This document shows positions 1 through 52,157 of a stretch of DNA of 52,157 bases, in pieces. The position numbers and the translations under genes are program-made. The stretch lies in the NCBI GenBank assembly GCA_903887005.1, contig CAISOH010000246.1:1-52157 (forward strand), given 5' to 3'. Each line of letters starts with the position of its first letter. Positions within the stretch are counted from its first letter, which is position 1. The DNA is from an uncultured Bacteroidota bacterium (GTDB taxonomy: Bacteria > Bacteroidota > Bacteroidia > Chitinophagales > Chitinophagaceae). The notes beneath the pieces are model-generated. The model searched no databases. It was not told where the DNA came from and saw only the letters and a program-made list of their open reading frames with translations.

Positions 1-50
1 CTTCTCGCCGGATAAAATTGTGCAAGGTAATCATCTTATAAATGATGTAG

Positions 51-196
51 AATGCCCGAGGGCATTAATATGAATAGCCACCGGTGAAACCGGTGGGAAT
101 ATAATCCCAGACAATTCAACCCCGACAGGGTTGAACGTAAATGCAATAGCTCCGGGCTGCACCCGGAGCTATTCAAAGTAAAGCCTTTCAGGCTTT
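51..196. repeat. Array of five short GC-rich hairpins
   Basis: Five perfect inverted repeats follow each other: 51-66 (AATGCCC/GGGCATT), 78-96 (CCACCGGT/ACCGGTGG), 115-135 (TTCAACCC/GGGTTGAA), 145-173 (a 12-bp stem around CTGCA) and 180-196 (AAAGCCT/AGGCTTT). Stem sequences are all different, loops are 2-5 nt, and spacers are AT-rich. No coding frame is convincing here. The array starts directly downstream of the truncated HEPN gene. It may be a structured intergenic repeat or a remnant of one; its function is unknown. Confidence 0.75.
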
Positions 197-214
197 TAAA
201 TTCAATGCACATTT

Positions 215-454
215 TTATGCGGCGTATAGTATAAAAAAGAAATTTCTGTCATCTTCTGAAATTTGAAGTTTTGTTTTATCAATTAACGTAATAATATTAT
301 GTATTTTAGGAGGCGTATTACTTACATTATCTTTCACCCAATGGGCTTTACACAGCTTTTCTAATACCAAATGAGCGAAAAACAAAGCGTGAAGATAGTC
401 TCGTGATTTATACATGTTTTGTAATGCCCGCCAGTCTTTCTTTGCAGTTTCCAC
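215..454 (-). CDS. HEPN domain protein, probably C-terminally truncated
   Basis: The 79-residue product resembles the N-terminal two thirds of a HEPN domain (the family often paired with MNT nucleotidyltransferases). The core ALFFAHLVLEKLCKAHWVK (about residues 23-41) is followed by a PPKIHNIITLID helix. HEPN domains of this type usually run to about 120 residues and end in a helix containing an aromatic-x-ARYPD-like motif. Here translation stops after FFFILYAA, just before that helix would begin, so about 40 residues appear to be missing. The start is GTG at 454, because an in-frame TGA lies immediately upstream. No partner nucleotidyltransferase gene is seen next to it. Its end abuts a hairpin array, so it is probably a decaying remnant rather than a working toxin component. 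Confidence 0.5.
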   Translation of the reverse strand: METAKKDWRALQNMYKSRDYLHALFFAHLVLEKLCKAHWVKDNVSNTPPKIHNIITLIDKTKLQISEDDRNFFFILYAA

Positions 455-545
455 TCAATATTTTATATGTTCTTCTTTTGTCAAAAAGCCAAATTTTGAT
501 AACAACAAAATTATAAAACAAAAAGGATAAATAACTATAATAATA

Positions 546-574
546 AAAGCCGCCCCAAAATCTGGAACGGCTTT
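546..574 (-). terminator. Rho-independent terminator of tuf
   Basis: Read on the minus strand, the stem AAAGCCGTTCCA pairs with TGGGGCGGCTTT (two G-U pairs) around a short GATTT loop and runs into a T-rich tail (TTTTATTATT). It lies 46 bp beyond the tuf stop codon. Confidence 0.75.
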
Positions 575-620
575 ATGTTTTTAATTAGATAACAGCTTTA
601 TACTATCTGCTTTCTACTAC

Positions 621-1808
621 TTACTTGATTATTTCAGTAACCTGGCCTGCGCCTACTGTACGGCCACCTTCGCGGATAGCGAACTTAAGGCCTTTGTCCA
701 TTGCGATTGGAGCAATGAGTTTCACAGAAAGGTTAACATTATCACCGGGCATTACCATTTCTACACCTGCAGGTAACATACATTCGCCTGTTACGTCTGT
801 AGTGCGGAAATAGAACTGAGGACGGTATTTATTAAAGAATGGCGTATGACGGCCACCTTCATCCTTGCTCAACACATACACTTCACCTTTGAATTCAGTA
901 TGCGGAGTGATGCTCTTTGGAGCGCAGATAACCATACCACGGCGGATATCTTTCTTTTCAATACCACGGAGCAGCAGACCTGCATTATCACCAGCTTCTC
1001 CACGGTCAAGCAGTTTCTTGAACATTTCAACGCCGGTACATGTAGAGGTAAGAGGAGCATCGTTGAAACCAACGATTTCCACGTTTTCACCTACTTTAAT
1101 AACACCACGCTCGATACGGCCTGTAGCAACAGTACCACGACCGGTAATAGTGAACACATCTTCTACAGACATAAGGAATGGCTGATCAATAGGACGTGGA
1201 GGCAATGGAATGTAAGAGTCAACTGCTTCCATTAGCTTATCAACCGCTGCAACCCATTTTGGTTCGCCGGCCAATGCACCTGTAGCAGAGCCCTGTATAA
1301 TAGGCGTATTATCGCCATCATATCCGTTTTTAGTCAGCAACTCGCGGATTTCCATTTCCACCAGTTCCAGGATTTCTTCATCATCCACAAGATCCACTTT
1401 GTTCATGAAAACAACCATACGTGGAACGCCTACCTGGCGTGCCAGAAGGATATGTTCTCTTGTTTGTGGCATAGGGCCATCGGTAGCAGCTACTACCAGG
1501 ATAGCTCCATCCATCTGAGCAGCACCAGTGATCATGTTTTTTACATAGTCAGCGTGGCCTGGACAGTCAACGTGTGCATAGTGACGGTTAAGTGTCGAAT
1601 ATTCTACGTGTGCAGTATTAATGGTGATACCACGTTCTTTTTCTTCGGGGGCCGCGTCAATTTCATCGTATCCCTTCTTTTCCGCCAAACCTCTGTGTGA
1701 CAGAATCAAAGTTATCGCTGCAGTTAAAGTGGTCTTACCATGGTCAACGTGGCCTATGGTACCAATGTTTACGTGGGGTTTTTCCCGCTTAAAGGTCTCT
1801 TTTGCCAT
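621..1808 (-). CDS. tuf: Elongation factor Tu
   Basis: EF-Tu is the GTPase that delivers aminoacyl-tRNA to the ribosomal A site. The 395-residue protein has the full family length. Visible GTPase motifs are the P-loop GHVDHGKT (residues 19-26), the switch region with [24 protein letters not shown] and NKVDLVDD. Domains 2 and 3 follow ([26 protein letters not shown]) and the protein ends [11 protein letters not shown]. The start is ATG in an AT-rich leader without a Shine-Dalgarno sequence, as is usual in Bacteroidota. It lies 239 bp downstream of a four-tRNA cluster on the same strand, the same order as thrU-tyrU-glyT-thrT-tufB of Escherichia coli, so co-transcription from the promoter near 2760 is likely. 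An intrinsic terminator follows at 546-574. Confidence 0.98.
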
Positions 1809-1949
1809 TTTTATTTTGTTTTAAAATGTTTAAATTATTGTTTGTTATTATTCACGCCAATAGTGGCGATGATTCCTTTTTATTAGGGTTAAAAGGTTAT
1901 TTTGTTAAATGGTTAAAAAGTTTCCTGTTTACCCACAAAAAATATTATT

Positions 1950-2040
1950 GTCCAATTTTAACATTATCACATTTTCACATTATCCTATTTCCACATTGCC
2001 TTATTTCCACATTGTCCCATTTTCCACACTGCCACATTAA
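1950..2040. repeat. Degenerate CACATT-type short repeats
   Basis: About six imperfect copies of a 12-16 nt unit related to TTTCCACATTG fill the gap between tRNA-Thr(GGT) and tuf. A related sequence on the other strand (GAAATGTGGAAATGTGG) occurs near 28677, after the first PKD protein gene. This is probably a simple-sequence intergenic repeat of unknown role. Confidence 0.5.
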
Positions 2041-2047
2041 AAAAATG

Positions 2048-2119
<72 letters not shown>

Positions 2120-2136
2120 TTTTAATATTAATTTGG

Positions 2137-2290
2137 TGATTAGCTAATTAGCTAATGGTACTCATTATAAAAGAACTTCATTCAAAACATTAACTAATCT
2201 AATGATTAGCTAATGGTACCCGTAAAATAAAGAGCTCCTTTCAAATTAATCCGGTAATCAGCTAATTACCACTAGCTAATCAGCAAATTA
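2137..2290. repeat. TTAGCTAA-type palindromic repeats between tRNA genes
   Basis: The spacer between tRNA-Gly and tRNA-Thr(GGT) holds several copies of GATTAGCTAAT or its close variants, often followed by GGTAC (near 2137, 2199, 2255 and 2272). They look like decayed copies of one short palindromic repeat. Such a spacer would be removed during tRNA processing. Confidence 0.5.
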
Positions 2291-2299
2291 TTTTCCAAG

Positions 2300-2372
2300 A
2301 GCGGGAGACGAGATTCGAACCCGCGACCTACAGCTTGGAAGGCTGTCGCTCTACCAACTGAGCTACTCCCGC
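2300..2372 (-). tRNA. tRNA-Gly (anticodon TCC)
   Basis: The 73-nt cloverleaf has the acceptor stem GCGGGAG/CTCCCGC, the anticodon stem ACAGC/GCTGT around CTTCCAA, and a T loop TTCGAAT. It is the third gene in the tRNA-tuf cluster. Confidence 0.96.
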
Positions 2373-2389
2373 TTGTTTAGTTTAGTTAA

Positions 2390-2441
2390 CAGTTGGCAAT
2401 TTGCAGTTGACTGAAAATTGTCAACTGCAAACTGCCAATTG
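2390..2441. repeat. Long hairpin between tRNA-Gly and tRNA-Tyr
   Basis: Arms of 22 nt (2390-2411 and 2420-2441) are complementary at 20 positions and enclose an 8-nt AT-rich loop. The hairpin fills almost the whole spacer between the two tRNA genes. It could be a processing signal or an inserted palindromic repeat. Confidence 0.75.
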
Positions 2442-2447
2442 AAAATG

Positions 2448-2530
2448 TGGGCAGAGAAGGATTCGAACCTCCGTACTCGTGAGAGAACAGATTTACAGTC
2501 TGTCGCCTTTAGCCACTCGGCCATCTACCC
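2448..2530 (-). tRNA. tRNA-Tyr (anticodon GTA)
   Basis: The 83-nt gene has a long variable arm as expected for tRNA-Tyr. The acceptor stem is GGGTAGA/TCTGCCC, the anticodon stem ACAGA/TCTGT encloses CTGTAAA, and the T loop is TTCGAAT. Confidence 0.96.
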
Positions 2531-2617
2531 ATTTTTAAAAGCAAAAAATCTTAAAACAAAAAATAAAATACATCACGCTCTATTTTACTTTTTAATTTTT
2601 TACTTCTATTTTTTCTG

Positions 2618-2690
2618 AGCCACTTGCCGGAATCGAACCAGCGACCTACTGATTACAAATCAGTTGCTCTACCAGCTGAGCTAAAGTGGC
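2618..2690 (-). tRNA. tRNA-Thr (anticodon TGT)
   Basis: The 73-nt cloverleaf has the acceptor stem GCCACTT/AAGTGGC, the anticodon stem ACTGA/TCAGT around TTTGTAA, and the T loop TTCGATT. It is the first gene of the tRNA-tuf cluster, just downstream of a good promoter. Confidence 0.96.
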
Positions 2691-2743
2691 TATTGTAAAA
2701 GAAATCTCTGAAAGAACTACATACCCGTTTTGTAAAGGGATTG

Positions 2744-2775
2744 CAAAAGTAGGATAACAAAATTGGTTTTACAAA
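2744..2775 (-). promoter_or_regulatory. Promoter of the tRNA-tuf cluster
   Basis: On the minus strand TTTG (2775-2772), 20 nt and TACTTTTG (2751-2744) match the Bacteroidota primary sigma factor consensus TTTG-N19-TAnnTTTG. Transcription would start about 50 nt before tRNA-Thr(TGT). Confidence 0.7.
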
Positions 2776-2988
2776 TAATTTTTATCCAATTTATTTCAAA
2801 GTAATTTGGCTTGTTTATTTCAACGTAAACCGGCTTGCACTTTGGATATTTGACCGAGACAAAAAATGACTACTAAAAATTGGGTTCAAAAATTATTTCT
2901 TATCAAAATTGATTGGGCAATTGGGATTGCGGTAATAGTATGATTTTAACAAAATCCGCTTTACAAATAATTTTTGTCCAATTTATTT
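2768..2988. repeat. 29-bp direct repeat pair upstream of the tRNA-tuf promoter; otherwise no gene
   Basis: The 29-bp segments at 2768-2796 and 2960-2988 (TTTACAAATAATTTTT then TCCAATTTATTT) differ at one position. The proximal copy contains the -33 box of the cluster promoter. The 2691-3094 stretch contains no other supported feature. Confidence 0.75.
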
Positions 2989-3094
2989 ACGGAAATTATT
3001 CAGGCTTAAACAGGGTTACAATAACAGACGATTAAGTCAATTTCTCCCTGGAAATTTTGCCCGGTTTGTATTCGCAAAGAAGGACGCTCTTTTT

Positions 3095-3703
3095 TTAATA
3101 ATTGTGCTTTACCATCTGGAGGGTCACGGTGTCAACTTCCCAGTTTGTAGTGTGGTTTTTATGCCGTGTGATAAATGAAGCATTAATTGTGTCCTTGGTT
3201 TTATTGAGATCCCCGCTACCTTTTAGTACCTGGTAACTATAATAGATCATCTGGAATGGGGAAATAGTATCAATTGTAAAGTGGTAGGAGTTGATGCTGT
3301 CGAGTGTACAAACTACATTACTGTAATATGGGTTGTTATTGAAGTTCGTGATATAAAAAGTAGTTGGGGTAGCCGTAGTTTTCAGGCTTACTGAATAAGT
3401 GGTATCGTTCTTAAGCGAATCTCTGTAAATGTACTGGGTAGAGTCGCTGCCAATTATTTTTTGCACTACACCCCAGTTAGCAACATATTTACCGACAGTA
3501 GAAGTACCGCATACTGTATCTTCAAATCCAACCGGGCAGACGCATTTTGAACTATCGTTGCAATGGCCGCCGTTCCTGCACACAACATTTTTACATACGG
3601 TCATATCTTTATTTGCCTTGCTGCAGGACATGTAAACAACCATAAATAAAGAAAGTATCCCGGCTATGGCTGTAATGATTATATTGTTTTTCTTATTTAC
3701 CAT
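3095..3703 (-). CDS. Lipoprotein with an EGF-like cysteine motif
   Basis: The 202-residue protein starts with a basic N-terminus and a hydrophobic helix (residues 8-24), followed by a lipobox-like YMSC, so it should be exported, lipid-modified at Cys27 and membrane-anchored. Directly behind lie six cysteines spaced as in an EGF-like module (CKNVVCRNGGHC...CVCPVGFEDTVC, about residues 37-65). The rest is a beta-rich domain rich in Thr, Ser and Asn, without a motif I recognise. EGF-like modules near the N-terminus of short lipoproteins are seen in several Bacteroidota. No function can be assigned. It appears to be monocistronic, with 158 bp between it and the end of pntB upstream. Confidence 0.8.
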   Translation of the reverse strand: MVNKKNNIIITAIAGILSLFMVVYMSCSKANKDMTVCKNVVCRNGGHCNDSSKCVCPVGFEDTVCGTSTVGKYVANWGVVQKIIGSDSTQYIYRDSLKNDTTYSVSLKTTATPTTFYITNFNNNPYYSNVVCTLDSINSYHFTIDTISPFQMIYYSYQVLKGSGDLNKTKDTINASFITRHKNHTTNWEVDTVTLQMVKHNY

Positions 3704-3861
3704 GGGATAAATTTAGTAAACTTTTTGGATTTCAGAACAACAAAGTACATTCATTCCAAAAAATCATTTTGGCGTGAAGAAGCTTTTTTATCTTTCAGTT
3801 AGTAATTTCTTCTTAAATGCGAAGATAAAAACCAAATATGACCTCGGTTTATATATTTCAG

Positions 3862-5283
3862 TTACACCTGCTTTAATTCCGCTATCAGATTTTGCAGTAC
3901 TTTTTTTGCATCACCGAATAGCATAGACGTTTTTGGCCTGAAAAATAATTCATTTTCGATACCGGCATATCCCGGTTTCATGCTTCGTTTGTTTACTATC
4001 ACATGTTCCGCTTTTTCTACTTCCAGAATCGGCATACCATAAATGGGGCTTGCAGCATCTTCTTTTGCCGCGGGGTTCACCACATCATTAGCGCCTAATA
4101 TTAATACCACATTCGTTCCGCCCATCTGGTCGTTGGCGTCTTCCATTTCCAGCAGTTTTTCATACGGCACATCTGCTTCTGCCAGCAGTACGTTCATGTG
4201 TCCCGGCATACGCCCGGCTACCGGATGAATGCCATAAACTACTTCCACACCTTTCTCATTCAATACCTTTTCCAGCTCGTGGCAGGTATGCTGCGCCTGT
4301 GCTACTGCGAGACCATAGCCGGGTATTATCATTACTTTCTGAGCATAAGCCATCAGCACGGCAGTATCATTAAGGGATATTTCTTTAAAGTTACCCTGTT
4401 CTTTACTTGCGCCGGCTGCCCCTGCTTTCGCACCGCCAAACGAACCAATCAACACATTTTTAAGGGAGCGGTTCATTGCCTTACACATCAGCATGGTAAG
4501 AATAGTACCCGCAGAACCTACCAGGATACCACCGGTAAGCATTACCGGATTGCCATATAAAAAGCCGCCAAAAGCCGCTGCAACACCGGTAAAAGAGTTG
4601 AGTAAAGAAATTACCACCGGCATATCTGCCCCGCCAATCGGCATTACAAATAAGACGCCATACAGGGCGGCAAGTGCGAGTATGCCATAAAATAATGCAG
4701 GTGTAGTAGGGAAAAAGCCACCTACTACCAAAATAACCAGAGTGATTAACCCGGCAAATATGATAAAATTAATTGCCTGGCCTCCGGGTATTGTCCGGTC
4801 CTTAATACGTCCGTTAAGTTTACCCCAGGCTATCATACTGCCTGCAAAAGATACTGTACCAATAAGCATACCAATAGCTATAACGATCAGAGTGCCTTTG
4901 TCAACAATATAATCAGGTTTTTGGGAAAGTATAATGGATAGCTTGTGGTACTCAACAAGAGATATCAGCATGGCGCAGGCGCCACCCATACCATTGAAGA
5001 GGCTTACCATTTCAGGCATTGCTGTCATCTGTACCTTTTTGGCGGCTATGGTACCAACAATTGTACCCAGTACCAATCCCCCGAATATCCAGCCATAGTT
5101 GTGCAACCTCATATGCTCTTCATTTTCGTAAAGGAAAATGGTAGCGAATATGGCAATGATCATACCGCCTGCCGCGATAAGATTACCCTTTCGCGCCGTA
5201 TCGGGGTGCGAAAGCATTTTTAAACCCAGAATGAATGTAACCGAACCTATCAGATAACAAAGTTGGAGTATTGCGTTTTCCAT
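3862..5283 (-). CDS. pntB: NAD(P) transhydrogenase subunit beta
   Basis: PntB forms most of the proton channel (domain II) and the NADP(H)-binding domain III of the proton-translocating transhydrogenase, which couples hydride transfer from NADH to NADP+ with proton entry. The 473 residues match the family length. Several transmembrane helices occupy about residues 1-280. Domain III begins near residue 315 and shows IIPGYGLAVAQAQH, then GIHPVAGRMPGHMNVLLAEA, MGGTNVVLILGANDVVNP and NKRSMKPGYAGIENELFF, all typical NADP-binding segments. It is the last gene of the pntAA-pntAB-pntB operon and follows pntAB after 68 bp. That gap includes a CTTTGCG-type short repeat (near 5320). Confidence 0.97.
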   Translation of the reverse strand: MENAILQLCYLIGSVTFILGLKMLSHPDTARKGNLIAAGGMIIAIFATIFLYENEEHMRLHNYGWIFGGLVLGTIVGTIAAKKVQMTAMPEMVSLFNGMGGACAMLISLVEYHKLSIILSQKPDYIVDKGTLIVIAIGMLIGTVSFAGSMIAWGKLNGRIKDRTIPGGQAINFIIFAGLITLVILVVGGFFPTTPALFYGILALAALYGVLFVMPIGGADMPVVISLLNSFTGVAAAFGGFLYGNPVMLTGGILVGSAGTILTMLMCKAMNRSLKNVLIGSFGGAKAGAAGASKEQGNFKEISLNDTAVLMAYAQKVMIIPGYGLAVAQAQHTCHELEKVLNEKGVEVVYGIHPVAGRMPGHMNVLLAEADVPYEKLLEMEDANDQMGGTNVVLILGANDVVNPAAKEDAASPIYGMPILEVEKAEHVIVNKRSMKPGYAGIENELFFRPKTSMLFGDAKKVLQNLIAELKQV

Positions 5284-5351
5284 TGAGTATGCTTAATTCT
5301 TTTGTGTCAAAATTTTGTGTGTGTCTTTGCGTGATTTAGTGAGCCGGTGTG

Positions 5352-5672
5352 TTACTTTTTTTTCTTTTTGCCAAACATTTCCAGCATGCGGTCTGTAACC
5401 ACAAAACCTCCGACAACGTTGAGCGTGCCTAAAATAACAGCAAGAAAACCAAGCACAAGCGATAAAAAATCACCTTCAGCAGCCTGGCCCATCACAATAA
5501 TGGCGCCAATGATAACCACTCCATGAATAGCGTTTGCACCGCTCATCAGTGGCGTATGCAAAACGGAGGGCACACGCGATATTACCTCTATACCCAAAAA
5601 GATGGAGAGGATGACAATGGTTATTAAACGGTAAGTAGCCGGATTTGTAAACAGTTGAGTAATCGTATCCAT
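5352..5672 (-). CDS. pntAB: NAD(P) transhydrogenase subunit alpha, membrane part
   Basis: This 106-residue protein supplies the membrane helices that in Escherichia coli are fused to the C-terminus of PntA. Three to four hydrophobic helices are visible, with the conserved SRVPSVLHTPLMSGANAIHG stretch around residues 31-50. The separate gene shows the three-subunit form of the enzyme, as in Rhodospirillum rubrum. It starts 9 bp after the pntAA stop codon and ends in a lysine-rich tail (KKKKK). Confidence 0.95.
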   Translation of the reverse strand: MDTITQLFTNPATYRLITIVILSIFLGIEVISRVPSVLHTPLMSGANAIHGVVIIGAIIVMGQAAEGDFLSLVLGFLAVILGTLNVVGGFVVTDRMLEMFGKKKKK

Positions 5673-5681
5673 AATTTATTA

Positions 5682-6812
5682 TTAAGCAAGAGTTTGTTGA
5701 GGGATAAGAGATAGAACACGGTCGTTAACTATGTTCTTGTCATGAGCGATGCAGGTTCCTTTCACAATATCATCTGCAAAATTCAGGTTGAGGCCGCCTT
5801 CTTTATCAATGATCAGTTTTGTGAAGTTGAGTACATTTTTGCTGTATAATTTGCTGGCGTCAGCAGGGGTTGTAGCTGCAAGGGCCGAATTCCCTATGAT
5901 AGAGACGCCATTATGCATTACAGTTTTGTCGTTTTCCGTGAGGTCTGTATTGCCTCCGGTAACTGAAGCTATATCAACGATAATGGAACCAGGCCGCATA
6001 TCTTCTATCATTGCCTTTGTAATAAGAATGGGGGCTTTTTTCCCTGGTATCTGTGCGGTAGTAATTATTATATCAGACTTGCGTGCGTGCTCATGGATTT
6101 TTTCACGCTGTTTCCGCTGGAAATCTTCGCTTTGCTCTACGGCGTAACCACCTGCTTTTGAGGCATCTGCGGCGCCTTCCACTTCAATAAATTTAGCGCC
6201 GAGGCTCATTACCTCTTCTTTTACCGCAGGGCGTGTATCAAACACTTCCACCACACCGCCAAGCCTTTTTGCAGTGGCAATGGCCTGTAGCCCTGCAACA
6301 CCTGCGCCTAGTATCATCACTTTGGCCGGAGGTATGCTGCCTGCGGCAGTCATAAACATAGGGAAGTAACGGCTGTACGAAGAAGCGGCAAGCAAAACGG
6401 CTTTATAACCTGCAATGTTGGCCTGCGAACTCAGCACGTCCATAGACTGGGCGCGTGTAGTACGGGGTATGGTATCGAGGCTGAAAACCGTGTATCCTTT
6501 ACCTGCCCATTTCTGCATCTGGCCGGGGCAAAACAGCGGCTGGTAAACGCCCATAACTACTGCGCCGGGTTTCACTTCACCAACATTACTTGCCTGTATG
6601 GTAAGAACTATGTCGGCTGAGGAGCGGATTTCCTGGGCTGTTTTTATTAATGCGCCGGAGCTGATAAATAATTGGTCGCTGTAAAAAGCAGTATCCCCTG
6701 CACCTTGTTCAACCCATACTGCTACATTCATTTTTACGAAGGCAGCTACAACCTCCGGAACAAGTGATACGCGCGTTTCCGGAGCCTGCTCTTTCAATAC
6801 ACCTATGATCAT
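5682..6812 (-). CDS. pntAA: NAD(P) transhydrogenase subunit alpha, NAD-binding part
   Basis: This soluble subunit (domain I) binds NAD(H) and passes hydride to the NADP site on PntB. The protein has 376 residues. The N-terminus IGVLKEQAPETRVSLVPEVV is shared with the alanine dehydrogenase/PntA family. The nucleotide-binding fold is clear: ILGAGVAGLQAIATAKRLG (GxGxxG at residues 169-174) followed by VEVFDTRP. The mobile-loop region and RPGSIIVDIASVTGGN are also present. It is the first gene of the operon. Upstream on the minus strand TTG-N21-TACTTTCG (6870-6839) is a near-consensus promoter. Confidence 0.97.
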   Translation of the reverse strand: MIIGVLKEQAPETRVSLVPEVVAAFVKMNVAVWVEQGAGDTAFYSDQLFISSGALIKTAQEIRSSADIVLTIQASNVGEVKPGAVVMGVYQPLFCPGQMQKWAGKGYTVFSLDTIPRTTRAQSMDVLSSQANIAGYKAVLLAASSYSRYFPMFMTAAGSIPPAKVMILGAGVAGLQAIATAKRLGGVVEVFDTRPAVKEEVMSLGAKFIEVEGAADASKAGGYAVEQSEDFQRKQREKIHEHARKSDIIITTAQIPGKKAPILITKAMIEDMRPGSIIVDIASVTGGNTDLTENDKTVMHNGVSIIGNSALAATTPADASKLYSKNVLNFTKLIIDKEGGLNLNFADDIVKGTCIAHDKNIVNDRVLSLIPQQTLA

Positions 6813-6838
6813 AATTTGTAACCCTCTTTTAAGAAGGG

Positions 6839-6870
6839 CGAAAGTAAGTCGTTTTCTATAAAAAATTCAA
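6839..6870 (-). promoter_or_regulatory. Probable promoter of the pnt operon
   Basis: Minus-strand TTG (6870-6868), 21 nt and TACTTTCG (6846-6839) match TTTG-N19-TAnnTTTG at all but a few positions. The leader to the pntAA ATG would be about 25 nt. Confidence 0.5.
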
Positions 6871-7053
6871 TGTTTAAAAGTTAAAAGTTATAAAAAAAAT
6901 ATAAGAATAAATAATTTATGATGAAAGTTGTAAAAAAAAGCGGCTTGAAATCAGAAACTTAGCAAACAAAACAAATTTTATTAATTTTTTTTGATTTTGG
7001 CAGATGACATTTTATTTTGCCAATTCAGTATCTTGCATAAGTTAACTGGTATT

Positions 7054-7335
7054 ATGGGCTCATATAGCATAGGAGAAGCGCTTAACCTGCTGCTCGAAAA
7101 ATCGCACTGGAAGCCAAAGGTAATGGAAGTGCGCATGAGAGATGAGTGGGAAGCCATTGTAGGGAAGACCATTTCAAAATATACCCGTTCTATCAGTATG
7201 AATGGTAAAAAACTGACTATTTATACCGATGTTGCCCCGCTGAAACAGGAACTTTTACTGGGCAAAGACCAACTCATTATCCGCATAAATGAGTATTTCC
7301 AGGAGAGGGTAATTGACGAGATAATAATAAAATGA
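7054..7335 (+). CDS. DUF721 (DciA-like) protein
   Basis: The 93-residue protein matches the DUF721 pattern: SIGEALNLLLEKSHWKPKVMEVRMRDEWEAIVG, then an S-I-x-x-x-KLTIYTDVAPLKQELLLGKDQLIIRINE core. In other bacteria DciA, the best-studied DUF721 member, interacts with the replicative helicase DnaB; whether this short Bacteroidota form does the same is inference. The frame is open further upstream (to 6991), but ATG 7054 is preferred because MGSYSIGEALN is where family homology begins. It is transcribed away from the pnt operon, with about 240 bp between the two starts. Confidence 0.85.
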   Translation: MGSYSIGEALNLLLEKSHWKPKVMEVRMRDEWEAIVGKTISKYTRSISMNGKKLTIYTDVAPLKQELLLGKDQLIIRINEYFQERVIDEIIIK

Positions 7336-7510
7336 TTTTTGTCATTTTTTTTTTCGTGGATTTACCATTAACGATTTTTACTATTTTATGTTGGTGCAAT
7401 TTATTGTTATCACGCAAATTGCAGCCATTTATAAATTGCCCATAACCCCGTTGTTCCCCCGTTGTTCCTGAAGATCCCGAAGGACCATCAAGAGAAAGCC
7501 TGGAAATAAA

Positions 7511-7813
7511 TCAAAGTGTAATCGAAAGATTAAGCCTGCCACCTAACCCGACTTCAATAATTTTCTGCAAGGTAGAGATTCGTACATCCTTTATATTGTT
7601 TTCTACCCTCGAGATATATGCTTTGTTTGTACCGCATTTATCAGCAAGTTCTTCCTGTGTCATTCCTTTTTCCAGGCGGGCGTCATGTATCATCGCGCCA
7701 AGTTTAAATTCATTATACCCCAGCTCCAGTTTTTCTCTTTTTGCCGTACCCCTTTTGCCGTAATGTTTTTCTTTGAACTGCTCCAGCGTTATCGTTTTAT
7801 TTTTTGTCTGCAT
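7511..7813 (-). CDS. HigA-type antitoxin, XRE family HTH
   Basis: The 100-residue protein carries a helix-turn-helix of the XRE/Cro type in its second half: LGAMIHDARLEKGMTQEELADKCGT then NKAYISRVENNIKDVRISTLQKII (about residues 36-87). This fits the DNA-binding antitoxin of a HigBA pair, which neutralises the toxin and represses the operon. Its start overlaps the end of the upstream toxin gene by 17 bp, indicating translational coupling. Toxin-first order is typical of higBA. The gene-family assignment is firm; activity is inferred. Confidence 0.88.
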   Translation of the reverse strand: MQTKNKTITLEQFKEKHYGKRGTAKREKLELGYNEFKLGAMIHDARLEKGMTQEELADKCGTNKAYISRVENNIKDVRISTLQKIIEVGLGGRLNLSITL

Positions 7814-8147
7814 AATACGCCTCTTTGATTTTTAATGCTTTTTCAATTTCTTTTTTAGGTGTTTTTTGCGTTTTCTTTTGAAAACCATTAGCCAGTAATA
7901 TTAATTTGCCTTCATCAAAAAAGCAGAATATCCTGAAAATATCACTGCTGCACTGGACCCTGATCTCATATAGTCCGTCAGTACCTTCCATATGTTTCAG
8001 GTAGGTTTCAGGAATTTGTTGCAATTCTTCGATCAAATCAAAAGTCCAGATAATTTTTTCTTTAACTTTTGGACGTTGTTTAATAAAGAACTCCTCAAAG
8101 TAATCCTTGTAAAAAATAATTGTCCGTTTCGTTTGATGGATAGCCAC
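7797..8147 (-). CDS. HigB-type toxin (RelE/phage Gp49-like family)
   Basis: This 116-residue protein matches the phage-derived Gp49-like/HigB family of ribosome-dependent mRNA interferases. Visible family features are KVKEKIIWTFDLIEEL, LKHMEGTDGLYEIRVQ, SDIFRIFCFFDEGKLILLANGFQKKTQKTPKKEIEKALKI. The K-T-x-K-T-P-x-x-E-I-x-x-A segment near residues 90-105 is diagnostic. Translation starts at GTG 8147, since no ATG is available before the conserved region. It is the first gene of a bicistronic operon with the overlapping XRE antitoxin gene. A TACTTTTG promoter box and an AATTTATAAATT palindrome lie just upstream. Confidence 0.88.
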   Translation of the reverse strand: MAIHQTKRTIIFYKDYFEEFFIKQRPKVKEKIIWTFDLIEELQQIPETYLKHMEGTDGLYEIRVQCSSDIFRIFCFFDEGKLILLANGFQKKTQKTPKKEIEKALKIKEAYYADKK

Positions 8148-8148
8148 C

Positions 8149-8343
8149 TTGCAAATTTATAAATTGTTGTCCAAAAGTACAACATATCTTTTGAATATCC
8201 AGTACCGCAACCTGCGCAATCTGCTCCTTTCCTACCTTGTGCTGCAACAGGATGGCCACGGCATGGACATGGAAGACCTGCTGGTGGATATACAATGGCT
8301 CTTTGACCTGCTGGATACCGCAGAAGAAGAACTGCCGGGATAA
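8149..8343 (+). pseudogene. Possible gene remnant, unknown family
   Basis: A short open frame ends with LQQDGHGMDMEDLLVDIQWLFDLLDTAEEELPG, which has protein-like codon use, but there is no ATG and the 5' part overlaps the toxin-antitoxin control region. A related stretch, GCAACCTRCGCAAT, recurs at 8358-8371. I read this as a decayed fragment, with low certainty. Confidence 0.2.
8154..8179 (-). promoter_or_regulatory. Promoter box and putative operator of the toxin-antitoxin operon
   Basis: On the minus strand TACTTTTG (8179-8172) matches TAnnTTTG exactly, though no clear -33 TTTG is seen. A perfect 12-bp palindrome, AATTTATAAATT (8154-8165), lies between this box and the GTG start, where a bound HTH antitoxin would block transcription. 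Confidence 0.5.
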
Positions 8344-8467
8344 TAGGAATGCTTTGTTGTGCAACCTACGCAATACGACCCTTTTATGTTCATATTTGTG
8401 GATAGTTATTGGCAACGGGGTGCGATTTTACTCCCATCCCATTTATTTTATAACTTTTTAAGAATAT

Positions 8468-8502
8468 TTTGTATTTTTAACTTTATAACTAACATACTTT
8501 TA
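8468..8502 (+). promoter_or_regulatory. Possible promoter of the seven-repeat secreted protein
   Basis: TTTG (8468-8471), 23 nt and TACTTTTA (8495-8502) fit the Bacteroidota consensus with one mismatch and a spacing at the long end. Confidence 0.35.
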
Positions 8503-8517
8503 TATAAAAGCCAGCTT

Positions 8518-9930
8518 ATGAAAACGATTTACATTGACCACAAAAAACAATTTTCCATCATCGCTGTTTGGCATATCAAGTGCTTAGTAGCTTTATTTTC
8601 TTTTATTATTCTCTGCGACAGCACCAATGCACAAACCTGGAATATAGTAGGCAGTGCAGGGTTTTCGGAAGGGCAGGCAGATTATACCTCAATTGCTATT
8701 GATGGAAGTGGTACGCCTTACGTGGCTTACGTAGATTACGGCAATGGTAGAAGAGCTTCAGTTATGAAATACGATGGCAGCAAATGGGTAAACGTGGGCA
8801 TTGCCGGGTTTTCTGCTGGGGTTGTAGTACGCCCTTACATAGCAATAGATGGCAGCGGTACGCCCTACGTAGTTTATCAGGATGGCGGCGGCAGCTTTAA
8901 TGCTATAGTAATGAAATACAGTGGAAGCAGTTGGATAGCTGTGGGGCCATCAGGAGGCATCTCTGCTGATGGGACAAATTTTCCATCAATAGCGATAGAT
9001 GCAGGCGGTACACCATATGTGGCTTACAAGGAATTAGCCCATGGCAAAGCTGTTGTTATGAAATATTATGGTAGCAATTGGGAAATAGTCGGCTCTGCCG
9101 GTTTCTCGGCGGGATGGGCTGATTGGCTTTCCCTGGCAATTGACAGGAGCGGTACGCCTTATGTTGTTTACGAGGATAATTATTATGACAATAAAGCTAC
9201 GGTAATGAAATATGATGGTAGTAATTGGGTGACAGTTGGAACTCCAGGATTCTCGGCCGGAGGAGCGATTTTTACTTCAATAGCAATAGACAGTATTGGC
9301 ACTCCTTTTGTGGTTTACTCTGATCTTACCAGTGGGACAAACGTAATGAAATATTATGGTGGCAGTTGGGCATTAGTAGGTACTGCAGGAATCGCTGCAA
9401 GACTGATTGGTTCCGCTGCCAAATCTGTAGCAATAGACGGTAGCGGAACTCCTTATGTGGTTGGCGAGGACATTAATGGCAAAGCTATTGTAATGAAATA
9501 CGATGCCAGCAGTTGGATAACTGCAGGTATCACTGGTTTTTCTGCAAGTAGGGTGTATAACCCCTCTTTAACAATAAATAGAAGTGGAACACCTTACGTG
9601 GTTTATTCGGATTCTGTCAATGGTAAAAAAGCTACAGTAATGAAATTCGGAACAGGGGTTGGGGTAAAAAATATGGGTAATCCCTCAGCTACTAACCTGT
9701 CCGTTTCTCCCAATCCCAGCCAGGGTTCATTTACAGTCAATGTATCTTCCGCTACAAATGAAAATGCGCAAATTATCATTACCAATATAATAGGACAAAA
9801 AATAAAAGAGATGAATACCACTACCAATAAGGATGTGGAAATAAACCTTGATGCGCCGCCCGGTATGTACTTTATTACTGCAGTTACTGAGGAAGGACGG
9901 GAAAGTGCAAAAGTGGTGGTAACCCAATGA
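8518..9930 (+). CDS. Secreted seven-repeat protein with type A T9SS sorting domain
   Basis: The 470-residue protein begins with a long signal peptide (hydrophobic core near residues 19-35, then CDSTNAQTW). Seven tandem repeats of roughly 50-55 residues follow, each built as W-x-x-V-G-x-x-GFS-x-G, then SIAIDGSGTPYVVY-x-D and K-A-x-VMKYDGS. The pattern should form a beta-propeller-like domain; it resembles Bacteroidota surface repeats but I cannot name a family. The last 80 residues are a type A C-terminal sorting domain: LSVSPNPSQGSFTVNV, a central ITNIIGQKI, and PPGMYFITAVTEEGRESAKVVVTQ. It should therefore be carried across the outer membrane by the type IX system. ATG 8518 is chosen because the signal peptide starts there; the frame is open further upstream. 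Confidence 0.9.
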   Translation: MKTIYIDHKKQFSIIAVWHIKCLVALFSFIILCDSTNAQTWNIVGSAGFSEGQADYTSIAIDGSGTPYVAYVDYGNGRRASVMKYDGSKWVNVGIAGFSAGVVVRPYIAIDGSGTPYVVYQDGGGSFNAIVMKYSGSSWIAVGPSGGISADGTNFPSIAIDAGGTPYVAYKELAHGKAVVMKYYGSNWEIVGSAGFSAGWADWLSLAIDRSGTPYVVYEDNYYDNKATVMKYDGSNWVTVGTPGFSAGGAIFTSIAIDSIGTPFVVYSDLTSGTNVMKYYGGSWALVGTAGIAARLIGSAAKSVAIDGSGTPYVVGEDINGKAIVMKYDASSWITAGITGFSASRVYNPSLTINRSGTPYVVYSDSVNGKKATVMKFGTGVGVKNMGNPSATNLSVSPNPSQGSFTVNVSSATNENAQIIITNIIGQKIKEMNTTTNKDVEINLDAPPGMYFITAVTEEGRESAKVVVTQ

Positions 9931-9950
9931 GCCCTAAAAGGGGAACCTCG

Positions 9951-10130
9951 TCTGGCGCGGGTCTATAGAATAGCCTTGCGTTGGAGATCCGTGTCCAGCC
10001 AATTAACCCAGTTTGCAACTGGCATTCAAACTCCATAAACCATCCCGTAATGGTAGCGCCACCTACGGGGCGCATGTGATGTAAAATTTCGAACACTACA
10101 AACCGATAGCACCTAACGGAGCATTCCAAC
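9951..10130 (+). repeat. Dispersed repeat B, copy 1
   Basis: This begins TCTGGCGCGG and ends GGAGCATTCCAAC. The core CCAGTTTGCAACTGGCATTC contains a small palindrome (CCAGTTTGCAACTGG). Two further copies lie at 40609-40794 and 41189-41345. No frame is conserved between copies. Confidence 0.8.
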
Positions 10131-10160
10131 AAATCCTGACTATAAAAAACAGCGCTAAAA

Positions 10161-10347
10161 ACACACCTCTGTAAAAGTTACCACTGCCACATCAAGGCCG
10201 ACTCCCGTCGTCCCATAATAGCTTTCCCCCGCGAAACAGCGTATAGCTATCTTTTTTTGTGCGGAGCGTTTCAAAAAAAGTGCCTTTTTCTTTTGTTACT
10301 TTTCTTTTGGGCAAGCAAAAGAAAAGTAAGATAATGAGGGCAAAGCT
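10161..10347 (+). repeat. Dispersed two-hairpin repeat A, copy 1
   Basis: The 5' part starts ACACACCTCTGTAAAAG and passes TAGCTTTCCCCC. Two hairpins follow: 10251-10280 (CTTTTTTTG/CAAAAAAAG around a TGCGGAGCGTTT loop) and, 15 nt later, 10296-10329 (a 14-bp stem TTACTTTTCTTTTG around GGCAAG). Other copies are at 39736, 40909, 41110 (partial) and 44071 (inverted). Confidence 0.85.
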
Positions 10348-10459
10348 AAAAAAAGAGATGGTTTTAAATGGCAGAAAATTAACCAATTATTAATCTGCCT
10401 GCCACCAGATTCACGTTATAACCTGCGCTAATAACTATCAAAATAAACAGCCAAATGAA

Positions 10460-10467
10460 TAATTTTG
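10460..10467 (+). promoter_or_regulatory. TAnnTTTG promoter box of the GNAT gene
   Basis: TAATTTTG is an exact -7 box. Transcription would start near 10472, downstream of an alternative TTG start at 10465, which supports ATG 10501 as the real start. No clear -33 box is visible. Confidence 0.45.
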
Positions 10468-10500
10468 TACTATTATCCTGGCAACCATAAAGTGATAATT

Positions 10501-11046
10501 ATGCCGGCAGGGAAAATAAGCATAACAATAGCTGATGAAAATGATGCGTCCGTAATTACCGCATTAAGTGTAACCACTTTCTGCGAAGCCTATATGGAGT
10601 TTAATAAGAAGGAACATATGGATAGCTATATAGCGGAGGCGATGACTTTGGAAAAATTAACGGAAGAACTTCAGGACAGCAGGAATTTGTTTTTAATAGC
10701 CAGGTACGATGATTTACCAATCGGGTACGCAAAAATGCGGACGATAAAAAAACCGGTGGAACTGGCAAACAATAACCCTGCAGAGATAGAGCGGATATAT
10801 GTATTGAAGGAATACCATAACAAAAAGGCCGGGGCGGCTTTAATGAGTACATGCATAGCAACTGCTGAAAACAAACAACATGATATCTTATGGCTCGGCG
10901 TATGGGAACATAACCACCGGGCGATCCGCTTTTACAAACAATGGGGATTTGACCTTTTTGGTTCGCACATATTTCCTTTTGGCGATGAAGACCAGATAGA
11001 CGTCATGATGAAAAAGGAGTTGGGCAATACTCCTTCCAATGAGTAA
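10501..11046 (+). CDS. GNAT family N-acetyltransferase
   Basis: The 181-residue protein has the GNAT layout: ISITIADENDASVITAL at the N-terminus, FLIARYDDLPIGYAKMR, then EIERIYVLKEYHNKKAGAALM (motif A; the acetyl-CoA loop Q/R-x-x-G-x-G/A is here HNKKAGAA, residues about 116-123) and HDILWLGVWEHNHRAIRFYKQWGFDLFGSH (motif B). It probably acetylates a small molecule or a protein N-terminus; the substrate is unknown. It ends convergent to a GT-C/TPR gene. The family is certain and the role is not. Confidence 0.9.
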   Translation: MPAGKISITIADENDASVITALSVTTFCEAYMEFNKKEHMDSYIAEAMTLEKLTEELQDSRNLFLIARYDDLPIGYAKMRTIKKPVELANNNPAEIERIYVLKEYHNKKAGAALMSTCIATAENKQHDILWLGVWEHNHRAIRFYKQWGFDLFGSHIFPFGDEDQIDVMMKKELGNTPSNE

Positions 11047-11070
11047 ATCAATGACTTTTTCATTCCACAC

Positions 11071-11150
11071 CTTTGCGATCTTGATTTTATATTGTGTTTA
11101 TTTACAAATATTTTTTTAGCGCCTCTGCGCCTTTGCGTGAAATTTTTTAT
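11071..11150. repeat. CTTTGCG-type intergenic repeat, copy 1
   Basis: The segment with CCTTTGCGATCTTGATTTTAT and GCGCCTTTGCGTGAAA lies between two convergent genes. A longer version (14661-14820) stands at the same position downstream of the paralogous GT-C gene. Confidence 0.6.
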
Positions 11151-11187
11151 TTATCATATCACCACTATCTTAGTATGAGCCCAACTA

Positions 11188-13110
11188 TCATCTTTTCAGC
11201 CCATTATAATAGGCGGTATCCACATCATGGTATCCTAAAGAAATGGCTTTTTCCACATCCTGCAAGGCGAGCGTATTGTTTCCCTTTTTATTATTGCAGA
11301 AAGAACGGAGATAATACAATTCCCCTCCGGCCGCGTTAATACTTATCGCTTTATTAAAATCGTTCAATGCTTCATCCCAGCGTCCCAGGTTTTTAAGCAC
11401 TTTGCCCCGGTTCAGGTAACCAACGAACAATACCGGGTTCAGCGATAATGCAGTATTATACTCCATAAGAGCTGAATCGGTTTTTCCAAGTTGCAGCAGT
11501 AAATTGGCATAGTCGCTGTAATTTTCAGCAATAGGGTGTAAGTGCAATGCAGTCCTGAAACAGAAAGCGGATGGCTCAAATTCGCCCTTTATATAGTATA
11601 GCATTCCCAGCCCCTGCCAGGCGTTTACAAAATCAGGCTTCAGTTCTACAGCTTTCTTCATAAGATAAAAGGCAGAGTCATAATAGGTGTCTTTTTCAAA
11701 CGGTGAAGTAGCGGCTGATCGCTTATTGAAATAAATAAATCCGAGGTTGTTATATGCTATTGGGGCATGCACTGGTTCTTTTTCCAGCTCATCACTCCAC
11801 AGGCTTGTGGCGTCATACCATACTTTACACCGTTCATTGCTAAGGTACCCAAGAAAACAAGCATACACCAAAACCGGCAACATGATTGAATAACCAGTTT
11901 GTTTTTTAATACCCCGCTCAAAAAAACCTGAAATAATCCATCCGGCAATAAAGAATAATCCGAGATAGGGAAGATAAGAATATCGCTCGGCAACAATGGC
12001 CTCGCCTACCGGTATGAATTGCAGCAGAAGGGCAATATTGACCAAAAAGAACAACGACCCAAAAACAACAACTTTATTCCTGCGTGCGAATTTCCATACT
12101 ATAAAAATAAGGGCCGCGGCCGCAAGCGGATACAGATAATAGACAATGGGAAGGGAGCCATTTATCTTTTGAGGGTATGGATAAAAATTGCAGAGCTTCA
12201 CCGGAATTATGGCCTTCCATAAATAGGTAATAAGCGCATAACCGCCCAGCGCTATCCTTTCTAAAAAATTATAAGGTACCTTTTGTACGTCCATAGCCCC
12301 GCCGCCATGCTGAATTTTCACGGAGATGATACCAAATATCAAAGCGAGTATAAAGTGCGGCACCTTTTCCAGCAATAAGGTATTTTTCCATGCCCGCTTT
12401 TCAAAATAATCTATAAGCATTAAGGCCAGCGGCAGGGTGACCGCAACCGGCTTGGATAAAAGGGCGCAGATAAACAGCAAAATAACGCCGATATACCAGC
12501 CCCATCTTTTATTACCGGTTGCCCGCAAATAGTATATATAGGAAATGCAGGCGCTTACAAAAAATAAGGTACACAACAAATCCTTCCTTCCGGCAACCCA
12601 GGCTACTGATTCTACATGCATAGGGTGTAGCCCAAATAGCAACGCTGTCACTGCTGCCGCTACAGGCCGCCGTGTGAGCAGGCTTACAAAACAATAAACC
12701 AGTATTGTAACAAGTATATGTAGCGTCAGGCTGTCGAAATGATACAGCCAGGGTTCCAGTTCCACATAACTGTATTCGATTGCATAGCTGAGAATAGTAA
12801 GCGGATGATAGTTGCCCATTACAGGTTCCGTAAAGATTTTCCTTAACCCTGCCTGCGAAATATCTTTCACAATAGGGTTGTTCACTATGTATCCCGCATC
12901 ATCCCAGTCAGTGAACTGGTTATTCAGGCAAACTTTTAAGAACAACCAGGTTATTACTGCAATACAGGCAACTATAATAGCTTGAAAATAAGGTTTACGT
13001 AAATCATTATTGTCAAATTGCCGCGCAGCCTGTTGTGGCTTTTGCGGAACAGGTTGTTTATTTACAAGCGGGTTAGCTGTATTTATTTCTATTTTGCTTT
13101 TCTTCGCCAT
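11188..13110 (-). CDS. GT-C-like membrane protein with C-terminal TPRs, paralogue 1
   Basis: The 640-residue protein has a polar N-terminus (about 40 residues, PVPQKPQQAA), some eleven hydrophobic helices to about residue 430, then a periplasmic tetratricopeptide region (LEKEPVHAPIAYNNLGFIYFNK... to the end). The first large loop carries the acidic pair in TDWDDAGYI (residues 70-71), and ALLFGLHPMHVESVAWVAGRKDLLC is strongly conserved with its paralogue. This layout resembles TMTC-type O-mannosyltransferases and bacterial TPR/GT-C proteins, which use a polyprenyl-phosphate sugar. Donor and acceptor are unknown. ATG 13110 is chosen because the paralogue starts at the same MAKK sequence; the frame is open to 13293. 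A TATATTTA box ends 6 nt before the ATG, so the transcript may be nearly leaderless. Confidence 0.85.
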   Translation of the reverse strand: MAKKSKIEINTANPLVNKQPVPQKPQQAARQFDNNDLRKPYFQAIIVACIAVITWLFLKVCLNNQFTDWDDAGYIVNNPIVKDISQAGLRKIFTEPVMGNYHPLTILSYAIEYSYVELEPWLYHFDSLTLHILVTILVYCFVSLLTRRPVAAAVTALLFGLHPMHVESVAWVAGRKDLLCTLFFVSACISYIYYLRATGNKRWGWYIGVILLFICALLSKPVAVTLPLALMLIDYFEKRAWKNTLLLEKVPHFILALIFGIISVKIQHGGGAMDVQKVPYNFLERIALGGYALITYLWKAIIPVKLCNFYPYPQKINGSLPIVYYLYPLAAAALIFIVWKFARRNKVVVFGSLFFLVNIALLLQFIPVGEAIVAERYSYLPYLGLFFIAGWIISGFFERGIKKQTGYSIMLPVLVYACFLGYLSNERCKVWYDATSLWSDELEKEPVHAPIAYNNLGFIYFNKRSAATSPFEKDTYYDSAFYLMKKAVELKPDFVNAWQGLGMLYYIKGEFEPSAFCFRTALHLHPIAENYSDYANLLLQLGKTDSALMEYNTALSLNPVLFVGYLNRGKVLKNLGRWDEALNDFNKAISINAAGGELYYLRSFCNNKKGNNTLALQDVEKAISLGYHDVDTAYYNGLKR

Positions 13111-13210
13111 TAAGCATAAATATACTTCGGAATCGGATAATTTGGATTGTTGCCCAAAGTTTTTGATAATACAGATTATTACATCATTGCATTCTGTAAC
13201 TTTACGATTA

Positions 13211-14560
13211 ATGAAGAAAATATTAGCGATACTTTTATTTTTACCTGTTTTTACAAAAGCACAGATAATTACTACCATTGCAGGCAACGGCACACGAGGC
13301 TATAGCGGCGATGGAGGGCCTGCTACTATTGTTCAGTTAGACCAACCATGTAGTATAGCTATTGATAATTCAGGCAGCCTTTATATTGTTAATGCAGGCA
13401 CCGAAAATATACGCAAAATTTCATCTGATGGTATTATTACCAATGTTGCGGGCATTCAACACGAATGTGGTTATAATGGAGATAATATTCCGGCAACTGC
13501 TGCACAAATATGCAAGCCACATGGTATTGTAACAGATCATTCAGGCAATGTTTATTTTTCGGAATATGAGAATAACACTATAAGGAAAATTTCTGCTGAC
13601 GGGATAATGCACCTCATTGCGGGTGGTACCCTTAAATTTGGTTTCTGCTGCATTGGCACCTTCATAGAAGCACGAAATGCCCTGCTATATCATCCGAATG
13701 ATATAACCATGGATAAATATGGTAACATTTATTTTGCTGATGAGGGGAATAATATGATCCGCAAAATTTCTACTGATGGTAAAATTACCACTGTTGCAGG
13801 CATTGGTTATGAAGGCTATGCAGGAGATGGCGGTATGGCGACAGCAGCAGAATTAAATAACCCCTGGGGTGTGGCAATAGATGACAATGGCAATATTTTC
13901 TTTTCTGATACGCATAACAATGTCGTTCGTAAAGTAAACACTGCCGGTATCATCAGCACCATTGCCGGTAACCATATTGCCGGCTATACAGGTGACGGAG
14001 GACGGGCCACTGCTGCCCGGTTAAACAAACCTCAGGCGATTGCCATAGACAAATCCGGGAATTTATACATTACAGACAAAAAGGATGATGTAATTCGCAG
14101 AGTCAGCGCGGATGGTATCATCACTACTTTTGCCGGCACAGGCACTAATGGTTATAGCGGAGATGGCGGCATGGCAACAAATGCCCGGTTAAACATGCCT
14201 TCTGATATAGCCATTGACAATGAAGGTAATGTGTATATAGCCGATGATCAAAATCATGTTATCCGTAAAGTAAGCGCTTCAACAAATGAAATAAAAGAAA
14301 TTCCCAAAAAAGAAATTTCAATAAGTGATGCATTTAACCTGTCTGCTGACCCTGAAAAAAATTCGTTAACCATCAAAATAGATCCAGGCGCTTATACTTC
14401 ATTTACCATTACCGATAATACAGACAAAGTACTCATACAGCAGTCAATAAAAAATTCACTAACAGATATTGACATAAGTATTTTACCCCCGGGACGCTAC
14501 TATATTAACCTGAAAAAAGACAGTAAGGTTAAAACAGCAATATTTGTAAAGGATAAATAA
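13211..14560 (+). CDS. Secreted NHL-repeat protein with T9SS-like C-terminus
   Basis: The 449-residue protein starts MKKILAILLFLPVFTKAQI, a clear signal peptide. About six NHL repeats follow, each of the form ITTIAGNGTRGYSGDGGPAT, L-x-x-P-x-x-IAIDNSGNLYI, and N-x-IRKIS-x-DG. They should fold as a six-bladed beta propeller. The last 80 residues (TSFTITDNTDKVLIQQSI ... IDISILPPGRYYINLKKDSK) look like a type A sorting domain, although the initial YPNP motif is missing, so export by T9SS is probable rather than certain. The start at 13211 is fixed by the signal peptide. It is divergent from the GT-C gene with 100 bp between starts. Confidence 0.88.
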   Translation: MKKILAILLFLPVFTKAQIITTIAGNGTRGYSGDGGPATIVQLDQPCSIAIDNSGSLYIVNAGTENIRKISSDGIITNVAGIQHECGYNGDNIPATAAQICKPHGIVTDHSGNVYFSEYENNTIRKISADGIMHLIAGGTLKFGFCCIGTFIEARNALLYHPNDITMDKYGNIYFADEGNNMIRKISTDGKITTVAGIGYEGYAGDGGMATAAELNNPWGVAIDDNGNIFFSDTHNNVVRKVNTAGIISTIAGNHIAGYTGDGGRATAARLNKPQAIAIDKSGNLYITDKKDDVIRRVSADGIITTFAGTGTNGYSGDGGMATNARLNMPSDIAIDNEGNVYIADDQNHVIRKVSASTNEIKEIPKKEISISDAFNLSADPEKNSLTIKIDPGAYTSFTITDNTDKVLIQQSIKNSLTDIDISILPPGRYYINLKKDSKVKTAIFVKDK

Positions 14561-14660
14561 ATGACCATTTAAAATTGCCCTAATGGTATCCTATCTGCGC
14601 CTTAATTTTTATGATTATTTTACTCTAATCGGAGTAGATTAGTGCATATATCAATTGAGG

Positions 14661-14820
14661 GCTTTGCGATCTTGACTTTTATATAATTTACTAACAATCA
14701 AAAAATTATACTTTGCGTCTTTGCGCCTTTGCGAGAGATATTTATTGCACTGTTTTACACCGTGAGAAGTATAACTAATAAATATTTCTTTGCGTTCTTC
14801 GCGCACTTTGCGAGAGGCAT
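14661..14820. repeat. CTTTGCG-type intergenic repeat, copy 2
   Basis: It contains GCTTTGCGATCTTGACTTTT, ACTTTGCGTCTTTGCGCC, and a further TTTGCGTTCTTCGCGC. It stands in the convergent gap downstream of the second GT-C gene, matching the position of copy 1. Confidence 0.6.
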
Positions 14821-14835
14821 AAAAGTCTGTTCACA

Positions 14836-16875
14836 TCACCTCTTCAGCATCTGGTAATAGTTCTTGTCAATATGCGTGAATCCTAAAGATAATGCCTTCT
14901 CTACATCCTGTAGCGCCTGCGCTTTTTTACCTTCCTGTGTATAGCAATAAGAACGGGAATAGTAGATCTCTCCCATTGTCGGGCTTAGCTCCAGCGCTAT
15001 TTCAAAATCTTTCATTGCCTCTGCGCAGCGGTGCAGCCGTTGCAATGTCCGGGCGCGGTTCAGGTGAGGGGCGCACATATCCGGGTTCTGGGCTATAGAA
15101 ATTTCATATTCTTTCAGCGCGGAATCCTGCCGTCCGGTCATGTCATAAAAATTACCGAAATTACTGTGTGCTTCCGGAAAATATGGCTTCAGTTTCAGCG
15201 CCTCCCTGAAACAATAATAGGAGGAATCAAAATTTTTACTGATGGCATATATGATTGCAAGGCCAAGATAGGCATTCGCGTTCTCAAATGCATTTTGCAA
15301 ACCTATTGCCGTATAGTATTTAATTTTCGCTTCCGGAAATTTCCCTACGCTTCTTAACAATTCGCCTAACGAGATATACGGATTTACAAAACCCGGTTGC
15401 AATTCTATCGCCTTAGTCAATAACTGATAGGCTGAGTCATAATAAATCTTCCTTTCATTCGGGTCAACCGCGTCATTAAATTTGTTGAAATAATTAAACC
15501 CAAGGTTATTATAGGCATTTGGCGCGCGCACGGGTTCTTTTTCTATTTCATCTTTCCATAGGGTGGTGGTATCATACCAGACCTTACATCTTTCGTTGCT
15601 GAGATAACCGAGGAAAAGAGCATAACCCAGCGCTGCAAACGAAGCGGCATACCGGATTTCTTTTTTCACCCCGGGCTCAAATGTGGCTGATACCAGCCAT
15701 CCGGCCATAAAAAATAAACCAAGGTATGGAATATAAGTGTACCTGTCTGCAAGTATGGCCCCACCTACAGGTAAGAACTGGAGCAGTAATAAAATATTCA
15801 CTAAGAAGAACAAGGCGCCAAAAACTACGATCTTGTTTTTACCTGCGAACTTCCATACAAGAAAGATGATAACAGCCACAGCAACCGGGTACAAAATATA
15901 CAGGAATGAAAGCGTTCCCCCGGCAGCCTTTTCCGGGTATGGATAGAAATTACAAAGCCCTACTGGCAAAACGGATTTCCACAAATAAGTGATCAAGGCA
16001 TAACCGCCAAGGGAAGTCCTCTCTATAAAATTATGGCTTACATTTTGTGTGCCGAGCGAACCAAAAGCTTTTTGGTCAATAATCGACCTGATACCAAAGC
16101 CAACAGAAATGGCAAAGAGGAGCAACTTGTCAATAACCAGCCAAAGATCAAATTTGCGTTGTTCGAAATAATCAATAAGGAACAGCGTCAACGGCAATAC
16201 CACTGCAACCGGTTTAGACAACAAAGAACAAACAAACAATATAATAACGCCTGCATACCAGCCCCACTTTTTAGCGCCACCAGCTGCACGTACGTAATAC
16301 ACATATGCTATACATGCCGCCATATAAAACATGCCATAAACCACATCCTTTCTACCCGCCATCCATGCTACCGATTCTACATGCATGGGGTGAAGGCCGA
16401 ACAAAAGAGCGGTTACCGCTGCGGCAACCGGCCTCTTTGTGAGCAGGTTTACAAAACAATAAACGAGCACGGTCACTACTATATGAAACAGCAGGCTGTC
16501 TAAATGATACAGCCACGGCTGAAGGCGCACAAAGCTGTATTCTATTGCATAACTCAGAATAGTGAGCGGGTGGTAGTTTCCCATTATGGAAGTAGAAAAA
16601 ATATGCTTTAACCCTTCTGGCGAAATATCTTTAATAAGGGCATTGTCCCTTATGTAGCCGGGATCGTCCCAGTTGGTGAACAGGTTATTCAGGCATACCT
16701 GGTAAAACAGCCATGTCAGGGCTGTAATCCCTGACACCATAAGTACCTGTATGAGCGGTTTGCGGAAATAGTTATTATCAAATTCGGGTGCCGCCTGCTG
16801 TGGTTTCTGCGGCACAGGCGGATTATTTGAAGGCGGTTTTGCCGTATTGGTTTGTATGTTCTTTTTCTTCGCCAT
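14836..16875 (-). CDS. GT-C-like membrane protein with C-terminal TPRs, paralogue 2
   Basis: This 679-residue protein is collinear with the 11188-13110 product over its whole length. It shares the N-terminal PVPQKPQQAA linker, the acidic loop TNWDDPGYI (residues 70-71), the FGLHPMHVESVAWMAGRKD loop and the VGLCNFYPYPEKA loop. Its TPR region is about 40 residues longer, with an additional repeat (about residues 480-660: AYNNLGFNYFNK, YISLGELLRSVGKFPEAK, AHSNFGNFYDMTGRQDSALKEYE). It follows the O-antigen-ligase-like gene by 107 bp on the same strand, supporting a role in surface polysaccharide or protein glycosylation. The 30 bp before the ATG match those of paralogue 1. Confidence 0.87.
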   Translation of the reverse strand: MAKKKNIQTNTAKPPSNNPPVPQKPQQAAPEFDNNYFRKPLIQVLMVSGITALTWLFYQVCLNNLFTNWDDPGYIRDNALIKDISPEGLKHIFSTSIMGNYHPLTILSYAIEYSFVRLQPWLYHLDSLLFHIVVTVLVYCFVNLLTKRPVAAAVTALLFGLHPMHVESVAWMAGRKDVVYGMFYMAACIAYVYYVRAAGGAKKWGWYAGVIILFVCSLLSKPVAVVLPLTLFLIDYFEQRKFDLWLVIDKLLLFAISVGFGIRSIIDQKAFGSLGTQNVSHNFIERTSLGGYALITYLWKSVLPVGLCNFYPYPEKAAGGTLSFLYILYPVAVAVIIFLVWKFAGKNKIVVFGALFFLVNILLLLQFLPVGGAILADRYTYIPYLGLFFMAGWLVSATFEPGVKKEIRYAASFAALGYALFLGYLSNERCKVWYDTTTLWKDEIEKEPVRAPNAYNNLGFNYFNKFNDAVDPNERKIYYDSAYQLLTKAIELQPGFVNPYISLGELLRSVGKFPEAKIKYYTAIGLQNAFENANAYLGLAIIYAISKNFDSSYYCFREALKLKPYFPEAHSNFGNFYDMTGRQDSALKEYEISIAQNPDMCAPHLNRARTLQRLHRCAEAMKDFEIALELSPTMGEIYYSRSYCYTQEGKKAQALQDVEKALSLGFTHIDKNYYQMLKR

Positions 16876-16982
16876 AAAGCATAAATATACTTAGGAATCG
16901 GAGAATGAACAAACATATAAGTGCATTGATAAAGGTCTGTCAAATATTTCCATTACTGCACAGGAAAATGACCTGGGAACAG

Positions 16983-18449
16983 CTAAATAGTTTGCGCTCC
17001 CTCAAGTGGCAAGGGTGACAGGGCTTGTTCTCTGCTTTTCTTATCAAGGAGCACGAGCATAGCAAGAGGTATGTAAAACAGCGCGGCTACTTTGTGAGTC
17101 TCTATTAATTCCGAGAAGAAATTATTTATAAAGCCCACAGCAATGGTCATTGCCAGCCCTATAGTGACAATCCTGTAAAACCGGTCTTTGAACCTGTGAT
17201 ATATCCGTTGCGCTTTTGCAAATATGGCGTATATCAGCAAGGCATAAAGCAGCATAGCCGGCCAGCCCTGCTCTACCAGCATGTATAGAAAATAATTATG
17301 TGTGGTAGAGTGCTCATTGTTCCGGCTAACATAGGTTTGGAAAGAAGTAACCGCATATGGCTTGTAATAATAGTAGAAAGCGCGGGGGCCATACCCGGTA
17401 ACAGGCCGGTCCTGGCTCATACGCACTGCGGCTATCCACCTGTACAATCGTTCCATAGACGACATATCCTTACCCTTGAAAGTGGCGATAAGATGATCAG
17501 TGAAATTTTTGTGCATGTACGTATTATTGTAATCAGGCCTGAATTCGAGGTATTTGTTATTAGGTACCAGGTAGCACATTAATGCAATGATCAACCCATA
17601 AAACAAAGGCATAATTATATTTACCAGTTTCATCCGGATAAATATTCCTACTACTAAGGCAAATACAATACCTACTATGGCGGCCCGTGCGAAAGAGAAA
17701 AATATGCCGGCCATAAATGTCAGAATGATCAGCAATAATAAGAGCCGTACAAAAATGCCTTTCCCTTTTGTAAGCGGCCAAGCTATCAATAACAAAGGAA
17801 AGAACATGGATATGACCGTGGAATAATCTACATGGTTGTAGTAAAGGCCGCTCATAGCCTTTTGTACTTTATCGAATTTGAAATTCAGATAATAATGATG
17901 GATCAAAATAACAATTACTGTTATCAGCATAGGTATCAGCAACACAAAGAAACCCTTTATATAATCCTTTTTCTCTCTGAATATCCATATTGGAAGAATA
18001 AAAAAACATACCAGCAACCAGCTCTTTGCCAGCAAAAATTTCATGGAGAAAAACAACATTTTTGAAAAAATAACCGCGACTATCGTCCATATAAATTGAA
18101 GAACAACAATAAGAACCAGCGAGTCGCGCCACCACCATTTCGGTAAGGTATCCGGATTTCTTGCCCATACCAGCGCAAACAGCAACAGGAATACCCACAT
18201 CATTGGTTCATCCGGCAAGGTAATGGCCATCGTATCACCGGAGAAAGCCAGCTGCACAGATGCAGGGATAGAAAACAGGAATATCCACCAGGCCATCTTC
18301 CAGTTAACGCCTAATAATACTGCGTATAAAAAAGCGAATGGCACTACCAGTATGAAGTAATTTCCGGTATAAGCGAATAGTATTATAGTGGCGAACAAAA
18401 GCATGAACGCCCCTATGTTGAACAAATTATTTTTTATCGCTGCCACCAT
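16983..18449 (-). CDS. O-antigen ligase/Wzy-like membrane protein
   Basis: The 488-residue protein has about 11-12 hydrophobic helices. A large loop around residues 300-380 contains WIAAVRMSQDRPVTGYGPRAFYYYY and STTHNYFLYMLVEQGWPAMLLY, the arrangement of the O-antigen ligase (WaaL)/polymerase (Wzy) superfamily, in which the loop His/Arg residues act on undecaprenol-linked glycan. Ligase and polymerase cannot be told apart by reading. Its ATG overlaps the stop codon of the preceding Wzz-like gene (TAATG), so the two are translationally coupled. That pairing favours a polymerase/chain-length-control unit. Confidence 0.82.
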   Translation of the reverse strand: MVAAIKNNLFNIGAFMLLFATIILFAYTGNYFILVVPFAFLYAVLLGVNWKMAWWIFLFSIPASVQLAFSGDTMAITLPDEPMMWVFLLLFALVWARNPDTLPKWWWRDSLVLIVVLQFIWTIVAVIFSKMLFFSMKFLLAKSWLLVCFFILPIWIFREKKDYIKGFFVLLIPMLITVIVILIHHYYLNFKFDKVQKAMSGLYYNHVDYSTVISMFFPLLLIAWPLTKGKGIFVRLLLLLIILTFMAGIFFSFARAAIVGIVFALVVGIFIRMKLVNIIMPLFYGLIIALMCYLVPNNKYLEFRPDYNNTYMHKNFTDHLIATFKGKDMSSMERLYRWIAAVRMSQDRPVTGYGPRAFYYYYKPYAVTSFQTYVSRNNEHSTTHNYFLYMLVEQGWPAMLLYALLIYAIFAKAQRIYHRFKDRFYRIVTIGLAMTIAVGFINNFFSELIETHKVAALFYIPLAMLVLLDKKSREQALSPLPLEGAQTI

Positions 18450-19417
18450 TATCTGACTATCGCATTTAGCCTACGGAAATACTCCATCATTAAAACATAA
18501 ATAGTACTGAAAAACAGGCCTAAAAAACCAGCCACAAGCAATACCATAGACACACTGGGGCCTGAAGTGGAAGTTGGCGGTAAGGCCCGGGTAATTAATT
18601 TCAGTAAATCAATTGCGTCATTTTCAGAAGTTGCAAACTCATTCAGATTAGAAATATAGTGCGCCCGGTCGCTTACCAATTGATCTTTGACAGATTCTAC
18701 ATTTTGTATTTCCTCTATTGCCTTGCCGAAACCTTTTCCACCTCCTTTCACGTCACTATTCATAACCCCTTGCCTTGCTGGGCTTATGATGCTGTAAATA
18801 CCATATTTATCGCGCATTTCTGCGAGCGTGTCTGTAAGGGCTATAATGGCGCTGTCCAATTGTCCTTTCTTCTGATAAATAGAATTGTAAAGGTTCTTCT
18901 TCATGGTGGTATAATAGTGCCGGTACGTTTCTTCTATTACCTGCACTGTCATATTTGCCACGTTAGCCGCGGTTTGCGGATCATAAGCCGTAAAAGACAC
19001 CTCAATATCCTTATACTCAGACCGTTTCAGATTAAAACCTTTATTGAAAATGTTCATTAACTGGGCATGTCCTTTAGGGTCATTGATATCCTGTTTATAT
19101 ACATCCTGAAATTGGCAATTCCTGATTATCCGGTCCCTGACAGTATCTGAATTTGCAAAAGCTGTTACTTTATCCAGTTCGTCATCCCCGCCAAAGAAGT
19201 CCACATAGCGGGTCTCGAAAGAGCGGAACAAGGTATTGCGGTCTCCGTAATGGGGATTGTTAACCAGAAAGCGGGCTTCGGCTTTGTATTTTTTCTTTTT
19301 AATAACCAAAAACAGGCCGCCGAGCGCTACACAAAGCACAGTAATGATTATTATAAAGTGCTTTCGTTTTTGTATCGTCCTGATAATATCTATCAGGTCA
19401 AAAGAGGGTATTGCCAT
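18449..19417 (-). CDS. Wzz-like chain length determinant protein, paralogue 1
   Basis: The 322-residue protein has the Wzz/polysaccharide co-polymerase layout: a short cytoplasmic N-terminus (FDLIDIIRTIQKRKHF), a first membrane helix (about residues 20-37), a long periplasmic, partly coiled region, and a second helix near the C-terminus (SMVLLVAGFLGLFFSTIYVLM). The YKAEARFLVNNPHYGDRNTLF segment after the first helix is shared with the neighbouring paralogue. No cytoplasmic tyrosine kinase domain is attached. It should set the modal length of a surface glycan together with the overlapping polymerase/ligase gene downstream. Confidence 0.85.
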   Translation of the reverse strand: MAIPSFDLIDIIRTIQKRKHFIIIITVLCVALGGLFLVIKKKKYKAEARFLVNNPHYGDRNTLFRSFETRYVDFFGGDDELDKVTAFANSDTVRDRIIRNCQFQDVYKQDINDPKGHAQLMNIFNKGFNLKRSEYKDIEVSFTAYDPQTAANVANMTVQVIEETYRHYYTTMKKNLYNSIYQKKGQLDSAIIALTDTLAEMRDKYGIYSIISPARQGVMNSDVKGGGKGFGKAIEEIQNVESVKDQLVSDRAHYISNLNEFATSENDAIDLLKLITRALPPTSTSGPSVSMVLLVAGFLGLFFSTIYVLMMEYFRRLNAIVR

Positions 19418-19515
19418 TTTATTATGAATTAGGTTAACCTGATTTTTTATTCTTAACTACTAAAAACAGATCTTATATGTAATGCCCATTGTTACCGGTC
19501 TGCAACTTTTATTAC

Positions 19516-20478
19516 TTATTTTTTCTTTACTAAATAATGATCAGACAAAGACATGATCATTGTGGTGAAAAAGAAACCAAGAAACGCACCGACAAGCACT
19601 GTTAACATCCCCCCTATCCCTTTTGCATCCAATGGGTTCTTCGCAGGCGTAACTACTTTTATCACATGCATCTGGTCAGGTTTGCTGCCGGTCGAATACT
19701 GGTTTTGAAGCGTTTTATTCTTTGCCCGGTCATATACCAATTGATCCTTCATTGATTCAATATTCTGTATTTCTTCCACGCCCCTTCCAAAATCTTTATG
19801 CCCGTTCTCTTTAAGGGAACTGAGCATCAGATTATTCCTGGCCGGGCTGATGATGTCATAGATCCCGTATCTGTTACGTAAATTGATCAGTGTATCCGTC
19901 AGCGCGGCTATGGAGCTGTCTTCTTCACGTGTTTTATCGCCTATAGACTCATACATGTATTTGCGCGTATCCTTATAGAAGCCACTGTAAACCTCATCTA
20001 CTACGCGCACAATTTCATTTGCCACTGCCGCTGCGCGTTCCGGATCAATATCAACGTATGTCAGTACCACATCCTTGAATTCTGTACGGGTTACATTCAG
20101 GCTCTTATTGTATTTTCTTTCCATTGCCAACTGGCCTTTACGTGTGGAGCCATCTAATTTATAGATATAGTCGAGGCGCATATTCTGGATCACCTGCTTG
20201 CGGACGATGTCCGACTCAGCCAGTAAAAGAATACGGTTCACATCATCTTCATCGGCGAAATAATCGAAAATCTTCTGGTCTGAATTATAGAGGTTGCTTC
20301 GGTCGCCAAAAAGCGGGTTTCGGATAAGGAATTCAGTCCTGCCTTCATATTTTCTTGGGCTCGCCAAATAAAATATTGCCGCTGCAACCGCTGAGGCAAA
20401 TGAAATAATAAGGATCAAGTTCCTGTGTTTGCGGACAGTAATAATCAGATCCGGCAGGTTAAAACCTGGAGTAGCCAT
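19516..20478 (-). CDS. Wzz-like chain length determinant protein, paralogue 2
   Basis: The 320-residue protein repeats the layout of its neighbour: FNLPDLIITVRKHRN, a first membrane helix (about residues 20-38), YEGRTEFLIRNPLFGDRSNLY, a periplasmic region with IYDIISPARNNLM, and a second helix (GGMLTVLVGAFLGFFFTTMIM). It is the first gene of a minus-strand series wzz-wzz-wzy/waaL-GT-C, with 98 bp before the next gene. The two Wzz-like proteins may form mixed oligomers or serve two chain lengths; this is inference. Confidence 0.85.
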   Translation of the reverse strand: MATPGFNLPDLIITVRKHRNLILIISFASAVAAAIFYLASPRKYEGRTEFLIRNPLFGDRSNLYNSDQKIFDYFADEDDVNRILLLAESDIVRKQVIQNMRLDYIYKLDGSTRKGQLAMERKYNKSLNVTRTEFKDVVLTYVDIDPERAAAVANEIVRVVDEVYSGFYKDTRKYMYESIGDKTREEDSSIAALTDTLINLRNRYGIYDIISPARNNLMLSSLKENGHKDFGRGVEEIQNIESMKDQLVYDRAKNKTLQNQYSTGSKPDQMHVIKVVTPAKNPLDAKGIGGMLTVLVGAFLGFFFTTMIMSLSDHYLVKKK

Positions 20479-20573
20479 TTAATTTTGTGTGTGTTTAAAG
20501 CTTAAACTTAAGAAATTTACTACAAATAACGTCTGAAAAATATATTTATTGCTTTTTTCTATTTGTTATAACT

Positions 20574-20597
20574 CCCCCTCCTGTTTTTAGGAGGGGG
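20574..20597. repeat. CCCCCTCCT/AGGAGGGGG hairpin
   Basis: A perfect 9-bp stem around GTTTTT lies 13 bp past the prfA stop codon. The minus strand has no T-tract after it, so it is a poor intrinsic terminator. It looks like a dispersed palindrome that may still stop or stabilise transcripts. Confidence 0.55.
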
Positions 20598-20609
20598 CTG
20601 GGGGGGTGG

Positions 20610-21695
20610 TTAAATCACCGTTTCTCCCGCCTGCATTTTCTCCGCGTTTTCTGCAAATTGCAGGGCGTCTATCATATCCTGTATATTGCCATTCATGAAG
20701 TCGTCCAGGCTGTAAATGGTCATATTTATACGGTGGTCGCTCACCCGCCCCTGGGGATAATTATAGGTCCTGATCTTCGCCGACCGGTCGCCCGTACTTA
20801 CCAGGCTTTTGCGCCTGCGGCTTATTTCATCCTCCTGTTTGCGCACCTGCTCTTCATACAGCCTGCTCCGCATCATGGAAGTGGCTTTATCCCGGTTGCC
20901 AAGCTGCGAACGTTCTGTCTGGCAGGTAATCACGGTACCTGTGGGTACGTGGGTAAGTATAACTTTGGTTTCTACTTTATTTACATTTTGTCCGCCTGCG
21001 CCGCCGCTGCGGGCAGTTTCCATTTTCAGATCGCTCTCTTTCAGTTCAAAATCTATCTCCTCCGCTTCCGGCATAACCGCCACCGTAGCCGCTGATGTAT
21101 GCACCCGCCCGCTGCCTTCCGTAGCCGGTACCCTCTGCACCCGGTGTACCCCACTCTCGAACTTCAGTATTCCATACACATCTTCCCCTACTACTTCGAG
21201 CTGCACCTCTTTATATCCGCCCACTGTGCCCGATGTTTCCGATAACATGGACACCTTCCAGCCTCGGCGTTCGCAATACCTCATATACATCCTGCACAGG
21301 TCACCGGCAAATATGCTCGCTTCATCGCCGCCGGTGCCGCCGCGTATTTCTATTATGGCATTCTTTTCATCCTGGGGGTCTTTAGGTATCAGCAGGTTTC
21401 GTATCTCGGTTTCCAGTTCTTCCTTTTGCACTTCCAATTTTTCGAGGTCTTCCTTGGCCATGTCCCGCAATTCTTCATCGCTCTCTGTCTCCAATACTTC
21501 ACGCGCGAAATCAAGGCTGTCTATACAGGTACGGTATATTTTATAAACATCTACTATTTTCTCCAGCTTGCGGTATTCCTTGCTGATTTGTGAAAACCGC
21601 TTATTATCGCTTACAATCTCCGGGTTAGTCAGGGCTACGCCAAGGTCATCAAATCTGGCCCTGATAGCCTCTAACTTCTCTACAATGAAACTCAT
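20610..21695 (-). CDS. prfA: Peptide chain release factor 1
   Basis: RF1 reads UAA and UAG stop codons and triggers peptide release. The 361-residue protein has the usual length. The anticodon-like tripeptide PAT (residues 190-192, in [20 protein letters not shown]) identifies RF1 rather than RF2, and the catalytic GGQ is at residues 234-236 ([18 protein letters not shown]). The C-terminus has [24 protein letters not shown] near-perfect promoter stands upstream (21757-21727). Confidence 0.98.
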
Positions 21696-21726
21696 TTTTT
21701 ATAATAACATTATTACTAAAGGAGTG

Positions 21727-21757
21727 CAAAGGTACGGGTATTGGGGGTTTATTCAAA
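21727..21757 (-). promoter_or_regulatory. Promoter of prfA
   Basis: On the minus strand TTTG (21757-21754), exactly 19 nt and TACCTTTG (21734-21727) give a perfect match to TTTG-N19-TAnnTTTG. The leader would be about 28 nt. Confidence 0.8.
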
Positions 21758-21885
21758 TTCCGGTGGAAACTAAGCGTAATCAAACAAAGAAAATTGTTGT
21801 CCGGGCAGATACACTACTATATAGCTTTCGTTGCGGTAGCACCATTCATCATCCTGTTCTTTATGCAGCAGTAAATGTACTCCTG

Positions 21886-22165
21886 CCGGAAAAGCCCAAT
21901 AGTATTCCTGTCATTGTAAGCCGCGTAGCCGAACTTCCGGCAAATAGTATTCCTGTCATGGGGAGCAATGTAAAGAGGAGCACAGCCGAACTTCCCGCCA
22001 AATAGAATTCCTGTCATGGTGAGCCCCGCCGAACCATGACACGCTCAATCACCGCTACACAGCCTCATCATCGCTCTGTAGTGCGCCGCCAAATAGAATT
22101 CCTGTCATGGTGAGCCCCGCCGAACCATGACACGTTCAATCTCCGTTACACAGCATCATCATCGC
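21886..22165. repeat. Repeat cluster at the 3' end of the GIY-YIG gene
   Basis: Four imperfect units begin near 21886, 21937, 21995 and 22086. Each has CCGSCAAATAGWATTCCTGT followed by CATGGTGAGC-like sequence and GCCGAA. The third and fourth units carry a hairpin, GTCATGGT/ACCATGAC (22013-22040 and 22104-22131). They then continue into TCAATCWCCGYTACACAGC, a copy of the 3' end of the nuclease gene. The rest of the 21696-22145 gap has no gene. Confidence 0.8.
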
Positions 22166-22459
22166 CACCACGCCTCTTTGCAAGCCGCATTAACTCCTCA
22201 AAATCACCATCTATCAAAGCCTCTTTTTTCTTCCTGCTCCATCTTTTTATTTGCTTCTCTCTGCTTATCGCATCATTTACATACTGGTAGTGCGCGCAAT
22301 ATTTCAACTCACCGGTCTTCTCGAAAACGTATAACAGGCAGGATCAGTCCCTTTATTATGTTCTGCAATTCTTCTGTCCATACTATTCGTCATACCTGTA
22401 TAATAAAAACCATCTGCGCATAGCAATATATAGACATAGTAGGCGTGTCGAAGTTTCAT
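22146..22459 (-). pseudogene. GIY-YIG nuclease-like gene broken by a frameshift
   Basis: The N-terminal half reads MKLRHAYYVYILLCADGFYY then TGMTNSMDRRIAEHNKG, the GIY-YIG core of the small URI/UvrC-N-like family (about 80-100 residues). After FSRRPV the frame hits a stop. One frame over, the expected continuation is intact: ELKYCAHYQYVNDAISREKQ, IKRWSRKKKEALI and RLAKRRGGDDDAV, ending at 22146. Loss of one G in GTGAGTTG (near 22307-22310; GTGGAGTTG would restore the frame) explains the break. It could be a true mutation or a sequencing error. ATG 22459 is the first good start. Repeats surround it on both sides and its 3' end lies inside a repeat unit. Confidence 0.8.
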
Positions 22460-22518
22460 GAAATGTAAAAATAATATTGTTCGCAATTCTATTCGGCAGC
22501 AGCACTTAATTTCAGCAT

Positions 22519-22546
22519 GTCATGGTTCGGCGCGGCTCACCATGAC
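22519..22546. repeat. Inverted copy of the GTCATGGT palindrome
   Basis: GTCATGGT and ACCATGAC arms enclose a 12-nt loop that is the reverse complement of the loops at 22013 and 22104 apart from a few changes. It lies just upstream of the GIY-YIG gene in the opposite orientation to the downstream cluster. Confidence 0.75.
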
Positions 22547-22665
22547 AATATATCTATTAAACTCCCCCCTACCCTACTCTTTACACTTTTATTGTTTTAC
22601 AATTTTAGTAAATGTTTTAATAACACCTTTAACATATCGATATAGCATACTATTTTTTTATAGAC

Positions 22666-22738
22666 CGCCAAATAGTATTCCTGTATTGGTGAGCCGAACC
22701 ATGACACACTCAATCTCTGTTACACAGCCTCATCTCCG
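22666..22738. repeat. Further unit of the GIY-YIG-associated repeat
   Basis: It starts CCGCCAAATAGTATTCCTGT and continues through GAACCATGACAC and GTTACACAGCCTCATC, like the units at 21995 and 22086 but with a shortened palindrome. The 22460-22787 gap otherwise shows no gene. Confidence 0.7.
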
Positions 22739-22787
22739 TGCAAAAAGGATTACAAATCAGAATCAGAAGGCAATTTTGATCATCCAT

Positions 22788-23813
22788 TTACAACCCCTGA
22801 AACTGCCGTAAAAACCTTACGTCATTTTGAGAATAAAGCCGGAGGTCGTTGACCTGGAATTTTATCTGGGTGATGCGCTCCACGCCCATTCCGAATGCGA
22901 AACCGGTATAAACTTCTGAGTCAATATTGAAATTACGGAGCATGTTGGGATGCACCATGCCGCAGCCTAAGATCTCTACCCAGCCGGTATGCTTGCAGAG
23001 GTTGCAGCCCTTGCCGCCGCATACGGTGCAGGAGATGTCCATCTCGGCGCTGGGTTCTGTAAACGGGAAGTAAGATGGGCGGAAACGCACTTTGGTTTCC
23101 TCGCCAAACATTTCTGTAACGAAATAATACAATGTTTGTTTCAGGTCGGCAAAGGATACGTCCTTGTCCACATACAAGCCTTCGCACTGGTGAAAAAAAC
23201 AATGTGCACGCGCTGAAATGGTTTCATTACGATATACCCTGCCCGGACAAATGACGCGAACGGGTAATGGCTGTGTTTCAAGAATACGCGCCTGGGTGGA
23301 TGAAGTATGTGTGCGCAGTACCCAATCCGGATTTTGAGATACATAAAACGTATCCTGCATATCGCGGGCCGGATGGTGTTGCGGCATATTGAGTGAAGTG
23401 AAATTGTGCCAGTCGTCTTCAATCTCAGGGCCGGTAGCTACGCTGAAGCCGATCTTTTCAAATATGCCAACTATCTGGTTCTCCACGATCCTTAAAGGAT
23501 GCCTGGTGCCTATGGGCAGCGGAGTTCCCGGCAAAGTAATGTCCACCGCCGGGCCTTTATTTGTGGATTGCTGTTGCTGATCTTTATATGACTGGTAGGT
23601 ATCTTCGGCCAGCTTCTTAAAAGCATTGAGCAGCTGCCCTGCTTCTTTCCGCTGTTCAGCAGGCACATTCTTTATTTCACCGCCCAATTCCTTTACAATG
23701 CCTTTGGCCCCGAGAAAACGGATGCGGTAATTTTCCAGGTCTGCCGGGCTTGCCGGATTAAAAGCCTTTATTTCCTGTTCATGTATCTGTATCTGTTCCT
23801 GTAAGGATGGCAT
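22788..23813 (-). CDS. pheS: Phenylalanine-tRNA ligase alpha subunit
   Basis: PheS is the catalytic subunit of the heterotetrameric enzyme that charges tRNA-Phe. The 341 residues match the family. The N-terminal coiled-coil tRNA-binding arm is followed by class II synthetase motifs: GFSVATGPEIEDDWHNFTSL with MPQHHPARDMQDTFYV (motif 1 region), CPGRVYRNETISARAHCFFHQCEG (motif 2), and GFAFGMGVERITQIKF (motif 3). pheT is not adjacent, as in many Bacteroidota. A TACATTTG box (23828-23821) ends only 7 nt before the ATG, so the message may have almost no leader. Confidence 0.97.
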   Translation of the reverse strand: MPSLQEQIQIHEQEIKAFNPASPADLENYRIRFLGAKGIVKELGGEIKNVPAEQRKEAGQLLNAFKKLAEDTYQSYKDQQQQSTNKGPAVDITLPGTPLPIGTRHPLRIVENQIVGIFEKIGFSVATGPEIEDDWHNFTSLNMPQHHPARDMQDTFYVSQNPDWVLRTHTSSTQARILETQPLPVRVICPGRVYRNETISARAHCFFHQCEGLYVDKDVSFADLKQTLYYFVTEMFGEETKVRFRPSYFPFTEPSAEMDISCTVCGGKGCNLCKHTGWVEILGCGMVHPNMLRNFNIDSEVYTGFAFGMGVERITQIKFQVNDLRLYSQNDVRFLRQFQGL

Positions 23814-24017
23814 AGCAAGGCAAATGTATGAAAATCAAAACTTCAAAAATATAAAAGCGGAAAGAATTTGCGTTATATGCTATACACATATATCATATAT
23901 AATAATTAGTACGTTATTCAACAAGAACTTTAAGTAATTATTATATATAATAGTAAATATATTACCAAAAAGCCAACTTTTCCTTAAATTTATCTGTCTT
24001 TTTTAACAAATTATTTA

Positions 24018-24025
24018 TATCTTTA
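24018..24025 (+). promoter_or_regulatory. Probable -7 box of the first PKD gene
   Basis: TATCTTTA lies within a block (ATTATTTATATCTTTATACCG) that has counterparts 40-50 nt before all three PKD genes. One mismatch to TAnnTTTG; the leader would be about 40 nt. Confidence 0.4.
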
Positions 24026-24066
24026 TACCGCTTATAAATTTTAGTCATTCATATTTTACGCTCTTT

Positions 24067-27000
24067 ATGAAAAATTTTACCCGTAATACCTTATTGGTAG
24101 TTTTGTTAACTATCGTTTCTTTTTCTGCCAAAGGTCAGATTACATCAAGTTTTACCGCAGTAACCACAGCAGGTTGCGCGCCGCTTGTAGATAGTTTTAT
24201 CAATACTTCTACAGGCCCTATCACAGGTTATTACTGGGATTTTGGAACGGGGACTACTTCTATCCTCAAAGACCCGTCAACCAGCTTCACTACTCCAGGC
24301 ACCTATGTTGTGAAACTAACTGTATATGGTCCTGGCGGGCCGGTTACTTCCACCATGACCATAACCGTTTATCCTCCACCTACAGTATCTTTTTATGCAA
24401 GCGATACATCTGTATGCCCGGGAACCGCGATAACATTTACCAGCACTACTATTGGCGGAACACCGGGCCCTATAACCTATACCTGGAGTTTTGGAGATGG
24501 CACATTAAGTACGGCCACTACGCCAATCCATGTTTATTCTGTTTCAGGGTATTATAATATCACCTTATTTGCCACCAATTCGATGGGTTGCGTAGAATCT
24601 CTTTCGGTAGCAAGATATATACATGTTACTGTGCCGCCGATTCCCAACTTTACTGTCAGTTCCACCTACATTTGTAAAGTTCCCGGTACTGTGACATTTA
24701 CTGATATGACATCAGGTACCGCCCCCTTTACCTATGCCTGGGATTTTGGCGATGGCGGTACCTCCACACTTCCAAATCCAACCCATACTTACTCCTCAAC
24801 AGGCACCTATACCATTAAACTTACAGTTACAGATGCCAACGGATGCGTCTCCACTATTGTCCGGCCTTCGTACATAACAGTATCCACTATTACCGCCGCC
24901 TTTACGTATCCGCTAAAGGCATGTGTCAATAGTCTTGTTACTTTTACCAATACCAGCAGTTATCATATTTCCAGCAGCTGGGATTATGGCGATGGTTTCA
25001 CAAGCATAGGAGATCCCGGGGTTCATACGTACACAACACCCGGAACATATAAAGTCAGGCTTATCATATCTGACGGCGGCTGCTATGATACGGTCATACA
25101 AACAATTACTATCATCCCCGGGCCAACAGTGAGCTTTACCCAGGTGCCGCTGCAACCATGCCCTCCGCCTGTAGGAATAACATTTACCGCAACCGCACCT
25201 TCCGGAACAACTTTTGTGTGGACCTTCGGAGATGGTGGCTCAGGCGCAGGTTCCCCTGTAACTCATACCTACGGTTCAGCGGGCATTTATACGATTACCA
25301 TGACTGCAACCGACCCTGCAACAGGTTGTGTAAGCACTGCACGACGCATAGACACCCTATATGATATGTATCACTACATTATAGCCACACCCACAAGCGG
25401 CTGCAAGCCACTTACCGTGCGTTTTGAAGATACAGCCATAACCCATGAACCGGATCCTACTTACTTCTGGGGATATCCCTATCCTTACAAAATGAAGTCC
25501 TATACCTGGACTTTTGGAGATGGTTCAACATCCACAGGCGCTTATCCTTCACATACTTATACTGCTATTGGCACTTATGAAGCGTATGTCACAGTTACAA
25601 CCTCCAATGGATGTGTGTTCACTGATTCCATACAAATACTGGTAGGCGCTCCCCCTGTTGTTACTTTCACCGCAACGCCCACTCATGTGTGTTATGGCAA
25701 ACCAATAAAATACGTTGCTACGATCGTAACCGGGCCTGTAGATGATTTTCACTGGATGTTTGACGATTGGTATCTGGGAGGTGAAGGTGATGCACATACC
25801 ACAGTAGATTCAATAATATATACGGATATGGTGCCGGGTATTTTTAAAGTTACACTAATTCCATCTTATCATGGTTGCGCCGGACCTCCTGTCACGCTTA
25901 CCGTCATAGTAGATTCACCAAAGGCGATAGCAAATTATAAGGTTTTGTGTTCGCCCCGGAACAGGGTGCAATTTACCGATCTCTCTATGGGTGATGATTT
26001 CCGGACATGGTTATTTGGAGACGGTACTACTTCAACTGCAACCAACCCGACACATGATTATCCTACAAGCACAACCTATACAGTGACCCTTGCGACTTAT
26101 AATTCAAAAAGCGGGTGCAGGGATACTACCCGGCTTTTTATTGACCTTACCTACCCTACTCCTGATTTTACCGGAACAAGAACTTCCATTTGCAAGGATG
26201 CCGTTGATACCTTCACTGCTACAATGACCGGTGGGGTTGCTTCCTCTTACCAGTGGGATGGGGGCGGAATGTTCCCTACATCATTTGGTATCGGGTCAAC
26301 AACCGGGCGTTTGGGGCCTGTCACAACTGATACCTTTCATACTAGCGGGATATATAGTATCCGGTTAATCGTCACGGATCAAAATGGCTGCCTGGATACT
26401 GTAATCAAGACGAATTATATTAAGGTCGGCGATCCTAAAGTAAACTTCACCGCGTCGCCAACAACGGGCTGCTGGCCGCTTACTGTTACTTTTAAGGATG
26501 CCAGCACAGACATTGCAGGGTTTACTTTCACTAAATATATTTGGGCGTTTGGGGATGGTGGAACATCAACTGTTACATCCACAGCCGTTTCACATACATT
26601 CACTACAGCAGGCACCTTCACCACGCAGGAAATCGTTATTGACAATATAGGATGTATTGACAGCGCAGCTTTATCTTTAGTGACAGTATGGCGGCCGCAC
26701 GCTGATTTTCATGCATACCAGTATCCCTGTGTTGGCGACAGCGTTAATTTTGTCAATTCAAGTACGGGCGCAGTCAGTTCTTTCTGGACGTTTGGCGATG
26801 GTGGCACATCAACAGCCACTTCACCATGGCACACTTACACTACCGCGGGAACTTATACTGTTACCCTTGCCGTAGTTGACGTTCATGGCTGTAAGGATAC
26901 CGCAGTGTTCGTAAATTATATTTTATCAACGCAGGTGATAGCTTCATTTACCATGAGTGATTCATTTGCCATTTGCCCTCCATTAATAGTAAACTTTACC

Positions 27001-28662
27001 AATACCAGTACAGGCGCTTCCAGCTATAGCTGGGATCTTGGGGATGGAACTACTACTGCCGCTGTAAGCCCGAGCGATATGTACATTACTACGGGTTACT
27101 ATACGGTAACTTTGGTAGCCAAAAATATATACGGCTGTATGTCAACTGTCATACAGCATGTAAATGTCTATGGTTATGCCGGTTCATTTACTTACACACC
27201 TCTGAGCGGGTGCTCGCCATTATTGGTCCATTTTAAAGCGAAAATCAGCAATGTGCCGAGCATTATCTGGGATTTTTCTGACGGAACTACTTCTAAAGGT
27301 TCTTTTGTTGACACTGCCGACCATATTTATGTATTGCCCGGCGCTTATGTGCCAAAGCTGATACTCAGTGACAATACCGGTTGCCAGAATTCAAGCCTCG
27401 GAATTGACACTATAAAAGTGGACAAAGTATATCCTGGTTTTAAAACTGTTCCTGCTCCTGTATGTATAAACACTCCGGTAAATTTCACGGATACCTCACG
27501 CAGTTATTTTTCAACCATCACCTCCTGGTTATGGACATTTACCAATGGAGACGTAAGCACAGTCAAATCCCCCCCTTATCTGTACCCCATTCCAGGTACT
27601 TACCCGGTTAACCTAGTCGTAACTGACGGATGGGGTTGCGTGGATTCTGTGAAAGAGGATGTTGTCGTATATCCTCCTCCGGTTATTACGGTAAGCCCTG
27701 ATACTACAATATGCCTGACTGATGCGGCAACATTAACAGGCTACGGAGGCGTAAGCTATACCTGGGTACCCACTTCTACTGTCAGCTGTACGAATTGCAA
27801 CCCAACCAAAGCAAACCCTCTTGTTGTTACTACCTACACGGTTACAGGAACAGATGTGCACGGCTGCGTGAATACAGATACGGTATCCGTATTTATTAAG
27901 ACTAAAACCGTGGGCCATGCCAGCGGGGATACAGAAATATGCCGTAACCAGGTAGTTCAGGTGCATGATTCCGGTGGAACAAAATACTCATGGACGCCGG
28001 CTGCAGGCCTCAGCAGCCCAACAATTGCCGATCCTTATGCCTCTCCGGAATATACAACCAAATATACGGTTATAGCCAAGCTCGCTAGTTGTATTCCGGA
28101 TACCGGTTTCGTATGGGTTACCGTACACCAGTTACCTGCCGTTGACGCTGGCCCGGGCCAGAGGCTGGTAGAAGGTTCTACAGCGCAGTTACAGGCTACA
28201 GGTACCAATGTAGAAATTTACAGCTGGGGAGATCCCGGCACTTTGAGCTGCGACAGTTGCTCAAACCCCTTAGCTACAATGTCGGTATCAACAACATATA
28301 CGGTTAGGGTCACTTCTTCATTTGGCTGCAAAGCTTCTGATTCAGTCAGGATTCTCATATATTGCGACAAGAGCCAGATATTCATACCTAATACTTTTAC
28401 ACCTAATGGCGATGGGAATAATGATATTTTCTATCCACGCGGCATTGGCGTAAGCAACATACTGTCTTTCCGTATCTATAACCGTTGGGGACAATTATTA
28501 TTTGAACGGACTAACATACAAATAAATGATGCATCAAATGCATGGAATGGCTCTTATCTGGGTGGTGCTCCAAGACCGGATGTATATGTATGGGTACTGG
28601 ACGCAATATGTGAAACGGGTGAACCAATAAATATGAAAGGCGACGTAACTATAATCCGGTAA
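24067..28662 (+). CDS. Giant PKD-repeat surface protein with type B T9SS C-terminus, copy 1
   Basis: The 1531-residue protein has a signal peptide (MKNFTRNTLLVVLLTIVSFS, cleavage near AKGQ). About 14 PKD domains follow, each with a W-x-FGDG-x-(S/T)-T core, H-x-Y and T/P-G-x-Y-x-V/I strands. Then come three Ig-like modules (PPPVITVSPDTTICLTDAAT..., residues about 1200-1430). It ends with the gliding-motility-associated C-terminal (CHU_C) domain: FIPNTFTPNGDGNNDIFYP, FRIYNRWGQLLFER, WNGSYLGGAPRPDVYVWVL. That domain is the type B export signal of the type IX system. Such proteins act as SprB-like adhesins or surface filaments. Two tandem paralogues and a PorP/SprF gene follow. One domain (near residue 560) has lost the FGDG motif (HWMFDDWYLGG). 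Confidence 0.93.
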   Translation: MKNFTRNTLLVVLLTIVSFSAKGQITSSFTAVTTAGCAPLVDSFINTSTGPITGYYWDFGTGTTSILKDPSTSFTTPGTYVVKLTVYGPGGPVTSTMTITVYPPPTVSFYASDTSVCPGTAITFTSTTIGGTPGPITYTWSFGDGTLSTATTPIHVYSVSGYYNITLFATNSMGCVESLSVARYIHVTVPPIPNFTVSSTYICKVPGTVTFTDMTSGTAPFTYAWDFGDGGTSTLPNPTHTYSSTGTYTIKLTVTDANGCVSTIVRPSYITVSTITAAFTYPLKACVNSLVTFTNTSSYHISSSWDYGDGFTSIGDPGVHTYTTPGTYKVRLIISDGGCYDTVIQTITIIPGPTVSFTQVPLQPCPPPVGITFTATAPSGTTFVWTFGDGGSGAGSPVTHTYGSAGIYTITMTATDPATGCVSTARRIDTLYDMYHYIIATPTSGCKPLTVRFEDTAITHEPDPTYFWGYPYPYKMKSYTWTFGDGSTSTGAYPSHTYTAIGTYEAYVTVTTSNGCVFTDSIQILVGAPPVVTFTATPTHVCYGKPIKYVATIVTGPVDDFHWMFDDWYLGGEGDAHTTVDSIIYTDMVPGIFKVTLIPSYHGCAGPPVTLTVIVDSPKAIANYKVLCSPRNRVQFTDLSMGDDFRTWLFGDGTTSTATNPTHDYPTSTTYTVTLATYNSKSGCRDTTRLFIDLTYPTPDFTGTRTSICKDAVDTFTATMTGGVASSYQWDGGGMFPTSFGIGSTTGRLGPVTTDTFHTSGIYSIRLIVTDQNGCLDTVIKTNYIKVGDPKVNFTASPTTGCWPLTVTFKDASTDIAGFTFTKYIWAFGDGGTSTVTSTAVSHTFTTAGTFTTQEIVIDNIGCIDSAALSLVTVWRPHADFHAYQYPCVGDSVNFVNSSTGAVSSFWTFGDGGTSTATSPWHTYTTAGTYTVTLAVVDVHGCKDTAVFVNYILSTQVIASFTMSDSFAICPPLIVNFTNTSTGASSYSWDLGDGTTTAAVSPSDMYITTGYYTVTLVAKNIYGCMSTVIQHVNVYGYAGSFTYTPLSGCSPLLVHFKAKISNVPSIIWDFSDGTTSKGSFVDTADHIYVLPGAYVPKLILSDNTGCQNSSLGIDTIKVDKVYPGFKTVPAPVCINTPVNFTDTSRSYFSTITSWLWTFTNGDVSTVKSPPYLYPIPGTYPVNLVVTDGWGCVDSVKEDVVVYPPPVITVSPDTTICLTDAATLTGYGGVSYTWVPTSTVSCTNCNPTKANPLVVTTYTVTGTDVHGCVNTDTVSVFIKTKTVGHASGDTEICRNQVVQVHDSGGTKYSWTPAAGLSSPTIADPYASPEYTTKYTVIAKLASCIPDTGFVWVTVHQLPAVDAGPGQRLVEGSTAQLQATGTNVEIYSWGDPGTLSCDSCSNPLATMSVSTTYTVRVTSSFGCKASDSVRILIYCDKSQIFIPNTFTPNGDGNNDIFYPRGIGVSNILSFRIYNRWGQLLFERTNIQINDASNAWNGSYLGGAPRPDVYVWVLDAICETGEPINMKGDVTIIR

Positions 28663-28843
28663 AGCACCCATGATCGGAAATGTGGAAATGTGGAAATGGC
28701 GAAATTTGTAAAATACAAATTTCAAAAAGATGCAGACAAGTGTAATTGAATTTGAGCAGCAGGTAGGGCTGCGGATGCATTATTTTTTTACATATAAAAA
28801 AATAAACTTTTTTATTTATGTATCTTTTTTAATGAATTATTCA

Positions 28844-28851
28844 TAATTTTA
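28844..28851 (+). promoter_or_regulatory. Probable -7 box of the second PKD gene
   Basis: TAATTTTA lies in AATTATTCATAATTTTAT, about 42 nt before the ATG, and is conserved with the third gene's upstream block. The 28663-28893 gap otherwise holds only short GTGGAAATG repeats near 28677 and AT-rich sequence. Confidence 0.4.
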
Positions 28852-28893
28852 TTTGCCGTTAATCTATTTTCACTATTCCTTACATAATCTCTA

Positions 28894-31800
28894 ATGAAAA
28901 ATTTTTCGCTTTATGCCTTATTGACATTATTATCAGTGCTTGTTTCTTTTTCATCAAAAAGCCAGGTAACATCAAGTTTTACTCCGGCTTATACTTCAGG
29001 GTGCGCCCCGCTGGTAGATAGTTTCAACAATACATCCACAGGCCCAATTACGGGATACTTTTGGGATTTCGGAACGGGGACGACCTCAGTACTCAAAAAC
29101 CCATCTACCAGTTTCACAACACCAGGCACTTACACGGTTAAACTAACTGTTTATGGCACCGGTGGACCAGTTACATCTAGCAAGGCCATTACCGTTTATC
29201 CTCCGCCAACAGTATCTTTTCATGCCAGCGCTACTACCGTATGCCCCGGAACGCCTGTAACTTATACCAGCACTACGGTAGGCGGCACTCCGGGCCCAAT
29301 TAGTTATACCTGGAGTTTTGGCGATGGCACGGTAAGTACTGCTACAACGCCGGTGCATGTATATTCAGTTTCAGGTTATTACAATGTTACCCTGTTTGCC
29401 ATTAATTCGATGGGCTGCGCGGAATCGCTGACGGTAGCAAAATATATTCATGTATTAGCCCCCCCTGTTCCTAACTTTACTGCAAGTTCTGTCTTAGTCT
29501 GCAAAGCTCCGGGGACTGTGACTTTTACCGACATCTCAACCGGCACGCCGCCACTCACATATATTTGGGATTTTGGCGACGGCAGCGGTCCTTCTACACT
29601 TAAAAATCCCACACACACCTATGCTGCATCCGGAACTTATACTGTAAAACTCACAGTAACAGATGGCAACGGATGCACGGCAACAATTGTCAAACCGGCA
29701 TATGTTACCATATCAGGAATAAAAGCAAATTTTGCTTATCCGAAAATTGCCTGTGTCAACAGCCTTATTACCTTCACTAACACCAGCACCACACATTCTT
29801 CCAGCTATTGGGATTATGGAGATGGCGGTTCAGGCACAGGAGACCCGGGAACGCATACCTATACCGGCACGGGTACCTTTAGTGTGAGGCTCATAATTTT
29901 TGATGGCACATGCTATGATACGGTTACAAAACCCATCACCATAATAGCAGGGCCGGTTGTCAGTATCAGCCAGGTACCACTGCAACCCTGTCCGCCACCG
30001 GTAGGAATTACATTTACCGCAACCGCTCCTCCAGGTATAGGTATTACCTGGACTTTCGGCGACGGCGGTACCGGTACGGGGTCGCCCATTACTCATTTAT
30101 ATGCATGGCGGGGAGTGTACACTATAACTATGACCGGCACAGACCCTTCCACGGGCTGCACTACTACCGCCTTGCTTCGGGATACATTATATGACATGGT
30201 GCACAGCATCGTTGCCAGCCCGGTCAAAGGCTGCAGACCGCTTACAGTGAATTTTGCGGATACACCCTATACCTATGAGCCGGATACAACCAAACCCAAA
30301 CATTTTTATCCCTATGGCGTGACGTCTTACTCCTGGACTTTTGGCGATGGCGGGACTTCAACCGCTTCCCGTCCTTTACATATCTATACTGCGGTCGGAA
30401 CTTATAGGGCGTCTGTGACAGTGGTCACTTCCAATGGTTGTGCTTATACGGATACGATACAGATTTTAGTAGGAGACCCGCCCGTGGTTACGCTCACAGC
30501 CTTGCCTACGCATGTCTGCTATGGTCATCCCATTACTTATGTCTCCACGATCGTGAAAGGGCCGGTAGATAACTATGACTGGCAATTTGGTGACGGTAGC
30601 TTTTTTTCAACAACCGGTGGTATAATAACCTACATTGATCTGGTACCTGGTATTTTCACTGTAACATTAACGCCTTCTTATCATGGATGTTATGGGCCGC
30701 CTGTCAATATCACAGTTATTGTGGATTCACCAAAATCCATTCCAAAAGATTCTATTGCATGTTCGCCCCGCAACAGAGTATTTTTTAAAGATCTCTCTTT
30801 GGGCGATGACAGCCATTTGTGGGTATTCGGAGACGGGACTACTTCAACCCTGGCTAACCCTGTTCATGATTATCCGTCCAGTACAACTTATACCGTTTAT
30901 CTTGCCACGTATAATATTGCCAGCGGTTGCAGGGACACAGCCAGTTTTACCGTTGACCTCACTTATCCATCGCCGGATTTTACTGTTTCAAGTCCATTTA
31001 TTTGTAAAGACGCCGTTGATACTTTTACGGCAACCATAACGGGAGGCACTGCAGTTAGTTATTATTGGGATGGGGGAGGCACATTCCCCTTTGTGCCATC
31101 TTATGGACGCTCGTATGGAATTATTGGCCCGATAATCACTGATACTTTCCATATCGCCGGTATTTATAATATCCGTTTGATCGTCACCGACCAGAATGGC
31201 TGTTTTGATACCGTTATTAAGCCTGGGATTGTTAGTGTAGGCGACCCCAAAGTAAACTTCACTGCTACGCCTGCAGCCGGTTGCGCACCACTCAGCGTGA
31301 CATTTATGGACGTAAGTTATGATGTGCCGGGTTTTACATTATCTCAATATTTTTGGTCTTTTGGAGATGGAGGTTCATCTACGGTGACATCCGGAGGTGT
31401 TGTCCATACATTCACCGTTGCAGGCGCCTTTAAAACCCAGGAAATCGTTGTTGACAACTATGGCTGCACAGACAGCGCATCGTTATCTTTGGTCACGGTA
31501 TGGAAGCCACATGCCGATTTTTCATCCTACCAGTATCCCTGTGTTGGCGATGGTGTCAATTTTCTAAATACCAGTACAGGCGCAGTATCTTATTTTTGGA
31601 ATTTTGGCGACGGTAGTACTTCCACTGCGTTTTCGCCATGGCATACCTATACAACTGCCGGCACTTACACGGTATACCTTGCTGTAACAGATGTTCATGG
31701 GTGCAGGGATACTGATGTGTTAGTGAATTATATCACTTCAACAAAGGTTATTGCTTCATTTACCATGAGCGATACATTTGCAGTCTGCCCGCCTTTAACA

Positions 31801-33474
31801 GTCAATTTCACAAATACGAGTATAGGCGCCGGCACATATAACTGGGACCTGGGCAATGGAGCAGTCAGCACCCTTCCGAATCCCAGCAATATGTATATTG
31901 ATTCCGGCTTTTATTATGTGAAATTGATAGCGTCGAATTCTTATGGCTGTTCAGACACAGCTATACAACGCGTAGTAATATACGGTTATGCGGGGGCATT
32001 ATCATACACGCCGCTTACGGGGTGCGTACCATTATTAGTCCATTTTAAAGCAAAAATAACCAACGTATCAAGTATCATCTGGGATTTTTCTGATGGGGTT
32101 ACATCAAGCCCTTCTCTGACAGACACCATAGATCATCTTTACACGGTGGCAGGAGCTTATGTGCCAAAGCTTATTCTCAGTGACAAGACCGGTTGCCAGA
32201 ATTCAAGCCCCGGTTTGGACACTATTAAAGTGGATGAAATGTACGCAGGATTTACAACTGTTCCTTCGCCGGTTTGCATCAATGTTCCTATTTTGTACAA
32301 GGATACTTCGCATAGTTATTTTTCAACCCTGACTTACAATTTCTGGACATTTTCCAATGGTGACACCAGTACGGGCAATATGATCCCCGCTGTATATCCT
32401 GTAGCAGGCGCCTACCCTGTCAGTTTATTTGTGATAGATGGATGGGGGTGTGAGGACTCCCTTAAAACAAGCGTCATGGTATATCCGCCTCCGGTAATTA
32501 CTGTTAGTCCTGATACAATAGTATGCCTGACCGATGCCGCAACACTTACCGGATATGGAGGCGTCAGCTACACATGGGTTCCTGCCGGCACTTTGAGCTG
32601 CGCAAATTGCAATCCAACCCTTGCATCACCCGCAGTAATAACCAGCTATACGGTAACCGGAACTGACATTCATGGCTGCGTCAATACAGATTCAGTGACT
32701 GTATTTCTGAAAACATTAACCGTGAGCCATGCCACCGGGGATACCGATATTTGCCGCAACACGGTTGTGCAATTGCATGATTCCGGGGGAACAACCTATT
32801 TCTGGCAGCCAAGTGGCGGCCTCAGCGATCCGCGTATTGCGAACCCCTTAGCTTACCCCACTGTTACAACTGATTACAGGGTAATTGCAAGACTTGGCAG
32901 TTGTATTCCTGATACCGGTTATGTTTTGGTTACCATTCACGACGTACCATCAGTTGACGCCGGGCCAGACCAGAGAGTTCTGGAAGGTACATTAACGCAA
33001 TTGCATGCCACAGGCACGCAGATTGATAAGATAAGTTGGGGAGAATCTCCAACCCTGAGCTGCGACAGCTGTTTCAGTCCGGTAGCTTCCAATACGGTAA
33101 CCACAACTTATGTTGTAGTTGCTTCAACTTTATTTGGCTGTAAAGACACCGATTCGGTTACTATCCGGATTTACTGCGGCAACGGCCAGATATTTATGCC
33201 AAATACATTTACTCCCAACGGAGATGGAGAAAATGACGTTTATTACCCCCGCGGGAAAGGCATAAGCATTATTAAATCTTTCCGGATTTATAACCGCTGG
33301 GGACAATTATTATTTGAACGTAGCGATATTCGCATGAACGACGCCGGCAACGCCTGGGATGGTTCCTATCTCGGAGGCGAACCAAGACCTGACGTATATG
33401 TCTGGGTGGTAGATGCGGTATGCGAATCTGGTGAACCGATAAATCTGAAAGGCGATGTGACAATTATCCGGTAG
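28894..33474 (+). CDS. Giant PKD-repeat surface protein with type B T9SS C-terminus, copy 2
   Basis: This 1526-residue protein has the same domain order as copy 1: signal peptide MKNFSLYALLTLLSVLVSFS, about 14 PKD domains, three Ig-like modules and a CHU_C domain (FMPNTFTPNGDGENDVYYP, FRIYNRWGQLLFERS, GEPINLKGDVTIIR). Each position along the protein has its equivalent in copies 1 and 3, so the genes arose by whole-gene duplication. The first 90 nt of the gene and the upstream block are nearly identical to copy 3, making these two the closer pair. In PKD 6 the inter-strand loop reads YEPDTTKPKHFYPYGVT, differing in both sequence and length from the other copies. Confidence 0.93.
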   Translation: MKNFSLYALLTLLSVLVSFSSKSQVTSSFTPAYTSGCAPLVDSFNNTSTGPITGYFWDFGTGTTSVLKNPSTSFTTPGTYTVKLTVYGTGGPVTSSKAITVYPPPTVSFHASATTVCPGTPVTYTSTTVGGTPGPISYTWSFGDGTVSTATTPVHVYSVSGYYNVTLFAINSMGCAESLTVAKYIHVLAPPVPNFTASSVLVCKAPGTVTFTDISTGTPPLTYIWDFGDGSGPSTLKNPTHTYAASGTYTVKLTVTDGNGCTATIVKPAYVTISGIKANFAYPKIACVNSLITFTNTSTTHSSSYWDYGDGGSGTGDPGTHTYTGTGTFSVRLIIFDGTCYDTVTKPITIIAGPVVSISQVPLQPCPPPVGITFTATAPPGIGITWTFGDGGTGTGSPITHLYAWRGVYTITMTGTDPSTGCTTTALLRDTLYDMVHSIVASPVKGCRPLTVNFADTPYTYEPDTTKPKHFYPYGVTSYSWTFGDGGTSTASRPLHIYTAVGTYRASVTVVTSNGCAYTDTIQILVGDPPVVTLTALPTHVCYGHPITYVSTIVKGPVDNYDWQFGDGSFFSTTGGIITYIDLVPGIFTVTLTPSYHGCYGPPVNITVIVDSPKSIPKDSIACSPRNRVFFKDLSLGDDSHLWVFGDGTTSTLANPVHDYPSSTTYTVYLATYNIASGCRDTASFTVDLTYPSPDFTVSSPFICKDAVDTFTATITGGTAVSYYWDGGGTFPFVPSYGRSYGIIGPIITDTFHIAGIYNIRLIVTDQNGCFDTVIKPGIVSVGDPKVNFTATPAAGCAPLSVTFMDVSYDVPGFTLSQYFWSFGDGGSSTVTSGGVVHTFTVAGAFKTQEIVVDNYGCTDSASLSLVTVWKPHADFSSYQYPCVGDGVNFLNTSTGAVSYFWNFGDGSTSTAFSPWHTYTTAGTYTVYLAVTDVHGCRDTDVLVNYITSTKVIASFTMSDTFAVCPPLTVNFTNTSIGAGTYNWDLGNGAVSTLPNPSNMYIDSGFYYVKLIASNSYGCSDTAIQRVVIYGYAGALSYTPLTGCVPLLVHFKAKITNVSSIIWDFSDGVTSSPSLTDTIDHLYTVAGAYVPKLILSDKTGCQNSSPGLDTIKVDEMYAGFTTVPSPVCINVPILYKDTSHSYFSTLTYNFWTFSNGDTSTGNMIPAVYPVAGAYPVSLFVIDGWGCEDSLKTSVMVYPPPVITVSPDTIVCLTDAATLTGYGGVSYTWVPAGTLSCANCNPTLASPAVITSYTVTGTDIHGCVNTDSVTVFLKTLTVSHATGDTDICRNTVVQLHDSGGTTYFWQPSGGLSDPRIANPLAYPTVTTDYRVIARLGSCIPDTGYVLVTIHDVPSVDAGPDQRVLEGTLTQLHATGTQIDKISWGESPTLSCDSCFSPVASNTVTTTYVVVASTLFGCKDTDSVTIRIYCGNGQIFMPNTFTPNGDGENDVYYPRGKGISIIKSFRIYNRWGQLLFERSDIRMNDAGNAWDGSYLGGEPRPDVYVWVVDAVCESGEPINLKGDVTIIR

Positions 33475-33607
33475 AATGTATGGAATGAAATATTTGCCAG
33501 ATTGCAAGGAATAATATGGTTGAATTAATAATGGCTTAATTAATGGATTATTTTTTATATGAAAAGCAAATTTTCGGGTTCATGCGTATTATTTAATAAG
33601 TTATTCA

Positions 33608-33615
33608 TAATTTTA
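33608..33615 (+). promoter_or_regulatory. Probable -7 box of the third PKD gene
   Basis: TAATTTTA stands in GTTATTCATAATTTTAAT, the same context and distance (about 42 nt) as before the second gene. It suggests separate but equal expression of the copies. Confidence 0.4.
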
Positions 33616-33657
33616 ATTACCGTTAATAGATTTTCACCATCCCTCAAATAATCTCTA

Positions 33658-36600
33658 ATGAAAAACTTTTCGCTTTATGCATTATTGACATTATTATCAG
33701 GGTTGGTTTCTTTTTCATCAAAAAGCCAGGTAACATCTGGTTTTACTCCGGTTTATACTTCAGGGTGCTCACCACTTGTAGATAGTTTCAGCAATACATC
33801 CACTGGCCCGGTTACGGGATACTTCTGGGATTTCGGAACGGGGATAACTTCAGTGGTCAAAAACCCATCTGCAAGCTTTACTTCTCCCGGCACGTATATA
33901 GTTAAACTGACCGTTTTTGGTCCCGGAGGGCCGGTTACTTCTACCCAAACCGTTACTGTATATCCACCACCTGCAGTATCTTTTTACGCAAGCGTTACTA
34001 CTGTTTGTCCCGGTGACCCGGTAACTTTTACCAGCACTACCGTGGGGGGCGCACCGGGACCGGTTACCTATACATGGAGTTTTGGCGATGGAACTTTAAG
34101 TACTGCTACTTCACCCGTGCATATTTATTCAACATCTGGTTATTACAATGTCACTTTGTATGCTACAAGTTCGGCAGGCTGCACTAAATTCCTGACTGTA
34201 GCAAAGTATATTCATGTAACAGTCCCCCCTGTCCCCAATTTCACGGTAAATTCAAACTATGTATGTATTACTCCCGGCACAGTAACTTTCACTGATTCGT
34301 CAGTTGGCGTCCCGCCGCTTACCTATTCCTGGGATTTTGGCGATGGCAGTGGCCCTTCCACTTTAAAAAATCCTCCGCATACCTATACCGCGGCCGGAAC
34401 CTATACCATAAAACTCACCGTAACAGACGGCAACGGCTGCACGGCTACAATTACCAAACCGGCATTTGTAACCATAGCTAATACTTTCGCAAGTTTTACG
34501 TATCCGACGCCGGTTTGCACCAACTCTATTGTTACTTTTCTAAACACCAGCAGCACGCATACCTACAGCCATTGGAGCTATGGAGATGGCGATACCTCAT
34601 CAGGAGATCCCGGGATACATCAATATGCCTCGCCTGGAATTTACGTGGTCAAGCTCCTTGTCTTCGACGGAACATGTCTTGATTCTACTACAAAAACAAT
34701 TACCGTAATTCCCGGGCCTGCAGTCAGTTTTACTCAGGTGCCGATTGAACCCTGTCCTCCACCTGTCGGAATAAAATTCATTGCTACTACCCCTCCGGGC
34801 AGCACCCTAAGATGGACCTTCGGGATTGGCGGCCCGGGAACAGGATCTCCTGTCACACATACATTTCCCTTCCCCGGCGTATATACTATTACCCTATACG
34901 CAACCGACCCGACCACCGGCTGTGTGAGTAATGCCGTGCGTACAGATACTTTGTATGACATGATCCATGGAATCACTGCTTCGCCTGTCATGGGCTGCGC
35001 TCCGCTTACAGTAAATTTTTATGATACACCATATACATATCAACCCGCTCCTCCTCCTCCGCTTCCACCCATATTGCATTTATATCCATTTAGTATGGCT
35101 TCTTATTCCTGGACTTTCGGAGATGGCGGGACTTCAACCCTTTCCCGACCTTCGCACACTTATACAGCAGCAGGAGTTTACCTGTCATCGGTGACAGTAG
35201 TCAGTTCCAATGGATGCGTTTATACAGATACTTTAACAATATTTGTGGGAGGGCCGCCTGTTGTTACGTTCACTGCTGCCCCCACTCATGTTTGCTATGG
35301 CCAGCCTGTTACCTATGTGGCAACCCTCATTAAAGGGCCTATTGATGCTTATTCCTGGCGATTTGGCGATGGGGGGGGAGGGTCTGGAAGTACCATTACC
35401 TATACGGACACTTTACCTGGTATTTTCACCGTAACATTAACGCCATACTATCGCGGTTGTCCCGGTCCACCTGTTACGTTTAGCGGTATTATCGTAGATT
35501 CACCAAGATCGATAATTAGATACACTGTTATTTGTTCTCCCAGGAAACGGGTACAATTTTGGGATAAATCTTTGGGAGATGACAGCCATTTGTGGATTTT
35601 CGGCGACGGGACCACCTCCACACTATCCAACCCGCTGCATGATTATCCATTGCCTGTAACTTATACAGTTCAACTGGCAACCTATAATAAAACCAGCGGT
35701 TGCCGGGATACTGATAAAGTTTATATAGATCTTAGCACCCCAACACCGGATTTTACTGTTTCAAGTCCGTTTATTTGTAAGGATGCAGTGGATACATTTA
35801 CTGCAACAATGACAGGCGGTATCGCTTATGGTTACTATTGGGATAGCGGAGGTGGTACGTTTGCCTGTTATGCTTTTCCTCCTTCTCCACCGCCATATGG
35901 AGGTCCTCACGGACGTTGCGGGCCGGTGATAACCGATACGTTCCATGTACCCGGCATATATACTATCCGGTTAATTGTTTCGGATCAAAACCGTTGTACA
36001 GATACTGTCGTAAAGCCTAATATCATTAACGTCGGCCATCCCAAAGTAAAGTTCTCTGCTTCACCCCCTATTGGTTGCTGGCCGCTAACCGTTACCTTTA
36101 TTGATTCCAGTTCTGATATGACCGGATTTAAACTATCTAAATACTTATGGTCATTTGGAGACGGGAGTTCAACTACCGTGACGACCACCAGTGTTGCCCA
36201 TACATTTACGATTGCCGGTACTTTCAAAACGCAGGAAATCGTTATTGACAATTACGGATGCACTGACAGCCTGACATTGCCTTTAGTGACTGTATGGCGG
36301 CCTCATGCCGCATTCTCAGCCAACCAGTATCCCTGCCTGGGAGATACTGTTCATTTTGTCAATTCCAGTACGGATACAACCGGCACATTCTGGACTTTTG
36401 GCGATGGCGCCACATCAACGGCTACCGCTCCCTCGCATATCTACACCACTACCGGATCATTTACTGTGACGCTGGCTGTGAGGGATATTCATGGTTGTGT
36501 GGATACCGCCGTATATGTAAATTATATTTTATCTACCAATGTTGTTGCTTCCTTTACTATGAGCGATTCTTTTTCTATTTGTCCACCTTTAATAGTTAAC

Positions 36601-38268
36601 TTTACAAATACCGGAACCGGAGGCACTAACCATAATTGGGATCTTGGCGATGGCAATGTAAGCGCGCTCCCTAACCCGGTCAATATGTATATGGATACAG
36701 GTTACTTTACAGTGATATTAATTGATTCCAATAAATATGGATGTAAAGACACTTCTGTACACCATGTGTATGTGTTAGGTTATGCCGGTGCATTAAGTTA
36801 TGCACCGCTTTCAGGATGCGTCCCTTTAACCGTCCATTTTAAGGCAACTGTCAGTAATGTGCCGAGTATTATCTGGGACTTTTCGGACGGAATTATTTCG
36901 AAAGCTATTCTGACAGACAGTATTGATCATATTTATCTGACGCCCGGCGCTTACGTACCAAAACTGATATTAAGCGATAATACAGGCTGTAGTAACTTCA
37001 GCATCGGTAAAGATACCATTAAGGTGGATAACGTTTTTCCGGGATTTACTTCCATTCCGAATCCTATCTGTATTAATGTTCCTGTTTATTATAAAGATAC
37101 TTCTCACAGTTTGTTCTCAACTGTTAACTCCTGGCTATGGAAATTTACCAATGGTGACACCAGCACAAGCAGCTCACTTCCTTATTTATACGCTGTTGCA
37201 GGGACGTACCCGGTTAGCCTGAAGGTAACTGACCAATGGGGTTGTGTGGATTCTGTTACGGGAGATGTGGTTGTATATCCGCAACCTGTCATTACAGCAA
37301 GTCCTGATACGATTGTATGCCTGACCGACGCCGCAACACTTACAGGTTACGGAGGCGTCAGCTATTCCTGGGCCCCGACATCTACTGTCAGTTGTATAAA
37401 TTGCAATCCTGCTCTTGCGTCTCCTAGAGTTGTTACAACCTATACTGTTACAGGAACTGACATTCATGGCTGCGTCAATACGAATACCGTGACAGTATTC
37501 CTTAAAACTAAAACAGTGAGCTATGCCAGCAGTGATACCGGTATTTGCGCTAATTCAGCAGTGCAGTTACTTGATTCCGGCGGTACAACTTATCTCTGGT
37601 CGCCAAGTGGCGGCGTTAGCAATGTGCATATTGCCGATCCACTGGTGAGCCCCGCATCCACTACACAATATATGGTAATCGCCAAACTTGGCAGTTGTAT
37701 TGCGGATACCGCTTTTGTGCTGGTTACCGTACACCCCTTACCTACGGTTGAAGTTGGCCCCGACCAGACAGTGGTAGAAGGTAATTTAACACATTTAATA
37801 GCCAATGGTACATGGATAGAAAAGTACAGTTGGGGAAAATCTCCTGCGCTCAGTTGCGATACCTGCCCTAATCCGGTGGCTACCAATTCTGTAACTGCTA
37901 CTTATATAGTAGTTGTTACTTCGGCATTCGGCTGTAACGCTTCCGATTCTGTTACCGTACGTGTTCACTGCGATAAGAGCCAGATATTCATGCCGAATTC
38001 CTTTACTCCAAACGGCGACGGGCAAAATGATACATACTATCCGCGGGGAAAAGGCGTTATGATAGTTAAATCTTTCCGGATTTATAACCGGTGGGGACAA
38101 CTATTATTTGAACGGAGTAATTTCCAGGTGAACGATGCTGCCAATGCCTGGGATGGGTCCTACATGGGTGGAGATCCAAGGCCTGATGTATTCGTATGGG
38201 TAGTGGATGCTGTATGTGAAACAGGCGAACCGATAAATTTGAAAGGTGATGTAACTATAATCCGATAA
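33658..38268 (+). CDS. Giant PKD-repeat surface protein with type B T9SS C-terminus, copy 3
   Basis: The 1536-residue protein repeats the architecture of copies 1 and 2 and ends in a CHU_C domain (FMPNSFTPNGDGQNDTYYP, FRIYNRWGQLLFERS). Two loops differ from the other copies by becoming proline-rich: YQPAPPPPLPPILHLYPF in PKD 6 and CYAFPPSPPPYGGPHGRC, with two additional cysteines, in PKD 9. In PKD 5 the usual FGDGG is FGIGG. The PorP/SprF gene starts 13 bp after its stop codon, so the two are co-transcribed, which fits a cargo and its dedicated outer-membrane partner. Confidence 0.93.
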   Translation: MKNFSLYALLTLLSGLVSFSSKSQVTSGFTPVYTSGCSPLVDSFSNTSTGPVTGYFWDFGTGITSVVKNPSASFTSPGTYIVKLTVFGPGGPVTSTQTVTVYPPPAVSFYASVTTVCPGDPVTFTSTTVGGAPGPVTYTWSFGDGTLSTATSPVHIYSTSGYYNVTLYATSSAGCTKFLTVAKYIHVTVPPVPNFTVNSNYVCITPGTVTFTDSSVGVPPLTYSWDFGDGSGPSTLKNPPHTYTAAGTYTIKLTVTDGNGCTATITKPAFVTIANTFASFTYPTPVCTNSIVTFLNTSSTHTYSHWSYGDGDTSSGDPGIHQYASPGIYVVKLLVFDGTCLDSTTKTITVIPGPAVSFTQVPIEPCPPPVGIKFIATTPPGSTLRWTFGIGGPGTGSPVTHTFPFPGVYTITLYATDPTTGCVSNAVRTDTLYDMIHGITASPVMGCAPLTVNFYDTPYTYQPAPPPPLPPILHLYPFSMASYSWTFGDGGTSTLSRPSHTYTAAGVYLSSVTVVSSNGCVYTDTLTIFVGGPPVVTFTAAPTHVCYGQPVTYVATLIKGPIDAYSWRFGDGGGGSGSTITYTDTLPGIFTVTLTPYYRGCPGPPVTFSGIIVDSPRSIIRYTVICSPRKRVQFWDKSLGDDSHLWIFGDGTTSTLSNPLHDYPLPVTYTVQLATYNKTSGCRDTDKVYIDLSTPTPDFTVSSPFICKDAVDTFTATMTGGIAYGYYWDSGGGTFACYAFPPSPPPYGGPHGRCGPVITDTFHVPGIYTIRLIVSDQNRCTDTVVKPNIINVGHPKVKFSASPPIGCWPLTVTFIDSSSDMTGFKLSKYLWSFGDGSSTTVTTTSVAHTFTIAGTFKTQEIVIDNYGCTDSLTLPLVTVWRPHAAFSANQYPCLGDTVHFVNSSTDTTGTFWTFGDGATSTATAPSHIYTTTGSFTVTLAVRDIHGCVDTAVYVNYILSTNVVASFTMSDSFSICPPLIVNFTNTGTGGTNHNWDLGDGNVSALPNPVNMYMDTGYFTVILIDSNKYGCKDTSVHHVYVLGYAGALSYAPLSGCVPLTVHFKATVSNVPSIIWDFSDGIISKAILTDSIDHIYLTPGAYVPKLILSDNTGCSNFSIGKDTIKVDNVFPGFTSIPNPICINVPVYYKDTSHSLFSTVNSWLWKFTNGDTSTSSSLPYLYAVAGTYPVSLKVTDQWGCVDSVTGDVVVYPQPVITASPDTIVCLTDAATLTGYGGVSYSWAPTSTVSCINCNPALASPRVVTTYTVTGTDIHGCVNTNTVTVFLKTKTVSYASSDTGICANSAVQLLDSGGTTYLWSPSGGVSNVHIADPLVSPASTTQYMVIAKLGSCIADTAFVLVTVHPLPTVEVGPDQTVVEGNLTHLIANGTWIEKYSWGKSPALSCDTCPNPVATNSVTATYIVVVTSAFGCNASDSVTVRVHCDKSQIFMPNSFTPNGDGQNDTYYPRGKGVMIVKSFRIYNRWGQLLFERSNFQVNDAANAWDGSYMGGDPRPDVFVWVVDAVCETGEPINLKGDVTIIR

Positions 38269-38281
38269 AAATTAAAATCAA

Positions 38282-39367
38282 ATGAACATGAAATTGTCTT
38301 TTATTCAAACTACAGGAAAGCAACCGGGGAAGAGTGCATTGCTTTCATTTACTTATTTTGCAGGTATCCTGATGCTGCTCTCCTCTTCCCGTCTTTACGC
38401 CCAGGCCGATATTCATTTTTCGCAGTTTTATGAAACATCCATACTTCGTAATCCCGCGATGACGGGAGTTTTTGAAGATGATTACAAGCTGGGCGCCTAT
38501 TACCGTAGCCAGTGGAGCAGCATCTCCAATCCATACAGAACAGAGCTTATCTCTGCCGAAACCCACTTTGCCGCCAGCAGGACCTCTGACGATTTCTTCA
38601 GTTTCGGCCTCCTGGCGTATATGGACAAAGCAGGCAGCATTGATGAAAAAATAACTTCGTTTTACCCCGCCATCAATTATAACAAATCACTGAACCCCAA
38701 CCACAATACCTACTTATCGGTTGGCTTCACCGGCGGCTACCTGCAATACAGCTTCGACCCGTCTAAAGCCACTTTCAACAACCAATACATGAATGGGATG
38801 TTCAATGCCGCAAACCCTTCTATGGAAAATATTCCGAACGCCAAAATGTCCATCTGGGACCTTGGCGCAGGCATTAACTACAATACCACAAGGGGCGAGA
38901 ACAGTAATGTCAGTTACATAATTGGCGTGTCCGGCTATCACTTCACCCAGCCCGTCATCTCTTATTATCACAACAACAAAGTGTCGGAGAATATCAGGCT
39001 GAACGGGAACGCGGCGATAAACACTGTTGTTAACGACTTCGTATCGTTCCAGGTACAGGGCAACTATGCCATACAGGGAACCTACAAAGAGCTGATGGCC
39101 GGCGGGCTTATTAACTACACGCAGGTGCAGGGCATGGAAAACCGGTTCGTTATTTCTGCTGGCGCGTTTTACCGTTATGGCGATGCGATCATACCTGTCA
39201 TAAAAGTGAAATACCATGCCATGGCGGTGGGCATAAGCTACGACGTAAATTTATCCACCCTCAAAGAAGCCAGTAATATGCAGGGTGGAACAGAAATAAC
39301 CCTGTTTTTCAGTGGAAATTATGTTGACAGAAGTATGCAGAAAAAAACCGTGTGCCCTAAGTTTTAG
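38282..39367 (+). CDS. PorP/SprF family type IX secretion membrane protein
   Basis: The 361-residue protein has an N-terminal signal (hydrophobic stretch about residues 20-40, ending SRLYAQA). It then shows the PorP/SprF start DIHFSQFYETSILRNPAMTGVF and continues as alternating amphipathic strands typical of an outer-membrane beta barrel (GFTGGYLQYSFDP, ISAGAFYRYGDAIIPVIKVKYHAMAVGISYDVN). SprF-type proteins are needed for outer-membrane passage or anchoring of SprB-like cargo with type B C-terminal domains. Its position after three such cargo genes fits that role. The conserved C-terminal segment of the family (GGTEITLFF) is present. Confidence 0.92.
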   Translation: MNMKLSFIQTTGKQPGKSALLSFTYFAGILMLLSSSRLYAQADIHFSQFYETSILRNPAMTGVFEDDYKLGAYYRSQWSSISNPYRTELISAETHFAASRTSDDFFSFGLLAYMDKAGSIDEKITSFYPAINYNKSLNPNHNTYLSVGFTGGYLQYSFDPSKATFNNQYMNGMFNAANPSMENIPNAKMSIWDLGAGINYNTTRGENSNVSYIIGVSGYHFTQPVISYYHNNKVSENIRLNGNAAINTVVNDFVSFQVQGNYAIQGTYKELMAGGLINYTQVQGMENRFVISAGAFYRYGDAIIPVIKVKYHAMAVGISYDVNLSTLKEASNMQGGTEITLFFSGNYVDRSMQKKTVCPKF

Positions 39368-39382
39368 CTGCTCAAATTTTTA

Positions 39383-39550
39383 TCCTGAGTTTATCGAAGG
39401 GTGTCATCCTGAGTTTATCGAAGGGTGGCACTCCTGAGTTTATCGAAGGGTGTCATCCTGAGTTTATCGAAGGGTGGCACTCCTGAGTTTACCGAAGGGT
39501 GTCATCCTGAGTTTATCGAAGGGTGGCACTCCTGAGTTTACCGAAGGGGG
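39383..39550. repeat. Tandem array of seven 24/25-bp units
   Basis: Seven units of TCCTGAGTTTAYCGAAGGG start at 39383, 39407, 39432, 39456, 39481, 39505 and 39530. The spacing alternates 24 and 25 bp because linkers alternate between TGTCA and TGGCAC, so the real period is 49 bp. Single relatives occur near 39950 and 40138. There is no open frame in common. Confidence 0.9.
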
Positions 39551-39735
39551 GTACATGGCATTTGTGGTACTATCACCGTCCGGTGTGTCACTCCCTTGTA
39601 CGTTCATATCACTATTCCTCAAGCCCAGTCATTGTAAGTAAACAATTTGCTGAGCACAAGCTCTTTGAAAATGACAAGTCATAAGGAATAAATGCAAACA
39701 GCGCTCAAGCTAAATTTAGATTCTTTTGCTAAATC

Positions 39736-39893
39736 AAAGCCCCGCCAACAAGGGTAACTTTTAATAGCTTTCCCCCACATTTCAGCGTATAGCTATCTTT
39801 TTTTGTGCGGAGCGTTTCAAAAAAAGGGCCCTTTTCTTTTGTTACTTTTCTTTTGGGCAAGCAAAAGAAAAGTAAGATAATAAGGGCAAAGCT
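39736..39893 (+). repeat. Dispersed two-hairpin repeat A, copy 2
   Basis: It starts AAGCCCCGCCAACAAGGG and shares TAGCTTTCCCCCACAT. Hairpins lie at 39797-39826 and 39842-39875, identical in stems to copy 1. Its 5' end matches the inverted copy at 44071 rather than copy 1. Confidence 0.85.
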
Positions 39894-40045
39894 GAAAAAA
39901 GAGAGGGTTTTAAGTGACTAAAATTAACCCATTACAATACATGTCATTGGAAGTTTATTGAAGGGTGTCATCCTGAGTACCCACCTTTTGACGCCAAAAG
40001 GATAAAATGTGAATGACGTTACTAACACTTAACTCATTCGAGGTG

Positions 40046-40069
40046 GTCATTGCGAGGTACGAAGCAACC
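40046..40069. repeat. Short dispersed repeat GTCATTGCGAGG...GAAGCAA
   Basis: The sequence GTCATTGCGAGGTACGAAGC is a type of short repeat common in intergenic DNA of many environmental bacteria. A degenerate inverted relative lies near 40825-40845. The remainder of 39894-40227 shows no gene. Confidence 0.45.
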
Positions 40070-40227
40070 TTACGATTTGAGGTAAAATAAAATAGCACCA
40101 TTCATTTATCATTTAAAATCAATCAATCGCAAAGACGTCATTGTAAGTTTATCGAAGGATTTCTTTGATTTACCTTCAATACCGCGACGCTCACCGAATG
40201 CTGTTTCCGTGAGGAATTGCCTGTATC

Positions 40228-40235
40228 TATCTTTG
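40228..40235 (+). promoter_or_regulatory. TAnnTTTG box before the small membrane protein gene
   Basis: TATCTTTG is an exact -7 box located 17 nt before ATG 40253, implying a leader of roughly 12 nt. The -33 box is weak (GTTTCC near 40203). Confidence 0.45.
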
Positions 40236-40252
40236 AAAAAAAATCATTTTTT

Positions 40253-40579
40253 ATGAGAAAGATATGGATCAGGAAAATACCCGTTGTTATTGCGATAGCC
40301 GCCGCGGGAATATTTGTTTTTAGTGGCGTTGTTATGCTTTTATGGAATGGCATTTTGCCCGCCGTTCTGCATATTGGCACTATTACCATCTGGCAGGCCG
40401 CTGGCATATTACTATTGTCAAAGATCTTATTCGGCGGCTTTAAGGGCAGGCGCATGTTTAACGGAAGCTGCAGGAAAAAAAGCCTGTTTATGAAGTGGCA
40501 GTACATGACTCCCGAAGAAAAAGAAAAGTTTTCCGGGATGGGGCATTGTAATAAAGTGTACGGAACAGCGAACTGTTAA
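40253..40579 (+). CDS. Small membrane protein of unknown function
   Basis: The 108-residue protein has a basic start (MRKIWIRK) and two hydrophobic helices (about residues 9-33 and 36-60) separated by the LWNGILPAVLHIGTITIWQA segment, followed by ILFGGFKGRR. This W-N-x-x-LP...ITxWQAxGxLxLxKILFGGF pattern recurs in small Bacteroidota proteins as I recall them, but I know no function. The C-terminal half is hydrophilic with MTPEEKEKF and ends with three cysteines (GHCNKVYGTANC plus one earlier). ATG 40253 is favoured by the promoter box and by the start of the hydrophobic pattern; the frame is open from 40217. Confidence 0.7.
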   Translation: MRKIWIRKIPVVIAIAAAGIFVFSGVVMLLWNGILPAVLHIGTITIWQAAGILLLSKILFGGFKGRRMFNGSCRKKSLFMKWQYMTPEEKEKFSGMGHCNKVYGTANC

Positions 40580-40608
40580 GTAAAATTGTACACTTTTTAA
40601 GAGATCCA

Positions 40609-40794
40609 TCTGGCGCGTGTTTTGGCGCATAGCAATGTGTGTGTGCCAACTCGTGTCTAAGCAATTTAGCCAGTTTGCAACTGGCATTCATAAACTCCTT
40701 AACCCATCCAGAATTGTTGCGGCCCTAACGGGGCGCATGTGCTGGTAATTTTTGAATTTCTACAAAGCTTTAGCACCTAACGGAGCATTCCAAC
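40609..40794 (+). repeat. Dispersed repeat B, copy 2
   Basis: It runs from TCTGGCGCGTG to GGAGCATTCCAAC and includes the CCAGTTTGCAACTGG palindrome and GCGGCCCTAACGGGGCGCA. It is closely related to copy 3 and less so to copy 1. Confidence 0.8.
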
Positions 40795-40908
40795 TCAATG
40801 AAGGAAAATTATGTTGTCGCAAGATTGCTTCGTGCCTCGCAAAGACTAACACGAGTACTGATGCTTCCTACGTCAGCATGACAAAAAAGCAAAAAACAAG
40901 CGCAAAAA

Positions 40909-41077
40909 ACACACCCCTGTAAAAGTTACCGCTGCCACATCAAAGCCGACTCCCGTCGTCCCCTAACAGCCTTCCCCCACATAACACCGTATAGCTTTCT
41001 TTTGCCATGCGGATGCATTCAGGCAAAAGTGCCCTTTTCTTTGGTTCGTTTCTTTTGGCCACCCAAAAGAAATGAAC
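40909..41077 (+). repeat. Dispersed two-hairpin repeat A, copy 3 (divergent stems)
   Basis: Hairpin 1 is at 40999-41029 with the stem CTTTTGCC/GGCAAAAG and hairpin 2 is at 41044-41077 with GTTCGTTTCTTTTGG/CCAAAAGAAATGAAC. Stem sequences differ from copies 1 and 2, yet pairing, order and spacing (14 nt) are kept. Confidence 0.85.
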
Positions 41078-41109
41078 ACTCGCGCAGGACAGATAATTAA
41101 GGACAAAAA

Positions 41110-41188
41110 ACACACCTCTGTAAAAATTATCACTGCCACATCAATGCCGACTCCCGTCGTCCCTCAATAGCTTTCCCCCACATTTCCA
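41110..41188 (+). repeat. Dispersed repeat A, partial copy 4
   Basis: Only the 5' part is present (ACACACCTCTG to TAGCTTTCCCCCACATT). It is cut exactly where a repeat B copy begins, so the junction at 41188/41189 looks like an insertion or recombination point. Confidence 0.75.
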
Positions 41189-41345
41189 TCTGGCGCGAGT
41201 TTGGCGCAGAGCAATGTGTGTGAGCCAACTCGTGTCTAAGCAATTTAGCCAGTTTGCAACTGGCATTCATAAACCCCTTAACCCATCCCGAATTGGTGCG
41301 GCCCTAATGGGGCGCACGTGCTGTGAAATTTTGAATTTCTACACT
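41189..41345 (+). repeat. Dispersed repeat B, copy 3
   Basis: It begins TCTGGCGCGAGT and stays collinear with copy 2 up to TTGAATTTCTACA, lacking the final TAGCACCTAACGGAG segment. Confidence 0.8.
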
Positions 41346-41915
41346 CATAGCTGCAATGTGGGCTAACATCAGAGCATATTAAACAAAAATAAATAATACA
41401 AAATATTTGGAATTGTCAATAATGGTGTCTATATTTGTCCCTTAATTTGAATATTATGACAACAAAATTTAATATTATAAAATTACAGTGCGCAAATAAA
41501 GCGCAACGGAGAGCAAAGAATGCGCAGGAATTTGAGCACAAAATTTCACTAACTAATTGATTTCCAATGTATAATTGCGCAAAAATCAGAAAAATAAAAA
41601 AATCAAACTAGAATTGCGCAACCATTAAAATTTATATTATTCATTATGCATTCAATCCGTAAAAAAGCATAATTCAAAATACACCACAATTCCAGGAATT
41701 CCTCAATTCCAGAAATTCCGGTTCATACAAAATAGACCATTGTACAGAAAACGTACAGTTCTTTCCGGTCACAAACCAAACAACTCATTGAAAATCAATA
41801 GAATAATACTCTCTGAAAGTAAATAAAAAAAAATCCTTAAAAACCGTACAGTTATAAATTTATGACAATATCAAAACCCATTATTAACCCATTGAGCAAT
41901 TGAGCCATTAAAAAA
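41346..41915. other. AT-rich intergenic stretch without a gene
   Basis: No credible open frame is visible. Short motifs recur: TTGCGCAA at 41575-41582 and 41614-41621, overlapping AATTCCAGGAATT-type palindromes at 41688-41720, and CGTACAGTT near 41750 and 41846. Their meaning is unknown. Confidence 0.5.
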
Positions 41916-43952
41916 TTACCACAAATGCACCCGCAAACTATCCGGGATATACATTTTATCTCCGGGCTTGATGCCAAATGCGTCATAGAATTCCGGCACG
42001 TTCGGGAAGGGGCCGTTCACGCGGTATTTTGCGGGGGAGTGTACATCGGTGAGTAATTGTGTGGCGATCCTTTCAGGGCGTTCTGCGAGCAGCCAGCCTA
42101 AGGAATAGCCCATGAAGAAGCGCTGCGTGGGCGTCATGCCGCTGATCTTTTCGCCCTTCTTGTACATGTCGGTTTGTTTAAAAGCGTCAAGGCCTATCAG
42201 TATGCCGCCAAGGTCTGCAAGGTTTTCACCCAGTGTCGCTTTGCCATTGATATGCATGGTATCTAACGGGACCATTTTGTTGAACTGCTTTACAAGCACA
42301 TCCGCGCGCTTCATGAACTGAGCGGTATCCATTAAAGACCACCAGCTGCAAAGATTACCATACTCGTCGAACTTACGGCCCTGGTCATCGAAGCCATGGG
42401 TGATCTCATGCCCCACTGTTGAGGCTGCGGTATAACCATATACCAGCGCATCATCCAGCTCCGAATCGCGGTAACCCGGCACAGTCATCATGGCGGCAGG
42501 CAATACTATTTCATTGTTCGATTCATTATAATACGCATTGTAGGTTTGAGGCGTCATGCTCCATTCGTCACGGTCCACGGGCTTTCCAAGCTTGCTCATT
42601 TCATAATTATTCCACCATTGGTTCGCACGCATCACATTGAGCGCATAAGGGCCACGGTCTATTTTCAGTGCGGAAAAATCTTTCCATTTATCCGGGAATC
42701 CCACCTTTTTGCGGATGGCCAGCAATTTGTGAATGGCTTTTTGTTTGGTGCTGTCGGTCATCCAGTCCAGCTTTTCTATGCGCGCTTTATAGGCGGTGCG
42801 CACATTTTCCACTATCTGCTCATAACGCGCCTTTGCTTTTGCGTCAAAATATTCCTTCACAAAAAGCTGTCCGAGCTCTTCGCCTATAGCGCCTTCTTCC
42901 GCATCCAATACCCTGCGCCAGCGGGGATGCTGTGCTTCAGCGCCGCGTATGGTTTTGGAGTAAAAATTAAAGTTGGCAGTAACAAACGGAACACTTAAAT
43001 AATTACCGAAAGTCTTTACCAGGTGGAAGGCCATATAGTCTTTGAGGGTTTGCATATCCGTTGTGGCTATTACCTTGTCAAGCGCTTTGTAAAATTCCGG
43101 CTGCCCAACTATTACGCTGTCCACCTGTTTCACGCCCATCTGGCCAAGATATTTTGGCCACTCAATACCCGGCGACAGGGTACGGAGCTGCACTATGGCG
43201 TACTTGTTATAATTGGTATAAGGATCCCGCAGGTCTTCGAGTTTGCGGGATGCTTTCGCAAGATTGGTTTCGACCATCATAATTTCCGCAGCTTTAATAT
43301 TGGCCTGCAGGCTGTCAGTTCCCATCAGGCGAAACAAAGAAGCAATATACTGCGGATATAAACCGCGGATCTTTACAGTACGCGCATCCGTATTAAAGTA
43401 ATAATCGCGGTTGGGCATTCCCAGCCCGCCCTGTGTCATAAAGTAAGCCTCCACATCGCTGTGCTTGGGATCCTGCGACACGCCTTCATCAAAAAATACA
43501 TTGGCGCCATAGCTATGCATATGTGCAGCCTGCGTCAGTACATCTTCCTTTGTTTTCATTTCAGCTATCTTGCTGAGTTCCGCGCGCAAAGGCTCCACAC
43601 CATTCTTTTCAATAGTGTTGGTATCCATAGCGCTGAACCAGAAATCACCTATCTGCTGTCCCGATCCGCTTTTGTCCGCTCTTTTCAGGGCATCTTCATT
43701 TATCTTCTGTAGCTTGACGTATAATTCTTTTTGCACCAGTTCGCCTATGCCCCATGTAGTTTCATCGCCGGGTATGGGGTTGTGTTTCATCCATCCGCCA
43801 TTGGCATAAGCGAAAAAATCATCGTTTGGTTTTACGGTAGTATCCATATCCGTACGGATAATATCCTGTTTGGCGGCTTCTTTGGGTGCAGGTGAATTGC
43901 AGGCAGTAAAAAATGACAGAGCAGCTAATATGCTGATAAGTTTGTTGTGCAT
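41916..43952 (-). CDS. M13 family metallopeptidase lipoprotein
   Basis: The 678-residue protein is a neprilysin/PepO-type zinc endopeptidase that cleaves peptides. The signal peptide MHNKLISILAALSFFTAC ends in a lipobox (FTAC), so it is anchored by Cys18. Family landmarks include DFFAYANGGWMKHNPIP near the N-terminus, NAYYNESNNEIVLPAAMM, the zinc site VGHEITHGFDDQGRKFD (His515, Glu516, His519), GENLADLGG with the third ligand Glu, and a C-terminal region with YRVNGPFPNVPEFYDAFGIKPGDKMY. Length and motif order are normal for the family. It stands alone on the minus strand among repeat-rich DNA. Confidence 0.96.
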   Translation of the reverse strand: MHNKLISILAALSFFTACNSPAPKEAAKQDIIRTDMDTTVKPNDDFFAYANGGWMKHNPIPGDETTWGIGELVQKELYVKLQKINEDALKRADKSGSGQQIGDFWFSAMDTNTIEKNGVEPLRAELSKIAEMKTKEDVLTQAAHMHSYGANVFFDEGVSQDPKHSDVEAYFMTQGGLGMPNRDYYFNTDARTVKIRGLYPQYIASLFRLMGTDSLQANIKAAEIMMVETNLAKASRKLEDLRDPYTNYNKYAIVQLRTLSPGIEWPKYLGQMGVKQVDSVIVGQPEFYKALDKVIATTDMQTLKDYMAFHLVKTFGNYLSVPFVTANFNFYSKTIRGAEAQHPRWRRVLDAEEGAIGEELGQLFVKEYFDAKAKARYEQIVENVRTAYKARIEKLDWMTDSTKQKAIHKLLAIRKKVGFPDKWKDFSALKIDRGPYALNVMRANQWWNNYEMSKLGKPVDRDEWSMTPQTYNAYYNESNNEIVLPAAMMTVPGYRDSELDDALVYGYTAASTVGHEITHGFDDQGRKFDEYGNLCSWWSLMDTAQFMKRADVLVKQFNKMVPLDTMHINGKATLGENLADLGGILIGLDAFKQTDMYKKGEKISGMTPTQRFFMGYSLGWLLAERPERIATQLLTDVHSPAKYRVNGPFPNVPEFYDAFGIKPGDKMYIPDSLRVHLW

Positions 43953-44070
43953 GAGATTATAATTAAGCTATAAAAGTAGTTTGTTTTTATTTACTTTTTT
44001 ATGGCAGTATTCAGGGGGGCAAATCCTGGCAAGTAAATATTATTAATGTTTGGCAATCTCTGTCCTGCAT

Positions 44071-44212
44071 TATCTTACTTTTTCTTTGCTTCGCCAAAGA
44101 AAAAGTAACAAAAAGAAAGGCGATTTTTGGCGAAACGCTCCGCACGCCCAAAAAAAGCTCTGCGCTGAAATTTGGGGGAAAGCTATTAAGGGGAAGCCCT
44201 TGTTGGCGGGGC
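44071..44212 (-). repeat. Dispersed two-hairpin repeat A, copy 5 (inverted)
   Basis: Read on the minus strand it starts GCCCCGCCAACAAGGG and shares TAGCTTTCCCCC. Hairpin 1 (44124-44154) has the stem TTTTTGGGCG/CGCCAAAAA and keeps the TGCGGAGCGTTT loop. Hairpin 2 (44075-44108) has TTACTTTTTCTTTG/CAAAGAAAAAGTAA. The flanking 43953-44070 and 44213-44425 hold no gene I can support. Confidence 0.85.
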
Positions 44213-44425
44213 AATGATTGAAGCAAAGAACCTTTCATAGGGGCGTGTGCTGTTACTGACTAATGAATAGCATCTAAACAATAATTAGTGCAGCCTGACT
44301 TAAAAAGCAGACCCTATTCAGGGAATTTCAAGAGGCCGGGGCAATATCCAAAAAACTGTTTGAATGGCACCGGTATCAGAAAAAGTTACACCACGGAAAT
44401 GGAACTCCATGCAACAATCGGGACA

Positions 44426-45580
44426 TTACTCCTTCACAAACTTCCTGACATCTGCGCCATTGATCTTAACGAAGTAAACTCCTTTAGGGAAGTCAGCAAT
44501 AGCTACCTGTACTTTCTCAGAGTTGTATTTATTGTTACAGATAGCTTGCCCTAAGAGATTGACAATTGTTATGTGGTTTATTTTACCCGCAGCCGTTATG
44601 GTTAGCGATGTAGTTGCCGGGTTTGGGTAGATGTGGATATCATTTGCCGAAGCGCTGATATCAGCAACTCCAAGGTTATTGAAATTGACTGTCGCAGAGG
44701 TTCCGGTACATCCGTTACCGTCTGTAACAGTAACTGCATAAGAGCCGTTAGTAACCGGGGTATAAGCAGAAGATGTTGCCCCAGGGATCGCAGTGCCAGC
44801 CAGCATCCACTGGTAAGAAATATAAGAAGAGGAAGTATTTAATACCAGTACCGCTACAGTAACTAATGGAGTTGGTAACGGATTGATGGTAATGGCTTTT
44901 GTTACACTAGCGGTATATCCGCAAGTGTTGGTAGCGGAATAGGAAATTGTATCTGTTCCGGCGCTTGCACCTGATACTAATCCGCCTGAAACAGTTGCCT
45001 TGCCATTAGATTCACTCCATGTGCCACCTGGTTTGGCATCGGTAAGCGATATGGTTGAACCCGCACAAACTGCAGAGGCGCCTGTTATGGTGCCGGCAAT
45101 GTAGGAAGGGTCGCGGCTTATTACAAACCAGATATTTTTTGTAGTAACAGGAGGTCCGGGATCTGTAAGTTTCACTTCTAACCAATAAGTACCTTGTGAA
45201 ATAAGGCCTAATGTGCTCATGGACAAATAGAAATTTCCACCTGCAGAAGGCGGGTAGTATGCTGTATGAGTTGCTCCTGAAGTCCCGTTCCATAACGCAA
45301 GGGTGGAATTGGAATACATGGCAGTATTATCAGCAATGCCAATATTAGGGAGCCAGTCTGACGGGAAATTTGATGCTACTACCTGCCAGTTTATAGTAAT
45401 AGGACCAGCGCTTGAAGCCGTTGTTATAGAATCATAGAGGTTACCCATGACCGGACATAAGTAAGCATTCCCATAAGCAGTATCATGCTCCATAGTAAAT
45501 GTTTGCGCATTGCCGGCATTACCAGCGCTGATGACTATTAACAATGTAAGGATGTAAAGTTTAAGGAGTCCCATTTGCAT
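44426..45580 (-). CDS. Secreted Ig-like protein with type A T9SS sorting domain
   Basis: The 384-residue protein has a signal peptide (LLKLYILTLLIVISAGNAGNAQ). A first beta-rich domain of about 140 residues has no family I recognise (WQVVASNFPSDWLPNIGI...YWLEVKLTDPG). Two Ig/PKD-like segments follow (ITGASAVCAGSTISLTDAKPGGTWSES; ISYQWMLAGTAIPGATSSAY, SYAVTVTDGNGCTGTS). The end is a type A sorting domain: DIHIYPNPATTSLTITAAG, ITIVNLLGQAI, FPKGVYFVKINGADVRKFVKE. It should be exported by the type IX system. A possible promoter on the minus strand reads TTTG (45622-45619), 20 nt, TATTTTTA (45598-45591). Confidence 0.9.
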   Translation of the reverse strand: MQMGLLKLYILTLLIVISAGNAGNAQTFTMEHDTAYGNAYLCPVMGNLYDSITTASSAGPITINWQVVASNFPSDWLPNIGIADNTAMYSNSTLALWNGTSGATHTAYYPPSAGGNFYLSMSTLGLISQGTYWLEVKLTDPGPPVTTKNIWFVISRDPSYIAGTITGASAVCAGSTISLTDAKPGGTWSESNGKATVSGGLVSGASAGTDTISYSATNTCGYTASVTKAITINPLPTPLVTVAVLVLNTSSSYISYQWMLAGTAIPGATSSAYTPVTNGSYAVTVTDGNGCTGTSATVNFNNLGVADISASANDIHIYPNPATTSLTITAAGKINHITIVNLLGQAICNNKYNSEKVQVAIADFPKGVYFVKINGADVRKFVKE

Positions 45581-45750
45581 TATTTTTTAATAAAAATACT
45601 TAATCATTAATTCTTATCCAAAAAGAATAAACTCAATGTTAAATGGACAACCATAAGGCCAAAACCCACGGCTTATTATTTATGAAACTGAGCGCGAAAA
45701 CTTAGATAAATAAATTAACATGGTTGTAAGTCAGATTTCTTATTTCTTAG

Positions 45751-45758
45751 TATATTTG
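45751..45758 (+). promoter_or_regulatory. TAnnTTTG box of the small lipoprotein gene
   Basis: TATATTTG is an exact -7 box 30 nt before ATG 45789. A TTG lies 24 nt further upstream (45724-45726), slightly beyond the usual spacing. Confidence 0.5.
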
Positions 45759-45788
45759 TTCTGATAATTCCCTTAAAAAATTATTATT

Positions 45789-46247
45789 ATGAAATCACTA
45801 ATCCCTATAGTTTTAATTGCATGCACGATCCTGATTGATTCCTGCAGAACTACTCCAAACAACTCCCTAACCCTGAATTGCAGTGGGGCCGGGGGGCCTT
45901 TAGTAATATATAAAACAAAGAAGGATTATTCAAACAATATCAGTGTGCTTCTGTCAGCCGATAAGAAATCAGTACTGGCTTTTCCTGATACAAAAGATGC
46001 GGCAATTCAAAGGCCTGTTGCACTTGCAAATGGATTTTATCTGCAAAAAATGGTGGGGAATGCATTCACATCACTGACATTTGACCAGTACATTAATGGC
46101 ACCTATTCTGAAGGCGATCTGTTCCACGATGTTATTGACACAGATCCTTTTACCAATATGTACGATTGTACGAGAGCTACAGATTGTGACAGCTTAAATA
46201 AGCTGATACAGAATAACCAATTGAGCCAGTGTAAGCTCATTAAGTAG
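45789..46247 (+). CDS. Small lipoprotein of unknown function
   Basis: The 152-residue protein begins MKSLIPIVLIACTILIDSC, a lipoprotein signal peptide with the lipid-attachment cysteine at residue 19. The mature part contains LVIYKTKKDYSNNISVLLSADKKSVLAFPD and NGFYLQKMVGNAFTSLTFDQY. These resemble small Bacteroidota lipoproteins in which a hydrophobic ligand- or protein-binding domain is suspected, but I cannot name the family. Two pairs of cysteines near the C-terminus (YDCTRATDC, SQC) could form disulfides. It is monocistronic and ends 280 bp before the tracrRNA terminator. Confidence 0.8.
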   Translation: MKSLIPIVLIACTILIDSCRTTPNNSLTLNCSGAGGPLVIYKTKKDYSNNISVLLSADKKSVLAFPDTKDAAIQRPVALANGFYLQKMVGNAFTSLTFDQYINGTYSEGDLFHDVIDTDPFTNMYDCTRATDCDSLNKLIQNNQLSQCKLIK

Positions 46248-46526
46248 TGTTATAAAAGAGGGCCAGGCACAGGAATCTAACCGACGATCTGCAATTTAAT
46301 ATTGCACATTTAGTCCTAAATCCGTCCCAAACAAACCTGTCCCAAACTCAAAAGGGCTGATTTATGTGGGGTTTAGTTGGTGAGGTTAAGAGCCTACGTT
46401 AGGCGTTAAATCCATTGAAGGCATTATTCTTTTGACCTCAATAAATAAAAATACGGATAGCTTTTTAAAAATACCGTTAAAACACCCTCTTATATATTAA
46501 TCGGAATGTTTACTTTGTGATTTGGA
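46248..46526. other. Intergenic region before the CRISPR locus, no gene seen
   Basis: No coding frame or tRNA is supported. A TTGTGATTTG segment (46515-46524), identical to ten bases of the array repeat read on the minus strand, lies just beyond the tracrRNA terminator. Confidence 0.5.
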
Positions 46527-46556
46527 ATAAAAAAGCCTCCAGCCGAACTGTGAGGC
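46527..46556 (-). terminator. Intrinsic terminator of the tracrRNA
   Basis: On the minus strand GCCTC (46556-46552) pairs with GAGGC (46539-46535), with inner CAG/CTG pairs, and is followed by TTTTTTATT (46534-46527). Confidence 0.8.
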
Positions 46557-46603
46557 AGACTTAAATCACAATAAGGAATAATCCTTATTGTGATAAGCTT
46601 TCA
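46527..46603 (-). ncRNA. tracrRNA of the type II-C CRISPR system
   Basis: Read on the minus strand from about 46603, the RNA begins TGAAAGCTTATCACAA. This is complementary to the array repeat read on its minus strand (TTGTGATTTGCTTTCA): 7 bp, a 2x2 internal loop and 7 bp, the usual shape of a tracrRNA:crRNA duplex. It is followed by a hairpin AATAAGGA/TCCTTATT and, after TTTAAGTCT, a GC-rich terminator hairpin with a T-run. The length is about 77 nt. A strong promoter stands directly upstream. The RNA is needed for crRNA processing by RNase III and for Cas9 loading. Free tracrRNA could extend the first hairpin to 13 bp (46565-46594), covering half of the anti-repeat. Ends are inferred from sequence only. 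Confidence 0.85.
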
Positions 46604-46606
46604 TTG

Positions 46607-46636
46607 CAAATGTAATAAAACTATGACTATGGCAAA
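46607..46636 (-). promoter_or_regulatory. Promoter of the tracrRNA, overlapping the cas9 start
   Basis: On the minus strand TTTG (46636-46633), 18 nt and TACATTTG (46614-46607) match TTTG-N19-TAnnTTTG within one nucleotide of spacing. Transcription would begin near 46603, at the first base of the anti-repeat. The -33 box lies inside the cas9 coding sequence and cas9 translation starts between the two boxes. Confidence 0.8.
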
Positions 46637-49600
46637 ATATATTTTGGGACTTGATATTGGAACAAACTCAATAGGATGGACATTATTTAAGGATAATGAA
46701 ATAATAGATGGTGGAGTCCTCATTTTCCCTATTGGTACTAATGTGGATAAAAATGGCATTGAAGCCACAAAAAATATGGAGCGTCGAAAATATAGGGGCG
46801 CAAGCCGCAACCATTTTCGATATAAACTTCGGCGCAAGAAATTAAAAAAATTTTTAGAAAAATTAGGAATGCTCCCGGATTTTTCAAAAACGTACAAAAT
46901 AAAAGAAAAATATCAGGCTTCTGAATTATATAAATTACGTACAGATGCACTTGATAAACCAATCCCACGTGAAGAAATTGGAAGGTTATTCTTATTAATA
47001 AATAAGCATCGTGGTTTTAAGAGTAATAGCAAAATACTCTCAAATGAAAATAAAGAAGAAGGTACGGTAAATGAAGGCATTGGACAACTGCAAAAATTTA
47101 TCGAACATAACAATGCTCGTACAATCGGCGAATATTTTCACAAAATGTATGCTAAAGCAAACAGTTTAAGTCATAAAGGAAAGTGGCATAATACAGATGA
47201 GCCATTTGATGAAAGGGCTGAAGTTGATGGAAAATTTATACAGCACAATAATCGCGGTATCCGAAGGGAAAACGGTAGATATGTAGGTCGCGAAATGTAT
47301 GAACTTGAATTTGACCTTATTTGGAAGGAGCAAAAAAAACAATACACTCAATTAACAGGAAGCAAAGAAGAATATGAGCAAATTCGTCAATTACCGGTTG
47401 CAACAAAACGAGAAAAATTAAAGGTATTTAGAGAAACTGTGTACTGGCAGCTTAAGTACCAAACTATTTTTTATCAACGTTCGTTAAGATCGCAGAAGAA
47501 ATATATTGGTAAGTGCCAATTTATTAAAAACAAACGTACTGCGCCTGCAAGCTCTTTATCTTTTCAGGAATTCAGAATATGGAAGCAATTAGCAGATGTA
47601 AAATATACTGATAAAGGAAATGATATTTACCGGCAATCATTACCAAATGATTTAAAACAAAAAGTTTTTGATTATTTGCAAATACATCCAAAACTTAATT
47701 TGAGGGAAGGCGGTAAAAAGAAAGATGGAAGTAAGAATACAGATATAATGGACGTGCTTGGTATAGCTAATAAAAAGAATTTTGAATTTAATTTCGACAA
47801 TGATGAAGATGATAAAACATTTGAAGGCAATAAAACTTTATACGCTATTTATACTGCTTGTGGCGAAGAAAAATACAACGAGCTAAAAACAAGTAATAAA
47901 TTAGAAAAGCTTTGGCATATATTGTATATGGCAAAGGATGATGAGTGGCTCAAAGATACATTAACTAGCAAATGGCAATTTAATGATGTTACTGCTATAA
48001 GGCTTGTAGAAATGGGATTAGAAGATGGTTATGCTAGCTATTCAAGTAAAGTAATTGAAAAATCACTCCCATATTTGCGTGATGGAAAAGACGAGTATGA
48101 TTCGCTTATCCTTGCAGGATTTATAAAATCTCCTGATGAAGTAAAAGAAGAAATTGTTTTGAATAAAAAAATAAAACAACTTGCAAATAATGAATTAAGA
48201 AATCCGGTTGTGGAAAAAGCTGTAAGTGAAACTATTAGGCTTGTTAACACTCTTCTACGATCAAAAGATATTGACCAAAATGATTTTACAATAAGAATAG
48301 AAAGTACGCGAGAATTAAAGAAACCTAAAAAAGAAAGAGAAAATATACGCCGTGGAAATTCTGATACCGATAAAAAAAGAGAAGAGTACGTTCGTTTTTT
48401 AAACGAAAAAAGAAAAAATGGTGATTTAATATTTGCACGTGAGATTCAGAAATACGATAGTATTATTCATAAGTTTGAATTATGGTTAGAACTAGGTGCG
48501 GACAAGAATGATGCTTCATTTAGAGATTTTGAAAAAATAGTTCAGAAAAAAGACAGGGAAAAACATAGCCTTTGGTTGGAAAGCAATCGTATTTGCCCAT
48601 ATACAGGGCGTATTATTGCTTTATCAAAACTTTTTAGTTCTGAAATAGAAATTGAGCATATTATCCCATACAGTCGCAGTCTGGACGATAGCTTTATGAA
48701 TAAAACAATAACCTTTACAGAAATTAATAAAGAAAAAGGAAACCAAACTGCTTTTGAATATATACAGGCAAAAGGAAAAAATGCTTTAAAAGATTTTAAA
48801 GAACGAGTAAAAATATTCAGTAAGGAAAAACAGGAGAGTAGGTTTTTAAAGGAAAAAGTAGATGTTGGGTTTACTAATGAGCAGCTAACTAATACATCAT
48901 ACATCGCAAAGTATGTTAGAAAAAAATTGCAGGAAGTCTGTAAAGATGTCCAATTTACTAACGGCGCTGCTACTGCTGAATTGCGTAAAAATGATTGGCG
49001 ATTAAGTAATTTACTTGACAAAATTCGTTACGAAGAAGAATCAGGAATTGAGATTGACCAATATTTAAAGGAATTTTCTCTTTATAAAAAAGACTTTCAA
49101 ACTTACCGGAAAAAGAAAGCCAATAGTACAGATATACTGCCAATAAATTGGAAGAATCTCACTCAGGACATTACTGCAAATTATGAAGCTGAAACAAAAA
49201 ATCCCATTTATGAATGGTGGCAGGAAATACAAAAGTTCGATGCGTTCAGAGGCATAAAAGGGAAAAAAGACCGTTCTGATCACAGACATCATTTGCTTGA
49301 TGCAATTATTATAGCAATGTGTTCTCCCAAAATCATTCAACAACTAAGTAGGTTTAATGCAATAAGGGAACAACAAGGTATTGGAATGTATGATGAGAAA
49401 GGAGAGTTAACCAGAGAACGAATAGAGTGTCCTATAAAGTATGAACAAATTAAGAAAGCAATAAAAGATGTACTAATATACCATAGGGCAAATCAAAAAT
49501 TAATCACAACCAAAATAAACCGAATTCAAAAAAAGAAAGCTAATAACAAAGATTTAAGGATTATCAAACAAAAAACTATCTCCCCTAGAGGCTCCCTACA

Positions 49601-50498
49601 TGCAGATAACTATTTTGGAAAACTTAAAAACCCATTAAATCAAGGCTTTGATAAAAAAGACGTTTATGTAAAAAGAATACCAGTAGAACCTGAAAAATTT
49701 AAGGATATAAATTCCTTGGAAAAAGTTATTGATTGCAGAGTAAGAAAAATTTTAGAACGAAGATTGATTAAATATGAAGGGAAAGGAGAAAAAGCTTTCA
49801 GCGAAGAAGCATTACTATCTGATCCTTTGTTCCTCTATAGTATTGATAAATATCCAGAAGGAGTTCCTGATAATCCTTTAAGTAGTAATGGCAAGTTATT
49901 ACCAATTATTAAAAAGGTACGTGTTGCAAATAAAAACTCAAGAAATCTTATTCAACTTGCAGCAAAGGATGAAAATAAAAATATAGTCAACAACAATCGT
50001 TATGCAGAAACTGATGGCAATTATGTTATGGCTTTATATGAAAGAAAAGAAAAAGATAAAAAAGGTAAAGTAAAGATCAAAAGAGATTTTGAAATTGTCT
50101 CGTTTTTCAAAGCAGTAGAGAAAAGAAGATTAGGACAGCAATTGTTTCCTGATGAAAAAATGCAAAAAGATGGTACATATTTACCATTAATGAGTTGTTG
50201 TCCATACTTAAAGCAGGACGATTTTCTTGTGATGTATGAAAATGACGAAAAAGAAATTGATTGGAAAAATAATAATGACTTGAAGAAAAGATTATATAAA
50301 GTTTCTGAAATTGGGAGACAAGTAAACACCGATGGCGGCGAATTTGGAGTAATTAAACTGATACGTCACAACAGTCAAAAAACAACTAAAGACAAATACA
50401 TTACTGAAGGAAATTTCATCAAAATATTGCACTCAGGAATAAAATGCGTTAAAATAGTAATTAATAACCTTGGTGAAATAATTAAACATAGGGAATGA
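46629..50498 (+). CDS. cas9: CRISPR-associated endonuclease Cas9, type II-C
   Basis: Cas9 is the RNA-guided DNA nuclease that cuts target DNA with its RuvC and HNH sites. The 1289-residue protein shows RuvC-I (YILGLDIGTNSIGW, Asp9), the arginine-rich bridge helix (about residues 48-80, ERRKYRGASRNHFRYKLRRK), RuvC-II (IRIESTREL, Glu558), the HNH domain (ICPYTGR ... EIEIEHIIPYSRSLDDSF, His677), and RuvC-III (DHRHHLLDAIIIAM, His888 and Asp891). All catalytic residues are in place. The size is above compact II-C enzymes (about 1000-1100) and within the range of larger Bacteroidota forms. ATG 46629 (MAKYILG) is preferred; ATG 46623 adds two residues. The gene is visibly more AT-rich than cas1-cas2. 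Its stop overlaps cas1 by four bases. Confidence 0.97.
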   Translation: MAKYILGLDIGTNSIGWTLFKDNEIIDGGVLIFPIGTNVDKNGIEATKNMERRKYRGASRNHFRYKLRRKKLKKFLEKLGMLPDFSKTYKIKEKYQASELYKLRTDALDKPIPREEIGRLFLLINKHRGFKSNSKILSNENKEEGTVNEGIGQLQKFIEHNNARTIGEYFHKMYAKANSLSHKGKWHNTDEPFDERAEVDGKFIQHNNRGIRRENGRYVGREMYELEFDLIWKEQKKQYTQLTGSKEEYEQIRQLPVATKREKLKVFRETVYWQLKYQTIFYQRSLRSQKKYIGKCQFIKNKRTAPASSLSFQEFRIWKQLADVKYTDKGNDIYRQSLPNDLKQKVFDYLQIHPKLNLREGGKKKDGSKNTDIMDVLGIANKKNFEFNFDNDEDDKTFEGNKTLYAIYTACGEEKYNELKTSNKLEKLWHILYMAKDDEWLKDTLTSKWQFNDVTAIRLVEMGLEDGYASYSSKVIEKSLPYLRDGKDEYDSLILAGFIKSPDEVKEEIVLNKKIKQLANNELRNPVVEKAVSETIRLVNTLLRSKDIDQNDFTIRIESTRELKKPKKERENIRRGNSDTDKKREEYVRFLNEKRKNGDLIFAREIQKYDSIIHKFELWLELGADKNDASFRDFEKIVQKKDREKHSLWLESNRICPYTGRIIALSKLFSSEIEIEHIIPYSRSLDDSFMNKTITFTEINKEKGNQTAFEYIQAKGKNALKDFKERVKIFSKEKQESRFLKEKVDVGFTNEQLTNTSYIAKYVRKKLQEVCKDVQFTNGAATAELRKNDWRLSNLLDKIRYEEESGIEIDQYLKEFSLYKKDFQTYRKKKANSTDILPINWKNLTQDITANYEAETKNPIYEWWQEIQKFDAFRGIKGKKDRSDHRHHLLDAIIIAMCSPKIIQQLSRFNAIREQQGIGMYDEKGELTRERIECPIKYEQIKKAIKDVLIYHRANQKLITTKINRIQKKKANNKDLRIIKQKTISPRGSLHADNYFGKLKNPLNQGFDKKDVYVKRIPVEPEKFKDINSLEKVIDCRVRKILERRLIKYEGKGEKAFSEEALLSDPLFLYSIDKYPEGVPDNPLSSNGKLLPIIKKVRVANKNSRNLIQLAAKDENKNIVNNNRYAETDGNYVMALYERKEKDKKGKVKIKRDFEIVSFFKAVEKRRLGQQLFPDEKMQKDGTYLPLMSCCPYLKQDDFLVMYENDEKEIDWKNNNDLKKRLYKVSEIGRQVNTDGGEFGVIKLIRHNSQKTTKDKYITEGNFIKILHSGIKCVKIVINNLGEIIKHRE

Positions 50499-51409
50499 TT
50501 AAACGCACCCTCTACTTCGGCAACCCCGCATACCTCAGCACCACACAACAGCAGTTGGAAATAAAGGTATTGGAAACGGGCGAAACCAAAACCGTTCCCA
50601 TAGAAGATATAGGAGTGCTTATACTTGACCACTGGCAAATCACAATCACGCAGGCTGTGATAGCACGTCTGCTTGCTAATAACACTGCACTCATTACCTG
50701 CGATAATACGCACCATCCAGTCGGTTTGTTGCTGAACCTCGATGGTCACACGCTTCAAAGTCGCATATTTCAGGCTCAGATTGAGGCGTCAGAACCATTA
50801 AAAAAACAACTCTGGCAGCAAACCATCATTGCCAAAATACAAAATCAGGCCGCTAATCTTGGACAACAGTCTGCAACAGGAAATTTGTTTAACGCTCCCG
50901 ACAAACTTTTATTAAACTATGCCAAAGAGGTAAAGAGTGGTGACAGCGAAAACCTTGAGGCCACAGCCGCTGGTTATTACTGGAAACGTGTCTTTCCACC
51001 ATTTCTTAATTTCTCACGTGAGCGCGAAGGATTCCCGCCAAATAATCTTCTCAACTATGGCTATGCCATTTTAAGGGCTATAGTGGCACGCAGCCTTGTA
51101 GGTTCAGGGATACTACCAACTCTCGGCATTCACCACCGCAACCAATACAATGCCTACTGCCTAGCAGATGATATTATGGAACCGTACCGTCCTTATGTGG
51201 ACAAAGTAGTTTGTGAAATAGTAGGTAACAATGGGCAATACCTCGAAATGACCCCCAACATGAAAAAACAATTGCTTGCAATACCCGCTATGGACGTAAT
51301 GATAGACGAGCAAACCAGCCCATTGATGAATGCAGTGCAGCGCACCACCGCCAGCCTTGCAAAATGCTATGAAGGCAAGACAAGGAAAATATTGTATCCT
51401 GTTTTATAA
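50495..51409 (+). CDS. cas1: CRISPR integrase Cas1
   Basis: Cas1 with Cas2 inserts new spacers at the array. The 304-residue protein is a typical type II Cas1: N-terminal beta domain with VPIEDIGVLILDHWQITITQ, then the helical catalytic domain with Glu155 (SENLEATAAGYYW), the histidine of LGIHHRNQYNAYCLADDIMEPYRP (about residue 213-214) and Asp226. Its ATG overlaps the cas9 stop (ATGA), so the genes are coupled. Base composition rises here compared with cas9: a sampled 60-nt line (51001-51060) has 25 G/C against 16 in cas9 at 48421-48480. Confidence 0.97.
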   Translation: MIKRTLYFGNPAYLSTTQQQLEIKVLETGETKTVPIEDIGVLILDHWQITITQAVIARLLANNTALITCDNTHHPVGLLLNLDGHTLQSRIFQAQIEASEPLKKQLWQQTIIAKIQNQAANLGQQSATGNLFNAPDKLLLNYAKEVKSGDSENLEATAAGYYWKRVFPPFLNFSREREGFPPNNLLNYGYAILRAIVARSLVGSGILPTLGIHHRNQYNAYCLADDIMEPYRPYVDKVVCEIVGNNGQYLEMTPNMKKQLLAIPAMDVMIDEQTSPLMNAVQRTTASLAKCYEGKTRKILYPVL

Positions 51410-51439
51410 ATATCTCCCTGTCCCCTTATGGAGGGCTGA

Positions 51440-51784
<345 letters not shown>

Positions 51785-51802
51785 TCAAGATTCTTACATA
51801 AA

Positions 51803-51844
51803 CAGGAATAAAAAATTGAGCAAAAACCCGTTTTTTTATTCCTG
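51803..51844. terminator. Hairpin between cas2 and the array, possible bidirectional terminator
   Basis: CAGGAATAAAAAA (51803-51815) pairs with TTTTTTATTCCTG (51832-51844). Having A-rich and T-rich stem sides, it could end transcripts arriving from cas2 and from the array on the opposite strand. Confidence 0.55.
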
Positions 51845-51889
51845 TAAATAGGCTGAAAACAGCCATAGTAGCCAACTGTAGCGTTTGGC

Positions 51890-52157
51890 GTTGTTTAAGA
51901 CCTGAAAGCTACTAAAAATTGAAAGCAAATCACAACTGCAGAGGATGGCGGGTTTAAGAGGCTTATGTTGTTTAAGACCTGAAAGCTACTAAAAATTGAA
52001 AGCAAATCACAACTCCAAACAGCTAATGCCTAACGGCAGGGCCGTTGTTTAAGACCTGAAAGCTACTAAAAATTGAAAGCAAATCACAACACCGGGGGAC
52101 TGATACCATGACGGTAGATGTTGTTTAAGACCTGAAAGCTACTAAAAATTGAAAGCA
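51890..52157. CRISPR. CRISPR array, 47-bp repeats, continues beyond the window
   Basis: Three complete repeats (51890-51936, 51967-52013, 52044-52090) and 38 nt of a fourth (52120-52157) are identical. They start GTTGTTTAAGACCTGAAAGC and end AAAGCAAATCACAAC on the plus strand. Spacers are 30, 30 and 29 nt (51937-51966, 52014-52043, 52091-52119). The long repeat and 30-nt spacers are typical of Bacteroidota type II-C. Because the tracrRNA anti-repeat pairs with the minus-strand repeat, crRNAs are probably read right to left, beginning GTTGTGATTTGC; the leader would then lie outside the window. Confidence 0.97.

Follow-up and report, generated by a model that had tools for sequence, protein, structure and literature searches.

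A dispersed bacterial repeat with a covarying H-type pseudoknot and a proposed pyrimidine-motif triple helix

The window, the 52,157-nt stretch of DNA that was analysed, holds four copies of a dispersed repeat built around two successive hairpins, hairpin 1 and hairpin 2 (S2). Its core is best explained as an H-type pseudoknot with a long parallel pyrimidine-motif triple helix, a fold made from one single strand that would work as the end of the element during copying. We give this reading a probability of roughly 60%. The argument draws on the statistics of a pseudoknot helix (P), the mirror register of a proposed third strand (L1), strand polarity, dispersal, absence from the matching sites of relatives, outward-facing doublets, mainly in Proteobacteria, and, within one genus, same-strand linkage to a multi-copy family of HTH genes. 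A dispersed element whose working part is a folded single strand appears the most likely account of what the repeat does. The fold would form once the defined strand becomes single-stranded, as RNA or ssDNA. Helix P would form, and L1 would occupy the major groove of S2 as a third strand, giving layers of roughly three to six U.A-U, one C+.G-C, three to five U.A-U, and then a G facing a G. By analogy with REPINs, we infer that such a fold is the recognised or protected end of the element during copying rather than a service to neighbouring host genes.

The preliminary description had reported two hairpins 14-15 nt apart in each of four copies, with stems that vary around a loop that stays nearly constant, and all four copies are present in that form. 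The hairpin pairs lie at 10251-10329 (copy 1), 39797-39875 (copy 2) and 40999-41077 (copy 3) on the forward strand and at 44075-44153 (copy 4) on the reverse strand, separated by 15, 15, 14 and 15 nt, respectively, by coordinates. The loop of hairpin 1 reads TGCGGAGCGTTT, or ATGCGGATGCATTCA in the third copy, and holds a GC(GGA)GC mini-hairpin. The relation of the spacer to the second hairpin had been overlooked. A 5' part of the spacer (P5) pairs with a segment in the S2 loop (P3), so hairpin 2, on comparative evidence, is part of an H-type pseudoknot. Moreover, the T-rich part of the spacer mirrors the 5' arm of hairpin 2. The order within one copy is hairpin 1, P5, L1 (a pyrimidine tract ending in G), the S2 5' arm, P3 in the S2 loop, and the purine S2 3' arm.

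In copy 1, hairpin 1 occupies 10251-10280 (CTTTTTTTG / CAAAAAAAG, with the inner mini-hairpin) and is supported by covariation, as is the helix between P5 (TGCC, 10281-10284) and P3 (GGCA, 10310-10313). L1 (TTTTTCTTTTG, 10285-10295), the proposed Hoogsteen third strand, stands in mirror register with the purine arm of the S2 hairpin (10296-10329), which carries P3 in its loop. A 5' module of the family A type (...CCGACTCCCGTCGTCCC...TAGCTTTCCCCC...CAGCGTATAGCTAT), common to other copies, precedes it at 10144-10250. Copy 2 comprises hairpin 1 at 39797-39826 and a proposed triplex pseudoknot at 39827-39875, with P5 (GCCC) at 39828-39831, L1 at 39832-39841, S2 at 39842-39875 and P3 (GGGC) at 39855-39858. 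Copy 3 pairs hairpin 1 at 40999-41029 (CTTTTGCC / GGCAAAAG) with a proposed triplex pseudoknot at 41030-41077 (L1 TTTTCTTTG, S2 GTTCGTTTCTTTTGG / CCAAAAGAAATGAAC), in which P is imperfect, TGCCC standing against GGCCAC. A truncated second 5' module without hairpins lies directly 3' of it, at 41106-41179 on the same strand. On the reverse strand, copy 4 has hairpin 1 at 44124-44153 (TTTTTGGGCG / CGCCAAAAA) and its proposed triplex pseudoknot at 44075-44123 (P5 TCGCC, L1 TTTCTTTTTG, S2 TTACTTTTTCTTTG / CAAAGAAAAAGTAA, P3 GGCGA), where the T3CT5 of L1 fits the purine tract A3GA5.

Statistical analysis bears out the compensating stem changes noted between copies. From 45 segments of the source and related species, 35 entered a first alignment and 21 a second, which underlies the covariance model. 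Among the 21 aligned copies, both hairpins covary: the score reaches 0.302 against 0.106 after shuffling (0 of 500 shuffles as high) and at most 0.084 in slid controls, and 96.8% of stem cells are paired against 85.2%. Further pair types, one of the measures taken, show no excess over the shuffles (22 against 21.1). Both sides have changed in 5 of 5 pairs of P, 7 of 9 of hairpin 1 and 3 of 13 of S2.

Helix P has been rewritten many times among relatives. A cross-phylum pattern, in which the L1 and S2 core is fixed and P5 and all but one base of P3 are free, yielded 66 gapless distinct sequences of one length. Double-change cells in P number 65 against 21.9 after shuffling in this set, and the covariation score is 0.467 against 0.179 (0 of 500), with slid controls at or below 0.117. 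Counting the P pairs that show double changes gives no excess over shuffles (5 against 4.0; 66 of 500), and there is no support for a sixth pair, present in 21 of the 66 sequences. Among matches with at least 7 nt upstream, P extends to at least 4 bp in 59 of 83 distinct combinations, against a shuffled mean of 16.2 and a maximum of 27 in 1000. These comparisons make it almost certain that the pseudoknot is an evolutionary constraint. The suggestion that selection acts on an RNA or single-stranded DNA structure is supported, now on much stronger grounds.

L1 takes the form T(m1)CT(n1)G and the purine arm the form A(m)GA(n). A parallel Hoogsteen third strand predicts that n1 equals n and that m1 follows m, whereas a direct duplication of the S2 5' arm predicts the reverse. 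Parses were kept if P reached at least 4 bp, a lenient filter that is independent of the n1/n relation and retained 224 of 254. The scanning pattern had itself fixed L1 and S2 in 134 of these 224, which were left out. In the remainder, n1 equals n in 85 of 90 sequences and in 25 of 30 distinct cores, against a shuffled mean of 11.0 and a maximum of 19 in 2000. These counts are partly dependent and partly selected, since the cores share descent and the model that detected many of them had been trained on L1-bearing copies. When the pattern specified S2 only, two scans yielded few usable cores with a C in L1, and they revealed lineages in which L1 lacks the C (T5G or similar).

Asymmetric cores discriminate most directly between the two predictions, with a mirror in 16 of 20 and a direct repeat in 0 of 20. 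Examples are T6CT3 with A6GA3, T3CT5 with A3GA5 (window copy 4), T4CT6 with A4GA6 and T5CT4 with A5GA4. The mirror favours a parallel third strand (U.A-U, C+.G-C), since such a strand needs a mirror repeat and no common duplication makes one. Plain hairpin repeats, in which the likeness of L1 to S2 would reflect nothing more than their shared T-richness, could draw on symmetric cores such as A4GA4, which cannot separate a mirror from a direct repeat, and on the folding of single copies, which is only modestly better than that of shuffles; against the asymmetric cores and the covariation of P, this explanation is already disfavoured and scarcely credible. A three-stranded fold is quite probable on these comparisons, and we infer that the molecule really adopts the triple helix.

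Folding energies add little to this picture. The z scores of copies 1 to 4 are -1.96, -2.23, -5.13 and -1.15, and those of the opposite strands are -3.01, -3.14, -3.82 and -1.75. As the values are modest and opposite strands score alike, the structural claim is carried by covariation and not by stability. The folding strand is indicated by the wobble pairs. In the outer S2 arm, G.T outnumbers A.C by 40 to 3 (7 poorly paired rows of 104 skipped), and in P by 17 to 0, with 12 of the 17 G.T at the position where the pattern fixed a G. An excess of this kind points to one defined strand, as written, that folds alone as RNA or ssDNA, given that a cruciform of duplex DNA would show no such preference. 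The d(GCGNAGC) rule describes ultra-stable DNA mini-hairpins, and both GCGGAGC in the hairpin 1 loop and GCGAAGC, a common S2 loop, fit it. These loops offer a hint towards ssDNA.

The covariance model, run against the whole genome of origin (5.96 Mb, 453 contigs), finds 43 copies at E <= 3.2e-5; another 11, weaker matches reflect these places on the opposite strand. Queried with copy 1, blastn gives 42 matches in this genome. The copy 2 query matches 29 of 60 genomes, and all but one of these belong to the same genus, of which 28 of 35 genomes match (own genome counted). At class level, the model reaches 29 of 295 genomes and 19 of 156 genera at E <= 0.001, own included, and a recognisable S2 is present in 24 of 28 inspected loci. 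The range is wider than Bacteroidota, with the core motif recurring across several phyla, Proteobacteria and Bacillota among them. At least 119 stretches of named genomes match the cross-phylum pattern, 80 of them listed with titles. Among the matches listed, proteobacterial carriers include Variovorax, Polaromonas, Thiobacillus, Methylomonas, Dyella, Avibacterium and others. Bacteroidota, Selenomonadales, Gemmiger, Ignavibacteria, Phycisphaerales and Moraniibacteriota are likewise represented among the matches listed. Helix P is clear in most carrier groups and weak in the Gemmiger match. Viral contigs give 8 matches, and three element queries reach 2, 1 and 2 of 72,556 plasmid records. One plasmid record, NC_014633.1 (Ilyobacter polytropus, a fusobacterial replicon), shows 12 short matches to the query made from a Thiobacillus doublet.

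The repeat has a modular scaffold. Of 19 distinct own-genome copies of the copy 1 5' module that were examined, 9 lead into the triplex pseudoknot, 5 into a Y-R-R motif and 5 into other sequence. The Y-R-R motif, of the BoxC type with a purine-type triplex order, reads ACCTCTCC-TTC-GGAGAGG-CCG-GGAGAGG or a variant (loci L008, L013, L025, L346 and L348), and it keeps the flanking modules and the 3' tail of the pseudoknot copies it replaces. Copies are thus mosaics, and further chimaeras occur among the own-genome families, in which conserved tails follow S2 on its 3' side. Hairpin 2 is longer by 21-26 nt in 15 of the 43 copies, judged by match lengths. Those inspected (L015, L017, L018, L020, L003 and L009) carry a different hairpin, GGCGCCTGTCCCG...CGGGAGCC or the like, in place of the upper half of S2. 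As such copies have still been amplified, spread does not depend on a full triplex.

The preliminary description had proposed an undescribed mobile or regulatory element. Mobility gains from the dispersal and from the site of copy 4, upstream of an M13 peptidase gene, for which relatives provide 19 matching loci; the element is missing from all 18 with enough upstream sequence to judge. Close pairs of copies (<= 1.5 kb) in named, mainly proteobacterial loci face outward in 22 of 26 cases among the matches listed, 20 of them 260-583 bp apart, and the 15 outward doublets with listed titles are all from Proteobacteria. The halves of ten aligned doublets are inverted repeats over 83-315 bp with 75-90% identity. 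Outward doublets are absent from the own genome and the stretches of its genus, where the three close pairs are all head to tail (++). In genome G106, similarity between copies stops 6-50 nt after S2. As to the hallmarks of a MITE, no target duplication was recognised by eye in the flanks of one genome's copies, whose ends are provisional. No transposase was recognisable by eye in the spacers of six close pairs (528-1393 bp), and no linked transposase emerged. An origin from RAYT or IS200 elements was rejected for the source genome, whose 10 Y1_Tnp (RAYT) loci carry no linked copy and only two matches of 22-30 nt. At one of these loci (L034), REP-like hairpins (ACCATGGGTTGCACCCATGGT and TTCAACCCCGTTGGGGTTGGG) adjoin the Y1 transposase gene and are probably that gene's own REPs. 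On this evidence, the element is a dispersed, mostly non-coding repeat with no transposase of its own, and the chance that it is a mobile element using the fold may be put at slightly under even.

That copies have no protein frame in common is true of the core but only partly so within the genus, where some copies adjoin an HTH gene and one species duplicates both together. The 913 ORFs within 2.5 kb of copies were clustered, and representatives of 14 multi-locus clusters were scanned. Most are ordinary (secretion-tail proteins, histidine kinase, ABC transporter, ferredoxin, helicase, hydroxylase), four have no family, one belongs to an HTH family, and none of the 14 has a transposase domain. 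The HTH family occurs in 34 of 35 genomes of the genus, with up to 14 matches each; examples are L402 9176-9625 and L409 9394-9843, both on the reverse strand. With seven short or broken matches set aside, 143 listed genes were compared with the positions of copies: 13, spread over six genomes, have within 1.5 kb one of the 165 copies among the matches listed, where about 0.74 would be expected by chance from genome sizes. All 13 are on the strand of the copy, which lies upstream in 9 (44-744 nt away) and downstream in 4. Six of the 13 belong to genome G009, in which the unit of copy and HTH gene recurs at five further places with 85-92% identity over 1.0-1.5 kb, and four of the five alignments end within 20 nt of the HTH gene stop codon. 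All 22 aligned members match phrog_4151 ("DNA binding protein"), and there is similarity to small terminase subunits too. The predicted fold is all-helical (mean pLDDT 82), and the best PDB matches are DeoR DNA-binding domains, none reaching E 0.001. The family has apparent similarity to DNA-binding proteins only, none to nucleases, and it is absent from the 704 ORFs near copies outside the genus. Within its own genus only, the HTH protein is a candidate partner of the element; its role may be that of a passenger, a regulator or a mobilisation partner.

Whether the working strand is RNA or DNA bears on several other explanations. The triplex pseudoknot could guard the 3' end of a transcript from nucleases, in the manner of MALAT1 or the telomerase RNA precursor, or serve as a leader or scaffold RNA, for instance of the own-genus HTH genes. 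The strand-specific G.T excess and the 9 HTH genes with a same-strand copy upstream would fit, RNA 3' ends with protective triple helices have been described (PMC6303318, as excerpted), and pyrimidine-type intrastrand triplexes occur in RNA too, according to the available text of Holder et al. (PMC4666352). However, the same scaffold carries Y-R-R modules, whose purine type is described there as unable to form in RNA, conserved tails follow S2, and polarity to neighbouring genes is slight, which leaves an RNA element unlikely. Upstream genes are on the same strand in 78 cases and opposite in 54, and downstream genes in 91 and 84 (four groups pooled). The same figures weigh on a role in transcription termination or 3' processing, with copies scattered behind genes. 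Such a role would suit the resemblance of hairpin 1 and the T-rich tract after it to a terminator, as well as the slight upstream same-strand excess; in named loci, copies are found least often in divergent intergenic regions (4 of 49). Such regions are common enough in the class set (12 of 40), however, and same- against opposite-strand counts in the own genome are 7 to 6 upstream and 8 to 6 downstream. A terminator or cis-regulatory role was rejected on this slight polarity, and the terminator is accordingly very improbable. Copies lie mostly between ORFs with little orientation preference (ORFs called by length, hence approximate), and of the 38 named copies inside long ORFs, many concern ORFs that are probably spurious.

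An intrastrand triplex repeat that acts at the DNA level on replication or genome stability, and is spread by recombination and gene conversion, is about as unlikely as an RNA element. The hairpin 1 apex would suit it as an ultra-stable DNA mini-hairpin, and a replication-strand bias exists in the own genus: 36 of 46 copies and 31 of 40 window-strand units lie on the strand of negative GC skew, as do 10 of 15 units in the own genome and, in 20-kb stretches of the genus (L367-L426), 49 of 64 copies or 41 of 55 merged units. The bias fades among named loci of 8 kb (61 of 107) and among loci of 3 kb (62 of 100); other genera show none (12 of 22), and GC skew is uncorrelated with gene direction. 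The swap of a Y-R-R motif into the same scaffold (5 of 19) and the mosaic copies also agree with it, and the order of tracts (Hoogsteen Y, Y, R) fits class IV of Holder et al. In contrast, the covarying pseudoknot helix lies outside the class IV definition in the available text (PMC4666352), and recombination alone poorly explains an isolated copy at a site that is empty in relatives. Tentatively, and with the odds somewhat against it, the repeats could form a bacteria-wide class defined by an H-type pseudoknot, a MALAT1-like triplex of 9-11 layers and selection on all three strands, as the end of a large unrecognised REPIN-like mobile family that interchanges with a purine-type triplex module. 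Triplex formation itself would then be selected and recognised by a nuclease, a transposase or a binding protein, perhaps the linked HTH protein in one genus.

Several known systems share parts of this architecture. In the telomerase RNA pseudoknot and the SAM-II riboswitch, a third strand lies in the major groove of the second stem. Compared with both, the triplex proposed here would be longer (about 9-11 layers if all form) and belongs to a dispersed bacterial repeat. MALAT1 and PAN have a run of U.A-U broken by one C+.G-C, a composition that the proposed layers resemble, although theirs is built of a U-rich internal loop and an A-rich tract at or near the RNA 3' end and is not an H-type pseudoknot. 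Telomerase RNA holds its triple helix in a pseudoknot, as proposed for the element, and, together with MALAT1, it may be regarded as nearest in fold (PMC6303318, as excerpted).

Holder et al. (2015) described intrastrand triplex motifs (ITxF classes I-IV; TMECO/BoxC) across 5246 genomes and plasmids, so the kind of repeat was already described, and the claim of an undescribed element does not hold to that extent (PMC4666352, available sections). Their class IV and the present element are both repeated and have three consecutive tracts in the order Hoogsteen pyrimidine, pyrimidine, purine, in parallel register. Those sections centre on the G/C-rich purine-type BoxC motif, give search loops of 1-6 nt and contain no covariation analysis, whereas the element covaries and its P3 loop between the S2 arms, mostly 8 nt, falls outside that limit (PMC4666352). 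As the word "pseudoknot" is absent from their text and the loop limit excludes the 8-nt loop, helix P sets the element apart (PMC4666352). The element's A/T-rich core departs from the BoxC/TMECO pattern CCCTCNCCC-N3-6-GGGNGAGGG-N3-GGGNGAGGG, a shorter Y-R-R relative of which sits in 5 of 19 scaffolds. Like REPs and REPINs, the element is extragenic and occurs in many copies, and in named, mainly proteobacterial loci its outward-facing pairs resemble the inverted doublets of REPINs, which form long hairpins; unlike REPINs, as described in the available part of PMC3116915, it has a core of 45-50 nt, an A/T-rich stem, a pseudoknot and a third strand, and its doublets span about 500 bp and are missing from its own genus. 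The S2 bases inspected are mostly GTTC, GATAC or GTTAC, with some CTAC/GTAG; REPs carry a GTAG or CGTC tag. In the own genome, the RAYT link of REPINs has no convincing counterpart.

Rfam 15 at gathering score reports four tRNAs only in the window, and none of its families fits the element. At E <= 1, 15 further loci give 28 sub-threshold matches to microRNA models, 26 of them at one unrelated hairpin in L224 and one elsewhere in L265; the one on the element (L268 368-446, E 0.89) scores 24.4 bits against a cut-off of 91. Integron attC was rejected on sequence, against the features of attC sites. A repeat-sequence search of open-licence papers returned none on bacterial repeats by title. Within the open-licence literature, intrastrand triplex repeats are known and the covarying pseudoknot version appears to be new. 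Natural triple helices can seldom be argued from covariation across three strands. Here such covariation is abundant and spans phyla, which opens to testing the formation of long triplexes in bacterial RNA or ssDNA and the reason for their presence in repeats. One architecture also unites many T/A-rich intergenic repeats of Bacteroidota and Proteobacteria, and a concrete sequence class with a candidate DNA-binding partner in one genus provides a starting point for seeking what moves or protects such repeats.

The window has further features of its own, among them type IX secretion proteins, which indicate an origin in Bacteroidota. Tandem TCCTGAGTTTATCGAAGGG repeats at 39383-39548 are spaced alternately by 24 and 25 nt. 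An inverted pair of repeats of the TGTCATGGTGAGCCCCGCCGAACCATGACA type, another palindromic repeat, occupies 22001-22139 and 22511-22558. The region 24067-38268 holds a tandem array of three paralogues (about 1530 aa each), which carry repeated WTFGDG-like motifs, with a PorP/SprF gene behind them.
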